Made by a program: the position numbers and the translations under genes. Shown one piece after another: positions 1 through 64,000 of a DNA stretch of 64,000 nucleotides (its first letter is position 1; the number at the start of each line of letters is the position of its first letter). The notes under the pieces were generated by a model. The model worked only from the letters and a program-made list of their open reading frames with translations. It was not told where the DNA came from and did not search any database. The stretch is from Azohydromonas caseinilytica (lineage in GTDB: Bacteria > Pseudomonadota > Gammaproteobacteria > Burkholderiales > Burkholderiaceae_C): NCBI RefSeq assembly GCF_012927045.1, contig NZ_JABBFW010000002.1, positions 166,801 through 230,800 of the forward strand, read 5' to 3'.

Positions 1-3000
1 GCTCACCGTGCCGCTGTAGTTGGCGGCCGGGGTGAAGGTGACGACACCGGCAGTGCTCACGTTCACCGTGCCATTGGTCACGGCGATGGTGTAGGCGGTG
101 CCGGCAGTGATGGCGGTGCCGTTGATGGAAGACACGCGCAGCGCGCCGCCGTCGATATCGGTGTCGTTGCCCAGCAGATTCAGCACGGTGCCCGCGCTGT
201 CCTCGGCCACGGTGAAGGCGTCGTCGTTGGCCACCGGGGCGTCGTTGACGGCAGTGACGTTGAGCGCGACGGTGGCGGCGGCGGTCTTGTTGCCGCCGCT
301 GCCGGTGTTGCCGCCGTCGTCGATGCCGATGCTCAGCGTGGCGTTGGCCGCGTCGTTGCTGGCGGTGGTGTAGCTCACGCCACCGGCAACGAAGGCGTTG
401 ATGTCGGCCAGCGTGCCCGTGAGGGTGAGGCTGCCCGTGCCGGAGCCGGCCACGGCCACACCGCCAGCGGCGGTGGCGGCCAGCGTGCCGCGGTTGGCAC
501 TGAGCGTGACGCTGACGGTGCCGGAGGCGGCGTCGACGTCGGCGAAGCTGATGCCGGTGAGCACCTGCGCCACGTCCTCGGTGACGGCGATGCTGGCCGG
601 GGCGGTGACGGCGGGCGCGTCGTTGACGGCCGTGACGTTGAGCGCGACGGTGGCGGCGGCGGTCTTGTTGCCGCCGGTGCCGGTGTTGCCGCCGTCGTCG
701 ATGCCGATGCTCAGCGTGGCGTTGCTGGCGTCGTTGTTCGCGGTGGTGTAGCCCACCCCGTTGGCGATGAAGGTGTTGATGGCGGCCAGCGTGCCGGTGA
801 GGGTAAGGCTGCCCGTGCCCGAGCCGCTCACGGCCACGCTGCCGCCGGCGGTGGCAGCCAGCGTGCCGCGATTGACATTCAGCGTGACGCTGACGCTGCC
901 GCTGGCGGCATCGACGTCGGCGAAGCTGATGCCGCTGAGCACCTGCGTCACGTCCTCGGTGACGGCGATGCTGGCCGGGGCGGTGATGGTGGGTGCGTCG
1001 TTGACGGGCTCGACGGTGATGGTGACCGCGCCGGTCGCGTCGGAGGTGCCGTCGGTGACGACGTAGCTGAAGCTCACCGTGCCGTTGTAGTTGGCCGCGG
1101 GCGTGAAGCTGACCGCGCCGGCGGCGCTGACGTGCACCGTGCCGTTGGTCACGGCGATGTTCTGGGCGGTGCCGGGCGTGAGCGTCGTGCCGTTGATGGA
1201 CTTGATGCTCAGGCCCAAGCTCGGGGTGTCGGCGTCGGTGTCGTTGCCCAGCAGGTCCAGCGAAACGTTGGAAGCATCTTCGTTGACCGTGAAACTGTCG
1301 GCACCGGCCACGGGTGGGGCGGAGGCCGCCGGGTCGGCAAAGTCGATGGACAGGTCGTTGCGGGTGGCGCCGGTCACGGAGGAAGCCGTGCCGCCGCCGC
1401 TCAGGGTGCTGAAGGCCGCATCGCCGAACGTCACCGTGACGTTGGAGAGATCGTTGGCGTTGGCATGGGCCGTGGCGGTGCCGGTGAAGCTCAGCGTGGC
1501 GTGCGTGGAGTCCACGCGCGTCACGACCGCGGTCAATCCGGCGGGCACGTTGCCGAAGCTCACGCCCGAGAGCACCGCGCCGTCGCTGCCGCTGAAGGTG
1601 CCGTTGGTCAGCGTGATGGTGCTGGTGGCGGTGATCGAGCCGTTGTTGGCGGCCGCCTCGCTGAAGCTGGTGGTGCTGTAGCTCAGGCGGGGCACCGGGC
1701 TTTCGGTCGCATTCGTTGCCGTGGTCCAGTCCGGGCCGACGTTGAACTCCAAGGAGAAGTGGGCCGTACCCGTGCCGACGGCCACACCGGTCTTGATCTC
1801 GAACGAACTCATCGAGTCGTAATAGACCCGGACGCGGTAGTCGCCGTTATAGAGGTTGCTGTTGTTGGACGTTACCTTGGACTGGAAACGGACCGAGCCG
1901 TCGGTCTGGGCCTCGGAAGTGAGCTGCGTGCCGGTGGAGAGCTCGTAGCGGGTAAAGCCCTTGAAGTCCTGGTATTGGAAGCCGGCGGTGCCGGCCCCGT
2001 CGATGTCGTAGGAGTTGAGCAGCACGTTGTACAGCGTCGCCGACGTGCCGGTGCCCGGGGCGGTGTAGGTGCCGCTCTTGTAGAAGTCGAACTTGAAGGT
2101 GATGCCGCTGCCGGCCGTGCTCACGTTGATGAGCGGCTGGAAATTCTTCAGCGCCGCTCCCGGCGCGGTCTTGCTGTCGAAGGCGTCCGTATCGGAGGTG
2201 AAGGCCACACCAGCCGGCCGCACGGTGGTGACGACGGCATCGACCCCCGTCACCACGTCCTTGTAGAGCATGATGTCGCCGTTGTTCTTGCCGGTGCCGC
2301 TGCCGGCAATGGTGACGAACTTGCCGGCGATGGTGCTGTCGAAGACCAGCGGCGTGTAAGCCGCCAGGCCGCTGACGTTCACGACGTTGCCGGTGAGGTC
2401 AGCCACGGCGGCGCCCGCCCAACCCGTTGCGGCGGCAATGTTGTAGGTAACGGGGGCGTTGGTGCCCAGGCCCGAGACGTTGTCGGGGTTGTTGCCCAGC
2501 GAGGTCGTGCCGTTCTTGTTGAACAGCTTGTCGATCTGGGTCTTGTCCGTGGCGCCGAGCGTCACCCTGAACGTGGTTCCGTCGAGAACCGTGGCGGTGG
2601 AGCCGGAGGTCAGTGCGTAAGTGACGCTGCCCTGGCCCTTGATCGTGAGCTTGGTCACGTCAATGCTCTCACCGGCCGTGAAATTGGTGCCCGTGACCGT
2701 GAGCACGCCGGTGGTGGCGTCGTAGGCGGCGCTGGTGATGGCGGACGAGGCGCCCAGCACCTCGCCGAAGCCCTGCACGCGCTGCAGGTCGATGGCCACC
2801 GCGGTCTCGACGCTGCCCACGCGCGCTTCGAGCTCCCAGTCCGCGCCGCGGGCGGCGTTGCCGCTCCAGTCGGTGGAGGCGGCGATGTCGGCGCGGGTGA
2901 GCGTGGCCACCCGGTCCAGCAAGGCCGCGCCCTGCACGCCTTCACCCACGTTGCAGCCGTACAGCAGCAGGTCGCCGTTGTCGCCCAGCGCGGCGCCGAT

Positions 3001-3486
3001 GCGCTGCAGGTCGGCCGCATGCGTGGACAGCGTGCCCAGGTCCAGCACGGTCGAGCCAGCATGGACCGCGCCGCGGTCGCCCTCGGAGATCAGGTGGATG
3101 GCGTCCAGGCCCTGGCGCCCCTGCAGGTGCTGCGCCATCTGCGCGAAGCCGTCGCGGTGGGCGTCGAGCATCACCACCTCCGCGCCGGCCGGCAGCGCCC
3201 GCAGCAGCGCCTGGTAGTCGGTGATGCCGGAGTCCACGAACACCACTTCCCGGCGCGCGGCCGGTGCCGCATCCACCGCGTGCGCCACGGCGCTGTCGTG
3301 CGCCGTCTGCGCATGAGCCTCCTGGGCCGCCGCCCCGCGGGCCTCCACGGCCCGCGCCGCGGCGTCGGCCGCGTGCTCGACGGCCGTGGCGACGGCCGCC
3401 GCGTCGAACATCAACCGCGGCTCCAGGGCCCAGGCACGGGGCAGGGCGGAGGCCAGGGGCTTCTTGTTCCAGGTGGGCTCGGACAT
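1..3486 (-). CDS. Giant surface adhesin with DUF4347 N-terminal domain and Ig/cadherin-like repeats (C-terminus outside window)
   Basis: An open frame runs from an ATG at 3486 without a stop to base 1, giving at least 1162 residues; the C-terminus lies beyond the left edge. Residues 21-28 read LEPRLMFD, the short N-terminal signature of very large bacterial surface proteins. Residues about 78-240 match a DUF4347 domain (VVFVDSGI, LISEGDRGAV, LLLYGCNVGEG, STDWSGN). A beta-rich section follows, about 242-600, beginning with a repeat-like stretch containing TGVLTVTGTNF. From about residue 600 to the edge there are Ig/cadherin-like modules with FTPAANYNGTVS, VTEDV and NDAP motifs, including a 126-residue unit repeated in tandem. 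It is probably exported to the cell surface or medium and used for adhesion or biofilm; this is inferred from architecture. The adaptor and TolC genes directly upstream on the same strand are its likely export partners. There is no classical signal peptide at the N-terminus. Confidence 0.88.
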   Translation of the reverse strand, partial: MSEPTWNKKPLASALPRAWALEPRLMFDAAAVATAVEHAADAAARAVEARGAAAQEAHAQTAHDSAVAHAVDAAPAARREVVFVDSGITDYQALLRALPAGAEVVMLDAHRDGFAQMAQHLQGRQGLDAIHLISEGDRGAVHAGSTVLDLGTLSTHAADLQRIGAALGDNGDLLLYGCNVGEGVQGAALLDRVATLTRADIAASTDWSGNAARGADWELEARVGSVETAVAIDLQRVQGFGEVLGASSAITSAAYDATTGVLTVTGTNFTAGESIDVTKLTIKGQGSVTYALTSGSTATVLDGTTFRVTLGATDKTQIDKLFNKNGTTSLGNNPDNVSGLGTNAPVTYNIAAATGWAGAAVADLTGNVVNVSGLAAYTPLVFDSTIAGKFVTIAGSGTGKNNGDIMLYKDVVTGVDAVVTTVRPAGVAFTSDTDAFDSKTAPGAALKNFQPLINVSTAGSGITFKFDFYKSGTYTAPGTGTSATLYNVLLNSYDIDGAGTAGFQYQDFKGFTRYELSTGTQLTSEAQTDGSVRFQSKVTSNNSNLYNGDYRVRVYYDSMSSFEIKTGVAVGTGTAHFSLEFNVGPDWTTATNATESPVPRLSYSTTSFSEAAANNGSITATSTITLTNGTFSGSDGAVLSGVSFGNVPAGLTAVVTRVDSTHATLSFTGTATAHANANDLSNVTVTFGDAAFSTLSGGGTASSVTGATRNDLSIDFADPAASAPPVAGADSFTVNEDASNVSLDLLGNDTDADTPSLGLSIKSINGTTLTPGTAQNIAVTNGTVHVSAAGAVSFTPAANYNGTVSFSYVVTDGTSDATGAVTITVEPVNDAPTITAPASIAVTEDVTQVLSGISFADVDAASGSVSVTLNVNRGTLAATAGGSVAVSGSGTGSLTLTGTLAAINTFIANGVGYTTANNDASNATLSIGIDDGGNTGTGGNKTAAATVALNVTAVNDAPAVTAPASIAVTEDVAQVLTGISFADVDAASGTVSVTLSANRGTLAATAAGGVAVAGSGTGSLTLTGTLADINAFVAGGVSYTTASNDAANATLSIGIDDGGNTGSGGNKTAAATVALNVTAVNDAPVANDDAFTVAEDSAGTVLNLLGNDTDIDGGALRVSSINGTAITAGTAYTIAVTNGTVNVSTAGVVTFTPAANYSGTVS
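241..996 (-). repeat. Two tandem 378-bp coding repeats in the adhesin
   Basis: The block starting GTCGTTGACGGC at 241 recurs at 619, exactly 378 bases (126 codons) later, and a third copy of the block's start lies at 997, where the unit changes to a different Ig-like module. Units 241-618 and 619-996 are mostly identical, with scattered substitutions and no indels that break frame. Each encodes one cadherin-like module with a VTEDV start and a GIDDGGN segment. Copies this similar are prone to recombination, so repeat number may vary between strains. Confidence 0.9.
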
Positions 3487-3541
3487 CGGATGCTCTTTCT
3501 TGTGGGGTTGTCTCAGGACCGCCAGTGCCCGGCGGCGGGGT

Positions 3542-4297
3542 TCAGGGCGCGCGGTTGATGAGAAGACGGCCGCTCATGCCGGCCATGAGCTCGCTCGGGC
3601 GGCCGTCGATGGCCGCAACCACCTTCACCGACTGGCTCACCGGATCGACGCGCGCGCCCAGGCGCAGCACCTTGGCCGGGTAGGTGCGCGCCGTCTCGTC
3701 CACGGCAATCTGCACCGTGGAGCCCACGCGCACCTGCGACAGCCAGCGCGAGGGCATGATGAACTCGACCTCCAGCACGCTGTCGTCGATGATCTCCAGC
3801 AGCGCCTGGCCCGGCTGCACGTACTGTTGCTCACGCACTTTCTGCTCGGCCACGCGGCCGGAGAAGGGCGCGGCGACGCTGCACTTGGACAGCATCACCT
3901 GCATCTGCGCGATCTCGGCGCGCTGCTTGGCCACCTCGCCCTCGGCCGTCTCGACCTCCTGGCGCCCGGTGGCATTGAGCTCGGCCAGGCGCGACTGCGT
4001 CGCCAGCTGCTTGGTGGCCACGTCCAGCGCGACCCTCACGCGCGAGAGCTGCGCCTGCTGCAGGCTGCAGTCGAAGCTCACCAGCGTCTGGCCAGCCTTG
4101 AAGGCGCTGCCCTCCTGCGCGCCCAGGCGCTGCACGCGCGCGCCGATCTCGGCGGCCACGGTGGTGAAGCGCCGCGGCGAGAGCTGGGCCCGCATCTCGG
4201 GCGTGTTGTCGGGCGGCAGGGCGGGCGCGGCCTGGGCCAGCGCCAGCCCGCCCAGTGCCAGCGCAGCGGCGGCGCCGCGATGGAGCTTGGTGAACAT
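3542..4297 (-). CDS. Short periplasmic adaptor (HlyD/RND membrane-fusion-like) of the adhesin cassette
   Basis: This 251-residue protein starts at ATG 4297 with a signal peptide-like segment (MFTKLHRGAAAALALGG... AQAAPA). It then has a lipoyl-like half (GARVQRL..EGSAFKAGQTL), a coiled-coil hairpin of about 70 residues, the second lipoyl half (APFSGRVAEQKVREQQYVQPG) and a beta-barrel part (GSTVQIAVDE, VDPVSQSVKVVA, GMSGRLLI). This is the order of membrane-fusion adaptors, but RND or HlyD adaptors are usually 350-450 residues, so the membrane-proximal domain is reduced. An in-frame extension upstream to 4630 exists but overlaps the TolC gene and was rejected. It lies 44 bases after the TolC gene and 55 bases before the adhesin, so the three are probably one operon. 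It likely links an inner-membrane exporter to TolC. Confidence 0.85.
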   Translation of the reverse strand: MFTKLHRGAAAALALGGLALAQAAPALPPDNTPEMRAQLSPRRFTTVAAEIGARVQRLGAQEGSAFKAGQTLVSFDCSLQQAQLSRVRVALDVATKQLATQSRLAELNATGRQEVETAEGEVAKQRAEIAQMQVMLSKCSVAAPFSGRVAEQKVREQQYVQPGQALLEIIDDSVLEVEFIMPSRWLSQVRVGSTVQIAVDETARTYPAKVLRLGARVDPVSQSVKVVAAIDGRPSELMAGMSGRLLINRAP

Positions 4298-4341
4298 CGG
4301 AATGCTTTCTTGCGGGTCGGTGGGAGAGACGGCGGCGCGCT

Positions 4342-5880
4342 TCAGGGGGTGGCGGGCGCAGCCGGCACGGCCGGCGTGGCGCCGAGCTGCGCGCGCAGCT
4401 GCGCGGCAACCTGCTCCAGGCTCATGTCGTCGCTGCTGCCGGGCAGCGGGTCCACGCCCAGCGTCGCCTGCAGCTTGCTCTGCGCGGCGTGCAGCTGGGC
4501 CAGCGCCTGGTAGCGGCGCAGCAGGCTGACGATGGCGGTGGTCTGCGCGGCCACGCGCTCGAGCTTGGAGCCGGCCTTGGCCTGCTCGCGGCTGGCGAGC
4601 TGGCGCGTGATCTTGTCGTCGAGCTGCCACAGCGCGTCGGCGCGCTCGAACTGGCGCTTGGCGCCGACGAGCTGCTCGCGCGCCACGTGCACCTGCGCCA
4701 CGGTGGCCGCATGCGCGGCCAGCCGGCGCTGGTCGGCCAGCGCGATGCCGGCCTCGGCGGCGCGCTTTTGCGCCGGCAGGCCCAGCAGGCTGAAGAGGTT
4801 GTAGGAAATCTGCACGCCCGCCTCGGTCCAGCCGTTGTTGACCAGGTACTTGTCGGTGTCGTAGCGCGGGCCGAGGTTGAAGCTGAGGTTGGGATAGGAG
4901 CGGGCGATGACCTTGCGCGCCTCGGTGGCGGCGATGCGGCGCTGGTAGAGGTGCTCGCGCAGCTCGGCGTTCTGCGACAGCGCCAGGTCCTCCATGGCCT
5001 CGGCCGACAGCGCCAGCGGGTCGCCCAAGGGCATCTCGTCGTCGATGGCCAGCTTGGTTTCCAGCATCACGGGCGCGTTGATCAGCGCCGCGAGCTCGAA
5101 GCGCGCGGTGGTGAGCTCCTGCTCGATGGCTTCGAGCAGACGCATGTTCTCGGTGAGCTGGCGCTGGAAGCGCAGCGACTCCAGCGGCGAGCGCAGCTTC
5201 TCGGCCTCGGCCTGGCGCGCGTCGGCCATGGCCTCGTCGGCGAGCTTGAGGCTGGCCTGCACGTCGTCGTGCAGGCGCTGCGCGCTGGCCACGCGCCAGA
5301 AGGCCACGCGGGTGTCCTGCACCAGCTGGTGCGTGGCCTTGCGCCGGCGCTCCACGGCCGCCAGCAGCCGGTCGCCGGCCTGCTCGGTGTTGTAGCGCGC
5401 CAGGCCGAAGTCCAGCAGGCTCCAGCTCAGCTCCAGCTGGTAGAGCGCGCGGTTGCGCGATTGCGACAGCAACGGGTCGGTGCCCACGGGCGTGCCGTCG
5501 AGCTTGGTGCTGCGCGAGATGCGGTCGCTGTCGCGCGCGGTGTAGCCGGCCGAGGCCAGCAGCCGCGGCAGCATGTCGTAGCTGCTGGCATCGAACTGCT
5601 CGGCCGCCAGCGCCTGCTCCAGCAGCCGGGCACGGCGGTCGAGGTTGTACTTCAGCGCGCGGGCGATGGCCTCGTCCAGCGTCAGCGTCGGGCCCAGGGG
5701 CTGGACGTCGCGCTGCACGGCGATGCGGTCCTGCGCGAGCTGGGCCTGGATGTCACTGGCCTGCAGCGGCTTGGGGCTGGGGGGCTGCAGCTGCGCGCAA
5801 CCGCTGGCCAGCAGCGCGACGGCAACCGTGGCGGCGGCCAGGGCAAGGGGACGAGTTCTCAAGCTCTTTCTCCGCGACAT
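4342..5880 (-). CDS. TolC-family outer membrane efflux lipoprotein
   Basis: This 512-residue protein starts at ATG 5880 (MSRRKSLRTR) with a lipoprotein signal and lipobox LLASGC, so Cys is probably lipidated and the protein anchored in the outer membrane. The body is mostly long amphipathic helices with two related halves (LTLDEAIARALKYNLDRR; LSAEAMEDLALSQNAELREH), typical of the outer membrane factor family. The second half contains NLSFNLGPRYD and QISYNLFSL, typical of TolC strands. Length fits the family (about 450-500). An alternative ATG at 5916 would put 12 residues before the basic signal peptide start and is less likely. It is the first gene of the cassette with the adaptor and the adhesin downstream, and is most likely the outer membrane channel for adhesin export. 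Confidence 0.9.
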   Translation of the reverse strand: MSRRKSLRTRPLALAAATVAVALLASGCAQLQPPSPKPLQASDIQAQLAQDRIAVQRDVQPLGPTLTLDEAIARALKYNLDRRARLLEQALAAEQFDASSYDMLPRLLASAGYTARDSDRISRSTKLDGTPVGTDPLLSQSRNRALYQLELSWSLLDFGLARYNTEQAGDRLLAAVERRRKATHQLVQDTRVAFWRVASAQRLHDDVQASLKLADEAMADARQAEAEKLRSPLESLRFQRQLTENMRLLEAIEQELTTARFELAALINAPVMLETKLAIDDEMPLGDPLALSAEAMEDLALSQNAELREHLYQRRIAATEARKVIARSYPNLSFNLGPRYDTDKYLVNNGWTEAGVQISYNLFSLLGLPAQKRAAEAGIALADQRRLAAHAATVAQVHVAREQLVGAKRQFERADALWQLDDKITRQLASREQAKAGSKLERVAAQTTAIVSLLRRYQALAQLHAAQSKLQATLGVDPLPGSSDDMSLEQVAAQLRAQLGATPAVPAAPATP

Positions 5881-6278
5881 GCTCAGCCGTTGTCGCCGGC
5901 TGATGCTCGTTGGCAAGGATGTGGGCAGGACTGCAGCCGGTTTTGATGCAGCCTATGACTTGGGAGTCTCCAACAGCCTCGCCGACGCGGACTTGCGCTG
6001 CCCGGCGCACTACTTGTTACGTGTGACGGATATCACGGTGAAAGTTGCGCGTTTCACTAAAAAGAATCGCCGACTTGCCGCCCGGGCTTGGGGCCGGCGT
6101 TGAGCGGTCCGCGTGACGTCCGCGCGGACGGGCTGCGCCGCGGCTTGAGGCGCATCAAGACGGTCTTGTCCGGCGCAGTGGGGCCCGGGAGGAGCCCAGT
6201 ATCCAGGCGGCTCATGCGCATGTGTGCAGTCGGGCCTGCTTTGTCGAAAGCCGCGGTCCTGGCGCACGGCCCAATAAA
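5881..6278. other. Non-coding interval upstream of the adhesin cassette
   Basis: About 400 bases separate the TolC start from the helicase terminator. No convincing gene is visible; the short frames here lack family features and ribosome-binding sites. The promoter of the minus-strand TolC-adaptor-adhesin cassette must lie here. Base composition around 5990-6070 is more AT-rich than the surroundings, as expected for a regulatory region, and it contains a CRP-like palindrome at 6022-6037. Confidence 0.6.
6022..6037. promoter_or_regulatory. CRP/FNR-like palindrome
   Basis: The sequence TGTGACGGATATCACG matches the CRP-type half-site arrangement TGTGA-N6-TCACA at all but the last base. It lies about 140 bases upstream of the TolC start. 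Known CRP-family sites have this layout; that it controls the adhesin cassette is inference. Confidence 0.35.
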
Positions 6279-6300
6279 AATGCCCGCGCATGCGGGCATT
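6279..6300 (-). terminator. Rho-independent terminator of the DEAD-box helicase gene
   Basis: A perfect 9-bp stem (AATGCCCGC / GCGGGCATT) with a 4-base loop. On the minus strand the stem is followed by a run of T (the A-run at 6276-6280 on the plus strand). It sits 87 bases past the helicase stop codon. Confidence 0.85.
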
Positions 6301-6386
6301 CAGTCGCCTGCGCAACGAAGCGCAGGTTTGGCAGCTGGCAGCAGCTCAGCCTTGCAGGCCGCGCGCTCGCACAGCTCGCGCCCGGC

Positions 6387-7892
6387 TCAGCGCTTGGGCT
6401 GGGTCAGGCGGGCGCCGCCGGTGAGGGCGGAGCGGCGCGGCTCGTCGCGGCGCGGCTGGGCCGGCGCATGGGCGGCGCGCGGCGCGCCCGCGGGAGCGGC
6501 ATGCGGGCGGTGGCCGCCGCCATGGTCGGCACGCGGGGCCGGGCGGCCCTGGCCGCTGGCATTGCCGCCGGCCGCGGGACGGCCCTGGCCGTTGCCCTGG
6601 CCACCGGCCGGCCGGCCCTGGCCACCGCCACCCGGGCGCCCGTTGCCGGGACGGCCACCGCCGCCGCCGCCGGCCGGACGGCCGCCGCGGCTGGCGCCCA
6701 CGCCGATCACCATGCGGCCCAGCACGATCGGCTCGGCCTTCTCGCCCGCAGGCGGCTCGAAACCGGGCACGGTTTCGCGCGGGATGCTGCGCTTGATCAG
6801 CTTCTCGATGTCGCGCAGGAACAGCTCCTCGTCGGCACACACCAGGCTCACGGCCTCGCCCTGCGCGCCGGCGCGGCCGGTGCGGCCGATGCGGTGCACG
6901 TAGTCCTCGGGCACGTTGGGCAGCTCGTAGTTCACGACGTGCGGCAGCTGGTCGATGTCGATGCCGCGCGCGGCGATGTCGGTCGCCACCAGCACCTGCA
7001 GCGTGCCGGCCTTGAACTCCGACAGCGCCTTGGTGCGCGCACCCTGGCTCTTGTTGCCGTGGATGGCCATGGCGCTGATGCCGGCCTCGTTGAGGTACTC
7101 GGCCAGCCGGTTGGCGCCATGCTTCATGCGCGTGAACACCAGCACCTGGTGCCAGTCGCCCTGGCGGATCAGGTGCGCCAGCAGCGCCTTCTTGCCGTCG
7201 CGGCCCACGGGGTGCACCTTCTGCGCGATGGTGTCGGCCGTGGCGTTGCGCCGCGCCACCTCGATCAGCGCCGGGCTGTTGAGCAGCCGCTCGGCCAGCG
7301 CCTTGATGTCGTCGCTGAAGGTGGCCGAGAAGAGCAGGCTCTGCTTCTGCGCCGGCACGATGGCCAGTACCTTCTTGATGTCGTGGATGAAGCCCATGTC
7401 GAGCATGCGGTCCGCTTCATCGAGCACGAAGATCTCGACCTTGCTCAGGTCCAGCGTGCCCTGCTGGTGGTGGTCCAGCAGGCGCCCCGGGGTGGCCACC
7501 AGGATGTCCACGCCGCGCTTGAGCTTGTCGATCTGCGGCTGCATGCCCACGCCGCCGAACATCACCATGCTCGACAGCTTCAGGTACTTGCCGTAGGCGC
7601 GCACGCTCTCTTCGACCTGCGCGGCCAGTTCGCGCGTGGGCGTGAGCACGAGACCGCGGATCGGGATGCGGCCGCGCGCGTCACGGGCCGCGGGCTGCGC
7701 CGCCAGGCGGTGCAGCATGGGAAGGGTGAAGCCGGCGGTCTTGCCGGTGCCGGTCTGGGCGCCGGCAAGAAGGTCGCCCCCGCGCAGCACGGCGGGAATG
7801 GCCTGGGCCTGAATGGGAGTGGGCGTTTCGTAACCCTGCTCGCGCACGGCGCGCAGGAGGGGCTCGGCCAGGCCGAGGTCTTGAAAGTTCAT
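6387..7892 (-). CDS. rhlE: DEAD-box ATP-dependent RNA helicase, RhlE-like
   Basis: This 501-residue protein starts at ATG 7892 ([16 protein letters not shown]). All helicase motifs are present in order: Q motif ([14 protein letters not shown]), Walker [31 protein letters not shown], then domain 2 with [24 protein letters not shown] and [10 protein letters not shown]. After residue about 385 comes a long low-complexity tail rich in Gly, Arg and Pro ([20 protein letters not shown]), typical of RhlE-type proteins and likely to bind RNA non-specifically. It probably remodels RNA in ribosome assembly or mRNA decay, notably at low temperature. In-frame sequence extends upstream to 8102, but the family starts at MNFQDLGL. 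It is divergent from ettA, with 283 bases between the starts. A second DEAD-box gene lies at 39787. Confidence 0.92.
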
Positions 7893-8175
7893 GCAATGGG
7901 CCCCCGCGGGGGGCGCTGGGCGCGCCTGCTGCCGCTGCGCCGAGGCAGGGCACCAGTCGGAGGCGGCACAAAGGAAAGATTGGTCCGAAACGACTGCGGC
8001 GCCATGACTGGAAGCGGCGCCGCGGGCGGATTGTAGTGAGCTGGGCGCTGGTGCCCGTGGCGGGGCCGCCAATGACGTTCGGATCGGGCGGTTATGCGGC
8101 AAGCGGCGACAATCACGGATTCGGCCGGCCTTCAGCGCACGGCCATCCTCCAGTCACCCCTGCGAAGAAAAGCCC

Positions 8176-9840
<1,665 letters not shown>

Positions 9841-9861
9841 TCCCCCGGGGGTCGTGAACGA

Positions 9862-9890
9862 TTCCGCGCCCGTCGCACGCGGGCGCGGAA
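9862..9890 (+). terminator. Strong hairpin after ettA (no T-run)
   Basis: An 11-bp perfect stem (TTCCGCGCCCG / CGGGCGCGGAA) with a 7-base loop begins 21 bases after the ettA stop. No run of T follows, so it may act as an mRNA-stabilising hairpin or a weak terminator. Confidence 0.5.
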
Positions 9891-9978
9891 CCCGGAGCTC
9901 CCGGGGAAAGTCCTAGTCCTGTTCTGCCGCCAGTCGCCTACTTAGAGGCTGGTGTTTCTTGCGCAGTACCTGCTCGCG

Positions 9979-12792
9979 ATGTCGTCCCGCCCCTTCCTCC
10001 CCCGTGCCCTGGCCCCGGCGCTGCTGCCGTTGCTGCTGGGCGGCTGCGCGTCGCTGCAGATGCCGCAGTTCCTGCAGAGCATCGTCTCGTCGTCCTCCTC
10101 CTCGTCGTCCAGCGAGCTCTCGCCCAAGCCCCCGGGCGCGCCGCTGGCCACCGCCGCCGCGCCGCCGCCCGGCGGGCTGCAGCCCTTTGCCAGCGTGGTG
10201 CGCGGCGCGCACCGTATCGAGGGCTTCATCACGCTCTGGCAGAAGGACGACAAGGTCTGGTTGGAACTGACGCCCGAGGACTTCAACCGCTCCTTCTTCC
10301 TGGCCCCGAAGATCGCGCAGGGCATCGGCGAGGGCGGCGTGCTCGGCGGGATGATGGTGAGCCGCAACGGCAAGGTCGGGCGCGCGCAGATCGTCGAGTT
10401 CCGCCGCGTGTACAACCAGGTGCAGATGGTGGCCAAGAACCCCGAGTACGTCGCGCGGCCGGGCACGCCGCAGGCGCGCGCGGTGGAGGCGGGCTTCGCG
10501 CAGAGCCTGCTGGCCAGCTCCAGCGTGGCCAGCCAGCCCCATCCCGAGCGCAAGAGCGTGCTGGTGGAGGCCAATCCGCTGTTCCTGGTCGATCTGCTGG
10601 GGCTGTCGCAGTCGCTGCAGCGCGCTTACCGCCAGGGTTACGCGCTGGACGGGCGCCACACCGGCTTCACCAGCGTGCGCGGCACGCCGGAGCAGCTGGT
10701 CTTCAACGTGCAGGCGCATTTCGCCACCGCCACCATCGCCTCGCCCACGCCCGGCGCGCCGCCGGGAGCGCCGCAGCCCAGCGCGCCGGACACGCTGCCC
10801 GACGCGCGCAGCATGTTCATCGGCCTGTACTACTCGCTGGCGAAGCTGCCCGAGGAGCCGATGACGCCGCGCAAGGCCGATCCGCGCATCGGCCACTTCA
10901 CCACCGTGGTGCAGGACTTCAGCGACGACCTCGCGCGCACGCCGCGCCAGCGCTTCGTCAACCGCTGGCGGCTGGAGAAAAAGGACCCGGCGGCGGCGCT
11001 GTCCGAGCCGGTCAAGCCCATCACCTTCTGGCTCGACCGCACCATCCCGGAGAAGTACCGCGACGCCATCACGCGCGGCATCCTGGCCTGGAATGCCGCC
11101 TTCGAGCCGCTGGGCTTCAAGGACGCGATCCGCGTGCAGGTGCAGCCCGAGGGCGCGGACTTCGACACCTTCGACGTGGGCCTGCCCTCGGTGCGCTGGA
11201 TGACCAACGCCGAGGCCAGCTTCGGCGCCATCGGGCCCAGCCAGGTCGATCCGCGCACGGGCGAGATCCTGGACGCCGACATCAGCTTCGAGAGCCTGTC
11301 CTCGCGCGCGATCCGCACGCTGCGCGCGCAGGTGCTCAATTCCAAGCTGATGCAGGACTGGCCGGCGCTGATGCAGTCCGGCCCCGGCCCGGACGCCCAG
11401 GACCGGCCCGCGCAGCCGGGCGTGCACACGGCGCTGTCCTACGCGCACGCCGACGACTGCCAGCACGCCGAGATGGCCGCCGAGCAGCTGGGCTACGCGC
11501 TGGACGTGCTGGAGGCGCGCGGCGAGCTGGACCCGGCCAGCCCCGAGGCGCAGCAGTTCGTGCTGGACTACCTCACCGACACCACCATGCACGAGGTCGG
11601 CCACACGCTGGGACTGCGCCACAACTTCCGCGCCTCGCGCCTGTACAGCGACGCCCAGCTCTCCGACCCGGTGTTCACGCGCAGCCACGCGCTCACCGGC
11701 TCGGTGATGGAGTACGCGCCCATCAACCTGCCGCGCCCGGGGCAGAAGGGCGGCACGCCGTTCCAGACGCGGCTCGGCCCCTACGACTTCTGGGCCATCG
11801 AGTACGCCTATAAAACCTTCCCGCCCGGCACGCCGGCCAAGGAGGAAGAGGCGGCGCTGGCGCGCATGGCCGCGCGCAGCAGCGAGCCCGGCCTGAGCTT
11901 CGGCACGGACGAGGACAACTACTTGGGCGTCGATCCCGAGTCGCTGATGTTCGACCTGGGCGCCGACGTGCTGGAGTTCGCGCGCAAGCGCATCGAGATC
12001 GCGCACGAGCTGCTGCAGCGGCTGGAGACGCGCCCGCTCAAGGCCGACGAGGACTACGCCGTGCTGCGCCGCGCGGTGGTGTACGCGGTGCGCGACGCCG
12101 GGCGCGCCGCCGGGCTGGCGACGCGCCAGATCGGCGGCGTGCGCACGCTGCGCGACTTCCCCGGCAGCGGGCGCGACCCGCTGCAGCCGGTGCCGGCGGC
12201 CACGCAGCGCGCGGCGCTGGACCTGCTGGCGACGCAGGTGCTGTCGCCCGAGGGGCTGCGCGTCTCGCCGACGCTGCAGCGGCGCCTGGCGCCGGACTAC
12301 CAGGAGCGCGGCGAGGCGCTGAGCGCGGGCGAGGGGCCGGTGGCGACGGATTTCTCGGTCACGGCCATGGTGGTGGGCATGCAGCGCTCGCTGCTGGCGC
12401 AGCTCATGAGCGACGAGGTGGCGCAGCGGCTGCTCGACAGCGAAGCGAAATTCGCGCGGGCGCAGGAGGGCTTCCGCCTCTCCGAGCTCTACGCGCGGCT
12501 CACGCGCGAGGTGTGGCGCGAGCTGCAGGGGCGCGGCGACATCCCGGCGGTGCGGCGCGAGCTGCAGCGCGAGCATGTCAACCGGCTGGCGCAGCAGCTG
12601 CTGCGTCCGCAGTCGCTGTCGCGGGCGGATGCGCGCGCTCTGGTGCGCAGCGAGGCCCTGGCGCTGCTGCCGCGCCTGCAGGCCGCGGCCAGGCGCACCG
12701 ACCTGAGCGCCGAGACGCGCGCCCACCTGCTCGACAGCGCCGACACGCTGTCGCAGGCGCTCACGGCGCGGCTGCAGCGGGCAGGGGCGTGA
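9979..12792 (+). CDS. Large secreted zinc-dependent metalloprotease lipoprotein (DUF4953/DUF5117-like)
   Basis: This 937-residue protein starts at ATG 9979 with a lipoprotein signal (LPLLLGGCAS) and a serine-rich linker after the Cys. Residues about 60-330 contain the segment GFITLWQKDDKVWLELTPED, which resembles the DUF5117/5118 region. The catalytic site is HEVGHTLGLRH, an HExxHxxGxxH zinc motif (His538, Glu539, His542, His548), followed by a Met-turn-like SVMEYAP. This is the metzincin-like layout of the DUF4953 group. The protein is probably anchored in the periplasm or outer membrane and degrades proteins or peptides there; substrates are unknown. An in-frame ATG at 9952 was rejected because it would put nine extra residues before the basic signal peptide start. 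Confidence 0.88.
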   Translation: MSSRPFLPRALAPALLPLLLGGCASLQMPQFLQSIVSSSSSSSSSELSPKPPGAPLATAAAPPPGGLQPFASVVRGAHRIEGFITLWQKDDKVWLELTPEDFNRSFFLAPKIAQGIGEGGVLGGMMVSRNGKVGRAQIVEFRRVYNQVQMVAKNPEYVARPGTPQARAVEAGFAQSLLASSSVASQPHPERKSVLVEANPLFLVDLLGLSQSLQRAYRQGYALDGRHTGFTSVRGTPEQLVFNVQAHFATATIASPTPGAPPGAPQPSAPDTLPDARSMFIGLYYSLAKLPEEPMTPRKADPRIGHFTTVVQDFSDDLARTPRQRFVNRWRLEKKDPAAALSEPVKPITFWLDRTIPEKYRDAITRGILAWNAAFEPLGFKDAIRVQVQPEGADFDTFDVGLPSVRWMTNAEASFGAIGPSQVDPRTGEILDADISFESLSSRAIRTLRAQVLNSKLMQDWPALMQSGPGPDAQDRPAQPGVHTALSYAHADDCQHAEMAAEQLGYALDVLEARGELDPASPEAQQFVLDYLTDTTMHEVGHTLGLRHNFRASRLYSDAQLSDPVFTRSHALTGSVMEYAPINLPRPGQKGGTPFQTRLGPYDFWAIEYAYKTFPPGTPAKEEEAALARMAARSSEPGLSFGTDEDNYLGVDPESLMFDLGADVLEFARKRIEIAHELLQRLETRPLKADEDYAVLRRAVVYAVRDAGRAAGLATRQIGGVRTLRDFPGSGRDPLQPVPAATQRAALDLLATQVLSPEGLRVSPTLQRRLAPDYQERGEALSAGEGPVATDFSVTAMVVGMQRSLLAQLMSDEVAQRLLDSEAKFARAQEGFRLSELYARLTREVWRELQGRGDIPAVRRELQREHVNRLAQQLLRPQSLSRADARALVRSEALALLPRLQAAARRTDLSAETRAHLLDSADTLSQALTARLQRAGA

Positions 12793-12948
12793 GAGTGAAC
12801 TGATCGCGAGGGCAGGGCGGCGCGGCCTCGGCAGCTTCGGCCGGTCGCACCGCAGGCGTTGCACGCCGCAGGTCGGGGGAGTGGGCACTGCACAATGCCG
12901 GCGCCGGCCCTTGCCCGGGCCTGTCCTTCCCACCTTCACGATCGGTCG

Positions 12949-13548
12949 ATGAAAACTTTTCTCCACGTGGGCTGCGGCTCCAAGCGCAAGGACCGCACGA
13001 CGGCCGGCTTCAACCGTGACGACTGGCGTGAGCTGCGGCTGGACATCGACCCCGCCGTGCAGCCCGACCTGGTGGGCACCATGACCGACATGTCGGCGGT
13101 CGCCTCGGCCTCGGTGGACGCGGTCTACTCCAGCCACAACATCGAGCACTTGTACCCGCACGAGGTCCCGCTGGCGCTGGCGGAGTTCAAGCGCGTGCTC
13201 CGACCTGGCGGCTTTGCCGTCATCACCTGCCCGGATCTGCAGTCGGTGTGCGCGCTGGTGGCCGAGGACAAGCTGGGCGACCCGGTGTACCGCTCCCCGT
13301 CCGGCCCGATCACGCCGCTGGACATCCTCTACGGGCACCGTCCCGCCCTGGCCGCCGGCAACCTGTACATGGCCCACCGTTGCGGCTTCACGCGCAAGCT
13401 GCTGGCCAACACGCTGCGCGCCGCGGGCTTTGCCGCCCTGGCCCTGCGCCGCCGTCCAGCGGTTTTCGATCTCTGGGCCGTGGCCCGCGTGGAGCCCATG
13501 GAGCAGGACGCGCTACAGGCGCTGGCGCTGGAGCATTTCCCAAGCTGA
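12949..13548 (+). CDS. SAM-dependent methyltransferase, class I
   Basis: This 199-residue protein starts at ATG 12949 (MKTFLHVGCGSKRKDRTT). HVGCGSKR is the SAM-binding glycine motif I. LRLDIDP gives the acidic residue after beta 2. SSHNIEHLYPHEVP and EFKRVLRPGGFAVITCPDL match the post-motif regions of Methyltransf_11-type enzymes. The family is often found with surface-polysaccharide or natural-product genes, but here the neighbours give no clue to the substrate. An in-frame start at 12859 is less likely because the motif I strand should begin near the N-terminus. A terminator hairpin overlaps its stop codon. Confidence 0.85.
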   Translation: MKTFLHVGCGSKRKDRTTAGFNRDDWRELRLDIDPAVQPDLVGTMTDMSAVASASVDAVYSSHNIEHLYPHEVPLALAEFKRVLRPGGFAVITCPDLQSVCALVAEDKLGDPVYRSPSGPITPLDILYGHRPALAAGNLYMAHRCGFTRKLLANTLRAAGFAALALRRRPAVFDLWAVARVEPMEQDALQALALEHFPS

Positions 13549-13575
13549 GCCGGGCGCGAATTGCTTAGCTTTTTT
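13542..13575 (+). terminator. Rho-independent terminator overlapping the methyltransferase stop codon
   Basis: AAGCTGAGC pairs with GCTTAGCTT across a 12-base loop, followed directly by a run of T (13570-13575). The left arm contains the TGA stop codon at 13546-13548. Confidence 0.65.
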
Positions 13576-13707
13576 GGACAATGCTCCAATGCGTGGGGTC
13601 ATTGTTCAGCCTCTAAAGACAATCCGGGTCGGGCCAGTGTCCCGGGCCGCGCTGCGGCTGCGTGGGCATGACGCGGGAAGGGTTCCAGCGCCGATGAAGG
13701 CGCCGGC

Positions 13708-14265
13708 TTAGAACTGCATCCGGTAATAGACCATCGGCCCACCGCGGCGGATGCGCATGGACAGCTTGGAGTCGCTGCCCAGCTGCAGGCCGACAGCGCC
13801 GAGCTCGCTCAAGGAGGCCGAGCTGCGCGGCGCGATGAACTGCAATTCGATGCGGGTGCGCAGCGTCACCGGGTCTTCGGCCTGTCCGGGGCCGGCGTCG
13901 CCGAGGCTGGTGTTGAGGCGGCGCCAGGCCGAGAGGTCCAGGCGCTGGTTGCCCTCGACGCGCGAGCGCCAGCGCAGGCCGACTTCCGGCTGCACCGCGC
14001 TGTGGGTGCCGTCGCGGCTGGCGCCCAGCGCCATGCCCCAGCTGCCATGGCCCGCCGGAGCCCAGCGCACCAGCTCCACCTGGGAGTGTTCGGAGGTGTC
14101 GCCCTGGCTGGGCACGGTGGTGGAGCTGAGCGCGTAGGTGGTCGTGCTCAATCGGTCGCGGCTTTGTGCCACGGCGCTGGTGGCGGCCAGCAGCGTGACC
14201 AAGGCGGCCAGAAGCGGCCGGCAGGCGGCGGCAGCGCAAGGGGGTTCAAGCGGCGGGATGTCCAT
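13708..14265 (-). CDS. Small secreted or outer-membrane protein of unknown function
   Basis: I do not recognise a family. The 185-residue product starting at ATG 14265 (MDIPPLEPPC) has a hydrophobic signal-like segment (LLAALVTLLAATSAVAQ). The rest is a series of alternating polar/hydrophobic stretches (QVELVRWAPAGHGSWGMALG, VGLRWRSR, RIELQFIAP, LSMRIRRG) ending in MVYYRMQF. A terminal Phe after amphipathic strands is typical of outer-membrane beta-barrels, so a small barrel is possible. A start at 14349 would place a long extension before the signal peptide. It lies downstream of the aminopeptidase on the same strand, with a structured 155-base gap between them. Confidence 0.65.
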   Translation of the reverse strand: MDIPPLEPPCAAAACRPLLAALVTLLAATSAVAQSRDRLSTTTYALSSTTVPSQGDTSEHSQVELVRWAPAGHGSWGMALGASRDGTHSAVQPEVGLRWRSRVEGNQRLDLSAWRRLNTSLGDAGPGQAEDPVTLRTRIELQFIAPRSSASLSELGAVGLQLGSDSKLSMRIRRGGPMVYYRMQF

Positions 14266-14420
14266 GACGGCGTGCCCTCGAAGCTCCACACCAGTGTGGG
14301 CCTCCTTTCGGGTGAGGGGCACCGGCAGCGCCCGTACCCAAGTCGCCACAGCCTCCCCCGTTCAGGGGAAGTGTTTTTACGGGTTGCCCCAGCCCGCCGG
14401 CTGTCCGGGGCCCCCGGCGC

Positions 14421-16220
14421 TCAGAGCGGGGCCGTGCGCGCCAGCAGCCACGCCAGCGCATCGCCCGACACGCGCGGCGCCAGCCGCTCGCGCACCGTGG
14501 CGTGGTAGGCGTTGAGCCACTCGACTTCGTCGGGACGCAGCAGCACGCGCTCGATGCAGCGCGTGTCGATGGGGCAGAGCGTGAGCGTCTCGAACTCCAG
14601 CATCGGGCCGAAGGCGCCGCCTTCGGGCGTGTCGGCCGGCACGTTGAGCACCAGGTTCTCGATGCGCACGCCCCATTGCCCACTGCGGTACACGCCGGGC
14701 TCGATGGAGGTGATCATCCCCGGCTCCATGGCCATGCTCGGATCGGGCTGCGCCTTGCTGATGCTCTGCGGGCCCTCGTGCACGTTGAGGAAGTAGCCCA
14801 CGCCGTGGCCCGTGCCGTGGCCGAAGTCGATGCCCTCGGCCCACAGTGGCGCGCGCGCGATGGCGTCGAGCATCGGGCTGAGCGTGCCGCGCGGAAAGCG
14901 CGTGCGCGACAGCGCCATCGTGCCCTTGAGCACCAGGGTGTAGTCGCGCCTCATGGCGGCGCTGGGTGTGCCGACGGCCCACACGCGCGTGATGTCGGTG
15001 GTGCCGCCCAGGTACTGGCCGCCCGAGTCGATGAGCAGCAGGCCGTCGCCCTCGATGACGGCGTGCGAGGCCTCGGTGGCGCGGTAGTGCGGCATGGCGC
15101 CGTTGGCGTTGAAGCCGGCGATCACCGGAAAGCTCAGGCCCACGAAGTTCGCGCGCATTGCCCGCTCGGCGCTGAGCCACTCGTCCACCGTCAGCTCGGT
15201 CAGCCGCTCGCCGCGCGCCAAGGCCTGCTCGAAGCGGGCGTAGAAGGCGCACATCGCCGCGCCGTCCTCGGCCATGGCCTCGCGCACGTGCGCGGCCTCT
15301 TCGGGCGTCTTGCGGCTCTTGGCCAGCGTGCTGGGGTTGATGGCCTCCACCACGCGGCAGCGCAGTTGCTCGCGGAAGGCCAGCGTCACGCGCTTGGGGT
15401 CCAGCAGCAGCAGCGCGTCGGCGGGCAGCGCGGCCAGCGCCGCGGCGGCCTCGCCGTAGGGGGCGAGGTGCACGCCGTCGGCCTCCAGCCGCGCGCGCAG
15501 CGCCTCGTCCACCTTGCCTTCGCCGATGAAGAGCGTGGCCTGGCGCTCGTCGAGCAGCAGGTGGGCGAGGAACACGGGGTTGTAGTCCACGTCCGCGCCG
15601 CGCAGGTTCAGCAGCCAGGCGATGTCGTCCAGGCTGGAGATGAAGTGGAACGCCGCGCCGCGCTGGGCCATGGCGTCGCGCACCTGCGCCAGCTTGTCGG
15701 CGCGCGCCACGGCGGCATGCGGCGCGACATGCTCGTACACGGCGGCCGAGGGCAGGGCGGGGCGATCCGGCCAGATGGCGTCGAGCAGGTCCAGGTCGGT
15801 GCGCAGCTGGATGCCTTCGGGCTCCAGCGCCTGGCGCAGCGCCTGGGCCGTGGCCAGCCCCAGCACGCTGCCGTCCACCGCCAGCGTGGCGCCGCGCGGC
15901 AGCGCCTTGGCCACCCAGTCCGACACATGCGTGATGGCACCGGTGGGAATCTTCACCAGCTCGATGCCGCTGCCGGCGAGCTCGCGCTCGGCCTGGTCCC
16001 AATAGCGGCTGTCGGCGAAGAGCGCGGCGGCCTCGCGCGCCACCACCAGCGTGCCCATCGAGCCGGTGAAGCCCGAGAGCCACTGCCGGCCCTGCCAACG
16101 CTCGGGCAGGTATTCGGAGAGATGCGGGTCGCTGGAGGGCACGAGCAGCGCGTCCAGCGCCTGCTCCTGCAGCGCCGCGCGCAGGCGCTGCAGGCGGGGG
16201 GCAACGAGGGGTTGGTCCAT
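14421..16220 (-). CDS. pepP: Xaa-Pro aminopeptidase (M24B, long APP form)
   Basis: This 599-residue protein starts at ATG 16220 (MDQPLVAPRLQRLRAAL). Residues about 10-140 form a creatinase N-terminal domain (VPSSDPHLSEYLPERW, FTGSMGTLVV, DSRYWDQAE), followed by a second such domain. The C-terminal pita-bread domain carries the metal ligands: DSGGQY and TTDITR for the Asp pair, HGTGHGVG for His, and IEPGVY and IEN for the Glu pair. The length of about 600 and the doubled N-domain match eukaryote-like APP1 enzymes common in proteobacteria. It removes an N-terminal residue next to proline and needs two metal ions, often Mn. The frame stays open upstream to 16979, but the family start is here. 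It lies downstream of a gene controlled by a manganese riboswitch, which may be coincidence. Confidence 0.92.
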   Translation of the reverse strand: MDQPLVAPRLQRLRAALQEQALDALLVPSSDPHLSEYLPERWQGRQWLSGFTGSMGTLVVAREAAALFADSRYWDQAERELAGSGIELVKIPTGAITHVSDWVAKALPRGATLAVDGSVLGLATAQALRQALEPEGIQLRTDLDLLDAIWPDRPALPSAAVYEHVAPHAAVARADKLAQVRDAMAQRGAAFHFISSLDDIAWLLNLRGADVDYNPVFLAHLLLDERQATLFIGEGKVDEALRARLEADGVHLAPYGEAAAALAALPADALLLLDPKRVTLAFREQLRCRVVEAINPSTLAKSRKTPEEAAHVREAMAEDGAAMCAFYARFEQALARGERLTELTVDEWLSAERAMRANFVGLSFPVIAGFNANGAMPHYRATEASHAVIEGDGLLLIDSGGQYLGGTTDITRVWAVGTPSAAMRRDYTLVLKGTMALSRTRFPRGTLSPMLDAIARAPLWAEGIDFGHGTGHGVGYFLNVHEGPQSISKAQPDPSMAMEPGMITSIEPGVYRSGQWGVRIENLVLNVPADTPEGGAFGPMLEFETLTLCPIDTRCIERVLLRPDEVEWLNAYHATVRERLAPRVSGDALAWLLARTAPL

Positions 16221-16297
16221 GGGCGTCCTTGAAAGCTGTGCGGGGATTGTGCTCACAGCCGCGCCGGCCCTGCCGCGGCAGGGCCGGCCACGCGGCC

Positions 16298-16867
16298 TCA
16301 GAACAAGCTGTCCAGCCGGAACAGCACCGCCAGGCCCAGCAGCAGGAAGATCGCCGCGGCGACGCGGTGGATGGCCTCGATGGGCAGCTTGCGCGTGACG
16401 CGCTCGCCCAGCAGCACCGCCGGGACGTTGGCCACCATCATGCCGACGGTGGTGCCGAGCACGACCCAGGCGAAGGCGTCGAACTGCGCGGCCAGCGCCA
16501 CGGTGGCGATCTGCGTCTTGTCGCCCATCTCGGCCAGGAAGAAGGCCACCAGCGTGGTGCCGAAGACGCCGAAGTGGCCGCGCGGGTTCTCGTCCTCGTC
16601 GAGCTTGTCGGGAATGAGCATCCAGCCGGCCATGGCGATGAAGCCCAGGCCCAGGATCCAGCGCATCACGTCCGGACCCAGCCATTCGGTGAGCCAGGTG
16701 CCCAGCGCGCCGGCGCCGGCATGGTTGAAGAGGGTGGCGACCAGGATGCCCAGGATGATGGGCAGCGGGCGCTTGAAGCGCGCGGCCAGCAGCAGCGACA
16801 GCAGCTGCGTCTTGTCGCCCATCTCGGCGAGGGAAACGATGCCGGTGGAAATGAGGAAAGCTTCCAA
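16298..16867 (-). CDS. TMEM165/GDT1 (UPF0016) family cation exporter, probable manganese exporter
   Basis: This 189-residue membrane protein has two copies of the family motif E-x-G-D-K-T (LAEMGDKTQLL near the N-terminus; LAEMGDKTQIA in the middle), each in a hydrophobic helix, and about six membrane segments in two related halves separated by an acidic loop (DKLDEDENPRG). I chose the TTG at 16867 as start because it gives the usual family beginning (M)EAFLISTGIVSLAE and has GGAG 8 bases upstream; a TTG at 16888 is also possible. Family members export Mn(II) or Ca(II). The yybP-ykoY riboswitch directly upstream strongly supports manganese export. Confidence 0.9.
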   Translation of the reverse strand: MEAFLISTGIVSLAEMGDKTQLLSLLLAARFKRPLPIILGILVATLFNHAGAGALGTWLTEWLGPDVMRWILGLGFIAMAGWMLIPDKLDEDENPRGHFGVFGTTLVAFFLAEMGDKTQIATVALAAQFDAFAWVVLGTTVGMMVANVPAVLLGERVTRKLPIEAIHRVAAAIFLLLGLAVLFRLDSLF

Positions 16868-16894
16868 AACAGGTTCTCCGGCCGGCAAGCAGAT

Positions 16895-17050
16895 ACCGTT
16901 GACCGCGCACCTCCCCGGCCATTTCCGGAGGTACAGCGGTCAAAGGTCTCGCCAAGCTGAAACGAACCACCTGCGCCATGCCCGCTCAAGGCAGGCAAGT
17001 CTGTTGACGCAGGTCCCTCTCGCGACTCGGAGGGCGGCTACTCCCCAATG
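16895..17050 (-). promoter_or_regulatory. yybP-ykoY manganese riboswitch
   Basis: The minus-strand leader of the TMEM165-like gene contains the conserved parts of the yybP-ykoY motif in order: GGGGAGTAGCC (from 17047), CGTCAACA, then GGCGAGACCTTTGACC, then GTACCTCCGG...CCGGGGAGGTGC and GCGGTCAACGG closing the long helix. GACC/GGTC pairing and the two conserved loops that bind Mn(II) in known structures are present. Binding of manganese normally switches on exporter genes of this kind. The aptamer ends about 30 bases before the start codon, so the switch probably acts on ribosome access or on a short expression platform. Confidence 0.88.
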
Positions 17051-17087
17051 ACAGCCGCCATTGTAGCCGTGGGCGACAAGGCCCCGT

Positions 17088-17444
17088 TCAGCCGCCGCCC
17101 AGCGGCGGCAGTCCGTGGCGGCGCCGCGCGCGCGTGCAGGCGTCGTCGGGCAGGCCCAGCGGCGCGAGCATGCCGAACTCGCGGCAGGGCGAGGGGCGCC
17201 ATTCGTGGATGCCGCAACGAACGCTCTGGCCCACGGTGCCGTACAGCGCCGCGCAGCGCGGCTGGGCATGGTCGGTGCCGCGCATGCGGCAGGTGCCGTC
17301 GTTGACCTCGACGGTGAGGCCGTCGGGCACGTGGCCGCCCTCGCTGGCGAGCTCGTCGCGCGCGAAGTCGACGCGAAAGCTCGCGCAGCAGGCGCCGCAG
17401 TCGGTGCAGGCGTTACCGCTGGCGTTGATCGGGGTACTGCTCAT
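17088..17444 (-). CDS. YkgJ-family cysteine-cluster protein (putative zinc or iron chelator)
   Basis: This 118-residue protein starts at ATG 17444 (MSSTPINASGNACTDCG). It has the CxxCGxCC pattern near the N-terminus (CTDCGACC) and later cysteines (GTCRMRG, RCAALYG, RCGIHEWRPSPCREF), the arrangement of the YkgJ or CxxCxxCC family, whose cysteines bind zinc or an iron-sulfur cluster. Biochemical function is unknown. The gene lies 46 bases after the kinase-UspA gene on the same strand and is probably co-transcribed. Length is normal for the family. Confidence 0.85.
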   Translation of the reverse strand: MSSTPINASGNACTDCGACCASFRVDFARDELASEGGHVPDGLTVEVNDGTCRMRGTDHAQPRCAALYGTVGQSVRCGIHEWRPSPCREFGMLAPLGLPDDACTRARRRHGLPPLGGG

Positions 17445-17490
17445 GGCGCGGATGGTGAAGGCAAGGGGCGCAAGGGCCGCGTGCACGGTG

Positions 17491-18957
17491 TCACGGCTGG
17501 GGCGAGGGCGCACGCACCACCGTGACGGTGCATTCGCTCTGCGCCACCACCTGGGAGGAGACGCTGCCCAGGTAGCGGCGCAGCGCCGAATTGGCGCGCG
17601 CGCCCATGACGATGTGGTCCACCTGCGTGCGCTGCGCGAAGTCGATGATCGCCGCTGCCGGGTCCGGCGCCTCCAACACGTGGAAGGTGAGCCGGCCCTG
17701 GCCCAGTTGCAGCGCCTGCGAGATCGGCCGCGCCCAATGCTTGAGGCCCACGAGCTGGCGCACATGGTGGCTGCGGCCCTGCTCGTCCACGAGCTGGTCC
17801 ATGCCGATGCGCGCGGTGCGCATCACGCTCACGCAGGCCAGCCGCGCGCCGGGCTCGGTGGAGAGGATGCGGCGCACCGTCTCGCGCAGCTGCTCCAGCA
17901 GTTCCTCGCCGGCGTTGTCCACGTCCACCGCGGCCATCACGATCGGGTTGCGCGCCACCTGCTCGCCTGCGCTCACCGTGGCGCGCGGCTCGTTGCCCAC
18001 CGAGGCCAGCCAGCGCCGCAGCGTGCGCCAGCGCCCGGCCGTGCCGCGCTTGTGGGCGCGCGCGGTGAGCTCGATCTGCTCGGGCTCCTGCAGCGCCAGG
18101 GCCAGCTGCGCCGCGCTGGGCCAGCGCCGCTCGGGGTCCACCTCCAGGCAGCGCAGGATCACTTCCTGCAGCCACGGCGGCAGCTCCGGGCGCAGCGCGC
18201 TCGGCGGCACCGGCTCGGTGTAGAGCCGCCGGCGCAGCCCGGACACGCTGGTGGGCTGGCCGAAGGGGCGCTCGCCGGTGGCGAGGTGGTAGAGCATCAC
18301 GCCCAGCGCGAACAGGTCGCTGCGCGGGTCGTTGCGCACGAACTGCACCTGCTCGGGCGACATGTACGGCCCGGTGCCGATGGGCAGCGTGAACTCCTCG
18401 TCGAGCAGGTCGGGGAGGTGGTCGTGGCGCGAGAGCCCGTAGTCCACCAGCACGGCGCTGCGGTCGGCGCGGAACAGGATGTTGCTGGGCTTGACGTCCA
18501 GGTGCACCACATGCTGGCGGTGCAGGTCGTGCAGCGCGGTGGCCACGCGGATGCCGATGTCCACCACCTCGGCCAGCGGCAGCGGCGCATCATCCAGTCG
18601 CGGGCGCAACGAGGGGCCCGGGATCAGCTCCATGACGATGTAGGGCTGGCGCGCGAAGTCGCCCTTGGCGATGAAGCGCGGCACGTGCACGCCCGCGAGC
18701 ATGGGCATGATCATCATCTCGACCTCGAAGCCGACGATGGTGGCCGGGTCCTCGCCGCCCTTGATGCGCGGCACCTTCATGATCAGCGGCAGCACATGCT
18801 GCGGGTGCGTGACGCGCCACAAATGCGCCATGCCGCCCTGGTGCAGGTGCTCCTGCAGCGTGAAGCCGTCGATGACGCGGCCCGGGCGCAGCGGGGCATG
18901 CGCCTCGTCGTCCGTGCCGCGGCCGCCCTCAGCGCCCATCGTGCAGGCGTTCTCCAA
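17491..18957 (-). CDS. Ser/Thr protein kinase fused to a universal stress protein (UspA) domain
   Basis: This 488-residue fusion has a Hanks-type kinase at about residues 27-290. The glycine loop is LHQGGMAHLW, the ATP-binding lysine is Lys61 (LIMKVPR), and the catalytic loop is HLDVKPSN (Asp154, Lys156, Asn159), with Leu in place of the usual Arg. The metal motif is DYG (172-174) instead of DFG, and MSPEQ stands at the APE position. Loss of the HRD arginine usually means the kinase does not need activation-loop phosphorylation. Residues about 335-485 are a UspA-like domain (IVMAAVDVDNAGEELL; VMGARANSALRRYLGS). No membrane segment is visible, so it is cytoplasmic. Its start overlaps the end of the upstream phosphoesterase by 29 bases (ATG 18957; ATG 18939 is the alternative), implying coupled translation. 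Function is inferred as stress signalling. Confidence 0.9.
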   Translation of the reverse strand: MENACTMGAEGGRGTDDEAHAPLRPGRVIDGFTLQEHLHQGGMAHLWRVTHPQHVLPLIMKVPRIKGGEDPATIVGFEVEMMIMPMLAGVHVPRFIAKGDFARQPYIVMELIPGPSLRPRLDDAPLPLAEVVDIGIRVATALHDLHRQHVVHLDVKPSNILFRADRSAVLVDYGLSRHDHLPDLLDEEFTLPIGTGPYMSPEQVQFVRNDPRSDLFALGVMLYHLATGERPFGQPTSVSGLRRRLYTEPVPPSALRPELPPWLQEVILRCLEVDPERRWPSAAQLALALQEPEQIELTARAHKRGTAGRWRTLRRWLASVGNEPRATVSAGEQVARNPIVMAAVDVDNAGEELLEQLRETVRRILSTEPGARLACVSVMRTARIGMDQLVDEQGRSHHVRQLVGLKHWARPISQALQLGQGRLTFHVLEAPDPAAAIIDFAQRTQVDHIVMGARANSALRRYLGSVSSQVVAQSECTVTVVRAPSPQP

Positions 18958-19672
18958 ACTCCGGCGGCAGCCCGGCGGCGATGATCTTGTGCGCCGCGGC
19001 CTCGTGGTCGTAGGGCACGCGCTGGAAGCACAGCGTCATGGCCTCGTCGTCGAAGAGGGCATAGGCCGCGGCGGGGTTGCCGTCGCGCGGCTGGCCGCAG
19101 GCGCCAGGAATGGCCAGCCACTGCCGGTGTACCGGCACGGGAATGGGCACGCCCGGTACCGGCGTGAAGTCGCCCGCCTTGCCGGTGCCCGAGAGGTGGA
19201 ACAGCATGGGCAGGTGCATGTGGCCGCAGAACACATGCCGCGCCTGGGTGGCCTGCAGGCTGCGCACGGCCTCGGCGCGGCCCAGGATGTACTCCCACTC
19301 CGCTGGCGCATGGGCGTTGGCGTGCACGAAGAGCGCCGTGCCGCGCTGCTGGCTCAGGGGCAGCCGGGCGAGGAACTCCAGCTGCGCCGCGTCGAGCTGC
19401 GTGCGCGTCCACTCCACCGCCAGCCGCGCCGTGGGGCGCATGGTGGGCTGCGCGCCGCGCACGGTGGCCGCGTCGTGGTTGCCCATCACGGCGATGGCGC
19501 CCTGGTCCACCAGCGCGCGCACCTGGTCCACCACCCAGCCCGGATCGGCGCCGTAGCCCACGAAGTCGCCCAGGAAGGCGAATTGCGCCGCGCCATGGGC
19601 GCGGGCATGGGCGAGCACTTCCTCCAGCGCCTCGCGGTTGGCGTGCAGGTCGGTGATCAGGGCGAATTTCAT
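18929..19672 (-). CDS. Calcineurin-like metallophosphoesterase
   Basis: This 247-residue protein starts at ATG 19672 and has the metallophosphoesterase motifs in order: DLHAN (TDLHANREAL) at the N-terminus, GDFVGYGADP, GNHD (VMGNHDAAT), then FVHANAH and CGHMHLP. Size and motifs match the family of small bacterial phosphoesterases with a two-metal site; the reaction could be on a phosphoprotein, a nucleotide or a small molecule. It is the first gene of an operon with the kinase-UspA fusion (29-base overlap), so it may reverse the kinase's phosphorylations, but this is inference. No signal peptide is seen. Confidence 0.87.
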   Translation of the reverse strand: MKFALITDLHANREALEEVLAHARAHGAAQFAFLGDFVGYGADPGWVVDQVRALVDQGAIAVMGNHDAATVRGAQPTMRPTARLAVEWTRTQLDAAQLEFLARLPLSQQRGTALFVHANAHAPAEWEYILGRAEAVRSLQATQARHVFCGHMHLPMLFHLSGTGKAGDFTPVPGVPIPVPVHRQWLAIPGACGQPRDGNPAAAYALFDDEAMTLCFQRVPYDHEAAAHKIIAAGLPPEFGERLHDGR

Positions 19673-19766
19673 CGGGCACCAGGCAGGAACAGGGCTGCGG
19701 ATGCTGCACGCCCAGGCTTACCCGACGCTGCCGTGCGCCGCGCCGGCAGCGCGGGAAAAGGACGTG

Positions 19767-20699
19767 TCAGCCGATACGGCCCAGCAACAGGTATTCCATG
19801 AGGGCCTTTTGCACGTGCATCCGGTTCTCGGCCTCGTCCCAGACCACCGACTGCGGTCCGTCGATGACCTCGGCCGTCACCTCCTCGCCGCGGTGCGCGG
19901 GCAGGCAGTGCATGAACACGGCGTCGGGCTGCGCGACGGCCATCATGTCGGCGTCCACGCACCAGTCGGCGAAGGCCTGACGGCGCGCCTCGTTCTCGGC
20001 CTCGAAGCCCATGCTGGTCCACACGTCGGTGGTGACCAGGTGCGCGTTGCGGCAGGCCTCGCGCGGGTCGGCGAAGACCTTGTAGCAGCTGGCGTCGTTG
20101 ATGCCTGCCACGGAGGGGTCGATCTCGTAGCCGCTGGGGGTGCTGACGTGCACCGTGAAGCCCAGCACCTCGGCCGCCTGCAGCCAGGTGTTGGCCATGT
20201 TGTTGCCGTCGCCCACCCAGGCCACCGTCTTGCCCGCGATGGAGCCGCGGTGCTCGATGAAGGTGAAGATGTCGGCCAGGATCTGGCAGGGGTGGTACTC
20301 GTTGGTCAGCCCGTTGATGACGGGCACGCGCGAGTGCGCGGCGAAGGCTTCGAGCTTGGACTGCTCGAAGGTGCGGATCATCACCAGGTCCACCATGCGG
20401 CTGATGACGCGGGCGCTGTCCTCGATGGGCTCGGCGCGGCCGAGCTGGCTGTCGCCGGTGGTCAGGTGCACCACCGAGCCGCCCATCTGGTACATGCCGG
20501 CCTCGAAGCTCACGCGGGTGCGGGTGCTGGCCTTCTCGAAGATCATGGCCAGCGTGCGGTCGGCCAGCGGCTGGTACTTCTCGTAGTTCTTGAACCGCTT
20601 CTTGATGATGGCGGTGCGCTCCAGAAGGTACGAGTACTCCTCGGCGCGCAGGTCCTTGAACTGCAGGTAGTGCTTCATCAGGCTCATTCCGGGCTTCAT
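19767..20699 (-). CDS. argF: Ornithine carbamoyltransferase
   Basis: This protein of 310 residues joins ornithine and carbamoyl phosphate to citrulline in arginine synthesis. The carbamoyl-phosphate site FEKASTRTR, the HPCQ motif (NEYHPCQILAD) and the ornithine-binding HCLPAHRGEEV are all present. The ATG at 20699 overlaps the argD stop codon as ATGA, which favours coupled translation. Internal ATGs at 20687 and 20678 (MKHYLQFKDL) are also possible starts and the last fits many homologues. Located directly after argD on the same strand. Confidence 0.93.
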   Translation of the reverse strand: MKPGMSLMKHYLQFKDLRAEEYSYLLERTAIIKKRFKNYEKYQPLADRTLAMIFEKASTRTRVSFEAGMYQMGGSVVHLTTGDSQLGRAEPIEDSARVISRMVDLVMIRTFEQSKLEAFAAHSRVPVINGLTNEYHPCQILADIFTFIEHRGSIAGKTVAWVGDGNNMANTWLQAAEVLGFTVHVSTPSGYEIDPSVAGINDASCYKVFADPREACRNAHLVTTDVWTSMGFEAENEARRQAFADWCVDADMMAVAQPDAVFMHCLPAHRGEEVTAEVIDGPQSVVWDEAENRMHVQKALMEYLLLGRIG

Positions 20700-21895
20700 G
20701 GCGCGGTGGTTTCGGCAACGAACTGGCGAACCAGCGGACACAGGATCAAGACGATCTCGTCGGCCTCGGCGGCCGTGAGGATCAGCGGCGGCACCAGGCG
20801 GATGACGCGATCGGCGGTGACGCTCAGCAGCAGCCCGGCCTGCGCCGCGCGGCCCAGCAGCTCACCGCAGGGACGGTCGAGCTCGATGCCCAGCATCAGG
20901 CCCTGGCCGCGGATCTCGACCACGGCCGGGAGGCCGGCGAACTCGCGCTCCAGGCCGGCGCGCAGCTGGGCGCCGACGCGCGCGGCGTTCTCCATCAGGC
21001 CGTCCTCTTCCATGATGCGCAGCGTCTCCACGCCGGCGCGCATGGCCAGCGGGTTGCCGCCGAAGGTGGTGCCGTGGTTGCCCGGCTGGAACACGCCCGC
21101 GGCGCGCGGGCCGCACACCACGGCGCCGATGGGCACGCCCGAGCCCAGGCCCTTGGCCAGCGGCATCACGTCGGGCTGGATGCCGGCCCACTGGTGCGCG
21201 AACCACTTGCCGGTGCGGCCGATGCCGCACTGCACCTCGTCGAGCATGAGCAGCCACTGGCGCTCGTCGCAGAGCTTGCGCAGGCCCTGCAGGTACTCCC
21301 AGCGCGCCGGGTTGATGCCGCCTTCGCCCTGGATCGTCTCCAGGAACACGGCCACGACATTGGGGCGGGAACGGGCCACTTCCTCGACTGCTGCCAGGTC
21401 GTTGAGCGGGACACGGATGAAACCTTCGACCAGCGGGCCGAAGCCGGCCTGGACCTTGGCATTGCCGGTGGCCGACAGCGTGGCGATGGAGCGGCCGTGG
21501 AAGGCCTTCTCGTAGACGATGACCTCGGGCATCTCGATGCCGCGGTCATGGCCGTACTTGCGCGCGATCTTGAGCGCCGCCTCGTTGGCTTCGAGCCCGG
21601 AGTTGCAGAAGAAGGCGTTGGTCAGGCCGGAGATCTCGGCAAGCTTGGCGCCGAGCTGCTCCTGCAGCGGCACGCGGTAGTAGTTGGAGCAGTGGATGAG
21701 CTTGGCGACCTGGTCCTGCAGCGCCGGCACGAGCTTGGGGTGCGCGTGGCCCAGCGTGTTGACGGCGATGCCGCCCAGGCCGTCGAGGTACTGCTTGCCG
21801 TCGGTGTCCCACACCCTGCAGCCCTGGCCATGCGACAGCGCAAAGGGCAGGCGGCCGTAGGTGTTCATCAGGGGCGTCGGGAGAGGGGCATTCAT
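20696..21895 (-). CDS. argD: Acetylornithine aminotransferase
   Basis: This 399-residue PLP enzyme converts N-acetylglutamate semialdehyde to N-acetylornithine and may also act in lysine synthesis. Class III aminotransferase features are visible: GLGGIAVNTLGHAHP, NSGLEANEAALKIAR, the AFHGRS segment, LDEVQCGIGRTG, and the PLP lysine in LAKGLGSGVPIGA. I chose ATG 21895 (MNAPLPTPLMNTYGR); the open frame extends to 21985 but without family similarity. It forms a two-gene unit with argF and is divergent from the DUF3579 gene, with 244 bases between the starts. Confidence 0.94.
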   Translation of the reverse strand: MNAPLPTPLMNTYGRLPFALSHGQGCRVWDTDGKQYLDGLGGIAVNTLGHAHPKLVPALQDQVAKLIHCSNYYRVPLQEQLGAKLAEISGLTNAFFCNSGLEANEAALKIARKYGHDRGIEMPEVIVYEKAFHGRSIATLSATGNAKVQAGFGPLVEGFIRVPLNDLAAVEEVARSRPNVVAVFLETIQGEGGINPARWEYLQGLRKLCDERQWLLMLDEVQCGIGRTGKWFAHQWAGIQPDVMPLAKGLGSGVPIGAVVCGPRAAGVFQPGNHGTTFGGNPLAMRAGVETLRIMEEDGLMENAARVGAQLRAGLEREFAGLPAVVEIRGQGLMLGIELDRPCGELLGRAAQAGLLLSVTADRVIRLVPPLILTAAEADEIVLILCPLVRQFVAETTAP

Positions 21896-22139
21896 CGGTG
21901 GCAGGCTCCGCACAAAAAAGGCGGCCGGGCATGTCAGTGCGCGACATGCGCCGGCCAAGTGGGGGATTCTAAGACGCGCCCGCAAGCGGCCTTTTCAGGG
22001 GGCGAAGCGTGCGCCGCGGCTGCCCGCGCGGCCGGGTCAGACCGATCGTCAGGCAGGGGAAACCCGTAAGCAGGCACAATATCGGCCCCCGTTGCGTGGC
22101 CCAAGCGGCTTCGCGCCCCACCGGATTCCTTCTGTTCGC

Positions 22140-22529
22140 ATGACCAAACCCCGAGAAGTTTTCATCCAGGGGATCACTCTCCAAGGTCGCACTTTCAGGC
22201 CCAGCGACTGGGCCGAGCGGCTGGCGGGTGCGATGTCCTCCTTCCGTCCCGGCGGTGCGCGTACCGGTCCGGGCGCGCACATTGGCTACTCGCCGCTGTG
22301 CGTGCCGCGCGTCATCAACGGCGTCAAATGCGTGATCGTGAGCGAGGCGCTCAAGGACGTGGACCAGCGCGCCTGGGACTTCGTCATGAACTTTGCGCGC
22401 GACAACGAGCTGCAGGTGGCCGAAGCCTGCCTGCTGCCCGACAAGGCCGCCGCGCCGCAGCCGGACAAGGCGCAGGCACCGAAGCCCGCGGCGGCTCAGG
22501 GCGCCGGGAAGGCGGCCGAGGTCAAGTGA
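22140..22529 (+). CDS. DUF3579 family protein
   Basis: This 129-residue protein starts at ATG 22140 (MTKPREVFIQGITLQGRTFRP). The conserved core (SDWAERLAG, SPLCVPRVINGVKCVIV, DQRAWDFVMNFARDN) matches the DUF3579 family, a small group typical of Burkholderiales and found between argD and rpsT, as here. After residue about 100 it has an Ala/Pro/Lys-rich tail of low complexity. Function is unknown. It is convergent with rpsT, sharing a bidirectional terminator at 22637-22665. Confidence 0.85.
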   Translation: MTKPREVFIQGITLQGRTFRPSDWAERLAGAMSSFRPGGARTGPGAHIGYSPLCVPRVINGVKCVIVSEALKDVDQRAWDFVMNFARDNELQVAEACLLPDKAAAPQPDKAQAPKPAAAQGAGKAAEVK

Positions 22530-22636
22530 GGAAGGACTGGCGCGCAGCCTGGGCGCGCTGAGAGAGGCACGGTGATCGGTGCGTTTGCGGACGCACCCTT
22601 TGCCAGGGTCGGCGCTTCAAAAAGCGCCCGGCCATG

Positions 22637-22665
22637 AAAAAAGGCCTGCAGCGCAGGCCTTTTTC
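22637..22665. terminator. Bidirectional rho-independent terminator between the DUF3579 gene and rpsT
   Basis: A stem GGCCTGC/GCAGGCC with a 3-base loop is flanked by an A-run on the left and a T-run on the right, so it can stop transcription from both the plus-strand DUF3579 gene and the minus-strand rpsT. Confidence 0.88.
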
Positions 22666-22688
22666 ATATCCCCCTGGGAACCGCCTTG

Positions 22689-23006
22689 TCAGGCAGCAGC
22701 AGCGGTGGAAGCCAGCGACAGGGCCTTGACCTTGGCGGCCAGGCGGCTCTTCTGGCGGGCGGCCTTGTTCTTGTGGAAGATGCCCTTGTCGGCGACGGAG
22801 TCGATCACGCTTTGGGCGGCCTTGAACACGTCGGCGGCCTTGGCGGCGTCACCGGCGGCAACGGCCTTCTGCACGTTCTTGACGGCGGTGCGGAACTTCG
22901 AACGCAGCGCGGTGTTGGCGGCGTTGAGCTTCACGTCCTGGCGCGCGCGCTTGCGGCCCGACGCGATGCGGACGGTCTTCTTCTTGGCTTTGGAAGAGGT
23001 GGCCAT
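22689..23006 (-). CDS. rpsT: 30S ribosomal protein S20
   Basis: This 105-residue basic protein begins [20 protein letters not shown] and has the helical S20 pattern ([36 protein letters not shown]). S20 binds 16S rRNA early in 30S assembly. It is longer than the usual 87 residues because of an Ala-rich middle loop and an Ala-rich C-terminal tail. It is monocistronic, divergent from murJ, with an extended -10 promoter 35 bases upstream of the start. Confidence 0.96.
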
Positions 23007-23040
23007 GCTGGTGTGGTTGGTCCAGGGTGGAAAGCCGACG

Positions 23041-23049
23041 AGTATAGCA
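23041..23049 (-). promoter_or_regulatory. Extended -10 promoter of rpsT
   Basis: Read on the minus strand the sequence is TGCTATACT, an extended -10 element (TGn plus TATACT), 35 bases upstream of the rpsT ATG. No good -35 is visible, which is normal for extended -10 promoters. Confidence 0.6.
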
Positions 23050-23175
23050 TTTATGTGTTGATGGCCGAAAGCCTGGTCCGAGCGCCGCGGGTGGTCTTCC
23101 TATAATTCGCCGCTTTGCCGCTTCCGCCGTGATCTCCTGCCGCGCCGGTTCAGGGCGCGCGCCGCGGCCCGCCTC

Positions 23176-24732
23176 ATGAACCTGCTCAAGGCCGCCTCCA
23201 CTGTCTCCCTGTTCACCCTGGCCTCTCGCATCACGGGCTTGGCGCGTGAGCTGCTTATTGCCTCGGCTTTCGGCGCCAGCGCTGCCACCGACGCCTTCAA
23301 CGTCGCGTTCCGCATTCCGAACCTGCTGCGCCGGCTCTTTGCGGAGGGCGCCTTCTCGCAGGCCTTCGTGCCGCTGCTGGCGGCGACGCGTGCCAAGGAG
23401 GGCGATGAGGTGACGCAGTCGCTGATCGACGCCGTGGCCACCGTGCTGGTCTGGGCGTTGCTGGTGACCTGCGTCGTCGGTGTCGTGGCTGCGCCCGTGG
23501 TGGTGTGGCTGATGGCCTCGGGCCTGGCACGCTTTGACGATGCCGTGGTGATGACGCGCTGGATGTTTCCCTACATCGGCTGCATGTCGCTGGTGGCGCT
23601 GGCCGCGGGCATCCTCAATACCTGGAAGCACTTCGTGGTGCCTGCGGCTACGCCGGTGGTGCTCAACCTTTGCATGATCGGCGCGGCGGTGCTGCTGGCG
23701 CCGCGCTTTGCGGCCTGGGGGATTGAGCCTATCTACGCCATGGCCGCCGGCGTGATGCTGGGCGGGCTGCTGCAGCTGGCCGTGCAATTGCCCGCACTGG
23801 CGCGCCTGGGGCACCTGCCGCACATCGGCCTCACGCCGGCGCGCCTGCGCGCGGCCTGGCACCACCCGGGCGTGCACCGCGTACTCAAGCAGATGGCGCC
23901 TGCATTGCTGGGCGTGTCGGTGGCGCAGCTGTCATTGCTGATCAATACCCAGATCGCTTCGCAGCTCGGGCCGGGCGCGGTGTCCTGGCTCACGTACGCC
24001 GACCGGCTGATGGAGTTCCCCACGGCGCTGCTGGGTGTGGCGCTGGGTGTGGTGCTGCTGCCGCAGCTGTCGGCGGCACAGGCGCGCGAGGACGCTGCGG
24101 CCTACTCGGCGCTGCTGGACTGGGGCCTGCGCCTGGTGCTGCTGCTGGCGCTGCCTTGCGCGGCGGCGCTGCTGGTGTTCGCGCACCCGCTGGTGGCCAC
24201 GCTCTACCACTACGGCGCCTTCGCTGCCAACGACGTGCAGCAAACGGTGGTGGCGCTCATGGGCTACGGCATAGGCCTGATGGGCTTGGTGGGCACCAAG
24301 GTGCTGGCGCCGGGCTTCTACGCCCGCCTGGACATCCGCACGCCGGTGCGCATCGCGGTGGTGGTGCTGGCGGCGACGCAGGCGATGAACCTGGTGTTCG
24401 TGCCCTGGATCGGGCACGCGGGGCTGGCGCTGTCGATCGGGCTGGGCGCGCTGCTCAATGCCGGCTGGCTGCTGGTGGGACTGCGCCGGCGTGGCTCCTA
24501 TACGCCGGCCGCGGGCTGGCTGGCCTTCTTCCTGCGCGTGCTGTTCGCTACCTTGCTGCTGGCGGCGGCGCTGTCGTGGGTGGCGCAGGCGCTGGACTGG
24601 ACCGGGTTGCGCGCGCAGCCCGGGCTGCGTGTGGCGTTGCTGGCGGCCGTGCTCGGCGGCGCGGCGGTGCTGTACTTCGGTGCACTGGTTTTGTGCGGAA
24701 TCCGGCCGCGGCAATTCGTGCGGCGCGTGTGA
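23176..24732 (+). CDS. murJ: Lipid II flippase MurJ
   Basis: This 518-residue integral membrane protein has about 14 hydrophobic segments. It begins MNLLKAASTVSLFTLASRITGLARELLIA, and AFNVAFRIPNLLRRLFAEGAFSQAFVPLL is the well-conserved MurJ/MviN stretch with the essential arginines. It moves lipid II, the peptidoglycan precursor, across the inner membrane. Length fits the family (about 510). A -10-like TATAAT at 23101 lies about 70 bases upstream. The SirB1-like gene follows 19 bases later. murJ next to rpsT is a common arrangement in betaproteobacteria. Confidence 0.95.
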   Translation: MNLLKAASTVSLFTLASRITGLARELLIASAFGASAATDAFNVAFRIPNLLRRLFAEGAFSQAFVPLLAATRAKEGDEVTQSLIDAVATVLVWALLVTCVVGVVAAPVVVWLMASGLARFDDAVVMTRWMFPYIGCMSLVALAAGILNTWKHFVVPAATPVVLNLCMIGAAVLLAPRFAAWGIEPIYAMAAGVMLGGLLQLAVQLPALARLGHLPHIGLTPARLRAAWHHPGVHRVLKQMAPALLGVSVAQLSLLINTQIASQLGPGAVSWLTYADRLMEFPTALLGVALGVVLLPQLSAAQAREDAAAYSALLDWGLRLVLLLALPCAAALLVFAHPLVATLYHYGAFAANDVQQTVVALMGYGIGLMGLVGTKVLAPGFYARLDIRTPVRIAVVVLAATQAMNLVFVPWIGHAGLALSIGLGALLNAGWLLVGLRRRGSYTPAAGWLAFFLRVLFATLLLAAALSWVAQALDWTGLRAQPGLRVALLAAVLGGAAVLYFGALVLCGIRPRQFVRRV

Positions 24733-24738
24733 AGCGCC

Positions 24739-24744
24739 TACACT
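24739..24744 (+). promoter_or_regulatory. -10-like hexamer close to the SirB1-family start (leaderless candidate)
   Basis: TACACT ends 7 bases before the ATG at 24752 and no Shine-Dalgarno is present. A transcript from this element would begin at or next to the start codon. No clear -35 was found. Confidence 0.35.
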
Positions 24745-24751
24745 GGGCCGC

Positions 24752-25630
24752 ATGAGCGGCGGCATGCATTCCCGGCATTTCCAGGCTCCGACGGTGCTGG
24801 AGTACTTCGCGGCGCTGGTGGCAGACGATGACAGCCTCGCCGCCTTCGAGGCGGCAGTGAGCATCGCGCAGGACGAGTATCCCCAGCTTGATGCCCAGGG
24901 CGTGCTGCACGAGGTGGACATGCTGGCGGAGCGATTGCGCCGCCGGCTGCCCGCCGATGCGGCGCCGATGTTCAAGCTGCGCAGCCTCAACCGCTACTTC
25001 TTCCAGGAACTGGGCTTCGCGGGCAACGTCAACGACTACTACGACCCGGCCAACAGCTACCTGCACCAGGTGCTGGTCACGCGCCGGGGCATTCCCATCA
25101 CGCTGGCGCTGCTCTACATCGAGCTGGCCGGGCACATCGGGCTGCAAGCGCGCGGCATTTCCTTCCCGGGGCATTTCCTGGTCAAGCTGCACATGCCCCA
25201 AGGCGAAGTGGTGCTGGACCCGTTCAACGGCCGCTCGCTGTCGCGCGAGCAGCTCGACGAGCGGCTGCAGCCCTACCGCCGCCAGCAGGGGCTGGTGGGC
25301 GACTACGAGGCCCCCCTGGAGCTGTTCCTGCAGGCGGCCTCGCCGCGCGAGGTGCTGGCACGGCTGCTGCGCAACCTCAAGGAGATCCACCGCAGCGCCG
25401 GCGACTGGGTGCGGCTGCTGGCGGTGGAGCAGCGCCTGGTGATCCTGCTGCCCCAGGACTGGGAAGAGCGCCGCGATCGCGGCCTGTGCCAGGCCGAGCT
25501 GGGCCAGTACGCCGCCGCGGCCCAGGATCTGGCGCAGTACCTGCGCCAGCGTCCCCAGGCGGCCGACGCGCCAGCGCTCACCGAGCGGCTGGAGGAACTG
25601 CGCCGCTACGGCCAGCCGCGGCTGCACTGA
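24752..25630 (+). CDS. SirB1-family protein (transglutaminase-like plus TPR)
   Basis: This 292-residue protein starts at ATG 24752 (MSGGMHSRHFQAPTVLEYF). Residues about 100-190 contain the SirB1 core: SLNRYFFQELGFAGN, DYYDPANSYLHQVL, RRGIPITLALLYIELA, GISFPGHFLVK and LDPFNGRSLS. The His in FPGHFLV and Asp in VVLDPF occur as in transglutaminase-like folds, but no obvious catalytic Cys is seen. The C-terminal part is helical and TPR-like (WEERRDRGLCQAELGQYAAAAQDL). Function is unknown. It directly follows murJ. Confidence 0.87.
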   Translation: MSGGMHSRHFQAPTVLEYFAALVADDDSLAAFEAAVSIAQDEYPQLDAQGVLHEVDMLAERLRRRLPADAAPMFKLRSLNRYFFQELGFAGNVNDYYDPANSYLHQVLVTRRGIPITLALLYIELAGHIGLQARGISFPGHFLVKLHMPQGEVVLDPFNGRSLSREQLDERLQPYRRQQGLVGDYEAPLELFLQAASPREVLARLLRNLKEIHRSAGDWVRLLAVEQRLVILLPQDWEERRDRGLCQAELGQYAAAAQDLAQYLRQRPQAADAPALTERLEELRRYGQPRLH

Positions 25631-25848
25631 AGGCGGCCGCGCGCGCTGCAGCGCGTCCCCGGCTGCGCCGGGTACTTGTCTTGCCCGCCTACAATCGCGC
25701 CCGCAGTCCACGCGGGCCGGCCGTGCCAGTGCGCCACTGGTGTCACCGGCCCGCCGCTGACCGCGCCGGCGCTCATGGCCGGTGGAACCGGTTCACCGCC
25801 GGTCGCACCGGCAAGGCGCCGGAGTGCGCCGGCCGGACCAGAACCCGG

Positions 25849-26526
25849 ATGAAACAGATTCCCTTGCCGATCGCCTTCGAGCGGGTGCCGAGCTTCGACG
25901 GCTTCGTGCCCGGCGCCAACGCGGCCGCCGTGCAGCACCTGCGCCGGCTCGGCCCGGGCTCGGGCGCGCTGGCACCGCTGTACCTCTGGGGGCCGCCCGG
26001 CAGCGGCAAGACGCACCTGCTGCAGGCGCTGGTGCACGAGCGCCAGCTGGCCGGCGAGCGCGTGGGCTGGTTCAACGCCGCCGACCCGGTGCCCTGGGAG
26101 GTGGACGAGGGCTGGACGCTGATCGTCATGGACGACTGCGATCGGCTCGATGAGCTGCACCAGCAGGCGGCGTTTGCCGCGTTCATCGATGCCGCGACCT
26201 TCCAGGTGCAGGTGGCCGCCGCCGGCCGGGTGCCGCCGGTGGACCTGCCCGTGCGCGAGGACCTGCGCACCCGGCTGGGCTGGGGCGACGTGTTCGCGCT
26301 GCAGCCGCTGACCGAGCGTGAGGCCCGCGCCACGCTGCAACACGAGGCACAGCGCCGTGGCATCGAACTCTCAGACGACGTGATGGATTACCTGCTGAAC
26401 CACTTCGACCGCGACCTCAAGCACCTCATGGGCCTGCTCGACCGTCTCGACGGCTTCGCGCTGGCACAGCGCCGTGCCGTGACGGTGCCGCTGCTGCGCC
26501 GCATGCTGGCCGAGGAGGGCGCCTGA
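25849..26526 (+). CDS. hda: DnaA regulatory inactivator Hda
   Basis: This 225-residue AAA+ protein starts at ATG 25849 with MKQIPLPIAFERVPSFDGFV; the QIPLPI segment is the clamp-binding motif typical of Hda. LWGPPGSGKTHLLQA is Walker A and LIVMDDCDRL is Walker B, with LRTRLGWGDVFAL as the arginine-containing sensor region. With the sliding clamp Hda stimulates hydrolysis of ATP on DnaA and prevents over-initiation. It begins the run hda-HAD-pcnB-folK. A 218-base interval precedes it, with TACAAT at 25688 as a possible -10. Confidence 0.92.
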   Translation: MKQIPLPIAFERVPSFDGFVPGANAAAVQHLRRLGPGSGALAPLYLWGPPGSGKTHLLQALVHERQLAGERVGWFNAADPVPWEVDEGWTLIVMDDCDRLDELHQQAAFAAFIDAATFQVQVAAAGRVPPVDLPVREDLRTRLGWGDVFALQPLTEREARATLQHEAQRRGIELSDDVMDYLLNHFDRDLKHLMGLLDRLDGFALAQRRAVTVPLLRRMLAEEGA

Positions 26527-26548
26527 AGCGACCCCCCACAAGAACAAC

Positions 26549-27226
26549 ATGGATCACATGGAACTGGCTCTTTTCGACCTCGACGGCACGCTGCTGCCCG
26601 GCGACTCCGACCACGCCTTCGGCGAGTTCATGGTCAAGCTCGGCTGGGTGGACGGTGCCGCCTGGCGCGCGCGCAACGACGGCTTTTTCGCCGACTACCA
26701 GGCCGGCCGCCTGGACCTCCCCGCGTACATCGACTTCGCCACCTCGGCCTGGCGCACGCGCCCCGAGACCGAGCAGCTGGCCGCGCGCGAGCGCTTCATG
26801 CAGGAGGTGATCCGCCCGCAGATGCACGCGCAGGCGCTGGCGCTGGTGAGGAAGCACCTCGACGCCGGGCACCTGTGCGCCGTCGTCACCGCCACCAACG
26901 AGTTCGTCACCGCGCCCATCGCGGCGGCCTTCGGCGTGCCGCACCTCATCGCGCTGCGCCTGGCGCGCGACGCGCAAGGGCGCGTCACCGGCGCCATCGA
27001 CGGCGTGCCCTCGTACCGCGAGGGCAAGATCGAGCGCGTGCGGGACTGGCTGGCCGGCCTGGGCCGCACGCAGGCCGACTTCGCGCGCGTGCACTTCTAC
27101 AGCGATTCCACCAACGACCTGCCGCTGCTGGAGCAGGTCGATTCCCCGGTGGCCACCAACCCGGGTTCCGCGCTGGAGGCAATTGCCCGCGCGCGCGGCT
27201 GGCCCATCCTCAAGCTGTTCGCATGA
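26549..27226 (+). CDS. HAD-superfamily phosphatase (HAD-IB, SerB/Cof-like)
   Basis: This 225-residue protein has HAD motif I FDLDGTLLPGDSD, motif II VVTATNEFV and motif III-IV SYREGKIERV and FYSDSTNDLPLLE, and a small helical cap of about 80 residues (WVDGAAWRARNDGFF), typical of the HAD-IB group such as phosphoserine phosphatase. In Burkholderiales this gene regularly lies between hda and pcnB. Substrate is not known. Start ATG 26549; ATG 26558 is an alternative. It overlaps pcnB by 4 bases (ATGA). Confidence 0.88.
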   Translation: MDHMELALFDLDGTLLPGDSDHAFGEFMVKLGWVDGAAWRARNDGFFADYQAGRLDLPAYIDFATSAWRTRPETEQLAARERFMQEVIRPQMHAQALALVRKHLDAGHLCAVVTATNEFVTAPIAAAFGVPHLIALRLARDAQGRVTGAIDGVPSYREGKIERVRDWLAGLGRTQADFARVHFYSDSTNDLPLLEQVDSPVATNPGSALEAIARARGWPILKLFA

Positions 27227-28770
27227 TCAAGACCCTCATTGGCCGGCTGCTGGGCGGCGGCAAGTCCGCCCCCAAGCTGCGCATCCCGTTGGGCGAACGC
27301 GTGGAGGTGCCCGAGTCCGAGCACGGCATTGACGCCTCGCTGCTCGACGAGCGTGCCGTCAAGGTGGTGCGCACCCTGCAGGAGGCGGGCTTCGAGGCCT
27401 ACATCGTCGGCGGCGCGGTGCGCGACCTGCTCGTGGGGCTGGCGCCGAAGGACTTCGACGTCGCCACCAACGCCACGCCCGAGGAGGTGAAGGCGCTGTT
27501 CCGCCGCGCCTTCATCATCGGGCGGCGCTTCCGCATCGTGCACGTCATCTTCGGGCGCGGCCGCGACCACGAGGTGGTGGAGGTGTCCACCTTCCGCGCC
27601 TACCTCGACGCCAGCGCGGCCGAGCAGGTGGAAGGCAACGAGAAGACCTCCAAGAGCGAGCTCGCCGGCAAGAGCCACGTGGTGGACGCCAGCGGGCGGG
27701 TGCTGCGCGACAACGTCTGGGGGCCGCAGATCGAGGATGCGGCGCGGCGCGACTTCACCATCAACGCCATGTACTACGACCCCACCTCGCGCATCGTGGT
27801 GGACTACCACGGCGGCATCCGCGACGCCAAGAAGCGGCTGCTGCGCATCATCGGCGAGCCCGAGCTGCGCTATCGCGAGGACCCGGTGCGGCTGATCCGC
27901 GTGGTGCGCTTCGCGGCCAAGCTGGGCTTCGACATCGAGGCGCGCACGCGCGAGCCGATGCCGCGCATGCTGGAGCTGCTGGAGAACGTGCCCATCTCGC
28001 GCTTGTTCGACGAGATGCTCAAGCTGCTGCAGACCGGGCATGCGCTGCGCAGCCTAGACGAGCTGCGCAAGCAGGGCATGCACCGCGTCTTCCCGCTGCT
28101 GGAAGTGGTGTTCAACGCCGACGAGGCGCGCGAGCGCTTCATCCGCGCGGCGCTGGAGGACACCGACCGCCGCGTGGCCGAGGGCCGCGCCGTGGCGCCG
28201 AGCTTCATGCTGGCGTGCATGCTGTGGCACGACGTGCAGTCGCGCTGGGCCCAATTGCGCGAGTCCGGCGAGGCCCCGGTGCCGGCGCTGCAGCAGGCCA
28301 TCGACGCAGTGTTCGATGCGCGCATCGGCGACATCTCCGGCCGCGGCAAGCTCGCGGCCGACATGCGCGAGATCTGGCTGATGCAGCCGCGCTTCGAGCG
28401 CCGCACCGGCAACGCGCCCTTCGCGCTGGTGGAGCAGCCGCGCTTCCGGGCCGGCTACGACTTCCTGCGGCTGCGCGCCGACGTGGACCAGATCGATGCC
28501 GAGCTGGCCGAGTGGTGGGAGGACTTCGCGCTGGGCACGTCCGAGGAGCGCGACGCGCTGGTGCAGGCGGTGCGCGAGGCGTCGCAGCAACAGCGTCGTC
28601 GTCGCGGCTCGTCCGGCGCTGCAAGCAGCCGTCCGGCCGCCGCCGAGGCCGCGCCCGCCGAGGCGGGCGAATCCGGCGATGCGCCGGCCGCGCGCAAGCG
28701 TCGGCGCCGGCGCCGCAAGCCGTCCGGCGGCAGCGACGTGGTGACGCCCGAGCCGCCACCCTCGCTGTGA
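27223..28770 (+). CDS. pcnB: Poly(A) polymerase I
   Basis: This 515-residue protein starts at ATG 27223, overlapping the preceding stop codon as ATGA. The nucleotidyltransferase core has [10 protein letters not shown] and the Asp pair in [13 protein letters not shown], followed by [20 protein letters not shown] and the RNA-binding part ([20 protein letters not shown]). PcnB adds poly(A) tails to RNA 3' ends and thereby marks them for decay. The C-terminus (about 450-515) is a basic low-complexity tail ([13 protein letters not shown]) that could bind RNA. The folK gene begins 5 bases after the stop. Confidence 0.93.
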
Positions 28771-28775
28771 GCGCC

Positions 28776-29276
28776 ATGCCGCAGGCCGTGCGGGCCTATG
28801 TCGGGCTGGGGGCCAACCTGGGTGACGCGCGTGCCACGCTGCGCGCGGCGCTGCAGGCCCTCTGGGCGCTGCCGGGCTGCGTGCCGGCGGGCGTGTCGTC
28901 GCTGTGGCGCAGCGCGCCGGTGGACGCCCAGGGGCCGGACTTCTTCAATGCCGTGGCGGCGCTGGACACGACACTGGCACCACTGGAGCTGCTGCGCCAG
29001 CTGCAGGCCATCGAGTTGGCGCATGGGCGCGAGCGCCCCTACCGCAATGCGCCGCGCACGCTGGACCTGGACCTGCTGCTGTACGGCGACGTGCAGCAGT
29101 CCGACCCGGTACTGACGCTGCCGCACCCGCGCGCGCACGAGCGTGCCTTCGTGCTGGCGCCGCTGCATGAGATCGCGCCCGCGTTGTGCTGGCCGGGGCA
29201 GGGATGGTCGCTGACGCAACTGCTGCAAGATGTGCAGGATCAGGCCATCGAGCCGCTGCCGGGCGACTGGCGCTGA
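28776..29276 (+). CDS. folK: 2-amino-4-hydroxy-6-hydroxymethyldihydropteridine pyrophosphokinase
   Basis: This 166-residue protein begins [17 protein letters not shown], the usual HPPK opening. It contains [20 protein letters not shown] and the family signature [12 protein letters not shown] with the catalytic Asp pair, and [16 protein letters not shown]. The enzyme transfers pyrophosphate from ATP to the pterin in folate synthesis. It follows pcnB by 5 bases and is probably translated from the same mRNA. Confidence 0.94.
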
Positions 29277-29476
29277 AGCTTCAGGGGCACGGCTCGCAGG
29301 CGCCGCGCCGCCTGCGCGCGCCTTGCAGATGTCACACGGTCGTCACGCTGCGCCGTCCGGGTGAGCCCGGGCATCCGCCGTGCCCCTCGTAGAATCGCGG
29401 GTTTGCCAACTGAACCCTGCCATGGCGGCGCAAGTGCCGCCGGCACGTCGGCCGTGAGGCCGGACGAGAGGACGAC

Positions 29477-30124
29477 ATGCTGTTTTCCAAGCTGCTGCCC
29501 AAGGAGGGCAATTTCTTCGAGCTGTTCAACCAGCACGGCGCGAAGATTGCCGAGGGCTCGCGGGCCTTCATGCAGATGATCGAGCACTATGCCGATCCGG
29601 CACTGCGCCAGCGCTATGCCGATGGGGTCGATGCCGCCGAGCACGATGCCGACAAGGTCACGGCCGAGGTCAACCGGCTGCTGCACAAGACCTTCATCAC
29701 GCCCATCGACCGCGAGCAGATCCTGTCGCTGATCAACGCCATGGACGACGTGCTGGACCTGCTGCAGGACACGTCCGAGACCATGGCGCTGTACGACGTG
29801 CACGCCGTCACGGACGAACTGCGCTCGCTGGCCGAGCTCAGCGTCAAGTGCTGCGAGCGCGTGCAGCACGCGGTGTCGCTGCTGCCCAAGCTCAACGTGC
29901 CGGCGGTGGCCGAGGCTGCCATCAAGACCTGCGAGGAGATCGACAAGCTCGAATCCGACGCCGACCGCGTGATGCGCAGCGCCATGTCGCGCCTGTTCCG
30001 CCAGGAGCCCGATGTGCGCGAGCTCATCAAGCTCAAGGCGATCTACGAGCAGCTCGAATCCATCTCGGACCGCTGCGAAGACGTGGCCAACCTGATCGAG
30101 GGCGTGGTCCTCGAGAACTCCTGA
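29477..30124 (+). CDS. PhoU-like DUF47 protein, accessory to Pit transporter
   Basis: This 215-residue protein starts MLFSKLLPKEGNFFELFNQH, typical of DUF47 (PhoU-like helical bundles). The body is almost entirely helical with acidic clusters that bind metal in PhoU relatives (EHDADKVTAEVNR, ETMALYDVHAV, SISDRCEDVANLIEG). It lies 22 bases upstream of pit, a conserved pairing, and probably modulates phosphate uptake by Pit. A TAGAAT element at 29391 may be its -10. Confidence 0.9.
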   Translation: MLFSKLLPKEGNFFELFNQHGAKIAEGSRAFMQMIEHYADPALRQRYADGVDAAEHDADKVTAEVNRLLHKTFITPIDREQILSLINAMDDVLDLLQDTSETMALYDVHAVTDELRSLAELSVKCCERVQHAVSLLPKLNVPAVAEAAIKTCEEIDKLESDADRVMRSAMSRLFRQEPDVRELIKLKAIYEQLESISDRCEDVANLIEGVVLENS

Positions 30125-30146
30125 GCGCGCGGCCTCGTCTTTTCTC

Positions 30147-31157
30147 ATGGACCCCATCCAGATCAGTTTCTGGGTCGTGGCGCTGCTCGTGCTGCTGGCC
30201 CTGGTGTTCGACTTCATGAACGGCTTCCACGACGCGGCGAACTCCATCGCCACCGTCGTGTCCACCGGCGTGCTCAAGCCGCAGCAGGCGGTGCTGTTTG
30301 CCGCCTTCTTCAACGTGGTGGCGATCATGGTGTTCCAGCTCAAGGTGGCGGCCACCGTGGGCAAGGGCATCGTCGATCCGTCGGTGGTGGACCTGCACGT
30401 CATCTTCGGCGCCCTGGTGGGCGCCATCGTGTGGAACGTCGTCACCTGGTTCTACGGCATCCCGTCGAGTTCCTCGCACGCGCTCATCGGCGGCATCGTC
30501 GGCGCCACCATGGCCAAGGCCGGTGCCGGGCCGCTGGTGTGGAGCGGCGTGCTCAAGACGGTGCTGTTCATCGTGGTGTCGCCGACGCTGGGCTTCTTGC
30601 TGGGCTCGCTGCTGATGGTGGCGGTGTCCTGGATCTGCCGGCGCAGCTCGCCGCTGCGCGTGGACAACTGGTTCCGGCGGCTGCAGCTCGTGTCGGCCGG
30701 GCTGTACTCGCTGGGCCACGGCGGCAACGATGCGCAGAAAACCATCGGCATCATCTGGCTGCTGCTGATCTCCTCGGGCTACGCCAAAGCCGGCGACAGC
30801 ATGCCGCCGTACTGGGTGATCTGGAGCTGCTATCTCGCCATTGGCATGGGCACCATGTTCGGCGGCTGGCGCATCGTGCAGACCATGGGCCAGCGCCTGA
30901 CCAAGCTCAAGCCCGTGGGCGGCTTCTGTGCCGAAACGGGCGGCGCCATGACGCTGTTCTTCGCCACCTCGCTGGGCGTGCCCGTGTCCACCACCCACAC
31001 CATCACCGGCGCCATCGTCGGCGTGGGCTCCACGCAGCGCGCCTCGGCGGTGCGCTGGGGCGTGGCGGGCAACATCGTGTGGGCCTGGATACTGACCATC
31101 CCGGCCGCGGCCCTGGTGGCGGCGCTGTCGTACTGGCTCAGCGAACTGCTGTTCTGA
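30147..31157 (+). CDS. pit: Low-affinity inorganic phosphate transporter, Pit family
   Basis: This 336-residue membrane protein contains the two family signatures: NGFHDAANSIATVV near the N-terminus and LGHGGNDAQKTIGI in the second half, in inverted-repeat halves with about ten membrane segments. It transports phosphate with protons, often as a metal-phosphate complex. Shorter than E. coli PitA (499), but this length is usual for the DUF47-linked type. A clear terminator follows at 31179. Confidence 0.92.
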   Translation: MDPIQISFWVVALLVLLALVFDFMNGFHDAANSIATVVSTGVLKPQQAVLFAAFFNVVAIMVFQLKVAATVGKGIVDPSVVDLHVIFGALVGAIVWNVVTWFYGIPSSSSHALIGGIVGATMAKAGAGPLVWSGVLKTVLFIVVSPTLGFLLGSLLMVAVSWICRRSSPLRVDNWFRRLQLVSAGLYSLGHGGNDAQKTIGIIWLLLISSGYAKAGDSMPPYWVIWSCYLAIGMGTMFGGWRIVQTMGQRLTKLKPVGGFCAETGGAMTLFFATSLGVPVSTTHTITGAIVGVGSTQRASAVRWGVAGNIVWAWILTIPAAALVAALSYWLSELLF

Positions 31158-31178
31158 AGTCTTCGCTTCAGCGCTCCC

Positions 31179-31203
31179 AAGGCCCGCCACCGGCGGGCCT
31201 TTT
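31179..31203 (+). terminator. Rho-independent terminator after pit
   Basis: Stem AAGGCCCGCC / GGCGGGCCTT with a 3-base loop and T-run, 21 bases after the pit stop. The TM2 gene converges on it from the other side and may also use it. Confidence 0.85.
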
Positions 31204-31209
31204 CATTGG

Positions 31210-31695
31210 TCACTGGCTGATCTGGCGCGCCTGCTCGATCTGCCATTCGAAATAGCGCTGGCCGCTGAAGGCGATGGTGGCCATGAGCACGCCCGCGCCC
31301 AGCATCAGCGCTGCGATGGCGCCCAGCACCGGGCCCCATCGGGTTTCCTGCCCCGGCTGGCCCGGGTTGTGGCGCGCATCCCAGCGCTCGTCGGGTGTGA
31401 GGCCGTAAAGAATGGCGAAGAGCATGGCCTGCGCCAGCATCAGGCCCAGCAGCGGGATCAGCGCCCAGGCCGCCTGGTCGTCCTGCCCCAGGGCCAGCAT
31501 GCGCCGCACGCCATGCAGCCCGGCCAGCGTGGGCAGCGGGTGCAGCCAGCCCAGCCCATCGCGCCAGCCGTGCAGGTAAAAGCGGTGCAGGCCCAGGCTG
31601 CCTCCGAGGATGGCGATCCAGGTCGCCAGCGTCTTGGATTTGTAGTGGCTCAGGCCATGCCCGGCGACGGGCAGGCCGGCCGGCTTCCCGCTCAC
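31210..31695 (-). CDS. TM2-domain membrane protein
   Basis: This 161-residue protein has a TM2-type start ([24 protein letters not shown]), with the conserved G-x-H-R-F-Y motif between two hydrophobic helices. It has additional membrane segments in the second half ([38 protein letters not shown]). Function is unknown. The start is a GTG at 31695 that overlaps the preceding stop as GTGA, so translation is probably coupled to the GNAT gene. Confidence 0.8.
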
Positions 31696-32228
31696 GCGTG
31701 TTCCCGTGCCGGCGTGGCGGAGCCGTCACCCAGCGCGCGCTGCATCAGCACCACGTCGATCCAGCGCTCGAACTTCCAGCCTGCGGCCGCGTAGCCGCCG
31801 CTGGGCTCGAAGCCGCAGGCACGGTGCAGCCCGATGGAGGCGGCATTGGCCGAATCGCCGATCACTGCCACCATCTGCCGCGCACCGCGCGCCTCGCACT
31901 GCGCCAGCAGCTCCACCAGCAGCGCGCGGCCCACGCCCTGGCCGCGGGCGTTCTCGTCGAGGTAGATCGAATCCTCCAGGCAGAAGCGGAAGGCCGGGCG
32001 CGGGCGCAACTGGTTGGCGTAGGCGTAGCCCAGGATCGCGCCGTCACGCTCGGCCACCAGCCAGGGCCAGCCGCGCGCGAGCACTTCTTCGCGCCGGCGC
32101 AGCATCTCCTCGGGCGAGGGCGGCTCGGTCTCGAAAGTGGCCGTGCCGTGCAGCACATGGTGGGCGTAGATCCGGGCGACGGCGGGGAAGTCTTCGGGTG
32201 AGCTGGGGCGGATCGTCAGGGGGCTCAT
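31692..32228 (-). CDS. GNAT-family N-acetyltransferase, phosphinothricin/methionine-sulfoximine type
   Basis: This 178-residue protein starts at ATG 32228 ([21 protein letters not shown]). It has the GNAT acetyl-CoA motif [13 protein letters not shown] and the subfamily features [26 protein letters not shown] and [10 protein letters not shown], which resemble the PAT/MddA group acetylating methionine sulfoximine and similar amino acid analogues. Substrate is a family-based guess. It overlaps the TM2 gene by 4 bases. The alternative upstream ATG at 32264 lacks support. Confidence 0.86.
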
Positions 32229-32284
32229 GGCATTGGAATTGCCGGACTTGGGCCGGCTGTGCAAGGAAGGCGGGCCGGGCAGTT

Positions 32285-32290
32285 TATAAT
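32285..32290 (+). promoter_or_regulatory. -10 element of the rpsP operon
   Basis: A consensus TATAAT lies 178 bases upstream of rpsP, which would give a leader of about 170 bases. No good -35 was seen. Confidence 0.5.
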
Positions 32291-32467
32291 GCGCGGTTTC
32301 GGTGCTGGCGGGCCTTAGGCCTGCGCGTATCTAACGGCACCGAGCAAGCGAGCCGCGTGCGTGCTTCGGGTGTCAAGCCCGGCGCCGCGGCAAACATTTC
32401 GATCTGCCTGGCCTGCCCGTGTCCCTGGTGCGGCGATCGTTTCTCCTGCACATCGAGAGTCAACAAC

Positions 32468-32770
32468 ATGGTCGTCATTCGTCTGGCCCGCGGCGGTTCC
32501 AAGAAGCGCCCCTTCTACAACATCGTGGTTGCCGAGTCGCGCGAGCGTCGCGACGGTCGCTTCATCGAGCGCGTGGGCTTCTACAACCCCGTGGCCTCCG
32601 GCGCCGAGCAGCCGCTGCGCGTGGCGCTGGAGCGCGTGAGCTACTGGGCCGGCGTGGGCGCGCAACTGTCGCCCACCGTGGCCCGTCTGGTGGACCAGGC
32701 CAAGAAGGCCACCGCTGGCCAAGCCCCGGCCGCTGCCGCCGCTGAGCCGGCTGCCGCCGCCGCCGAGTAA
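32468..32770 (+). CDS. rpsP: 30S ribosomal protein S16
   Basis: This 100-residue protein begins [20 protein letters not shown] and contains [16 protein letters not shown], the conserved S16 core. S16 is needed for 30S assembly. The usual length is about 82; here there is an extra Ala/Pro/Glu tail (about residues 85-100). First gene of the conserved operon rpsP-rimM-trmD-rplS. Confidence 0.96.
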
Positions 32771-32796
32771 GTCGGCGCTTCCGTTGCGACGTGCCG

Positions 32797-33381
32797 ATGT
32801 CCTGGGCGCCTGACGAGCCGACCTGGCCCGATGACGCGGTGGAAGTCGGCCGCGTGACGGGTGCCTGGGGCATCAAGGGCTGGATCAAGGTCCAGCCTCA
32901 TGCCTCCGATCCCCAGGCGCTGTTTTCTTCGCGGCGCTGGTTCCTGCAGCCGCCCGAGCGGCTGCCGGCCGCCGCCGCGGCCAACTTTCCAAAGCTGCTG
33001 AAGATCACGGGTGCCCGAGAGCAGGGCGACGCCGTGGTGGCCAGCGCGCAGGAAGTGCCCGACCGCAACGCGGCCGAGGCCCTCAAGGGCGCGCGCGTGT
33101 TCATCTCGCGCGCCAGCTTCCCGACCGCCGACGAAGGCGAGTACTACTGGGTGGACCTCATCGGGCTGGAGGTGGTGAACCGCGAGGGCGTCGTCCTCGG
33201 CACCGTTTCCGACCTGCTCGACACCGGTCCGCACAGCGTGCTGCGCGTGCAGCCCAAGGAACTGCCTGCCGGCATGAGCGAGCTTGAAGCCGAACGGCTG
33301 ATTCCTTTCGTTGCCGCTTACATCGACCAAGTGGACCTGGCGCAAAAGCGCATCACGGTCGACTGGGGCGCTGACTACTGA
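32797..33381 (+). CDS. rimM: Ribosome maturation factor RimM
   Basis: This 194-residue protein has the RimM N-domain ([21 protein letters not shown]) and the PRC-barrel C-domain ([46 protein letters not shown]). It binds S19 and helps mature the 30S head. Start ATG 32797; a GTG at 32791 is possible. It lies 26 bases after rpsP. An insert of about 25 residues ([15 protein letters not shown]) in the N-domain is typical for Comamonadaceae-type RimM in my reading, but this was not checked. Confidence 0.95.
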
Positions 33382-33410
33382 CGCCGCCACCCGCGCGGCG
33401 CACACCTGCC

Positions 33411-34208
33411 GTGCTGCGCTTCGACGTCATCACTCTCTTTCCCGAGCTGTTCGCGCCGCACCTGGAAGTCGGCGTGACGCGGCGTGCCTATGTCGATGGC
33501 AAGTTGCAATTGCAACTTTGGCCGCTTCGCGACTTTGCCGAGGGCAACTACCGGCGCGTGGATGACCGCCCCTTTGGCGGCGGTCCCGGCATGGTGATGA
33601 TGGCGCCGCCGCTGGAGCGCGCGCTGGACGCCGTGCACGCGGCGCGTGTGCAAGCAGGCGAGGGTACCGGCGCCGGCCACCGCGCGCCGCTCATTCATTT
33701 CTCGCCCACCGGCCGCCGCCTGGACCAGGCGCTGGTGCGCGAGCTTGCCGCCGGCCCGGGCGCCGTGCTGCTGTGCGGACGTTACGAAGGCATCGACCAG
33801 CGCTTCATCGACCGCCATGTGGACATGGAAGTGAGCCTGGGCGACTTCGTGCTTTCCGGTGGCGAACTGCCCGCGCTGGTGCTGCTCGATGCCGTGGCGC
33901 GGCTGCAGCCCGGCGTCCTGCAGGACGCAGCCTCGCACCAGCAGGACAGCTTCGAGGATGGCCTGCTCGACTGCCCTCACTACAGCCGGCCCGAACAGTT
34001 GCCGCGCGCGGATGGCGGGGTCGATGCCGTGCCGCAGGTGCTGCTCTCCGGCCACCATGGCCGCATCGCGCGCTGGCGCCGCGAGCGCTCGCTGGAGCTG
34101 ACGGCGCGGCGCCGCCCGGACCTCATTGCCGCCGCGCGCGCCGCCGGCCGCCTGAGCCGCGAGGACGAGCGCTTCCTGCAGGCGCTGGACATCGAGCCCA
34201 AGCCTTAA
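33411..34208 (+). CDS. trmD: tRNA (guanine-37-N1)-methyltransferase
   Basis: This 265-residue SPOUT enzyme starts at GTG 33411 ([18 protein letters not shown]). It contains the SAM knot signatures [23 protein letters not shown] and [20 protein letters not shown], with the catalytic Asp in the [17 protein letters not shown] region. It methylates G37 of tRNAs to prevent frameshifts. Third gene of the operon; rplS follows after 164 bases with its own -10. Confidence 0.96.
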
Positions 34209-34254
34209 TCCCACTGCCGGGCCGGTCTCCCCGGAGCACGTTGCTTGCTTGGGA

Positions 34255-34260
34255 TATAAT
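34255..34260 (+). promoter_or_regulatory. Internal -10 element before rplS
   Basis: TATAAT lies between trmD and rplS, 113 bases before the rplS start, in an otherwise GC-rich gap, suggesting separate transcription of rplS. The -35 region is not clear. Confidence 0.5.
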
Positions 34261-34372
34261 CAAAGGCTTTTCGATCCTCTGCCGGGCGAAATCTCTTCGC
34301 AGCCCGGGCTGGTCATCGGTGACCGGCGCAGGCCAACAACCACCGTGCCGGCATGATCCCTTGGAGAACCCC

Positions 34373-34726
34373 ATGGACCTGATCCAGACCCTCGAGCAGG
34401 AAGAAATTGCTCGCCTGAACAAGACCATCCCGGCGTTTGCCCCTGGCGACACCGTGATCGTCAGCGTCAACGTCGTCGAAGGCACCCGCAAGCGCGTGCA
34501 GGCTTACGAAGGCGTCGTGATCGCCAAGCGCAACCGCGGCCTCAACAGCAGCTTCATCGTGCGCAAGATCTCCAGCGGCGAAGGCGTGGAGCGTACGTTC
34601 CAGCTGTACAGCCCGCTGATCGCCGGCATCGAAGTCAAGCGTCGCGGCGACGTGCGTCGCGCCAAGCTGTACTACCTGCGCCAGCGCAGCGGCAAGTCGG
34701 CCCGCATCAAGGAAAAGCTGGCCTGA
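34373..34726 (+). CDS. rplS: 50S ribosomal protein L19
   Basis: This 117-residue protein begins [17 protein letters not shown] with a good ribosome-binding site (TTGGAGAACC). It carries the L19 core: [39 protein letters not shown] and [18 protein letters not shown], and the basic end [16 protein letters not shown]19 lies at the subunit interface of the ribosome. Last gene of the operon, followed by a terminator. Confidence 0.97.
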
Positions 34727-34789
34727 GTGCCGCTTCCGAGGCGTCCCGGCCCAGCCGCCGCCTCCACCGCTGGCTCCCGGCCAGTCTGC

Positions 34790-34815
34790 AAAAACCGCCT
34801 TCGGGCGGTTTTTTT
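34790..34815 (+). terminator. Rho-independent terminator of the rpsP-rplS operon
   Basis: CCGCC and GGCGG with a TTCG tetraloop, preceded by an A-run and followed by seven T. Confidence 0.92.
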
Positions 34816-34890
34816 GTTTGGAGTCTTGGCACACAGGCGCGCTGAGGCCGCGTGCCGGCGGCTTTTGTGGCGCGGGCCTATGCTGAGGTC

Positions 34891-35574
34891 ATGGCCACCT
34901 TGATCCTTGATCCCCAGTCCGTGCCGGTCATCGGCATGGACGAACACCTGCCGCCGGTGCCGCCCGAGCGGCTGACGGCGCCGGCGCTACGCCAGCGTTT
35001 CGCCCATCCGCCGCCCTGGCAGCCCGAGACGCGTGCCGACGGCCGGGAGGCGATCCAGGCCAAGGCCGACGCTTCCGTGCTGGTGCCGCTGGTCGAGCAC
35101 GCCGATGGCTCGCTGCATGTGCTGCTGACGCAGCGCACGGCGCACCTGAAGGCGCATGCCGGGCAGATCAGCTTCCCTGGCGGCCGGGCCGAGCCCGGCG
35201 ACGCCGATGCGGTGTACACCGCGCTGCGTGAGGCGCAGGAGGAAGTAGGCCTGGAGCCGGCGTGGGTGCAGGTGATCGGTGCACTGCCCGCGTACACGAC
35301 GATCACCGCCTTCCGCGTCACCCCCGTGGTGGGCCTGCTGAGCGCGCCCTATGAGCTGCGCGTCGATCCGTTCGAGGTGGCTGAGGCCTTCGAGGTGCCC
35401 CTGGGCTGGCTCATGACGCCGGCACACCATCGTCACCACCGCATCGAACTTGACGGCGCGCCGCGCCAGTTCCTGTCCATGCCCTGGACCGCTGCCGGCA
35501 GCCAGCGCGAGTACTTCATCTGGGGCGCCACGGCGGCGATGCTGCGTAACCTCTACCGCTTCCTGGCCGCCTGA
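34891..35574 (+). CDS. NUDIX hydrolase, CoA pyrophosphatase (NudL) type
   Basis: This 227-residue protein starts at ATG 34891 (MATLILDPQSVPVIG). It contains the NUDIX box ALREAQEEVGLEP preceded by GQISFPGGRAEPGDAD, and the CoA-family flanking motif LLTQRTAHLKAHAGQISFPGG; the subfamily splits CoA and related nucleotides. An ATG at 34852 is in frame but less likely. A TATGCT hexamer lies 6 bases before the ATG, another possible leaderless start. Confidence 0.87.
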   Translation: MATLILDPQSVPVIGMDEHLPPVPPERLTAPALRQRFAHPPPWQPETRADGREAIQAKADASVLVPLVEHADGSLHVLLTQRTAHLKAHAGQISFPGGRAEPGDADAVYTALREAQEEVGLEPAWVQVIGALPAYTTITAFRVTPVVGLLSAPYELRVDPFEVAEAFEVPLGWLMTPAHHRHHRIELDGAPRQFLSMPWTAAGSQREYFIWGATAAMLRNLYRFLAA

Positions 35575-35616
35575 GGATGCCGTCGCCGGCGCACCGGAAC
35601 GGCGCGTTGCCGTCGG

Positions 35617-35622
35617 TATGAT
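35617..35622 (+). promoter_or_regulatory. -10-like hexamer close to the CobD/CbiB-like start (leaderless candidate)
   Basis: TATGAT ends 8 bases before the ATG at 35631, with no Shine-Dalgarno between them. No clear -35 was found. Confidence 0.3.
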
Positions 35623-35630
35623 CCGCGGCA

Positions 35631-36620
35631 ATGAGTTTCTTCGCCGTCCTGCTGGCCCTGCTGATCGAGCAGCTCAAGCCGCTGCCTCGTGACAACCGCA
35701 TCCACGACACGCTGATTTCCTGGGTGCGTTGGGCCGGGCGCAACTTCGACGCCGGGCGTGAGCATCATGCGTGGGTGGTCTGGGGCGTGACGGTGCTGGC
35801 GCCCACGCTGCTGGTGGCGGCGCTGTACACGGGCGTGGCGCAGCTGAGCATGCTGCTGGCCCTGGCCTTCGACGTGCTGGTGCTCTACCTGACGCTGGGT
35901 TTCAGGCAGTTCAGCCACTTCTTCACCGACATCCGCGACGCGCTGGACCGTGGCGATGAGCTGGCGGCGCGCCGGCTCCTGGCCGAGTGGCGGCATCTGG
36001 ACACCAGCGAGCTGCCGCGCACCGAGCTGCTGCGCCACGTGATCGAGCATGCGCTGCTGGCGGCGCACCGGCATGTGTTCGGCGTGTTTTTCTGGTTCGT
36101 GCTGCTGTCCTCGCTGGGCCTGGGCCCGGCCGGGGCGGTGCTCTACCGCATGGCCGAGTTCGCGGGCCGCTACTGGAGCTTCAAGAGCCGCAGCCTGGGC
36201 GCGCCGGCCAACGAGCGGCTCATGACGCTGTCGCAGCAGCTGTTCAGCGGCATTGACCATGTGCCCGCGCGGCTGACCGCCTTCGGCTTCGCGGTGGTGG
36301 GCAACTTCGAGGAGGCCGTCAACGGCTGGCGGCGCGACGCCGGGCTGTGGGTGCACCAGAACGAAGGCATCATCCTCGCCGCCGCCGCCGGTGCGCTGGG
36401 CGTGCAGCTGGGCGGCAGCGCCGCGCCGGGCGTCACGCCCGATCGCAGCAAGACCTTCCAGGTCGGCGCGGGCGGGGAGATCGAGGGCTCGCTGGGTTCC
36501 ACGCCGGGGCTGCCGCCCCAGCCCGGGCACCTGCAGAGCATCGTCGGCCTGGTGTGGCGCTCGATGGTGCTGTGGCTGCTGCTGCTGGCGCTGCTGACGC
36601 TGGCCAATGTCCTTGGCTAA
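35631..36620 (+). CDS. CobD/CbiB-family membrane protein
   Basis: This 329-residue protein has several membrane segments (MSFFAVLLALLIEQL; LVAALYTGVAQLSMLLALAF; VFFWFVLLSSLGLGPAGAVLYRM; near the C-terminus MVLWLLLLALLTLANVLG). The pattern with LGLGPAGAVLYRMAE and FGFAVVGNFEEAVNGW matches the CobD/CbiB family, which in cobalamin producers forms the aminopropanol linkage. No other cobalamin gene is nearby, so in this lineage the protein may have another role (a related group is AmpE). Function is uncertain. It converges with rsgA. Confidence 0.75.
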   Translation: MSFFAVLLALLIEQLKPLPRDNRIHDTLISWVRWAGRNFDAGREHHAWVVWGVTVLAPTLLVAALYTGVAQLSMLLALAFDVLVLYLTLGFRQFSHFFTDIRDALDRGDELAARRLLAEWRHLDTSELPRTELLRHVIEHALLAAHRHVFGVFFWFVLLSSLGLGPAGAVLYRMAEFAGRYWSFKSRSLGAPANERLMTLSQQLFSGIDHVPARLTAFGFAVVGNFEEAVNGWRRDAGLWVHQNEGIILAAAAGALGVQLGGSAAPGVTPDRSKTFQVGAGGEIEGSLGSTPGLPPQPGHLQSIVGLVWRSMVLWLLLLALLTLANVLG

Positions 36621-36633
36621 AAAGAGTGAGCGT

Positions 36634-36649
36634 GCCGGGCGTGCCCGGC
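36634..36649. terminator. Hairpin between the CobD/CbiB-like gene and rsgA
   Basis: GCCGGGC and GCCCGGC form a perfect 7-bp stem with a 2-base gap between convergent genes, 14 bases after one stop and 7 bases after the other. On the minus strand a T-run follows only after 9 bases, so terminator strength is uncertain. Confidence 0.45.
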
Positions 36650-36656
36650 TCTTGGC

Positions 36657-37565
36657 TCACCACTTCGTGCGCTCCAGCTCCTCGCGGATCTCGCCGTAGA
36701 TGCGGTAGCGGCTGGCGCTGATCTCGCCGCGCTCCACCGCGGCGCGCACGCCGCAGCCGGGCTCATGGCGGTGCGTGCAGTTGTAGAAGCGGCACTGCGG
36801 CACATGGGCGCGCAGGTCCGGCATCAGCATGGGCAGCTGGTCCGCCTCAATGTGGCGCAGGCCGAACTCCTGGAAGCCGGGCGAGTCGAGCAGCGCCCCG
36901 CGGCGCGCCGCCGCGTCGAGCCAGTACCAGCGCGTGCTGGTGGTGGTGTGGCGCCCCGAATTGAGCGCCTGCGAGATGTCGCCCACCTGCGCCTGCGCGT
37001 CTTCCACCATCAGGTTCACCAGCGTGCTCTTGCCGGTGCCGCTGGGGCCCAGCACCAGCGTGGCGGCATCCTGCAGCAGCGGCGTCAGCAGCGCGCGCGA
37101 CGCATCCGGGCTGGTCTTGAGAGAGGTTTCCAGCACCTCCACGCCCATGGCGCGATAGGGCTGCAGCCGTTCGCGCGCCACCTCGGCCTGCGGCAGCTCA
37201 GCCTTGTTGAGCAGCACCCGCACCGGAATGCCGGCGCTCTCGGCGGCAATCAGCGCGCGGCTGAGCTGCGACTCGCTGAACATGGGCTCGCCGGCTACCA
37301 GCATCAGCACCTGGTCGATGTTGGCCGCGAAGGACTTCGTCTTCCACTCGTCCTGGCGCATCAGCAGGTTGCGGCGCGGCTCCACATGCTCGACCACGCC
37401 CTCGTCGCCGCTGGCCTGCCAGCGCACGCGGTCGCCGACCACGCACTCGCTCTTCTTGCCGCGCAGGTGGCACTGAATGCGCCGGCCTTCAGGCGTCTCC
37501 ACCACCACGTGGCGGCCGTGCGCAGCCACCACCAGCCCGGTGTCGAGCTCAGTCTGGCGCGCCAT
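36657..37565 (-). CDS. rsgA: Ribosome small-subunit-dependent GTPase RsgA
   Basis: This 302-residue circularly permuted GTPase starts at ATG 37565 with an OB-fold (TGLVVAAHGRHVVVETPEG). The order of G motifs is permuted: NKAEL (G4), then GPSGTGKSTLVN (G1), then DSPGFQEFGL (G3). The C-terminal zinc site is CRFYNCTHRHEPGCGV. RsgA checks late 30S assembly. It begins one base after the stop of the M48 gene and is probably co-transcribed with it. Confidence 0.94.
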   Translation of the reverse strand: MARQTELDTGLVVAAHGRHVVVETPEGRRIQCHLRGKKSECVVGDRVRWQASGDEGVVEHVEPRRNLLMRQDEWKTKSFAANIDQVLMLVAGEPMFSESQLSRALIAAESAGIPVRVLLNKAELPQAEVARERLQPYRAMGVEVLETSLKTSPDASRALLTPLLQDAATLVLGPSGTGKSTLVNLMVEDAQAQVGDISQALNSGRHTTTSTRWYWLDAAARRGALLDSPGFQEFGLRHIEADQLPMLMPDLRAHVPQCRFYNCTHRHEPGCGVRAAVERGEISASRYRIYGEIREELERTKW

Positions 37566-37566
37566 G

Positions 37567-38829
37567 TCAGGACTGCGCCCGCAGGGCCGCCAGGCGCTCG
37601 GTGGCCGGGGGATGCGAGTAGTAGAAGCGGGCGTACAGCGGATCGGGTGTGAGCGTGGAGGCGTTGTCCTCGTGCAGCTTGAGCAGCGCGGTGGCCAGGT
37701 CGCGCCCGTCGGCCTGCGCGCAGGCATAGGCGTCGGCCTCGAACTCGTGGCGGCGCGACAGCCGCGCCCCCAGCGGCGACAGCAGGAACATGAACGGCGG
37801 CAGCACCAGCATGAACAGCAGCAGCGCCAGTGCGTCGTTGGGTGCGTCCAGGTTGGGCCGCACGCCCAGGCCCGTGTAGAAGCCCACTTGGCTGGAGAGC
37901 CAGCCCAGCAGCGCCAGACCGGCCAGGCTCAGGCCGAAAGCCAGCAGCATGCGCTTGAGCACGTGCCGGTGCTTGTAATGGCCCAGCTCATGCGCCAGCA
38001 CGGCCTCGATCTCCTGGCCGTTGAGCTTGGACAGCAGCGTGTCGAAGAACACCACGCGCTTGGCCGCGCCCAGGCCCGTGAAATAGGCGTTGGCATGGGC
38101 CGAGCGGCGGCTGCCGTCCATCACGAACAGGCCCTTGGCAGCGAAGCCGCAGCGCTTCATCAACGCCTGCACCTGCTGCTTGAGCTCGCCTTCGGGCAGC
38201 GGCGTGAAGCGGTTGAACAGCGGCGCGATCAGCGTCGGGTACAGCACCAGCGCCAGCAGCTGGAACAGCGTCCACGCCACCCAGGCCCACAGCCACCACA
38301 GTGAGCCGGTCGCGCCCATGATCCACAGCACCAGCGCCGCCAGCGGCAGCCCGATGAGCACGCCCACTGCCACGCCCTTGAGCTGGTCGGCCAGGTACAG
38401 CTTCCAGGTCATGCGGTTGAAGCCGAAGCGCTGCTCCAGCACGAAGGTGCGGTAGAGCTCGAAGGGCAGGTCCAGCAGCGCGCTGATCACGACGAAGGCC
38501 GTCAGCAGCGCCAGCTGGTAGGCCATGTCGCCCAGCACCGGCTGCACGGCGTCGCGCACCAGCAGGTTGAGCACGTCCAGCCCGCCCAGCAGCGTCCAGC
38601 CCAGCAGCAGCGCCGAGCTGAACGCGGCCTGCAGCAGCCCGAAGCGGCCGCGCGCCAGCGTGTAGTCGGCCGCGCGCTGGTGCGCGTGCAGCGACACGGC
38701 GCCGGCGAAGGCGGGGGGCACCTTGTCGCGGTGCAGCGCCACATGGCGCATCTGGCGCGTGGCGAGCCAGAGTTTCAGCAGCAGCGCCACAAGCACGGCG
38801 CCTGCAAACAGCAGGGTCAAGGCAGACAT
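37567..38829 (-). CDS. M48-family (Ste24/CAAX-like) membrane metalloprotease
   Basis: This 420-residue protein starts at ATG 38829 (MSALTLLFAGAVLVALLLK). It has five to seven membrane segments, the zinc motif HELGH (VLAHELGHYKHRHV) and the third ligand Glu in RRHEFEADAYA. This matches the Ste24/CAAX prenyl protease 1 type. Bacterial members are thought to work in inner-membrane quality control. An AGTGTA element (TACACT on the minus strand) lies 7 bases before the ATG, suggesting a leaderless transcript. rsgA begins one base after its stop. Confidence 0.92.
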   Translation of the reverse strand: MSALTLLFAGAVLVALLLKLWLATRQMRHVALHRDKVPPAFAGAVSLHAHQRAADYTLARGRFGLLQAAFSSALLLGWTLLGGLDVLNLLVRDAVQPVLGDMAYQLALLTAFVVISALLDLPFELYRTFVLEQRFGFNRMTWKLYLADQLKGVAVGVLIGLPLAALVLWIMGATGSLWWLWAWVAWTLFQLLALVLYPTLIAPLFNRFTPLPEGELKQQVQALMKRCGFAAKGLFVMDGSRRSAHANAYFTGLGAAKRVVFFDTLLSKLNGQEIEAVLAHELGHYKHRHVLKRMLLAFGLSLAGLALLGWLSSQVGFYTGLGVRPNLDAPNDALALLLFMLVLPPFMFLLSPLGARLSRRHEFEADAYACAQADGRDLATALLKLHEDNASTLTPDPLYARFYYSHPPATERLAALRAQS

Positions 38830-38836
38830 GGCGGCA

Positions 38837-38842
38837 AGTGTA
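38837..38842 (-). promoter_or_regulatory. -10-like hexamer close to the M48 protease start (leaderless candidate)
   Basis: TACACT on the minus strand ends 7 bases before the ATG at 38829, with no Shine-Dalgarno between them. Confidence 0.35.
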
Positions 38843-38889
38843 GGGCTGCGACAATCGCCCCCCTTTAAGCCAGCCCACGAGGATTTTTC

Positions 38890-39447
38890 ATGACGACCGA
38901 GCTCGCCATCGCCGACCAGAACCTGATCTGGATCGACCTGGAGATGACCGGCCTCTTTCCCGACCGCGACCGCATCATCGAGATCGCCGTGGTCGTCACC
39001 GACGCCCAGCTCACCGTGCGTGCCGAAGGGCCCGTGTTCGCCATCCACCAGAGCGACGCCACGCTCGACGCCATGGACGCCTGGAACAAGGGCACGCATG
39101 GCAAGAGCGGCCTGATCGACCGGGTCAAGGCCTCCACGGTGGACGAGGCGCAGGCGCAGGCCGAGGTCATCGCGTGGCTCAAGCAGTACGTGCCCGCCGG
39201 CAAGAGCCCGATGTGCGGCAACTCCATCTGCCAGGATCGGCGCTTTCTCGCCAACTACATGCCGCAGCTGGAGTCCTTCTTCCATTACCGCAACCTCGAC
39301 GTCAGCACGCTCAAGGAATTGGCGCGGCGCTGGAAGCCCTCGGCGCTGGAAGGCTTCAAGAAGGCCCAGGCTCACACCGCGCTGGCCGACATCCACGAGT
39401 CCATCGACGAGCTGCTGCACTACCGCCAGCACTTCCTGGCCGTCTGA
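38890..39447 (+). CDS. orn: Oligoribonuclease
   Basis: This 185-residue protein has the DEDDh exonuclease motifs: [11 protein letters not shown] (Exo I), [18 protein letters not shown] (Exo II) and [18 protein letters not shown] (Exo III with His and Asp). Orn degrades very short RNAs (di-ribonucleotides, including pGpG from cyclic-di-GMP) and is essential in many proteobacteria. A good GAGG ribosome-binding site precedes ATG 38890. A small hairpin (AAAGCCC/GGGCTTT) at 39471-39492 may be its terminator. Confidence 0.95.
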
Positions 39448-39786
39448 GGCGCGCACTGCCAGGGCCTTGCAAAGCCCAAAAATAAGGGCTTTCACGGAGG
39501 CCGTACAATGCGCGCTCGGTGTCGTTCTGGCACCGTTCGTTCATCCCCTCTGACCTTCATCGAGTTCTCCCGCACGACAGCGCGTGGCGGAACTTGATTT
39601 CTCTCCCGGCAGGCCGCTCGGCCTGCGGGACCGGTCGGCGGCGATGCCGTCGCTTTCGGACCGGTGCACCTGCCACGTCTTTCCTCGGCAGGTGGAAATG
39701 TTCCTTCCGCGACTTGGATCTGGCAGGGCCTGTGTAGGGCGCTGCCTGGCCGGCTGCTGTCTGCCGGCGTTGAAGAAAAGACTCTG
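39448..39786 (+). promoter_or_regulatory. Long structured leader of the second DEAD-box helicase gene
   Basis: Between orn and the helicase lie 339 bases with no gene. After the orn hairpin, TACAAT at 39504 is a likely -10, giving a 5' leader of about 270 bases. The leader holds several GC-rich inverted repeats, for example CCCGGCAGGCCG/CGGCCTGCGGG around 39606-39631. Long structured leaders of cold-shock helicases are known as sites of autoregulation. The helicase frame stays open upstream to 39664 but translation from there is not supported. Confidence 0.5.
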
Positions 39787-41445
39787 ATGACTTTTGATTC
39801 CCTGGGCCTCCATGACGCCCTGATCCGTGCCGTGTCCGACGCCGGCTACGAGAACCCGACCGACGTGCAGGCCCGTGCCATCCCGCCCGCGATGGAAGGC
39901 CGCGACCTGCGCGTGTCCTCCAGCACCGGCAGCGGCAAGACCGCCAGCTTCGTGCTGCCCGCGCTGCAGCGCGTACTGGCCGCCCGCGGCGACAACACCA
40001 AGCGCCGCGACAAGGGCATGACCGGCCCGCGCGTGCTGGTGCTGGCGCCCACCCGCGAGCTGGCGCAGCAGGTGGCCAAGTCCGCCGTGGACTACGGCCG
40101 CCATGTGCAGGGCCTGCGCGTGGTCACCGTCGTCGGCGGCGTGCCCTACGGCGCGCAGCTCAAGGCGCTGCGCGGTCCGGTGGACATCCTCATCGCCACC
40201 CCGGGCCGCCTCATCGACCACGTGCAAAGCGGCAAGGCGCTGCTGGAGCACGTGGAGATGCTGGTCCTCGACGAAGCCGACCGCATGCTCGACATGGGCT
40301 TCATCGACGACATCACTTTCATCGCCGAGTGCACGCCCAAGACGCGCCAGACGGTGATGTACAGCGCCACCTTCGCCGGCCACGTCGGCCGCCTGGCCGA
40401 CGAGCTGCTGCGCGAGCCGCAGGCCATCGACGTCGCCTCGCACACCGACACGCACGAGAACATCGAGCAGCGCCTGCACTGGGCCGACGACGTCGCGCAC
40501 AAGAACGCGCTGCTGGACCACCTGCTCACCGGCCGCGAGGTCGAGCAGGCCGTGGTGTTCACCAGCACCCAGGTCGACGCCGACCGCCTGGCCGACCGCC
40601 TGGGCGAAATGGGCCATTCGGTGGCCGCGCTGCACGGCGGCATGCCGCAGGGCCGGCGCAACCGCGTGCTCAACGGCATGCGCAACCGCCAGCTGCGCGT
40701 GCTGGTGGCCACCGACGTGGCCGCCCGCGGCATCGACGTGCCCACCATCAGCCACGTCATCAACTTCGGCCTGCCGATGAAGGCCGAGGACTACGTGCAC
40801 CGCATCGGCCGCACCGGCCGTGCCGGCCGCTCCGGCCTGGCCGTGACGCTGGCCGAGCGCCGCGACGTGGTGATGATCAAGCGCATCCAGCAGTTCACGA
40901 CGCAGACCATCCCCGTGGCCACCGTCGAGGGCCTGGAGCCGCGCCAGCCCGAGCCGCGCATCTACCCCGGCCGCCCGGACGGCGGCCGTGGCGGCAAGCC
41001 CTTCGGCAAGGGCAAGTCCTTCGGCGGCCCGCGCCGCGACGGCTTCGAGCGTGGTCCGCGCCGCGAAGGCGGTTTCGAGCCGCGCCGTGAAGGCGGCTTC
41101 GAGGGGCGTGGCGAGCGCTTCGCCGCGCCGCGCGAGGGCTTCGCGCCGCGCCATGAGGGCGGTGGCCATTTCGGTGGCCCGCGTCCGGAAGGCCGCTTCG
41201 AGCAGCGCCGTCCGGAGGGCGCCTTCAGCCGCCATGGCGACGGCAATCGCCACCACGGCGCTCCGCGCGACCGCAGCCCCTTCGAGCGCCGCGCCGATGC
41301 GCCGCAGGGCCACGGTGGCTTCGACCGCGCTGAGCGTCCGGGCAACCGTGGCGGCCGCTTCGGCGAGCAGCGCCAGGGCGACCGCGGCGGCTTCGGCGGC
41401 GAGCGTGGCCGCGGCCCGCGCCGCGACGGCGGCTGGGACCGCTGA
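39787..41445 (+). CDS. DEAD-box ATP-dependent RNA helicase with RGG-like tail
   Basis: This 552-residue protein starts at ATG 39787 (MTFDSLGLHDALIRAV). Motifs occur in order: Q motif (GYENPTDVQARAIP), Walker A SSTGSGKT, PTRELAQQ, TPGRLID, DEAD, SAT, VFTSTQVDADRLA, ATDVAARGIDVP and [10 protein letters not shown]. The tail (about 390-552) is rich in Arg, Gly and Phe with repeated RREGGFE/RRDGFE units, unlike the Gly/Pro tail of the helicase at 6387. It probably acts in ribosome assembly and RNA decay at low temperature. The long 5' leader and strong terminator suggest a monocistronic, regulated unit. Confidence 0.93.
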   Translation: MTFDSLGLHDALIRAVSDAGYENPTDVQARAIPPAMEGRDLRVSSSTGSGKTASFVLPALQRVLAARGDNTKRRDKGMTGPRVLVLAPTRELAQQVAKSAVDYGRHVQGLRVVTVVGGVPYGAQLKALRGPVDILIATPGRLIDHVQSGKALLEHVEMLVLDEADRMLDMGFIDDITFIAECTPKTRQTVMYSATFAGHVGRLADELLREPQAIDVASHTDTHENIEQRLHWADDVAHKNALLDHLLTGREVEQAVVFTSTQVDADRLADRLGEMGHSVAALHGGMPQGRRNRVLNGMRNRQLRVLVATDVAARGIDVPTISHVINFGLPMKAEDYVHRIGRTGRAGRSGLAVTLAERRDVVMIKRIQQFTTQTIPVATVEGLEPRQPEPRIYPGRPDGGRGGKPFGKGKSFGGPRRDGFERGPRREGGFEPRREGGFEGRGERFAAPREGFAPRHEGGGHFGGPRPEGRFEQRRPEGAFSRHGDGNRHHGAPRDRSPFERRADAPQGHGGFDRAERPGNRGGRFGEQRQGDRGGFGGERGRGPRRDGGWDR

Positions 41446-41497
41446 AGCCTGAAGCCGGGACGGCCCAGGCCGTCCCACTGAAGCGCTGACACCCAAC

Positions 41498-41533
41498 AAA
41501 AAACCCGCCCGGCGCGAGCCCGGCGGGTTTTTT
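41498..41533. terminator. Bidirectional rho-independent terminator
   Basis: CCCGCCCGGC pairs with GCCCGGCGGG (one mismatch) over a 4-base loop, flanked by an A-run and a T-run, between the convergent DEAD-box and FKBP genes. Confidence 0.9.
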
Positions 41534-41544
41534 CATGGGAGCGA

Positions 41545-41901
41545 TCAGGCCTTGAGCAGCTCGACCTCGAACACCAGCGTGGCATTGGGCGGGATGACGC
41601 CGCCGGCACCGCGGGCGCCGTAGCCCAGCTGCGGCGGAATCACCAGCACGCGCGTGCCGCCGACCTGCATGCCCTGCACGCCCTCGTCCCAGCCCTGGAT
41701 CACCATGCCCGCGCCCAGGTCGAAGCGGAAGGGATCGCGGCGGTCCTTGCTGGAGTCGAACTTGCGGCCGCGGCCGTCCGGCTTCGACGGGTCATGCAGC
41801 CAGCCGGTGTAGTGCACCGTGACGGGGGTGCCCGCGCGCGCGGTCTCGCCGCTGCCCACGGTGGTGTCTTCGTACTGCAGGCCGGAATCGGTGGTGATCA
41901 T
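41545..41901 (-). CDS. FKBP-type peptidyl-prolyl cis-trans isomerase
   Basis: This 118-residue single-domain FKBP starts at ATG 41901 ([18 protein letters not shown]). The conserved pocket residues are in [39 protein letters not shown], and the C-terminal [28 protein letters not shown]. No signal peptide, so it is cytoplasmic. It catalyses proline isomerisation. The frame stays open upstream to 42333 but the family start is here. It follows the DUF1328 gene by 41 bases. Confidence 0.93.
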
Positions 41902-41942
41902 GAGAGCTTTCTCCAAAACGAGGCGCGCATCATGCCAGCGCC

Positions 41943-42113
41943 TCACGAACCCCTGTGGCGCCACAGCCCGATCACGAAGCTGGCCAGCGCCAGCACGATG
42001 AACAACACGAACAGCACCTTGGCAATGCCGGCCGCCCCGGCGGCGATGCCGCCGAAACCGAAGAGCGCCGCCAGCAGCGCGATGATGAAAAAGACGATGG
42101 CGTAGGGAAGCAT
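41943..42113 (-). CDS. DUF1328 (YtjA-like) small membrane protein
   Basis: This 56-residue peptide starts at ATG 42113 ([20 protein letters not shown]). It is almost entirely two hydrophobic helices with a Gly/Ala-rich turn ([14 protein letters not shown]) and a basic end (LWRHRGS), the pattern of the DUF1328/UPF0391 family. These are short inner-membrane proteins often induced by stress; function is unknown. Confidence 0.88.
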
Positions 42114-42331
42114 GTTCGGGATTCCAACGACGGTGGTGGTGAAGCCCGTGACGCGCGACATCACGTTGACCACAGCGTAGATCCCTGAAGCAGGGGGCGG
42201 CATGGGACACCGCAGCCAGCCCATGTCGGTCCCGGCGGTATCCGTCTGTAGGACGCCGCCCACAGGGCGCCACCGGGGCCGTGGCCCGGGACGCGGCCCG
42301 ATCAAGCCAAGGCGGTAGAGGTTTGTCCGGC

Positions 42332-42376
42332 AAAGCTGAACAGTGTTGTCACTCTGTGCACACTTTGTTCGGCTTT
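42332..42376. terminator. Two-tier hairpin after the sensor kinase gene
   Basis: AAAGCTGAACA pairs with TGTTCGGCTTT, and inside it GTGT pairs with ACAC, giving a long stem about 30 bases past the sensor kinase stop. A short T-run lies on the plus-strand side. It is probably a terminator, but because it lies between two minus-strand genes it could also be a regulatory structure. Confidence 0.45.
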
Positions 42377-42404
42377 TCTGACCAATGCTGGGCTGATGCT
42401 GCTG

Positions 42405-43796
42405 TCAGGCTGCCGGATCGGCCAGGGCCGGCGTCGGCTCCTCGGCGCGCAGCGGCAGCACGGCCTCGATGCGCGTGCCTTGGCCCGGCGTGCTGTGCAG
42501 CTGCAGCCGCCCGCCCTCGGCTTCGACGCGGTAGCGCATGCCCAGCAGCCCGTGCGCCGAGGTCTTCTGGATGCTCGTGTCGAAGCCGGTGCCGTCGTCC
42601 TGCACGCTCACCAGCGCCCACGGTCCCTGCGGCTGCAGCGCGATGCGCACCTCGCGCGCCTTGGCGTACTTGGCGACGTTGGTCAACGCCTCCTGCACCA
42701 GGCGGTACACCGTCAGCTCGCACGAGGGCGTGAGCCGCAGCGCCTGCAGCGCGCACTGCAGCTTCAGTCCCGAGCGCTGCTCGAACTCGCGCGCCAGGAT
42801 CTCCAGCGCCGCCACCAGCCCCAGGTTGCTCAGGGCCGAGGGGCGCAGGTCTTCGATGATGCGGCGCTTGAGCGCGATGCCGCTGTTGAGCGTGGCCGTG
42901 AGGTGCTCGATGCGCGTGGTCAGCTCCGGCGCGGCGCCGCCCAGGCGCGAGCGGATGCGCGCCAGGTCCAGCTTGGCCGCCGTCAGCAGCGCGCCCAGCT
43001 CGTCGTGCAGCTCGCGCGCCAGGCGGCTCTTCTCGTCCTCGCGCGCGCTTTGCAGGTGCTGCGTGAGGTGGGTGAGGTCGGCCGTGCGCTCGCGCACCTG
43101 CGCCTCCAGCCGGTCGCGGTCCTCCTGCAGCGCCTGCTGGCGCAGCTGCCGCTCCTGGTCCAGCGCCATGCTCTGGCGCAGGTACATGAAGAAGGCCAGC
43201 AGGCTGATGGCGGTGACGGTGCCCACGCCGATGCGGTTGATCTGCAGCGTCTCGCGGATGTCCTCGCGCTGCGCCTCGATGGCCTCGTTCTCGCTGGCGA
43301 TGAGCTGCTCGGCGGCGTCGCGCATGGCCTGCATGGCCTCGCGCCCGATGCCGCTGCCGATCAGCTCGCGCCAGGCGGCGTCGCGGCCCTCGGTGTGCAG
43401 CTTGAGCGTGGTCTCCAGCTCGGAGAGCTTGTTGGTCACGAGCTGCAGCAGCCGTGTCAGCTGCGCCTTCTGGGCGGTCTCGTTCTCGTAGCGCTGCTGC
43501 AGCGCCCGGGTGGTTTCGCGGATGTCGGCCACCGCCTTGCGGTAGGGCTGCAGGTACTCGGGCCGCCCGGTGAGCAGGTAGCCGCGCTGCCCGCTCTCGG
43601 CGTCCACCACGGCCAGCAGCAGCCGGTGCGTGGCCACGCGCGCGCTGTTCTGCACCCGCAGCGCCTCGATGGACTGCACGGCGTGGCGGTAGGAGAGTTC
43701 GCTGATCACCAGCAAGCCCAAAGCCGCGATCAGCGCCAGCGGAAAGCTGAATGCACTGCGGCTGAAGCGGTCGAACCAGACGGCCAGCCGCGGCAT
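42405..43796 (-). CDS. Membrane sensor histidine kinase (CHASE3-like sensor, HisKA_3)
   Basis: This 463-residue protein starts at ATG 43796 (MPRLAVWFDRFSRSAFSF). Two membrane segments (about 17-33 and 190-208) flank a periplasmic helical domain with AESGQRGYLLTGRPEYLQPY, the CHASE3 signature. A coiled coil leads to the HisKA_3 dimerisation domain with SRLARELHDELG (phospho-acceptor His264), then an HATPase_c domain with ALTNVAKYAKA and DDGTGFD and the G2-type GLLGMRYRVEAEGG. It is the NarX/DegS-type partner of the NarL-type regulator transcribed divergently 46 bases away. The signal is unknown. Confidence 0.92.
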   Translation of the reverse strand: MPRLAVWFDRFSRSAFSFPLALIAALGLLVISELSYRHAVQSIEALRVQNSARVATHRLLLAVVDAESGQRGYLLTGRPEYLQPYRKAVADIRETTRALQQRYENETAQKAQLTRLLQLVTNKLSELETTLKLHTEGRDAAWRELIGSGIGREAMQAMRDAAEQLIASENEAIEAQREDIRETLQINRIGVGTVTAISLLAFFMYLRQSMALDQERQLRQQALQEDRDRLEAQVRERTADLTHLTQHLQSAREDEKSRLARELHDELGALLTAAKLDLARIRSRLGGAAPELTTRIEHLTATLNSGIALKRRIIEDLRPSALSNLGLVAALEILAREFEQRSGLKLQCALQALRLTPSCELTVYRLVQEALTNVAKYAKAREVRIALQPQGPWALVSVQDDGTGFDTSIQKTSAHGLLGMRYRVEAEGGRLQLHSTPGQGTRIEAVLPLRAEEPTPALADPAA

Positions 43797-43842
43797 CGTG
43801 GCTAAGATGTGTTTTATCGCAGGGCTAGAAGTGGGTAAGGCC

Positions 43843-44475
43843 ATGATCCGCGTTGCCATCGTTGACGATCACGCCATCGTGCGTGCCGGGCTCAAGCAGT
43901 TCCTGGCCGAGCAGCCGGACTTGCAGGTCACCGGCGAAGCTGCCAACGGGCGCGAGGCGCTGGAGCTGCTGCGCAAGGGTGAGGTTGATGTGATGCTGAT
44001 GGACCTGTCGATGCCAGGGCATGGGGGCGTCGATGCGCTGCAGGCCATCAAGGCCCGCGCGCCGGAGCTGCCGGTGCTCATCCTCAGCGGCTTCCCCGAG
44101 CAGCACTACGCGACCACGCTGCTGCGCCAGGGCGCCGCCGGCTACCTCAACAAGGAGTGCGAGCCCGAGGAGATCGTCAAGGCGATCCGCACCGTGGCGC
44201 GCGGGCGGCGCTACATCACGCCGGCGGTGGCCGAGCTGCTGGCCGACCAGCTCGACGGCGGCGGCGACAAGGCCCCGCACGAGCTGCTGTCCGAGCGCGA
44301 GTTCCAGGTCTTCCTGCGCCTGGCCCAGGGCGAGACCATCGGCCACATCGCCGACCACATGGCCCTCTCCGTCAAGACCGTGAGCACCTACCGCACGCGC
44401 GTGATGGAGAAGATGAACCTCTCCTCCAACAGCGATCTCACCTACTACGCGCTCAAGCACGGGCTCATCCAGTGA
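43843..44475 (+). CDS. NarL/FixJ-type response regulator
   Basis: This 210-residue protein begins MIRVAIVDDHAIVRAGL with the acidic pair Asp8/Asp9, the phospho-acceptor Asp54 (VMLMDLSMPG), and the conserved Lys in LNKECEPEEIV. The C-terminal LuxR-type HTH is LSEREFQVFLRLAQG...LSVKTVSTYRTRVMEKM. It is divergent from the sensor kinase gene, which is its probable partner. Target genes are not visible here. An in-frame ATG at 43798 lies in the kinase 5' region and was rejected. Confidence 0.93.
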   Translation: MIRVAIVDDHAIVRAGLKQFLAEQPDLQVTGEAANGREALELLRKGEVDVMLMDLSMPGHGGVDALQAIKARAPELPVLILSGFPEQHYATTLLRQGAAGYLNKECEPEEIVKAIRTVARGRRYITPAVAELLADQLDGGGDKAPHELLSEREFQVFLRLAQGETIGHIADHMALSVKTVSTYRTRVMEKMNLSSNSDLTYYALKHGLIQ

Positions 44476-44558
44476 GCCTGCGTCCCGGCTCCGGCCGGGT
44501 GGGGGGCTGTGGCGCGGCGGTCCGGGCCGGCGCCGTGGCGGCGTGAAGGGCAGGGCCT

Positions 44559-44954
44559 TCAGTTGTTGGTGGAGGACGCGCCGGCGAGCTGCATGCACCA
44601 GGCGATGAGCGTGTCGATCTCGTTGGACTTGTCGAACACCTCGTCGGCGCCGAGCTCCAGGCAGCGCCGGCGCATGTCGGGCGTGGCGAAGTTGCTCAGC
44701 ACCACCTTCTTGGTCAGCGGGCGCAGCTTCTGCGCCGCCTGCAGCACGCCCAGGCCGGTGCCGCCCTTGAGAAAGATGTCCACGATCATCAGGTCGCACG
44801 GTTTGCCCTGCTCGGCCAGCCAGCGCAGCGCGGTGGACTCGTCCTCGGCCGAGCCCACGACCTGCAAAGGCACGAGCTCCTCCAGCGTGGCAATCAGGTT
44901 CTCGCGAATGACGGGGCTGTCCTCGACGATGTACGTGCTCAGTGGTGATGACAT
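44559..44954 (-). CDS. Stand-alone CheY-like receiver protein
   Basis: This 131-residue protein consists of one receiver domain: TYIVEDSPVIREN (acidic pocket), Asp59 in LMIVDIFLKGG (phospho-acceptor), VVLSNFATPDMR and the Lys in VFDKSNEID. No output domain is present. It converges with the NarL-type regulator and may be a phosphate sink or second output of the same kinase; that link is inference. Confidence 0.87.
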   Translation of the reverse strand: MSSPLSTYIVEDSPVIRENLIATLEELVPLQVVGSAEDESTALRWLAEQGKPCDLMIVDIFLKGGTGLGVLQAAQKLRPLTKKVVLSNFATPDMRRRCLELGADEVFDKSNEIDTLIAWCMQLAGASSTNN

Positions 44955-45040
44955 GGGCCGGATGCCGTGGTGCTCGCCCTGATCGGCGTGCGCGCATGTT
45001 AGGCCCCGGCCTGGTGCGCTGGCTGTAGTCGCGCGCGGCT

Positions 45041-45070
45041 GCTGTCTGTAGGAGGGCTCCTACCGACAGC
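45041..45070 (-). terminator. Near-perfect inverted repeat directly after gluQ
   Basis: GCTGTC-T-GTAGGAG-GG-CTCCTAC-C-GACAGC forms a 13-bp stem with one mismatch, starting one base beyond the gluQ stop codon. No T-run follows, so it may block 3' decay or be a dispersed palindrome rather than a classical terminator. Confidence 0.5.
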
Positions 45071-45964
45071 CTACGTTTCGATCGCCCAGCGCCGGGCCCA
45101 GGCTGCGGTCGCCCCGGACAGCCAGCTCACCACCTCACCGGCTTCCACCCTTGGCAACTCCAGTGCCTGGGCCGCCGCCTGCAGCGCGGCCAGGGGGTCG
45201 TCCAGCGCCAGCGGCGGCGCGCCATGCTGCTTGGACAGCTTTTCTCCCCGCGCGTCCCGCACCAGCGGCAGGTGCAGGTACGCGGGCTGCGGCGCGCCCA
45301 GCTGGCGCTGCAGCCAGATCTGGCGCGGGGTGTTGTCCGCCAGGTCCTCGCCGCGCACCACGTGGGTGACGCCCTGCAGCGCGTCGTCCACCACCACCGC
45401 GAGCTGGTAGGCCCAGATGCCGTCGGCGCGCCGGAGCACGAAGTCGCCCACCTGGTGTGTGAGGTCCTGCGCCTGCGCGCCCAGCCGGCGGTCGTGCCAG
45501 GCGATGCGCACCGGCGCCGCCTCCGTGCCGCAGCGCAGCCGCCACGCGCGCGCCGGCTTGCCGTGCAGCCCGTCGCGGCAGGTGCCGGGATAGACGCGCT
45601 CCTCGTGGCGCTGGTGCGCGTGCCCCTGGGCCTGCAGCGCCGCGTCGATGTCGCGCCGGGTGCAGCCGCAAGCGTAGGCCAGGCCGCGCTGCACCAGGCC
45701 GTCCAGCGCCTGCTGGTAGAAGGCCTCGCGCTGCGACTGCCACAGCGGCGGCTCGTCCGGATGCAGACCCAGCACGTCGAGCTGGCGCAGGATCTCGCGG
45801 TCCGCGCCGCAGACGCAGCGCGGCGTGTCGGTGTCCTCGATGCGCAGCAGCCAGCGCCCGCCATGCGCGCGCGCATCGAGCCAGCTCGCCAGCGCGGCCA
45901 CCAGCGAGCCCGCATGCAGCGCGCCCGTGGGCGAGGGCGCGAAGCGCCCGATGTAGGGTTTCAC
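45071..45964 (-). CDS. gluQ: Glutamyl-Q tRNA(Asp) synthetase
   Basis: This 297-residue protein resembles the catalytic half of glutamyl-tRNA synthetase without anticodon-binding domain. It starts at GTG 45964 ([21 protein letters not shown]); a GTG two codons upstream is also possible and no ATG is near. It has the HxGS form of HIGH (ALHAGS) and the KMSKS-like EKLSKQHG, and a zinc site ACGC...YPGTC. The enzyme attaches glutamate to queuosine in tRNA(Asp). The frame stays open upstream to 46657 only because of shadow coding. Confidence 0.92.
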
Positions 45965-46011
45965 TGTCACTGCAGGATTCGTCTTCTCGTCTTCGATGAG
46001 CGCCGGGCCGG

Positions 46012-47004
46012 TCAGTCCACCGGCGTGACCATGCCGGCATGGCGCTCCAGCAGCGCCTGCCGCGTGGCCGGGCTCTGCAGCTGGTCCAGCCACCACTGCA
46101 GCGCCAGCCCCTGCGGCGCCTTGCGCGGCTGCGGCGCGGCCGAGGCGCGCCAGGCGTAGCCCACGCGCGCGCGCGTCTGCTTGCGCTGCGTGGCCTTGAC
46201 CACCAGCCGCCCGGCGCGGATGTGCTCGCGCGCCAGCGGCTCGGGCACGAAGCCGCAGCCCAGGCAGCGCAGCTGCGCCTCGATCTTGGCCTGCAGGCTC
46301 GCCACCGTGAACACGTCCTGCCCGGGCAGCAGGTTCACCGTCAGCGGCGTGAGGCGCTGCGCCGAGTCCGCCACGGCCACTGCGCGGTGCTTGAGCAATT
46401 CGGCGTCGCTGATCGGGCCGTCGTGGCCGGCCAGCGCGTGGTGCGGCGCCACGGCGAACACGAAATCCAGCTCGCCCAGCGTGCGCAGCTCGATGCCTGC
46501 CGGCACGGCGTGGTCCACGTCCACGCCGATGGCCAGGTCCGCCTGGCCCGACACCAGCGCCTCCCAGGTGCCGGCCAGCACCTCGGTGCGCAGGCGCAGC
46601 CGCGTGCCCGGACCGTCCTGCCCGGGCGTGGGGCGCAGCGCGAAGAAGGCCTCGCACAGCTCGAACATGGTGAGCCTGGAGATGATCCCGTCCATCGCCA
46701 CCGTGAGCTGCGTCTCCCAGCCGCCGGCCACGCGGCGCACGCGGTGCGCCACGGCCTCCATCTCGGCCAGCAGGCGCCGGCCCTCGCTGAGCAGCTCCTC
46801 GCCGGCGGCGGTGAGCTTGGCCTGGCCGGAGCGGCGGTCGAAGAGCAGCACGTCCAGCGCGTCCTCGAGCTGGCGCACGCTGTAGGTCAGAGCGGAAGGA
46901 ACCTTGCCCAGCTCGCGTGCCGCCGCGGCGAAGCTGCCGCAGCGGGCGATGGCGTCCATCATGGCCAGGGCGTCCGGCGTCAGGGCGTTGTGCCGCTTCA
47001 TCAT
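46012..47004 (-). CDS. LysR-family transcriptional regulator
   Basis: This 330-residue protein starts [20 protein letters not shown] and has the LysR winged HTH ([26 protein letters not shown]) and a substrate-binding domain ([34 protein letters not shown]). LysR regulators usually control a divergent gene, here the pirin; the palindrome at 47018-47034 is the probable operator. The effector is unknown. The C-terminus is about 30 residues longer than usual. Confidence 0.92.
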
Positions 47005-47017
47005 CGTTTCATCTTAT

Positions 47018-47034
47018 TTGAATGGGCGCTTCAA
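47018..47034. promoter_or_regulatory. LysR-type operator palindrome
   Basis: TTGAA-N7-TTCAA is a perfect inverted repeat of LysR type, centred about 55 bases upstream of the pirin start and 22 bases upstream of the LysR start. The position suits both activation of pirin and autorepression. Confidence 0.6.
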
Positions 47035-47067
47035 GCCTCTAAGCCCTTATGGGATCAGCCTGCCGCC

Positions 47068-47073
47068 TACAGT
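47068..47073 (+). promoter_or_regulatory. -10-like hexamer close to the pirin start (leaderless candidate)
   Basis: TACAGT ends 7 bases before the ATG at 47081 and no Shine-Dalgarno is present. Confidence 0.35.
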
Positions 47074-47080
47074 GGCCCGC

Positions 47081-47782
47081 ATGATGACGCTGCGCAAATC
47101 CGAGGACCGCGGTCACGCCGACCACGGTTGGCTCAAGAGTTTTCACACCTTCTCGTTTGCCGACTACTTCGACCCGGCCCACATGGGCTTCGGCAACCTG
47201 CGGGTGATCAACGAGGACCGCATCGCCCCCGGCACCGGTTTTGGCACCCATGGCCACCGCGACATGGAGATCCTGAGCTACGTGCTCGAAGGCGCGCTGG
47301 CGCACAAGGACAGCATGGGCCACGCCGGGATCATCCTGCCCGGCGAGGTGCAGGTGATGAGCGCGGGCCGCGGCGTGCGGCACAGCGAGGTCAACGGCGC
47401 CACCGGCACGGTCACGCATTTCCTGCAGATCTGGCTGATGCCCACCGAGCTGGGCATCGAGCCCGCCTACGGGCAGCGCGCCATCGCGCCCGAGCGCAAG
47501 CGCGGCCGGCTGACGCTGGTGGCCGCGCCCGACGCGCAGGAGGGCGCGCTGCGCTGGCATGCCGACGCCCGGCTGTACGCGGGCTGCTTCGACGGCGACG
47601 AGGCCGCCACGCTGCCGCTGGCGCCGGGCCGCCTGGGCTGCGTGCACGTGGCGCGCGGCAGCGTGGAGCTCAATGGCCAGCGGCTGCGCGCGGGCGACGC
47701 GGCCATGCTGCGCGACGAGGCGCGGCTCGATCTGCGCGCCGGGCAGGGCGCCGAGGTGCTGGTGTTCGATCTCGCACCCTGA
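47081..47782 (+). CDS. Pirin-family protein (YhhW-like bicupin)
   Basis: This 233-residue protein starts at ATG 47081 (MMTLRKSEDRGHADHGWLKSFHTFSF). The N-terminal cupin has the pirin metal ligands GFGTHGHRDMEILSYVLEG and the ligand in SAGRGVRHSE. The second cupin lacks clear ligands. Some pirins (YhhW, human pirin) oxidise quercetin. Divergent from the LysR gene, a common pairing. Confidence 0.92.
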   Translation: MMTLRKSEDRGHADHGWLKSFHTFSFADYFDPAHMGFGNLRVINEDRIAPGTGFGTHGHRDMEILSYVLEGALAHKDSMGHAGIILPGEVQVMSAGRGVRHSEVNGATGTVTHFLQIWLMPTELGIEPAYGQRAIAPERKRGRLTLVAAPDAQEGALRWHADARLYAGCFDGDEAATLPLAPGRLGCVHVARGSVELNGQRLRAGDAAMLRDEARLDLRAGQGAEVLVFDLAP

Positions 47783-47832
47783 GCGTCCCACTTCCCGGGC
47801 CGTGCCGACCCGGGAGCGCGCCGGGGCGCCGC

Positions 47833-47838
47833 TACAGT
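47833..47838 (+). promoter_or_regulatory. -10-like hexamer close to the DUF599 start (leaderless candidate)
   Basis: TACAGT ends 8 bases before the ATG at 47847; the surrounding CTACAGTGGC is almost identical to the one before the pirin gene. Confidence 0.35.
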
Positions 47839-47846
47839 GGCGCCCC

Positions 47847-48566
47847 ATGAAAAACGTGCTCGATGTGCTGGCGCAGCTGCCCTGGCTGGACTGGCTGGCG
47901 CTGGTGGCCTTCGTGGCCGGCTGGAGTGGCTACGCCAGCTTCGCGCGGCGCCAGGGCCTGGCCGAGCGCTCGCTGCTGGCCACCAGCAACCGCGTGCGCC
48001 GGCAGTGGATGGTGCAGGCCACCTTCCGCGACAACCGCGTGCTCGACGGCGTGGTGGTGCAGAACATGTCCTCGGCGCCCAGCTTCTTCGCCTCCACCAC
48101 CATCCTGATCATCGGCGGCCTGCTGGCGATGCTCTCCACCACGGAGCGCGTGGCGGAACTGGTCAAGGAGATTCCCTTCGCCGCGCGCACCAGCGTGCTG
48201 GTGTTCGACATGAAGCTCGTGCTGCTCACGGGCATCTTCGTGTACGCCTTCTTCCGCTTCACCTGGAGCCTGCGCCAGTACAGCTTCGGCGCGCTGCTGG
48301 TGGGCGCGGCGCCGGACCGGGACGTGTTCGCCGCCATGGGCGAGAAGGCGCCTGCGGAGCGCCAGGCCTTTGCCGACCGTGCCGGGCGCGTCATGGGCCT
48401 GGCCGCCGAGGCCTTCAACGACGGGCTGCGCGGCTACTACATGGCCTTTGCCGTGGTGGGCTGGTTCTTCTCGCCGCTGGTGTTCATGCTGGCGACGGCG
48501 GGCGTGCTGTGGGTGCTGTACCAGCGCGAGTTCCACTCGGACGTGCTGGACGCGCTGCGGGGGTGA
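47847..48566 (+). CDS. DUF599 membrane protein
   Basis: This 239-residue protein starts at ATG 47847 (MKNVLDVLAQLPWLDWL). It has about four membrane segments (LALVAFVAGWSGYASF; STTILIIGGLLAML; MKLVLLTGIFVYAFFRF; YYMAFAVVGWFFSPLVFML). The conserved RRQWMVQATFRDNRVLDG stretch and the FFRFTWSLRQYSFGALLVGAAP segment match the DUF599 family. Function is unknown. Confidence 0.85.
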   Translation: MKNVLDVLAQLPWLDWLALVAFVAGWSGYASFARRQGLAERSLLATSNRVRRQWMVQATFRDNRVLDGVVVQNMSSAPSFFASTTILIIGGLLAMLSTTERVAELVKEIPFAARTSVLVFDMKLVLLTGIFVYAFFRFTWSLRQYSFGALLVGAAPDRDVFAAMGEKAPAERQAFADRAGRVMGLAAEAFNDGLRGYYMAFAVVGWFFSPLVFMLATAGVLWVLYQREFHSDVLDALRG

Positions 48567-48617
48567 GGGGCGTCGTGGCGCCGCAATGGCCCGAAGGCTG
48601 AGATGTCACGCCTTCCA

Positions 48618-48775
48618 TTTCGTCATTCCCGCGCAGGCGGGAACCCAGGCGGTCCCCAAGTCAGCCAGGGATGATCAGTCGGCATCCCAGGTAGTTCTGG
48701 CATCGGCCTGCCTGCGCCTCTACTTACGGCCAACAGGGGGCCGCCTGGGTCCCCGCCTGCGCGGGGATGACGAAA
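48618..48775. repeat. 158-bp inverted-repeat element (MITE/REP-like)
   Basis: A 40-base left arm (48618-48657, starting TTTCGTCATTCCCGCGCAGG) and the right arm (48736-48775) are inverted copies with three mismatches. Each arm also contains its own palindrome (TTCCCGCGCAGGCGGGAA; TCCCCGCCTGCGCGGGGA). The middle 78 bases are non-coding and less symmetric. The CGTCATTCCCGCG...GGCGGGAA core is of the kind repeated in many proteobacterial genomes. No open frame or target-site duplication is obvious. Confidence 0.8.
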
Positions 48776-48841
48776 CCGGTGTGCGGAACGCGTCAGCTCA
48801 CGGCCTGCATCCCAACAGCTGCTCCCGGGCAGCCCTACAGA

Positions 48842-49834
48842 TCAGCGCCCCTCGATGAACCCCTGCGCCGCCGCCAGGCTGCGCGCCGGCGCCTCCTCCT
48901 GCGGCAGGTGGCCCACGCCGTCGAGCAGTTGCAGCCGGCTGCCGGGAATCTTCTGTTGCAGCGCCCGCGCCTGGGCCGGCGGCGCCAGCGCGTCGGCCTC
49001 GCCCCACAGCAGCAGCACCGGCAGGCGCAGCCGGGCGAAGGTCGCGTCGGCGTCGGCCGTGGACTGGTCCTGGCGCCACTGCTGCAGCAGCGCCCAGCGG
49101 TTGCCCTCGCGCCGCAGCAGCACCAGGCGGCGTTCGACCTGTTCCGGCGTGAGGCGGCTCGGGTCGGCGTAGAGCGACTGCAGCGCGCCGGTCACCAGCG
49201 GGCCCGGCAGCATCGAGCTCACCACCCATTGCGGCCAGGGGAGCGACGGCGCCAGGCGCAGCACCGGCGGCAGCACCTCGGCCGCCAGCGGCGCGGCGGC
49301 CACCAGCAGCAGCCGCTGCACGCGCCGCGGCGCCAGCAGCGCCATCTGCACCGCCACCTCGCCGCCGCGGCCATGGCCCACGACGCGCACCCGCGCCACG
49401 CCCAGCTGGTCCAGCAGCGCCAGCATGCGGCGCGCTTCGGTCTCGCTGCGGTAGTCGTCGCCCGGGGCTGCGTCGGACAGGCCGTTGCCCGGCAGGTCCA
49501 GGCGGATCACGCGGTGGGAGGCCTTCAGCGCCTGGGCCCAGGGTTCCCAGTCGTGCAGGCTGCCGCCCACGCCGTGCAGCAGCAGCAGGGGGGCAGAGTC
49601 TTGCAGCGGGCCCTCGTCGCGCAGGTGCACGGCGGCGCCCTGGAGCTCGACGAAGGTGGAGGGCGGCATGCCCCAGCGTTCCACCAGCGTCTGCACCGGC
49701 CACTCGGGAGCGCGCCACCACGCGGCCGCCGCGGCGCCGGCCATCAGCGTGAGGCCGACCAGCCGCAGCAGCCTGGCGCGCAGGCTGCGCTCAGGCGGCG
49801 GGCTGGAGGTCCGGCGCCAGGCCGATGCGCTCAT
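48842..49834 (-). CDS. Alpha/beta-hydrolase fold protein lacking the nucleophile serine
   Basis: This 330-residue protein starts at ATG 49834, overlapping the trhO gene end by 44 bases, with a basic N-terminus and one membrane segment (about 23-40). The hydrolase fold is clear: LLLLHGVGGSLHDWEPW, RVIRLDLPGNGLSD, the elbow VVGHGRGGEVAV, LLLWGEADALAPP (acid Asp281) and DGVGHLPQEE (His309). At the elbow the Ser expected in GHSxGG is Gly155. The residue was read from the DNA (GGC). The protein may be catalytically dead or use another chemistry. The protein is probably anchored to the inner membrane. Confidence 0.85.
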   Translation of the reverse strand: MSASAWRRTSSPPPERSLRARLLRLVGLTLMAGAAAAAWWRAPEWPVQTLVERWGMPPSTFVELQGAAVHLRDEGPLQDSAPLLLLHGVGGSLHDWEPWAQALKASHRVIRLDLPGNGLSDAAPGDDYRSETEARRMLALLDQLGVARVRVVGHGRGGEVAVQMALLAPRRVQRLLLVAAAPLAAEVLPPVLRLAPSLPWPQWVVSSMLPGPLVTGALQSLYADPSRLTPEQVERRLVLLRREGNRWALLQQWRQDQSTADADATFARLRLPVLLLWGEADALAPPAQARALQQKIPGSRLQLLDGVGHLPQEEAPARSLAAAQGFIEGR

Positions 49835-50525
49835 CGAACACGAAACAAGCGCCGCGCCAGCGCGGGGCGCTCGTTTCCTCGAAGTACTTGAGGATGCCGC
49901 CTTCGAGCTGCCACACACGGGGCAGCCCGGCGTCCTGCATCAGCAGCGCCGCCTTCTCGCAGCGGATGCCGCCGGTGCAGTAGCTCACCACGGTCTTGTC
50001 GCGCAGCCCGTCCAGGTTCTCGTGCAGCGCGGCGGGAAAGTCGCTGAACTTCTGCAGCCGCCAGTCGATGGCGTCCTCGAAGGCGCCGGCATCGACCTCG
50101 AAGGCGTTGCGGGTATCCAGCATCACCACGGGGCGGCCCTCGTCGTCGTGGCCCTGCTCCAGCCAGCGCGCCAGCGTGGGCGCCGGCAGCGCGGGCGCGC
50201 GGCCTTGCGCCGGCCGGATCGCCGGGCGGTTCATGCGGATGATTTCGCGCTTGATCTTCACGAGCAGTCGCTTGAAGGGCACGGTGTCGCTGATGCTTTC
50301 CTTGGGAGCGATATCGGCAAATCGCGCGTCGGCTTGAAGCTGCGCGACCCAGCCGCGCACCGCTTCCGGGGCGCCGGCCAGGAACAGGTTGATGCCTTCC
50401 TCGGCGAGCAGCACGGTGCCCTTGAGGCCCCGTGTCAAGGCCTCGGCGTGGAGCTTGTCGCGCAGGGCGGCCGTGTCGGGCAGGTGCAGGAACTTGTAGG
50501 CGGAGATGTTCAGTACGGCGTTCAC
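49791..50525 (-). CDS. trhO: tRNA uridine(34) hydroxylase (rhodanese-related)
   Basis: This 244-residue protein has an N-terminal acylphosphatase-like domain (TRGLKGTVLLAEEGINLFLAG, KRLLVKIKREIIRM) and a rhodanese domain with the Cys loop YCTGGIRCEKA, plus LDTRNAFEVDAGAF. This is the TrhO/YceA family, which makes 5-hydroxyuridine at position 34 of tRNAs. Start is GTG at 50525 (MNAVLNISAYKF); the divergent dnaE starts 41 bases away. It overlaps the hydrolase gene at its 3' end. An ORF extending further is not needed. Confidence 0.92.
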   Translation of the reverse strand: MNAVLNISAYKFLHLPDTAALRDKLHAEALTRGLKGTVLLAEEGINLFLAGAPEAVRGWVAQLQADARFADIAPKESISDTVPFKRLLVKIKREIIRMNRPAIRPAQGRAPALPAPTLARWLEQGHDDEGRPVVMLDTRNAFEVDAGAFEDAIDWRLQKFSDFPAALHENLDGLRDKTVVSYCTGGIRCEKAALLMQDAGLPRVWQLEGGILKYFEETSAPRWRGACFVFDERIGLAPDLQPAA

Positions 50526-50565
50526 GGCCGGGATTCTGGCAGGGGGGGCTTCGTAAAATCCCGGG

Positions 50566-53500
50566 ATGCCTTTCGTTCACCTGCGCACTCATACCGAATA
50601 TTCCGTCGTCGACGGCACGCTCCGCATCGACGAGGCCGTGGCCGCGGCACGCGCCGACGGCCAGGTGGCGCTGGGCATCACCGACCTCAACAACCTCTTC
50701 GGCGCCGTCAAGTTCTACAACACCTGCCGCAAGAAGGGCCTCAAGCCCGTCATCGGCGTGGACGTGTGGATGGAGCCCGAGGAGGGGCAGGCACAGCCCA
50801 GCCGCCTGGCGCTGCTGGTGCAGAACATCGACGGCTACCACAACCTCAGCGAACTGCTGGCGCGCGCCTGGACACGCAACACCCAGCGCGCGCAGGCCTG
50901 GGTGAAGTGGGAGTGGCTGCAGGAGCTGGGCGAGGGGCTGATCGCGCTCTCCGGCGCCGACTGCGGCTGCGTCGGCCTGGCGCTGACGGCCGGCGACCTG
51001 CGCCGCGCCAAGGCGGCGGCGCAGCGCCTGGCGGCGCTGTTCCCGCAGCGCTTCTACCTGGAGCTGCAGCGCGCCGGGCTGCCCGGCAACGAGGCGCATG
51101 TGCGCGCGGCGGTGCAGCTCGCGGCGCAGCTGCAGCTGCCGGTGGTGGCGACGCACCCGGTCCAGTTCCTGGAGCCCGCGGATTTCGAGGCGCACGAGGC
51201 GCGCGTGTGCATTGCCGAGGGCGAGACGCTGGGCAACCCGCGCCGGGTCAAGCGCTTCAGCCGCGAGCAGCACTTCAAGACCCAGGCCGAGATGGAGAAG
51301 CTGTTCGCCGACGTGCCCAGCGCCATCGCCAACACCGTGGAGATCGCCAAGCGCTGCAGCCTGAGCCTGGTGCTGGGCAAGCCGCAGCTGCCCGACTTCC
51401 CCACGCCGCTGCTGCCCGACGGCAGCCGCATGCCCATCGCGGACTATTTCCGGCAGGCCTCCTTCGACGGCCTGGAGCAGCGCCTGCAACTGCTGTTCCC
51501 CGACGCGGCCCAGCGCGAGGCCGAGCGAGCGCGCTACGTGGAGCGGCTGGAGTTCGAGATCGGCACCATCCTGAAGATGGGCTTCCCAGGCTACTTCCTG
51601 ATCGTCTCGGACTTCATCAAGTGGGCCAAGGAAAACGGCTGCCCCGTCGGCCCGGGCCGGGGCTCGGGCGCGGGCTCGCTGGTGGCCTACGCGCTGCTGA
51701 TCACGGACCTCGACCCGCTGCAATACAACCTGCTGTTCGAGCGCTTCCTCAATCCCGAGCGCGTGTCGATGCCCGACTTCGACATCGACTTCTGCCAAGG
51801 CAACCGCGACCGGGTCATCGAGTACGTCAAGAACAAGTACGGCCGCGAGGCGGTGAGCCAGATCGCCACCTTCGGCACCATGGCCGCCAAGGCCGCGCTG
51901 CGCGACGTGGGCCGCGTGCTGGGCATGGGCTACGGCCACGTGGACAGCATCGCCAAGCTGATCCCCGCGCCGCCGGGCAAGACGGTGACGCTGGCCAAGG
52001 TGCCGGACAAGCCCGAGTCCAACGTCATCTACGCGCGCCAGGAGGCGCCGGAGCTGGAGCAGCGCGAGGCCGCGGAAGAAGAGGTGGCCGAGCTGCTGAA
52101 GCTGGCCATGAACGTCGAAGGCCTGGTGCGCAACATCGGCATGCACGCCGGCGGCGTGCTCATTGCGCCGGGCAAGATCACCGACTTCTGCCCGCTCTAC
52201 CAGCAGCCCGGCAGCGACTCGGCGGTGAGCCAGTACGACAAGGACGACGTGGAGGCCATCGGCCTGGTGAAGTTCGACTTCCTGGGCCTGGCCACGCTGA
52301 CCATCCTGGAGCTGGCGCGCCAGTTCATCATCAGCCGCCACCCGGACCGGAAGGACTTTGCGTTCGAAACCATCCCGCTGGACGACCGGCGCGTCTACGA
52401 GCTGTTCTCCAAGGGCCTGACCGAGGCGGTGTTCCAGTTCGAAAGCCGCGGCATGCAGGGCATGCTGCGCGACGCCAAGCCCAGCCGGCTGGAGGACCTG
52501 ATCGCGCTCAACGCGCTGTACCGTCCCGGCCCGATGGACCTGATCCCCACCTTCGTGGCGCGCAAGCACGGCCGCGAGCCGGTGGAGTACCCGCATCCCT
52601 TCACCGAGCCGGTGCTGGCCGAGACCTACGGGATCATGGTCTACCAGGAGCAGGTGATGCAGGTGGCGCAGGTGCTCGGCGGCTACTCGCTCGGCGGCGC
52701 CGACATGCTGCGCCGCGCCATGGGCAAGAAGAAGCCCGAGGAGATGGCCAAGCACCGCGAGATCTTCCGCGCCGGTGCGAAAGAGAAGGGCATCGACCAG
52801 GCCAAGGCCGACGAGGTCTTCGACCTGATGGAGAAGTTCGCGGGCTACGGCTTCAACAAGTCGCACGCCGCCGCGTACTCGCTGCTGGCCTACCACACGG
52901 GCTGGCTCAAGGTGCACTACACGGCCGAGTTCTTCGCGGCCAACATGACCATCGAGCTCGACGACACCGACAAGCTCAAGGTGCTGCTGGCCGATGCGCG
53001 CGGCAACTTCGGCATCGAGTTCGACCCGCCGGACGTGAACCACAGCGTGTACCGCTTCGAGCCGGTGGAGAACAAGCGCATCCGCTACGGGCTGGGCGCG
53101 ATCAAGGGCACGGGGCAGGGGGCGATCGAGGCCATCGTCGCCGCACGCAACGAGGGCGGCCCCTTCAAGAGCCTGTTCGACTTCTGCGCCCGCGTGGACC
53201 GCAGCCGCGTCAACAAGCGCGTGGCGGAGGCGCTGGTCAAGGCCGGCGCCTTCGATGCCCTGCATCCCGACCAGCGCGCCTCGCTGCTGGCCAGCGTGCC
53301 GCTGGCCTTCGAGTGGGCCAACACGCAGGCCGCGCATGCCGACCAGGGCGGCCTGTTCGACTTCGGCGACGACGCCCATGGCGCCAGCACCCAGGAGCCG
53401 CCGCTGGTGGCGGTGGAGCCCTGGAGCATCAAGGAGCGGCTGCTGCACGAGAAGACGGCCATCGGCTTCTTCCTCAGCGGCCACCTCTTCGACCAGTGCG

Positions 53501-54090
53501 AGCAGGAGGTGCGGCGCTTCGCGCGGCTGCGCGTGGCCGAGCTGCAGGACAGCCGCGAGCCGCAGCTGCTCGCGGGCATCGTCACCGAGCTGCGCATCGT
53601 CAACGGCGCGCGCGGGCGCGTGGGCATCTTCAAGCTCGACGACCGCAGCGGCTTCATCGAGGCCGTGGCCGACGAGCGGCTGCTCGACGCCAACAAGGAG
53701 CTGCTGCGCGACGACGAGCTCGTCATCGTGCAGGGCAAGGCCCAGCCCGACCGCTTCAGCGGCGGCCTGCGGCTCAATGTGCAGCAGGTGTGGGACCTGG
53801 CCGCCGCGCGCTGCCGTTTCGCGCGCTACCTGCGCGTGCCCGTCAACGGCACCACGCCGCCGGTGGAGGAAGTGCTGCGCGACTTCCCGGCGCGGCGCCT
53901 GGAGGACGAGGCCGGCGAGCACCTGCAGGGCCTGACGGTGCGGCTGCTGCTGCAGCGCGAGGGCGCGCAGGCCGAGCTGGACCTGGGCGACGCCGCGCGC
54001 TTCTATCCCAGCGACGAGGCGCTGGCGTGCTGGTCGCGCGGCACGCATGGCCTGAGCCGCCTGGTGTACGGCGCCGAAGCTACAAGCTGA
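50566..54090 (+). CDS. dnaE: DNA polymerase III alpha subunit
   Basis: This 1174-residue protein is the replicative polymerase. The N-terminal PHP domain begins FVHLRTHTEYSVVDGTLR. The polymerase catalytic Asp residues lie in MPDFDIDFCQGNRDRVIEY, preceded by PGRGSGAGSLVAYAL. Tandem HhH and OB regions (AGIVTELRIVNGARGRVGIF) follow towards the C-terminus. Length is usual for DnaE1. A TAAAAT hexamer lies 6 bases before the ATG with no Shine-Dalgarno, so the mRNA may be leaderless. It is transcribed divergently from trhO. Confidence 0.97.
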   Translation: MPFVHLRTHTEYSVVDGTLRIDEAVAAARADGQVALGITDLNNLFGAVKFYNTCRKKGLKPVIGVDVWMEPEEGQAQPSRLALLVQNIDGYHNLSELLARAWTRNTQRAQAWVKWEWLQELGEGLIALSGADCGCVGLALTAGDLRRAKAAAQRLAALFPQRFYLELQRAGLPGNEAHVRAAVQLAAQLQLPVVATHPVQFLEPADFEAHEARVCIAEGETLGNPRRVKRFSREQHFKTQAEMEKLFADVPSAIANTVEIAKRCSLSLVLGKPQLPDFPTPLLPDGSRMPIADYFRQASFDGLEQRLQLLFPDAAQREAERARYVERLEFEIGTILKMGFPGYFLIVSDFIKWAKENGCPVGPGRGSGAGSLVAYALLITDLDPLQYNLLFERFLNPERVSMPDFDIDFCQGNRDRVIEYVKNKYGREAVSQIATFGTMAAKAALRDVGRVLGMGYGHVDSIAKLIPAPPGKTVTLAKVPDKPESNVIYARQEAPELEQREAAEEEVAELLKLAMNVEGLVRNIGMHAGGVLIAPGKITDFCPLYQQPGSDSAVSQYDKDDVEAIGLVKFDFLGLATLTILELARQFIISRHPDRKDFAFETIPLDDRRVYELFSKGLTEAVFQFESRGMQGMLRDAKPSRLEDLIALNALYRPGPMDLIPTFVARKHGREPVEYPHPFTEPVLAETYGIMVYQEQVMQVAQVLGGYSLGGADMLRRAMGKKKPEEMAKHREIFRAGAKEKGIDQAKADEVFDLMEKFAGYGFNKSHAAAYSLLAYHTGWLKVHYTAEFFAANMTIELDDTDKLKVLLADARGNFGIEFDPPDVNHSVYRFEPVENKRIRYGLGAIKGTGQGAIEAIVAARNEGGPFKSLFDFCARVDRSRVNKRVAEALVKAGAFDALHPDQRASLLASVPLAFEWANTQAAHADQGGLFDFGDDAHGASTQEPPLVAVEPWSIKERLLHEKTAIGFFLSGHLFDQCEQEVRRFARLRVAELQDSREPQLLAGIVTELRIVNGARGRVGIFKLDDRSGFIEAVADERLLDANKELLRDDELVIVQGKAQPDRFSGGLRLNVQQVWDLAAARCRFARYLRVPVNGTTPPVEEVLRDFPARRLEDEAGEHLQGLTVRLLLQREGAQAELDLGDAARFYPSDEALACWSRGTHGLSRLVYGAEATS

Positions 54091-54170
54091 TTCAACTCCA
54101 AGGCTGGATGCTGTCGCCGCTGCGGGCGCGCGGCACGTTGGACATGTCCAACCATAAGCACGGGAACCGA

Positions 54171-54650
54171 ATGAAGTCCTTTTTCTGCGCCACGCTGGCC
54201 GCCGTCTCGCTCCTGTCCCTGGCGCCCGCGCGCGCGGCTGACGTGGGCGTGTCGGTGCAGATCAGCGACCCGGGTGTGTACGGCCGCATCGACATCGGCC
54301 GCTTCCCGCAGCCCGCCGTGGTGGTGGCGCAGCCGGTGGTCGTTCAGCAGCCGGCCTACGTGGTGGCGCAGCCGCAGCCGGTGTACCTGTGGGTGCCGCC
54401 GGGGCACCAGAAGAGCTGGAAGAGCTACTGCGGCCGCTACAACGCCTGCGGCGTGCCGGTGTACTTCGTGCAGGACCGCTGGTACCGCCAGCACGTGCTG
54501 CCGTACCGCGGCGAGCGCGGCGGCTACCGCGACGACGACCGCCGCGACCGCGGTGACTGGGGCGATCGGGGCGGCTGGGATGACCGTCGCGACGACCACC
54601 CCGGCCGCGGTCATGGCCATGGTCACGGCCACGGCAAGCACAAGGACTGA
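54171..54650 (+). CDS. Secreted His-rich protein of unknown function
   Basis: This 159-residue protein starts at ATG 54171 (MKSFFCATLAAVSLLSLAPARA) with a clear signal peptide. The mature part has DPGVYGRIDIGRFPQP, a Val/Gln/Pro-rich stretch (VVVAQPVVVQQPAYVVAQPQP), two cysteines (SYCGRYNACGVPVYF) and a charged Arg/Asp tail ending in a GHGHGHGHGKHKD run that could bind metals. Small secreted proteins of this pattern are common in Burkholderiales; I cannot name a function. A second in-frame ATG at 54144 is possible. Confidence 0.8.
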   Translation: MKSFFCATLAAVSLLSLAPARAADVGVSVQISDPGVYGRIDIGRFPQPAVVVAQPVVVQQPAYVVAQPQPVYLWVPPGHQKSWKSYCGRYNACGVPVYFVQDRWYRQHVLPYRGERGGYRDDDRRDRGDWGDRGGWDDRRDDHPGRGHGHGHGHGKHKD

Positions 54651-54677
54651 CGGGCGCGGCGCCGCGCCGCGGCCTGC

Positions 54678-54986
54678 TCAGCGCGGCGGCGGCGCCTCGT
54701 AGGGCTGCTCGCCCACGCGCAGCCCTTGCTCGGAGAGCCGGGCGGCGCTCTTGGCGCTGACGCCGGGCACGCGTTTGATCAGGTCGGCCCAGTCGGCGAA
54801 GGGCTGGCGTGCGCGCTCGGCCAGCAGCTTCTCCGACATCGTCACGCCGATGCCGCGCAGCTGCTCCAGCTGCGCCTGCGTGGCGGTGTTGACGTCCACG
54901 GCCGCGAGGGCAAGCGGCGCGGTCAGCGTGGCGGCCAGGACGGCGGCGCGGCGGCTGGCCGTGCGCAGGGCAGGCAAGAGGGACAT
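54678..54986 (-). CDS. ComEA-like helix-hairpin-helix protein
   Basis: This 102-residue protein starts at ATG 54986 (MSLLPALRTASRRAAVLAATL) with a signal peptide cleaved near LAAVD. The mature part is one HhH unit pair: VDVNTATQAQLEQLRGIG and WADLIKRVPGVSAKSAARL, the ComEA pattern of DNA-binding in natural transformation. It lacks the N-terminal SLBB domain, as in other betaproteobacterial ComEA. It may bind incoming DNA in the periplasm; no other competence gene is nearby. Confidence 0.85.
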   Translation of the reverse strand: MSLLPALRTASRRAAVLAATLTAPLALAAVDVNTATQAQLEQLRGIGVTMSEKLLAERARQPFADWADLIKRVPGVSAKSAARLSEQGLRVGEQPYEAPPPR

Positions 54987-55243
54987 GGGCACGCTCCGGA
55001 GAAGGCGGGCGTCCAAGGTAGCACCCCCGGCGCTCCACACGCGCCCTGCCTGGCGCCGCGTTTTCCGGGCGGCGGGTGCGGGGTGACGCTGGAAAATCCC
55101 TTCATTCCGCCACCTTGTGCACGTGCGCGCTCAGGCGTGCTGGCGAAGCGGCTTTTCGCGGCTGGCGGCCTGCAAAACTTCGCTAGCATCGCGGCCCTGA
55201 TGACAACGCACTTCCTCCGGCCGCGCCCCGCTCGGAGAACGGC

Positions 55244-56983
55244 ATGAGCAGTACTCCGACGACGAACAAGCAGATCGCCAAGAGGCTGGCCCGCTATTTC
55301 TGGCCCGAGCGTTACGGCCTGGCGGTGGCCATCGTGGCCTTCTTTGCCGGCTCGGCCACCGAGCCGCTGATTCCGTGGCTGTTGCAGCAGGCACTGGACA
55401 AGGGCTTTCTGGAGAAGCCGGCCTTTCCGCTGTGGTCGGTGCCCGTGGCGTTGATCGGGCTGTTCATGGTGCGGGGCGGGCTCAGTTTCGCGGGCACCTA
55501 CATGCTTCAACGCAGCGTCTCGCACGTGGTGCTGGAGCTGCGCCGGCAGTTGGCTGCGGCGGTGTTGCGGGCCGACGCGCCGCTGTTCTCGCAGTTCCCC
55601 CCGGGCGTGATCGTGACCAAGGTCATCAACGATCCGCAAAACGTGGCCGGCCAGCTGGGCGGCGCCATCATCACCGTGCTGCGCGACGGCACCACCGCGA
55701 TCGCGCTGCTGGGCTATCTGTTCTATCTGAACTGGCAACTCACGCTGCTGGCACTGGTCACGGTACCGATGCTGCGCTTTGGCGTGCGCGCGGTGCACCG
55801 GCGTATCCTGCATGTTGGCTCGGCGGGCTACCAGGAGCAGATCCGGCTGGTGTCCGTGGTCGACGACCTGGCGCGCGCCTGGCGCGTGATCCGCACCTTC
55901 GACGCCGCGGACTTCGAGACGGGGCGCTTTGCGAGCCAGGCGCGCGTGGTGCAGCGCTATGCCGTCAAGAGCGCCGCGGCCTCGGCCATGATGACGCCGA
56001 TGTCGCAGCTGGTGGCCAGCCTGGGCGTGGCCGCCATCGTGACGCTGGCGCTCTACCAGGCACAGCAGCAAGGCGCCACGGTGGGTGAGTTCGCCGCCTA
56101 CGTGGCGGCACTGCTGCTACTGGTGTCCAAGACACGGCCGCTTACCGACGTGTCCCAATCCATCGTGGGCGCCTTGATCGGTGCGCGTGCGAGCTTCGAA
56201 CTCATGGACTCACCGCCGGAACCCGACCTGGGACAGCGCACGCTGGAGCGGGCGCAGGGGACAATCACGTTCGAGGACGTGACGGTGCGCTATCCCGGCA
56301 CCGAGCAGCCGGCGCTCAAGGCGCTGTCGTTGACGGTGCAACCCGGTACCACGGTGGCGCTGGTGGGCAGCTCGGGCGCGGGCAAGACCAGTGTCGTCAA
56401 CGCACTGCTGGGCTTTGCCCAGCCGGAGTCAGGGCAGCTGCTGCTCGACGGCGTGCCGGTGCAGGAGCTGACCAAGGCCTCGCTGCGACGGCAGTTCGCC
56501 GTGGTGTCGCAGGAGATCGTGCTCTTTGACGGTTCCATCGCGGCCAACGTCGTCTATGCCCAGCCCTTCGACGCCGCGCGGGTGGAAACCTGCCTGCGCG
56601 CCGCGGCGCTGTGGGACTTCGTGCGCAGCCTGCCCGAAGGGCTGCAGACGCCCATCGGCGTCAACGGCAGCCGGCTTTCGGGCGGCCAGCGCCAGCGCCT
56701 GGCCATCGCCCGCGCGCTCTACAAGGACGCACCGGTGTGGATCCTGGACGAGGCCACCTCGGCGCTGGACACCGAGAGCGAGCGCGCCATCCAGCAGGCG
56801 CTGGAGCAGTGGCAGGGCCAGAAGACGATGATCGTCATCGCCCACCGGCTGAGCACCATCCGCAATGCCGATGCCATTTGCGTGATGGAGAACGGACGCG
56901 TTGTGGAGCAGGGAACTCATGCCGAGCTGCTGGTACAGCACGGGCGCTACGCGGCGATGGTGCAGGCCCAGCAGGCCGCTTGA
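55244..56983 (+). CDS. msbA: Lipid A export ATP-binding/permease protein MsbA
   Basis: This 579-residue protein is an ABC half-transporter. Residues 1-320 have about six membrane segments (LAVAIVAFFAGSATEPLIPWLL and others); the NBD has Walker A GSSGAGKTS, signature LSGGQRQRLAIA, Walker B VWILDEATSALD and the H-loop IAHRLS. Similarity to MsbA rests on overall layout and on the VTVRYPGTEQPALKALSL region. MsbA flips lipid A-core across the inner membrane. It stands just upstream of a surface-glycan region on the opposite strand. Confidence 0.88.
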   Translation: MSSTPTTNKQIAKRLARYFWPERYGLAVAIVAFFAGSATEPLIPWLLQQALDKGFLEKPAFPLWSVPVALIGLFMVRGGLSFAGTYMLQRSVSHVVLELRRQLAAAVLRADAPLFSQFPPGVIVTKVINDPQNVAGQLGGAIITVLRDGTTAIALLGYLFYLNWQLTLLALVTVPMLRFGVRAVHRRILHVGSAGYQEQIRLVSVVDDLARAWRVIRTFDAADFETGRFASQARVVQRYAVKSAAASAMMTPMSQLVASLGVAAIVTLALYQAQQQGATVGEFAAYVAALLLLVSKTRPLTDVSQSIVGALIGARASFELMDSPPEPDLGQRTLERAQGTITFEDVTVRYPGTEQPALKALSLTVQPGTTVALVGSSGAGKTSVVNALLGFAQPESGQLLLDGVPVQELTKASLRRQFAVVSQEIVLFDGSIAANVVYAQPFDAARVETCLRAAALWDFVRSLPEGLQTPIGVNGSRLSGGQRQRLAIARALYKDAPVWILDEATSALDTESERAIQQALEQWQGQKTMIVIAHRLSTIRNADAICVMENGRVVEQGTHAELLVQHGRYAAMVQAQQAA

Positions 56984-56997
56984 CGCGTTACAGGGTA

Positions 56998-57019
56998 GGT
57001 CCCGGTTTCCCACGGGACC
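56998..57019. terminator. Hairpin between msbA and the acyltransferase gene
   Basis: GGTCCCG and CGGGACC form a perfect 7-bp stem with an 8-base loop between two convergent genes; no T-run, so strength is uncertain. Confidence 0.45.
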
Positions 57020-57031
57020 GCAGGCGGCCGG

Positions 57032-58042
57032 TCAAGTGTGAAGCGGTTGCGCCAGCTTCTCGTCGTCGGGCGCCTTCACGGGATTGACCTTCTTGCCGTG
57101 CAGCGGGCGGTCCATCAACACGACCATCAGCCAAGACAGCAGCAGCGTCACCGCGAACGACACGGCGAAAAAGCTCAGTGGGCGGTCATAGCCGTACCCG
57201 GACAGGAACCAAGCGCCCACAGTCGTGTGCAGCAGGTACATGGGGTAGGACAGGTCGCCGAGCCACCGGTCAAAGGTGCCGGTCCTGATCTCGGCCAGCG
57301 ACACGACCACCCAGGCCGACAGGGGCACCGACACGAGAATGCCGCAGTTCCAGGGCCAACTGCTGTCATGCAGCCAGTACAGGCCGTGCAGGCACCAGAT
57401 GACGACACTGAGCACCGGCGCCGCATAGCGGGCCAGGGCTGCTCGGTAATGGCACACCACCGAACCCGCCGCAAAAGCCACTAGGCAGGTGCCGAAACCG
57501 GAATAGCGCACCGCAAACGTCTGGACCCCAAACCCGAACTGCTGATTGGCTGCCAAGGCCACCAGCAGCGCCAGGATGGCCGCGTGCCGGCTGCGGGCAA
57601 ACAACGGCATCAGCGCATACACCCATACCTCGACAAACAACGCGCCTGCCACTGGTACGGGCAAGGCCGGTAGGGACACGAACGGGACCATGGCGATATT
57701 GCTGAGCCACTGCCCGGCCGTCTGGGGCATGTTGAACTGGGGATTGAGCCGTGCCGGATCGACCTGCGCGGCTCGCAGAGCCGTGAGCGTGATCACGCCC
57801 AGGACCAGCACCACGATGTAGCCGGGGTAGATCCTCAGGAAACGGTTAAAGGCGTAGCTCTTGAGGCCTTTACGGTCGAAGCCGTACTTCGTGGTCAGCA
57901 CGAAGGTCATCAGGTAACCGCTCAGGACAAAGAACCCCCAGACCGCATAGGCGGCTGGTCCATGGATCATGTCCTTGTAGAGATGCGATATCGCGACGAG
58001 GAATGCGAGAAAAAACCGCCAACCGCCTAAACCAAGACGCAT
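57032..58042 (-). CDS. Acyltransferase 3 (OafA/YrhL-like) membrane protein
   Basis: This 336-residue protein has about ten membrane segments. It begins MRLGLGGWRFFLAFLVAISHLYKDM and has the AT3 arginine motif FNRFLRIYPGY and FFVLSGYLM. These enzymes acetylate sugars of surface glycans. It is shorter than usual (about 350-380) and carries no SGNH domain. Together with the glycosyltransferases upstream on the same strand it suggests modification of an LPS or capsule glycan. GC content is visibly lower than in the core genes. Confidence 0.88.
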   Translation of the reverse strand: MRLGLGGWRFFLAFLVAISHLYKDMIHGPAAYAVWGFFVLSGYLMTFVLTTKYGFDRKGLKSYAFNRFLRIYPGYIVVLVLGVITLTALRAAQVDPARLNPQFNMPQTAGQWLSNIAMVPFVSLPALPVPVAGALFVEVWVYALMPLFARSRHAAILALLVALAANQQFGFGVQTFAVRYSGFGTCLVAFAAGSVVCHYRAALARYAAPVLSVVIWCLHGLYWLHDSSWPWNCGILVSVPLSAWVVVSLAEIRTGTFDRWLGDLSYPMYLLHTTVGAWFLSGYGYDRPLSFFAVSFAVTLLLSWLMVVLMDRPLHGKKVNPVKAPDDEKLAQPLHT

Positions 58043-58111
58043 GAATATTCCTTGAAAAGCGGCTTCCTCAGCCTCACCCGGCCAGCGGCAACGGGACCGA
58101 TGGCGTGGCGC

Positions 58112-60328
58112 TCAATCCGCCGCAGCCTGCAGCAGTTCGGCCAACTGGCGCTGCATGCTGCTGCGCGAGAAATGCTCATGAATGTAGGCGGCTGCTCCGC
58201 GTGCCTGGTCCATCCATGCGGCCTCGTCGCGCAGCAGCGTCACGATGTGCTGGGCCAGAGCCTGTGCCTCGTCGGCGATGGCGCAGGCCTTTTCCAGGCC
58301 CGGCAGGCCCTGTGCACCGACCGAGGTCGTGACCAGCGGCACGCCCTGGGACAAGGCTTCCACTACCTTGTGCTTTACACCCGCTCCGAAGCGCAGCGGT
58401 ACGACGGCGACACGGCTGGCGGCATAGAGCTCGGCCAATCGCTCGTCGCTGACCCAGCCGGTGACCTCCACCTGCTTCGATTGCAAGGCCAAAACTTCCG
58501 GTGTGGGCTTGGAGCCCACCAAGCCGAGCTGCACGTCCGGCTCCTGCGCCCACACCATGGGCATCACTTCCTTGACCAGCCATCGCGCGGCATCGACGTT
58601 GGGCGGATGACCGAAGCCGGCCACGAAGATGAGCTGTCGGCTGGCGATGGGGCGCTGCGGCACCACCACTTCATCGAAGCAATAGGCCTGCACGGCCTGT
58701 GCCTGGACCCATGGGCATTGGGAACGGACCGAGTCCACTTCTTCTTGCGAGAAGTACACCGATACGTCCACGCGCTGCCAGATGCCGGCCTCCACTTCGT
58801 GGAGCTCCGCTGCGGCCTTGCGCATGCCGATGTCGTCCTGCACTTTGGCCTGTGCCCGCACGCGCTGGTAGTGCAGATCATGGCCGTAGTAGATGACATG
58901 CGCCTGGGGTGCGTACTGGCGCACCAGCGACAGGAAATGAGCCGTGACATGCGGGCGGTGCATGATGACGTAGCTCAGGTGGGTGCCATAGCGCTGGACC
59001 CAGCTGCCGAAATCGCTGCGTTGCGGGCCTGTGATCACATCGATGCCGCTCAGGCGCATCGTCTCGGCGTAGTGCCCGAAATCATTCGAGTTCTCGGGCC
59101 AGTACTTGACCACACAGCCCAGCGACACCAGGGCCTCCAGCGACTGCATGATGGCGCGCGATCCGGCATCGACGTCAGGCTGTACGACCAAGTCGTTGGT
59201 CACCAGCACGATAGGTCGATGGCGGGCACGGTCGGCCGCCAAGGCGATGTTGTCCGGGCTGTCGGGGAAATGGTCGCGCTTGAGCACCTCGCGCCATTTG
59301 TCGAGGAACTTTCCGGCGTTGACGTACTGATAACGCTTGATGCCCGGGTTGGCATCGGTGCCGTTGGAAACGCCCTCAAGGTGCACCACCGTCGAGGCGG
59401 GCTGGTAGATCACCAGGCGGCCGGCTTGGCGGATCTGCATCGCCAAGTCGGTGTCCTCGTAGTAGGCCGGGCAGAAGCGCTCGTCGAAGCCACCGAGCTG
59501 CCGCCACAGCGCTGCCTCGACCATGATCGAGGCGCCGGAGACATAGTCCGTCTCGCGCAGGTAGTTGTACTCGCGGGCGAAGCGGTTGCCCATGCGGCCG
59601 TGGTTACGGCCCGAGCCATCGCTCCAGACGATGCCGCCGGCTTCCTGCAGCCGTCCATCAGGGTAGATCAGCTTGGAACCTACGAGGCCGGCCTGGGGGT
59701 GGGCATCGAAAGTTCGGCGCAGCGCGTCCACCGCTTCGGCCATGACCTGCGTGTCGTTGTTCAGCAGCAGCAAGTAGCGCCCGCGCGCCATCTGTGCGGC
59801 GGCGTTGCAACTGCGCAAAAAACCCAGGTTCTGCTTGTTGACGACAAAACGCACCCCGGGCACCAAGCCGACGCGCTCGGCGTCAGCCTCGCCCGAGGCG
59901 TCCTCCACCACGATCACCTCGTAAGGCATGGTCGGCGGGAAACGGTGCAGCGCGGCCAAGCAGCGCAGCGTCACGTCCACCTTGCCGTAGGCAGGGATGA
60001 TGATCGACACGTCCGGTGCTTCACTGGTAGCCAATCCGAGCGTTGCCGGGTTAATGCGGGCGCTTTCCAAGACTGGCAGCTCCAGCATCGATGGAGGCGT
60101 GGGGGGCGTCACGATGACGTAATCACCGCGCTTCATGCGCCTGCGGATCACGCGCGAGCGGTTCTTGATGCGAACCCAGTGCACAAGGTCGCGCATGTTC
60201 TTGGCTGCAGAGGTCCGGGCCGATTTCAACCAGGGCTGCTTGCGCGCGGCAGTAGACACAGATCCTTGGTGTCGAACGGTGACAGCTGCGCGCGGTCGGA
60301 GCCGTACCGGGTTGCGGTTTTCCTTCAT
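58112..60328 (-). CDS. Two-domain glycosyltransferase (GT2 plus GT4-like)
   Basis: This 738-residue protein starts at ATG 60328 (MKENRNPVRLRPRAAV). Residues about 105-330 are a GT2 domain: VSIIIPAYGKVDVTLRCL, LLLLNNDTQV (the DXD-like site) and YYEDTDLAMQI. Residues about 380-735 are a GT4-type domain ending in VPLRFGAGVKHKVVEALSQG with the E-x7-E type motif and IHEHFSR. No membrane segments are present, so it is cytoplasmic. It probably adds one or two sugars to a surface glycan. It is a paralogue of the gene at 60460, sharing long identical segments. Confidence 0.9.
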   Translation of the reverse strand: MKENRNPVRLRPRAAVTVRHQGSVSTAARKQPWLKSARTSAAKNMRDLVHWVRIKNRSRVIRRRMKRGDYVIVTPPTPPSMLELPVLESARINPATLGLATSEAPDVSIIIPAYGKVDVTLRCLAALHRFPPTMPYEVIVVEDASGEADAERVGLVPGVRFVVNKQNLGFLRSCNAAAQMARGRYLLLLNNDTQVMAEAVDALRRTFDAHPQAGLVGSKLIYPDGRLQEAGGIVWSDGSGRNHGRMGNRFAREYNYLRETDYVSGASIMVEAALWRQLGGFDERFCPAYYEDTDLAMQIRQAGRLVIYQPASTVVHLEGVSNGTDANPGIKRYQYVNAGKFLDKWREVLKRDHFPDSPDNIALAADRARHRPIVLVTNDLVVQPDVDAGSRAIMQSLEALVSLGCVVKYWPENSNDFGHYAETMRLSGIDVITGPQRSDFGSWVQRYGTHLSYVIMHRPHVTAHFLSLVRQYAPQAHVIYYGHDLHYQRVRAQAKVQDDIGMRKAAAELHEVEAGIWQRVDVSVYFSQEEVDSVRSQCPWVQAQAVQAYCFDEVVVPQRPIASRQLIFVAGFGHPPNVDAARWLVKEVMPMVWAQEPDVQLGLVGSKPTPEVLALQSKQVEVTGWVSDERLAELYAASRVAVVPLRFGAGVKHKVVEALSQGVPLVTTSVGAQGLPGLEKACAIADEAQALAQHIVTLLRDEAAWMDQARGAAAYIHEHFSRSSMQRQLAELLQAAAD

Positions 60329-60459
60329 GTGAGCTTTGCGTCGCCGTCGGGGCTGTTGCTATGAGTCTCGGCAGCGTGTACCTGCAAGGCCTTCCTGGGT
60401 GCCGTGGAGAACGCGGGCCCATGACCTTAGCCACAGGCGCTGCCTGTGATGTTTTCGGG

Positions 60460-62694
60460 TCAGTGTGCCGTGTGGAGCAGCCGCAGCATTTGATCTTGCA
60501 GGCTGGCACGCGAGAAATGGTCGTGAATGTAGGCGGCGGCACGCTCCACCAGCCTCATCCACGCAGCGTCGTCGCGCAGCAGTGTCACGATGTGCTGTGC
60601 GAGCGCGTCGGCCTCGTCAGCGATGGCACTGGCGTGTTCTAGGCCGGGCAGGCCTTGCGCACCCACGGAGGTCGTGACCAAGGGCACGCCACGTGACATG
60701 GCTTCCACCACTTTGTGCTTGACGCCCGCGCCAAAACGCAGCGGCACCACGGCGGCGCGGCTGCGGGTGTAGAGCTCGGCGAGCTGTTCGTCACTGACCC
60801 AGCCGGTCACCGCCACCTGCGCCGAAGCCAGAGCCTGGACTTCGGCCGTGGGCTTGGAGCCCACCAGGCTGAGCTGCACGTCCGGTTCCCGCGCCCATAC
60901 CTTGGGCATCACTTCCTTGACCAGCCATCGTGCGGCATCGACGTTGGGCGGATGACCGAAGCCGGCCACGAAGATGAGCTGTCGGCTGGCGATGGGGCGC
61001 TGCGGCACCACCACTTCATCGAAGCAATAGGCCTGCACGGCCCGCACGTTGGCTTGTGGACACTGCGCCTGCACGGTGTCGACTTCCTCTTGCGAGAAGT
61101 ACACCGAGACATCGGCGCTCTTCCAGATCTTGACCTCGATGGCGTGATGCTGGGCTGCAGCCGCTTTCAACTGTGCGCTGCCTTGCAGCTCGGCCTGCGC
61201 CTGGATGCGCTGGTAGTGTAGGTCATGGCCGTAGTACACGATGTGCGCCTGGGGTGCGTGCTGGCGTACCAGTGGCAGGAACACGGCCGTCTGCTCGGGC
61301 CGGTGCAGGATGGCGTGATCGATGTGGCGTCCATGCGCCTGAATCCACGCCTTGAAGGCAGGACGGCGCGCCCCGGCGATGACTTCGATGCCCTGTTGAC
61401 GCAGCTGCTCGGCATACTGGCTGAACTCGAACGGGTTCTCCGGCCAGAACTTGATCACGCAGCCCATGGCCAGCAGTGCCTCCATCGACTGTGCGATGGC
61501 CCTGGAGCCGGCATCAACATCGGGCTGCACCACCATGTCGTTGGTGACCAGCACGATAGGCTGGTGACGGGCGCGGTTGCAGGCCGGGAAGATGTTGTGC
61601 GGGCTGTTGGCGTAGTGATCGCGCTGCAGTACCTCGCGCCATTTGTCGAGGAACTTCTCAGCGTTGATGTCCTGGAAGCGCTTGACGCCCGCGCTCGTGT
61701 CGGTGCCGCTGGAAACGCCTTCCAAGTGGACCACCGTCGAGGCGGGCTGGTAGATCACCAGGCGACCGGCTTGGTGAATCTGCATCGCCAAGTCGGTGTC
61801 CTCGTAGTAGGCCGGGCAGAAACGCTCGTCGAAGCCGCCGAGCTGCCGCCACAGCGCGGCATCGACCATGATCGAAGCACCTGACACGTAATCTGTCTCG
61901 CGCAGGTAGTTGTACTCGGGTGCAAGGCGATCGCCGAAGCGGCCATGGTTGCGCGCCGAGCCGTCGCTCCAGACGATGCCACCGGCCTCTTGCAGACGGC
62001 CATCGGGGTACACCAGCTTGGAGCCCACGAGGCCGGCATCGGAATAAATGTCGAAGGTGTGCCGCAGGGCCTCCACGGCGCCGGGTAAGACCTGCGTGTC
62101 GTTGTTGAGCAGCAACAGATAGCGTCCGCGCGCCATCCGTGCCGCCGCGTTGCAACTGCGCAGAAAGCCCAGGTTCTGCTCGTTGGCGATGAAGCGCACG
62201 CCTGGCACCAGTCCCGGGCGCTCGGCGCCAGCCTCGCCCGAAGCATCCTCCACCACGATGACCTCATAGGGCACGTCCGGGGCAGCCAAGTGCAGCGAAG
62301 CCAGACAGCGCAAGGTCATATCCGCCTTGCCGTAAGCCGGGATGATGATGGAGACCTCAGGAGTCTCGGTGGTCGCCAGCCTGATCATGAGGGGATCGAT
62401 GCGCGCGTTCTTCGGCACTGGCAAGTCCAAACGCGACACCTGCACAACCAACGGCGAAGCTGTGCGCCCCTGCTTGGCGCGGCGACGCATCAAGCGAGCC
62501 CGGTTCGCAATGCGGACTCGGAGCACTAAGTCCTGGAACAAGGCGTGGGCTGAGCGCCGTACGCCATCGAGCCACGAGGTGTTCTGGGGCCTGCGTGCCA
62601 CCTGCAGCCTGTGACCTCTCGCGGCAGCCGCTGTCTTCAGGTGGTTCAGCCGAGAGGGCTCGTGATGCTTGGGGGCCGTGCGGAAACTTTTCAT
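60460..62694 (-). CDS. Two-domain glycosyltransferase (GT2 plus GT4-like), paralogue
   Basis: This 744-residue protein starts at ATG 62694 (MKSFRTAPKHHEPSRLN). It has the same layout as the gene at 58112: GT2 with VSIIIPAYGKADMTLRCL, LLLLNNDTQVL and YYEDTDLAMQI, and GT4-like with VPLRFGAGVKHKVVEAMSRG. Its first about 100 and middle part (TDTSAGVKRFQ, FSQYAEQLRQQG) are more divergent. Both genes are on the same strand with 131 bases between, so they are a tandem duplication. It may use a different donor or acceptor. Confidence 0.9.
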   Translation of the reverse strand: MKSFRTAPKHHEPSRLNHLKTAAAARGHRLQVARRPQNTSWLDGVRRSAHALFQDLVLRVRIANRARLMRRRAKQGRTASPLVVQVSRLDLPVPKNARIDPLMIRLATTETPEVSIIIPAYGKADMTLRCLASLHLAAPDVPYEVIVVEDASGEAGAERPGLVPGVRFIANEQNLGFLRSCNAAARMARGRYLLLLNNDTQVLPGAVEALRHTFDIYSDAGLVGSKLVYPDGRLQEAGGIVWSDGSARNHGRFGDRLAPEYNYLRETDYVSGASIMVDAALWRQLGGFDERFCPAYYEDTDLAMQIHQAGRLVIYQPASTVVHLEGVSSGTDTSAGVKRFQDINAEKFLDKWREVLQRDHYANSPHNIFPACNRARHQPIVLVTNDMVVQPDVDAGSRAIAQSMEALLAMGCVIKFWPENPFEFSQYAEQLRQQGIEVIAGARRPAFKAWIQAHGRHIDHAILHRPEQTAVFLPLVRQHAPQAHIVYYGHDLHYQRIQAQAELQGSAQLKAAAAQHHAIEVKIWKSADVSVYFSQEEVDTVQAQCPQANVRAVQAYCFDEVVVPQRPIASRQLIFVAGFGHPPNVDAARWLVKEVMPKVWAREPDVQLSLVGSKPTAEVQALASAQVAVTGWVSDEQLAELYTRSRAAVVPLRFGAGVKHKVVEAMSRGVPLVTTSVGAQGLPGLEHASAIADEADALAQHIVTLLRDDAAWMRLVERAAAYIHDHFSRASLQDQMLRLLHTAH

Positions 62695-63136
62695 AAAGAA
62701 CGGTATTGAAAACGAGCGAGCTGCCGTGGGGCTTGCAACACCATGATCGACCCGGCCCGCTGAGAAACGGCCTGAGAGCGCTGAGCGGAACAGCAGGTAT
62801 CAAGCGGGGGAGGGAGGCGCGTGGAGAGGCGTTGGACTTCGAGATCCGATTCCGTGAGAGGCCCTTGGCGTCACGCTCGTGCTGCTGCCCGCAGCGACGC
62901 ACGCGGGGGCGAAAACGACAGAGGTTGACGTGGGAAGCGCGTTGCCGTGTACCACCGGCCGGGCAGGCGCGTGCGGCCTCCAGTGTAAACGGCACCCCGC
63001 CGTGGGCTTTTTCGCATTGAGCGCCTTCAGGGTGCGGAACGCTTCTGCAGGGCTTCCTGGTGCTCCAGCGCTTTGTTGGCCCGTCGGCTTCTGCCAGACC
63101 GGCTGGCGCTGCCTACAAGAATTCGTGGCCCGTGCC
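62695..63136. other. Non-coding interval in the glycan region
   Basis: No convincing gene on either strand in these 442 bases; the short frames have no family features. GC content is somewhat lower than in the core. It presumably holds the promoter of the glycosyltransferase at 60460. I see no repeat or clear terminator. Confidence 0.5.
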
Positions 63137-63979
63137 TCAGGTACTGCGCTCCAGCCAGCGCCGGATCGGCCGGCCGATACCCAGCAGCACGCGCTGCCCC
63201 AGCGTGCGGCTGTGGCGCTGCCTGAAGATGCGCTTGAACCACTCGCCCTGCATCAGCTCGGGACGGCGCTGTTCGATCAGCTCCAGGCAGAGCTGCTTCA
63301 TGTGCTGCTTCTCCTGCTCGGCCGTCAGTCCGTTGCGGTACACCTTCATGCCGCTGGTGATGGGCCGCGTGTGGGTGGCCATGACGGCATCGACGATCAC
63401 GGTGCGCTCCGTGCCCAGAAGCTGCTGCAGCGTGGGCATGAGGTACTTGTCGATGCCCCAGGACGAGACGTTGCCTTCGTAGTACGGCGCGCCGGCCAGG
63501 AACAGCGCACCGCGGTAGAAGGGCATCATGACCTCAACCCAGTCGGTGGCGTGGAACAGCCGGTTGGGCAGGCGCAGCGTCCAGCGGTGGGTGTACTCGC
63601 TGTCGTGGCTCAGAGCGGGCGAGAAGCAGTCGATCCCGATGCAGCGCGCCAGGTGCAGCGCGTAGTTGATGCCGCTCACGGTCAGTACCACGTCGTCGTC
63701 GATCAGGGCGACGTACTCGGGCGGCTCGGCGCGTTCTCCCAGGTGTCGTGCCAGCGCGCTGTAGATCTCGCCCTTGCACTCCGTGGCACCCGAGAGCACG
63801 CGGCAGCGCAGCTTGCCCACCCGCTGCTCGGCCGCGGTGACGCGGCCCGAGTAGTCGAACAGCATGAGCTCGAACTCGGGCACGGCGTCGAGATGCAGCA
63901 TCCGCAATGGCGGGCTGCTGCCGTCCCACGAAAAGAGGACCACAGGGTGGGCGACGGGCGCGGGCGGTACTTCGGACAT
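63137..63979 (-). CDS. Glycosyltransferase-like protein (DUF707-like, tentative)
   Basis: This 280-residue protein starts at ATG 63979 (MSEVPPAPVAHPVVLFSWDG). It contains a DDD motif (YVALIDDDVVLT) typical of metal-dependent nucleotide-sugar transferases, preceded by FELMLFDYSGR, and HLARCIGIDCFSPALSHDSEYTHRW afterwards. The fold may be that of DUF707-type glycosyltransferases, but this is a guess from motif order. The C-terminus is basic (RRWLERST). Same strand as the other glycan genes. Confidence 0.65.
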   Translation of the reverse strand: MSEVPPAPVAHPVVLFSWDGSSPPLRMLHLDAVPEFELMLFDYSGRVTAAEQRVGKLRCRVLSGATECKGEIYSALARHLGERAEPPEYVALIDDDVVLTVSGINYALHLARCIGIDCFSPALSHDSEYTHRWTLRLPNRLFHATDWVEVMMPFYRGALFLAGAPYYEGNVSSWGIDKYLMPTLQQLLGTERTVIVDAVMATHTRPITSGMKVYRNGLTAEQEKQHMKQLCLELIEQRRPELMQGEWFKRIFRQRHSRTLGQRVLLGIGRPIRRWLERST

Positions 63980-64000
63980 GCAAACGACACCAGAGAGCAG

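Follow-up and report, generated by a model that had tools for sequence, protein, structure and literature searches.

A manganese riboswitch ahead of a predicted GDT1-family exporter gene in Azohydromonas caseinilytica, with a candidate covarying helix beside the ribosome-binding site

The stretch of Azohydromonas caseinilytica DNA analysed here (64,000 nucleotides, hereafter the window) carries on its minus strand a gdt1/mneA-like gene (16298..16867) that encodes 189 amino acids from a TTG start codon. The gene product matches the GDT1 profile PF01169 with 147.6 bits (cut-off 27) in two stretches, the pattern of a two-repeat protein. The motif E-x-G-D-(K/R)-(S/T) of the GDT1/UPF0016/TMEM165 family occurs twice, each time as EMGDKT, which bears out the two ExGDKT motifs and the TMEM165/GDT1-like assignment of a first-pass annotation of this DNA, and the E, G, D, K and T of both motifs are invariant in 28/28 aligned proteins. 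Evidence from the family supports manganese efflux, the function suggested at that stage, and the product is likely a GDT1-family manganese exporter. The start codon at 16867, already proposed together with the GGAG 8 bases upstream of it, occupies the position homologous to that of the ATG in most of its relatives: among 76 unique leaders the codon at this position is ATG in 60, TTG in 11 (the window included), GTG in 1 and another codon in 4. Read from the sequence, GGAG (16876..16879, minus strand) is the Shine-Dalgarno element, 8 nt before the start codon. The list of open reading frames holds a second in-frame TTG upstream, at 16888, just ahead of the 3' strand of helix H-B described below. 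The host genome has one GDT1 gene, one Nramp match above cut-off and a second match to the riboswitch model RF00080 (contig 6, 55.7 bits), which directly precedes an mntP gene (PF02659, 169.2 bits).

Two genes upstream of gdt1 lies a 488-aa protein (17491-18957, minus strand) with a protein kinase domain (PF00069) and, after it, a universal stress protein domain (PF00582). The order of this kinase-Usp gene, a CxxCxxCC protein gene, gdt1 and an aminopeptidase gene is kept in a genome of the same genus (L146). For a wider comparison, named GDT1 loci were collected by a profile search with the protein, and the best 80 of 589 were used. The aminopeptidase, CxxCxxCC and kinase proteins of the window were found by tblastn at 0/80 of these loci (2.5-kb flanks, some shorter). 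A link with the downstream aminopeptidase, described earlier as a metal enzyme that is possibly Mn-dependent, therefore has the one same-genus genome behind it, and a functional link between gdt1 and the aminopeptidase was rejected because synteny outside the genus was absent from the 80 named loci (best 80 of 589). About 2 kb downstream of gdt1, a chrB-b RNA is present at three loci from two Ramlibacter and one Polaromonas (L072:4992-5048, L085:4909-4965 and L137:4993-5049).

Upstream of the gene, the covariance model RF00080 (yybP-ykoY) matches positions 17058-16871 of the minus strand over the full model (positions 1-177) with 75.1 bits (gathering 45, E 8.8e-18), and this is the sole Rfam match at gathering across the 64 kb. 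The first-pass annotation had recognized a Mn(II) riboswitch of this class in the leader and had proposed running the model, and the score upholds its reading. The conserved cores GGGGAGTAG and GCRAGACC, joined by P1, are present both in the sequence and in the model alignment. Boundaries read off the sequence place the aptamer at 16938..17052 (minus strand), with the P1 5' strand GTCATTGG at 17052-17045, the core GAGACC at 16950-16945 and the P1 3' strand TTTGACC ending at 16938. Among the three consensus motifs that had been listed, GGGGAGTAGCC and GGCGAGACCTTTGACC are indeed present and correspond to the aptamer core plus the P1 3' strand; the third, CGGTCAACGG, is found in the window but outside the aptamer core, as part of the expression platform. 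The end of the Rfam model (16871) directly precedes the TTG and the aptamer proper ends near 16938, so that about 70 bases, instead of the roughly 30 given before, separate the aptamer from the start codon. Closeness of the aptamer to the start codon is, by itself, no evidence for translational control. A probable -10 element, TACAAT, is read at 17060..17065 (minus strand), and TACAAT, TAAAAT or TAGAAT stands at the equivalent place in some relatives (e.g. L006, L018 and L025); a sigma-70 scan called no promoter at this element of the window. A search for solved structures by sequence profile retrieved none at E 0.01.

The pairing of a Mn riboswitch with a GDT1 gene is already well known in bacteria, and the observation, while confirmed, is mostly ordinary. 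According to the cited part of a review, this riboswitch controls the gene in 328/333 of the UPF0016-bearing strains screened (PMC7380456). We examined 60 genomes of the family, using strict filters for RF00080: the model was matched at E 0.001 or better in 35/60 genomes, and above cut-off in 29. GDT1 is present in 50/60, and a riboswitch lies within 400 nt upstream of 32/52 GDT1 genes (31/50 GDT1-bearing genomes), the remaining 20/52 giving no match under these filters; the 52 genes exclude a divergent second gene (G027, contig 254) and a fragment (G002, contig 13). Seen from the riboswitch, 32/38 matches in the family sample precede GDT1 and the other 6 precede MntP. Among the named loci (best 80 of 589), RF00080 was found at gathering in 50/80 (13, 15, 8 and 14 of 20). 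Since the pairing is widespread both in relatives and in the review, the window adds a member to a known pairing. The same counts, for the named loci and for the family genes, argue against the idea that the cation exported or handled by the gene product is a different one, Ca(II) or H+, with the riboswitch as a passenger; Ca(II) is also transported by GDT1 proteins of eukaryotes, and for two bacterial members the cited part of the review gives an indication of Mn transport only (PMC7380456). We consider this explanation highly improbable. In eight genomes of the class sample (L168-L170, L172-L174, L178 and L180) the open frame that holds the single GDT1 match is just 91-108 aa long, and these short frames are, on sequence grounds, consistent with half-size (one-repeat) GDT1 proteins.

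The expression platform was compared across leaders extracted by a motif search separate from the Rfam detection of RF00080. The 110 loci examined (the window, L005-L033 and L066-L145) gave 79 leaders, of which 76 were kept after removal of 3 duplicates: the window, 28 from the family sample and 47 from the named loci (best 80 of 589). Permutation tests used 72 of them, the other four having a homologous codon that is no start (CTC, GAT, TTC, GAA); alignment A2 holds the 57/72 leaders with a platform of 70-84 nt. The permutations ignore relatedness, and kinship was addressed with sets thinned by platform identity.

About 30 nt past the P1 3' strand TTTGACC, the sequence GCGGTCAACGG resembles the P1 5' strand GTCATTGGGG. 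The motif CGGTCAACGG mimics that strand; its partner is the P1 3' strand, and the two form a competing switch hairpin, H-A (16899..16943, minus strand), defined by folding and covariation. Its outer arm joins TTGACCGC (16943-16936) with GCGGTCAA (16906-16899), and its inner arm joins ACCTCC (16932-16927) with GGAGGT (16914-16909). The MFE fold of the window with the ORF gives GCGGTCAACGGTATC (16892..16906, minus strand) as the anti-P1 strand that mimics the P1 5' strand; with the ORF, H-A extends into the GAGACC core, and without it the hairpin ends at TTGACC. H-A and the folded P1 are mutually exclusive. When the window folds freely, H-A reaches a probability of 0.98; its stability in the window is -28.2 kcal/mol, and across leaders the median in the free nested fold is 0.99; values below 0.5 in 5/76 free folds (L018, L081, L116, L124 and L138) count against it. 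Complementarity of own versus swapped strands gave z 16.1, reached in 0/10000 permutations (72 leaders), and 8/14 H-A pairs display double changes in A2. Reading of the sequences of L031 and L131 shows the mimic strand tracking altered P1 strands. The two P1 strands showed no covariation with each other in the permutation test (z 0.1, 72 leaders).

The less expected part of the platform is H-B, which sequence comparison suggests is a conserved extra helix linking the apical loop of H-A to the ribosome-binding site. Its 5' strand GGCCGG lies in the H-A apical loop (16915..16920) and its 3' strand CCGGCC abuts the Shine-Dalgarno element (16880..16885), both on the minus strand and both assigned from covariation and geometry. 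Own versus swapped strands gave z 9.1 and 0/10000 permutations over 72 leaders; an earlier test of 27/29 leaders, omitting the same-genus L016 and the mis-phased L019, gave 0/20000. The signal persisted in the thinned sets (n=27, z 6.0, 0/10000; n=17, z 4.1, 2/10000; n=8, z 4.0, 0/10000). Control pairings of the ribosome-binding site and of the loop with the ORF displayed no covariation, with z -1.1 and -1.7 for 72 leaders and -0.8, -0.8 and -1.6 for ORF controls on the thinned sets. In A2, 6/7 H-B pairs have double changes and 86.0% of cells are paired, even though MAFFT shifts some GGGCCGG rows by one column, which works against H-B. Over the whole structure 81.5% of cells are paired, and 26.4-44.9% once the partners are slid by 1-3 columns; column shuffling gives 76.1%, with 0/500 shuffles reaching the observed value (A2). 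Two results count against H-B: the own partner outscores every swapped one in only 6/72 and 4/29 leaders, and the own helix scores above the 95th percentile of shuffled ribosome-binding sites in only 12/29. The own partner is seldom best because the core GGCCGG is conserved, and the H-B signal sits in the mean.

Two other partners for this region were tried and rejected. Pairing of the Shine-Dalgarno element or the H-B 3' strand with the ORF start showed no covariation (z -1.1). Pairing of the ribosome-binding region with the aptamer interior, which takes up the H-B 3' strand at 0.42 on average and 0.81 in the window in free full-length folds, showed none either, 2130/10000 permutations reaching the observed value.

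The core of H-B varies among leaders as GGACC/GGTCC, GGCTGG/CCAGCC, GGCTGCG/CGCAGCC and CGGCCGA/TCGGCCG. In the class sample the motif occurs at 4/29 loci, one of the same family (L155) and three from other families, and L176 has GCCGAGCTT/AAGCTCGGC, another sequence, at the H-B position. The mntP leader of the same genome (L002:1501-1672, contig 6) by eye shares this loop-to-RBS layout, its core sequence being a different one. By the same kind of inspection, GGTCGGGC/GCCCGACC stand in an H-B-like layout in the mntP leaders L002 and L147; L148, L150 and L151 have related pairs, and that of L149 is weaker.

The position of H-B within H-A was assessed by holding its 5' strand unpaired, and the remainder of H-A still closes around the strand (72 leaders). 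The distance between the H-B strand and the 3' arm (L2) is 0-1 nt in 93% of the 72 leaders, compared with 42% of other windows, and the strand falls within the hairpin loop in 94% compared with 37%. The full H-type pattern (L2 at most 1, hairpin loop, L1 of 3-8) is found in 76% of the 72 leaders and in 2% of 1506 windows. Freeing the strand costs a median of 4.2 kcal/mol, whereas the figure for other windows is 8.8, and in 36/72 leaders this cost ranks within the lowest tenth; in the window the cost is 0.7 kcal/mol, with L1, L2 and L3 of 6, 0 and 12 nt. In these models H-B thus appears mostly placed where an H-type pseudoknot requires. The median H-A of 15 bp and median L3 of 10.5 nt (72 leaders) count against a pseudoknot, a hairpin of that length spanned by such a loop being near the steric limit of the H-type fold.

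Taken together, the sequence evidence makes it probable that expression of this GDT1/MneA-type exporter is switched on by a riboswitch responding to Mn(II), through a platform of P1, H-A and H-B. The P1 3' strand would have two alternative partners, the P1 5' strand in the folded aptamer and the downstream mimic in H-A; binding of Mn(II) would lock P1 and thereby dismantle H-A, and in Mn-free RNA H-A would form and expression would be low. Mn is taken to switch expression ON, because relatives are Mn-induced according to the cited passages (PMC8546581, PMC7380456, PMC13274385). Our best guess is that without Mn the RNA adopts an H-type pseudoknot of H-A and H-B, whose end would sit on the ribosome-binding site and hinder the 30S subunit, and Rho may act on the untranslated RNA. 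This blocking pseudoknot, possibly with Rho, is the least certain step, and our confidence in it stays somewhat under an even chance.

Nested folds, which contain no pseudoknots, reveal no consistent shift in the openness of the Shine-Dalgarno element. Between the free and the P1-locked state its openness is lower in 17 and higher in 20 of 76 leaders, or lower in 16 and higher in 19 of 72 with the full leader, where the mean unpaired fraction is 0.41 free versus 0.43 P1-locked; in the window it goes from 0.04 to 0.17 and from 0.26 to 0.33. The same model applied to E. coli mntP lowers the openness of the start codon when P1 is locked, contrary to the published ON switch, and since it misses that switch it has little power for or against translational control. 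In nested folds H-B itself has a median of 0 in the free state and of 0.70 in the P1-locked one, contrary to what a pseudoknot blocking solely in Mn-free RNA would show, and in one mntP leader (G052) it forms in both states. These values suit a different role, in which H-B would belong to the Mn-bound state, forming once P1 is locked, barring H-A from invading P1 and leaving the Shine-Dalgarno element just free, with the Mn-free block coming from something else, such as pausing or Rho at H-A. In line with this, most leaders have part of the H-B 5' strand paired when H-A folds without constraint, RNA polymerase stops within the Bordetella pertussis riboswitch without Mn, by its authors' own inference in the cited passages (PMC8546581), and Rho termination is described for the leader of E. 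coli mntP (PMC11647493). The P1-locked H-B reaches only 0.02 in the window, however, and such a role leaves unexplained both why the H-B strand sits in the apical loop directly next to the 3' arm and why its partner touches the Shine-Dalgarno element. We regard it as possible but doubtful.

A transcriptional switch, with H-A acting like the intrinsic terminator of Lactococcus lactis, would account for the great stability of H-A and for its use of the P1 3' strand, which the L. lactis terminator shares in the cited description (PMC11087558). T is also enriched after the unextended H-A base (3.14 of 8 versus 1.80 expected, 72 leaders), and a run of at least 5 T follows H-A in 8/76 leaders. Such a run is absent from the other 68, the window (GGTATCTG) among them, and a terminator scan of the window, covering loops of 3-8 only, called none at H-A. 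In the 8-nt tail after the folded, often extended base, U amounts to 1.58 versus 1.80 expected (71 leaders, some tails short or wrongly based), and in V. parahaemolyticus the read coverage reported in the cited passages has no drop at the riboswitch (PMC13274385). We find this explanation unlikely, and intrinsic termination at H-A was not accepted as a general mechanism, given the 68/76 leaders that have no T run.

Returning to the pseudoknot, the H-B-like layouts ahead of both gene families raise a broader conjecture: proteobacterial Mn riboswitches before GDT1 and MntP, which are unrelated families, may share an undescribed platform in which the loop of the anti-aptamer hairpin docks beside the Shine-Dalgarno element as a state-specific pseudoknot. 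We hold this as speculative, more probably wrong than right. If true, Mn sensing would reach the ribosome via such a pseudoknot and not by pairing of the Shine-Dalgarno element itself. A covarying platform matters here, as the authors of the V. parahaemolyticus mneA work leave the level of control open in the passages cited (PMC13274385). H-A and H-B supply specific pairs that can be mutated (for H-B, 16920-16915 with 16885-16880).

Bordetella pertussis belongs to the order Burkholderiales. Its gene BP3410, annotated as a calcium:cation antiporter, likewise has a yybP-ykoY leader, with a plausible TACAAT -10 just upstream of the riboswitch and a mapped start, and its mRNA is Mn-induced (PMC8546581); the likeness, as far as the cited passages go, covers the aptamer, the -10 element and the induction. 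MneA of V. cholerae (PMC7380456) and V. parahaemolyticus (PMC13274385) is, in the parts cited, likewise a UPF0016/GDT1 exporter, Mn-induced and with yybP-ykoY upstream; its hosts are Gammaproteobacteria, whereas the gene described here is betaproteobacterial. The E. coli mntP riboswitch has the same aptamer class and is described in the cited text as a translational ON switch with Rho control shown (PMC11647493), the latter a difference from the present case. MntP also belongs to an unrelated exporter family, and the E. coli platform sequence is other than that of the window. By eye, GCTGGGG adjoins the 3' arm of the switch hairpin in the E. coli leader (L064) and could pair with CCCCGGT before the Shine-Dalgarno element. 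As far as searched, no description of an H-B-like helix was found in print, and an equivalent helix may have been drawn in the E. coli platform. The Lactococcus lactis yybP riboswitch, as given in the cited passages, differs in having a true intrinsic terminator and no described H-B, and resembles the present leader in that the 3' segment of P1.1 is common to the aptamer helix and the competing hairpin (PMC11087558).
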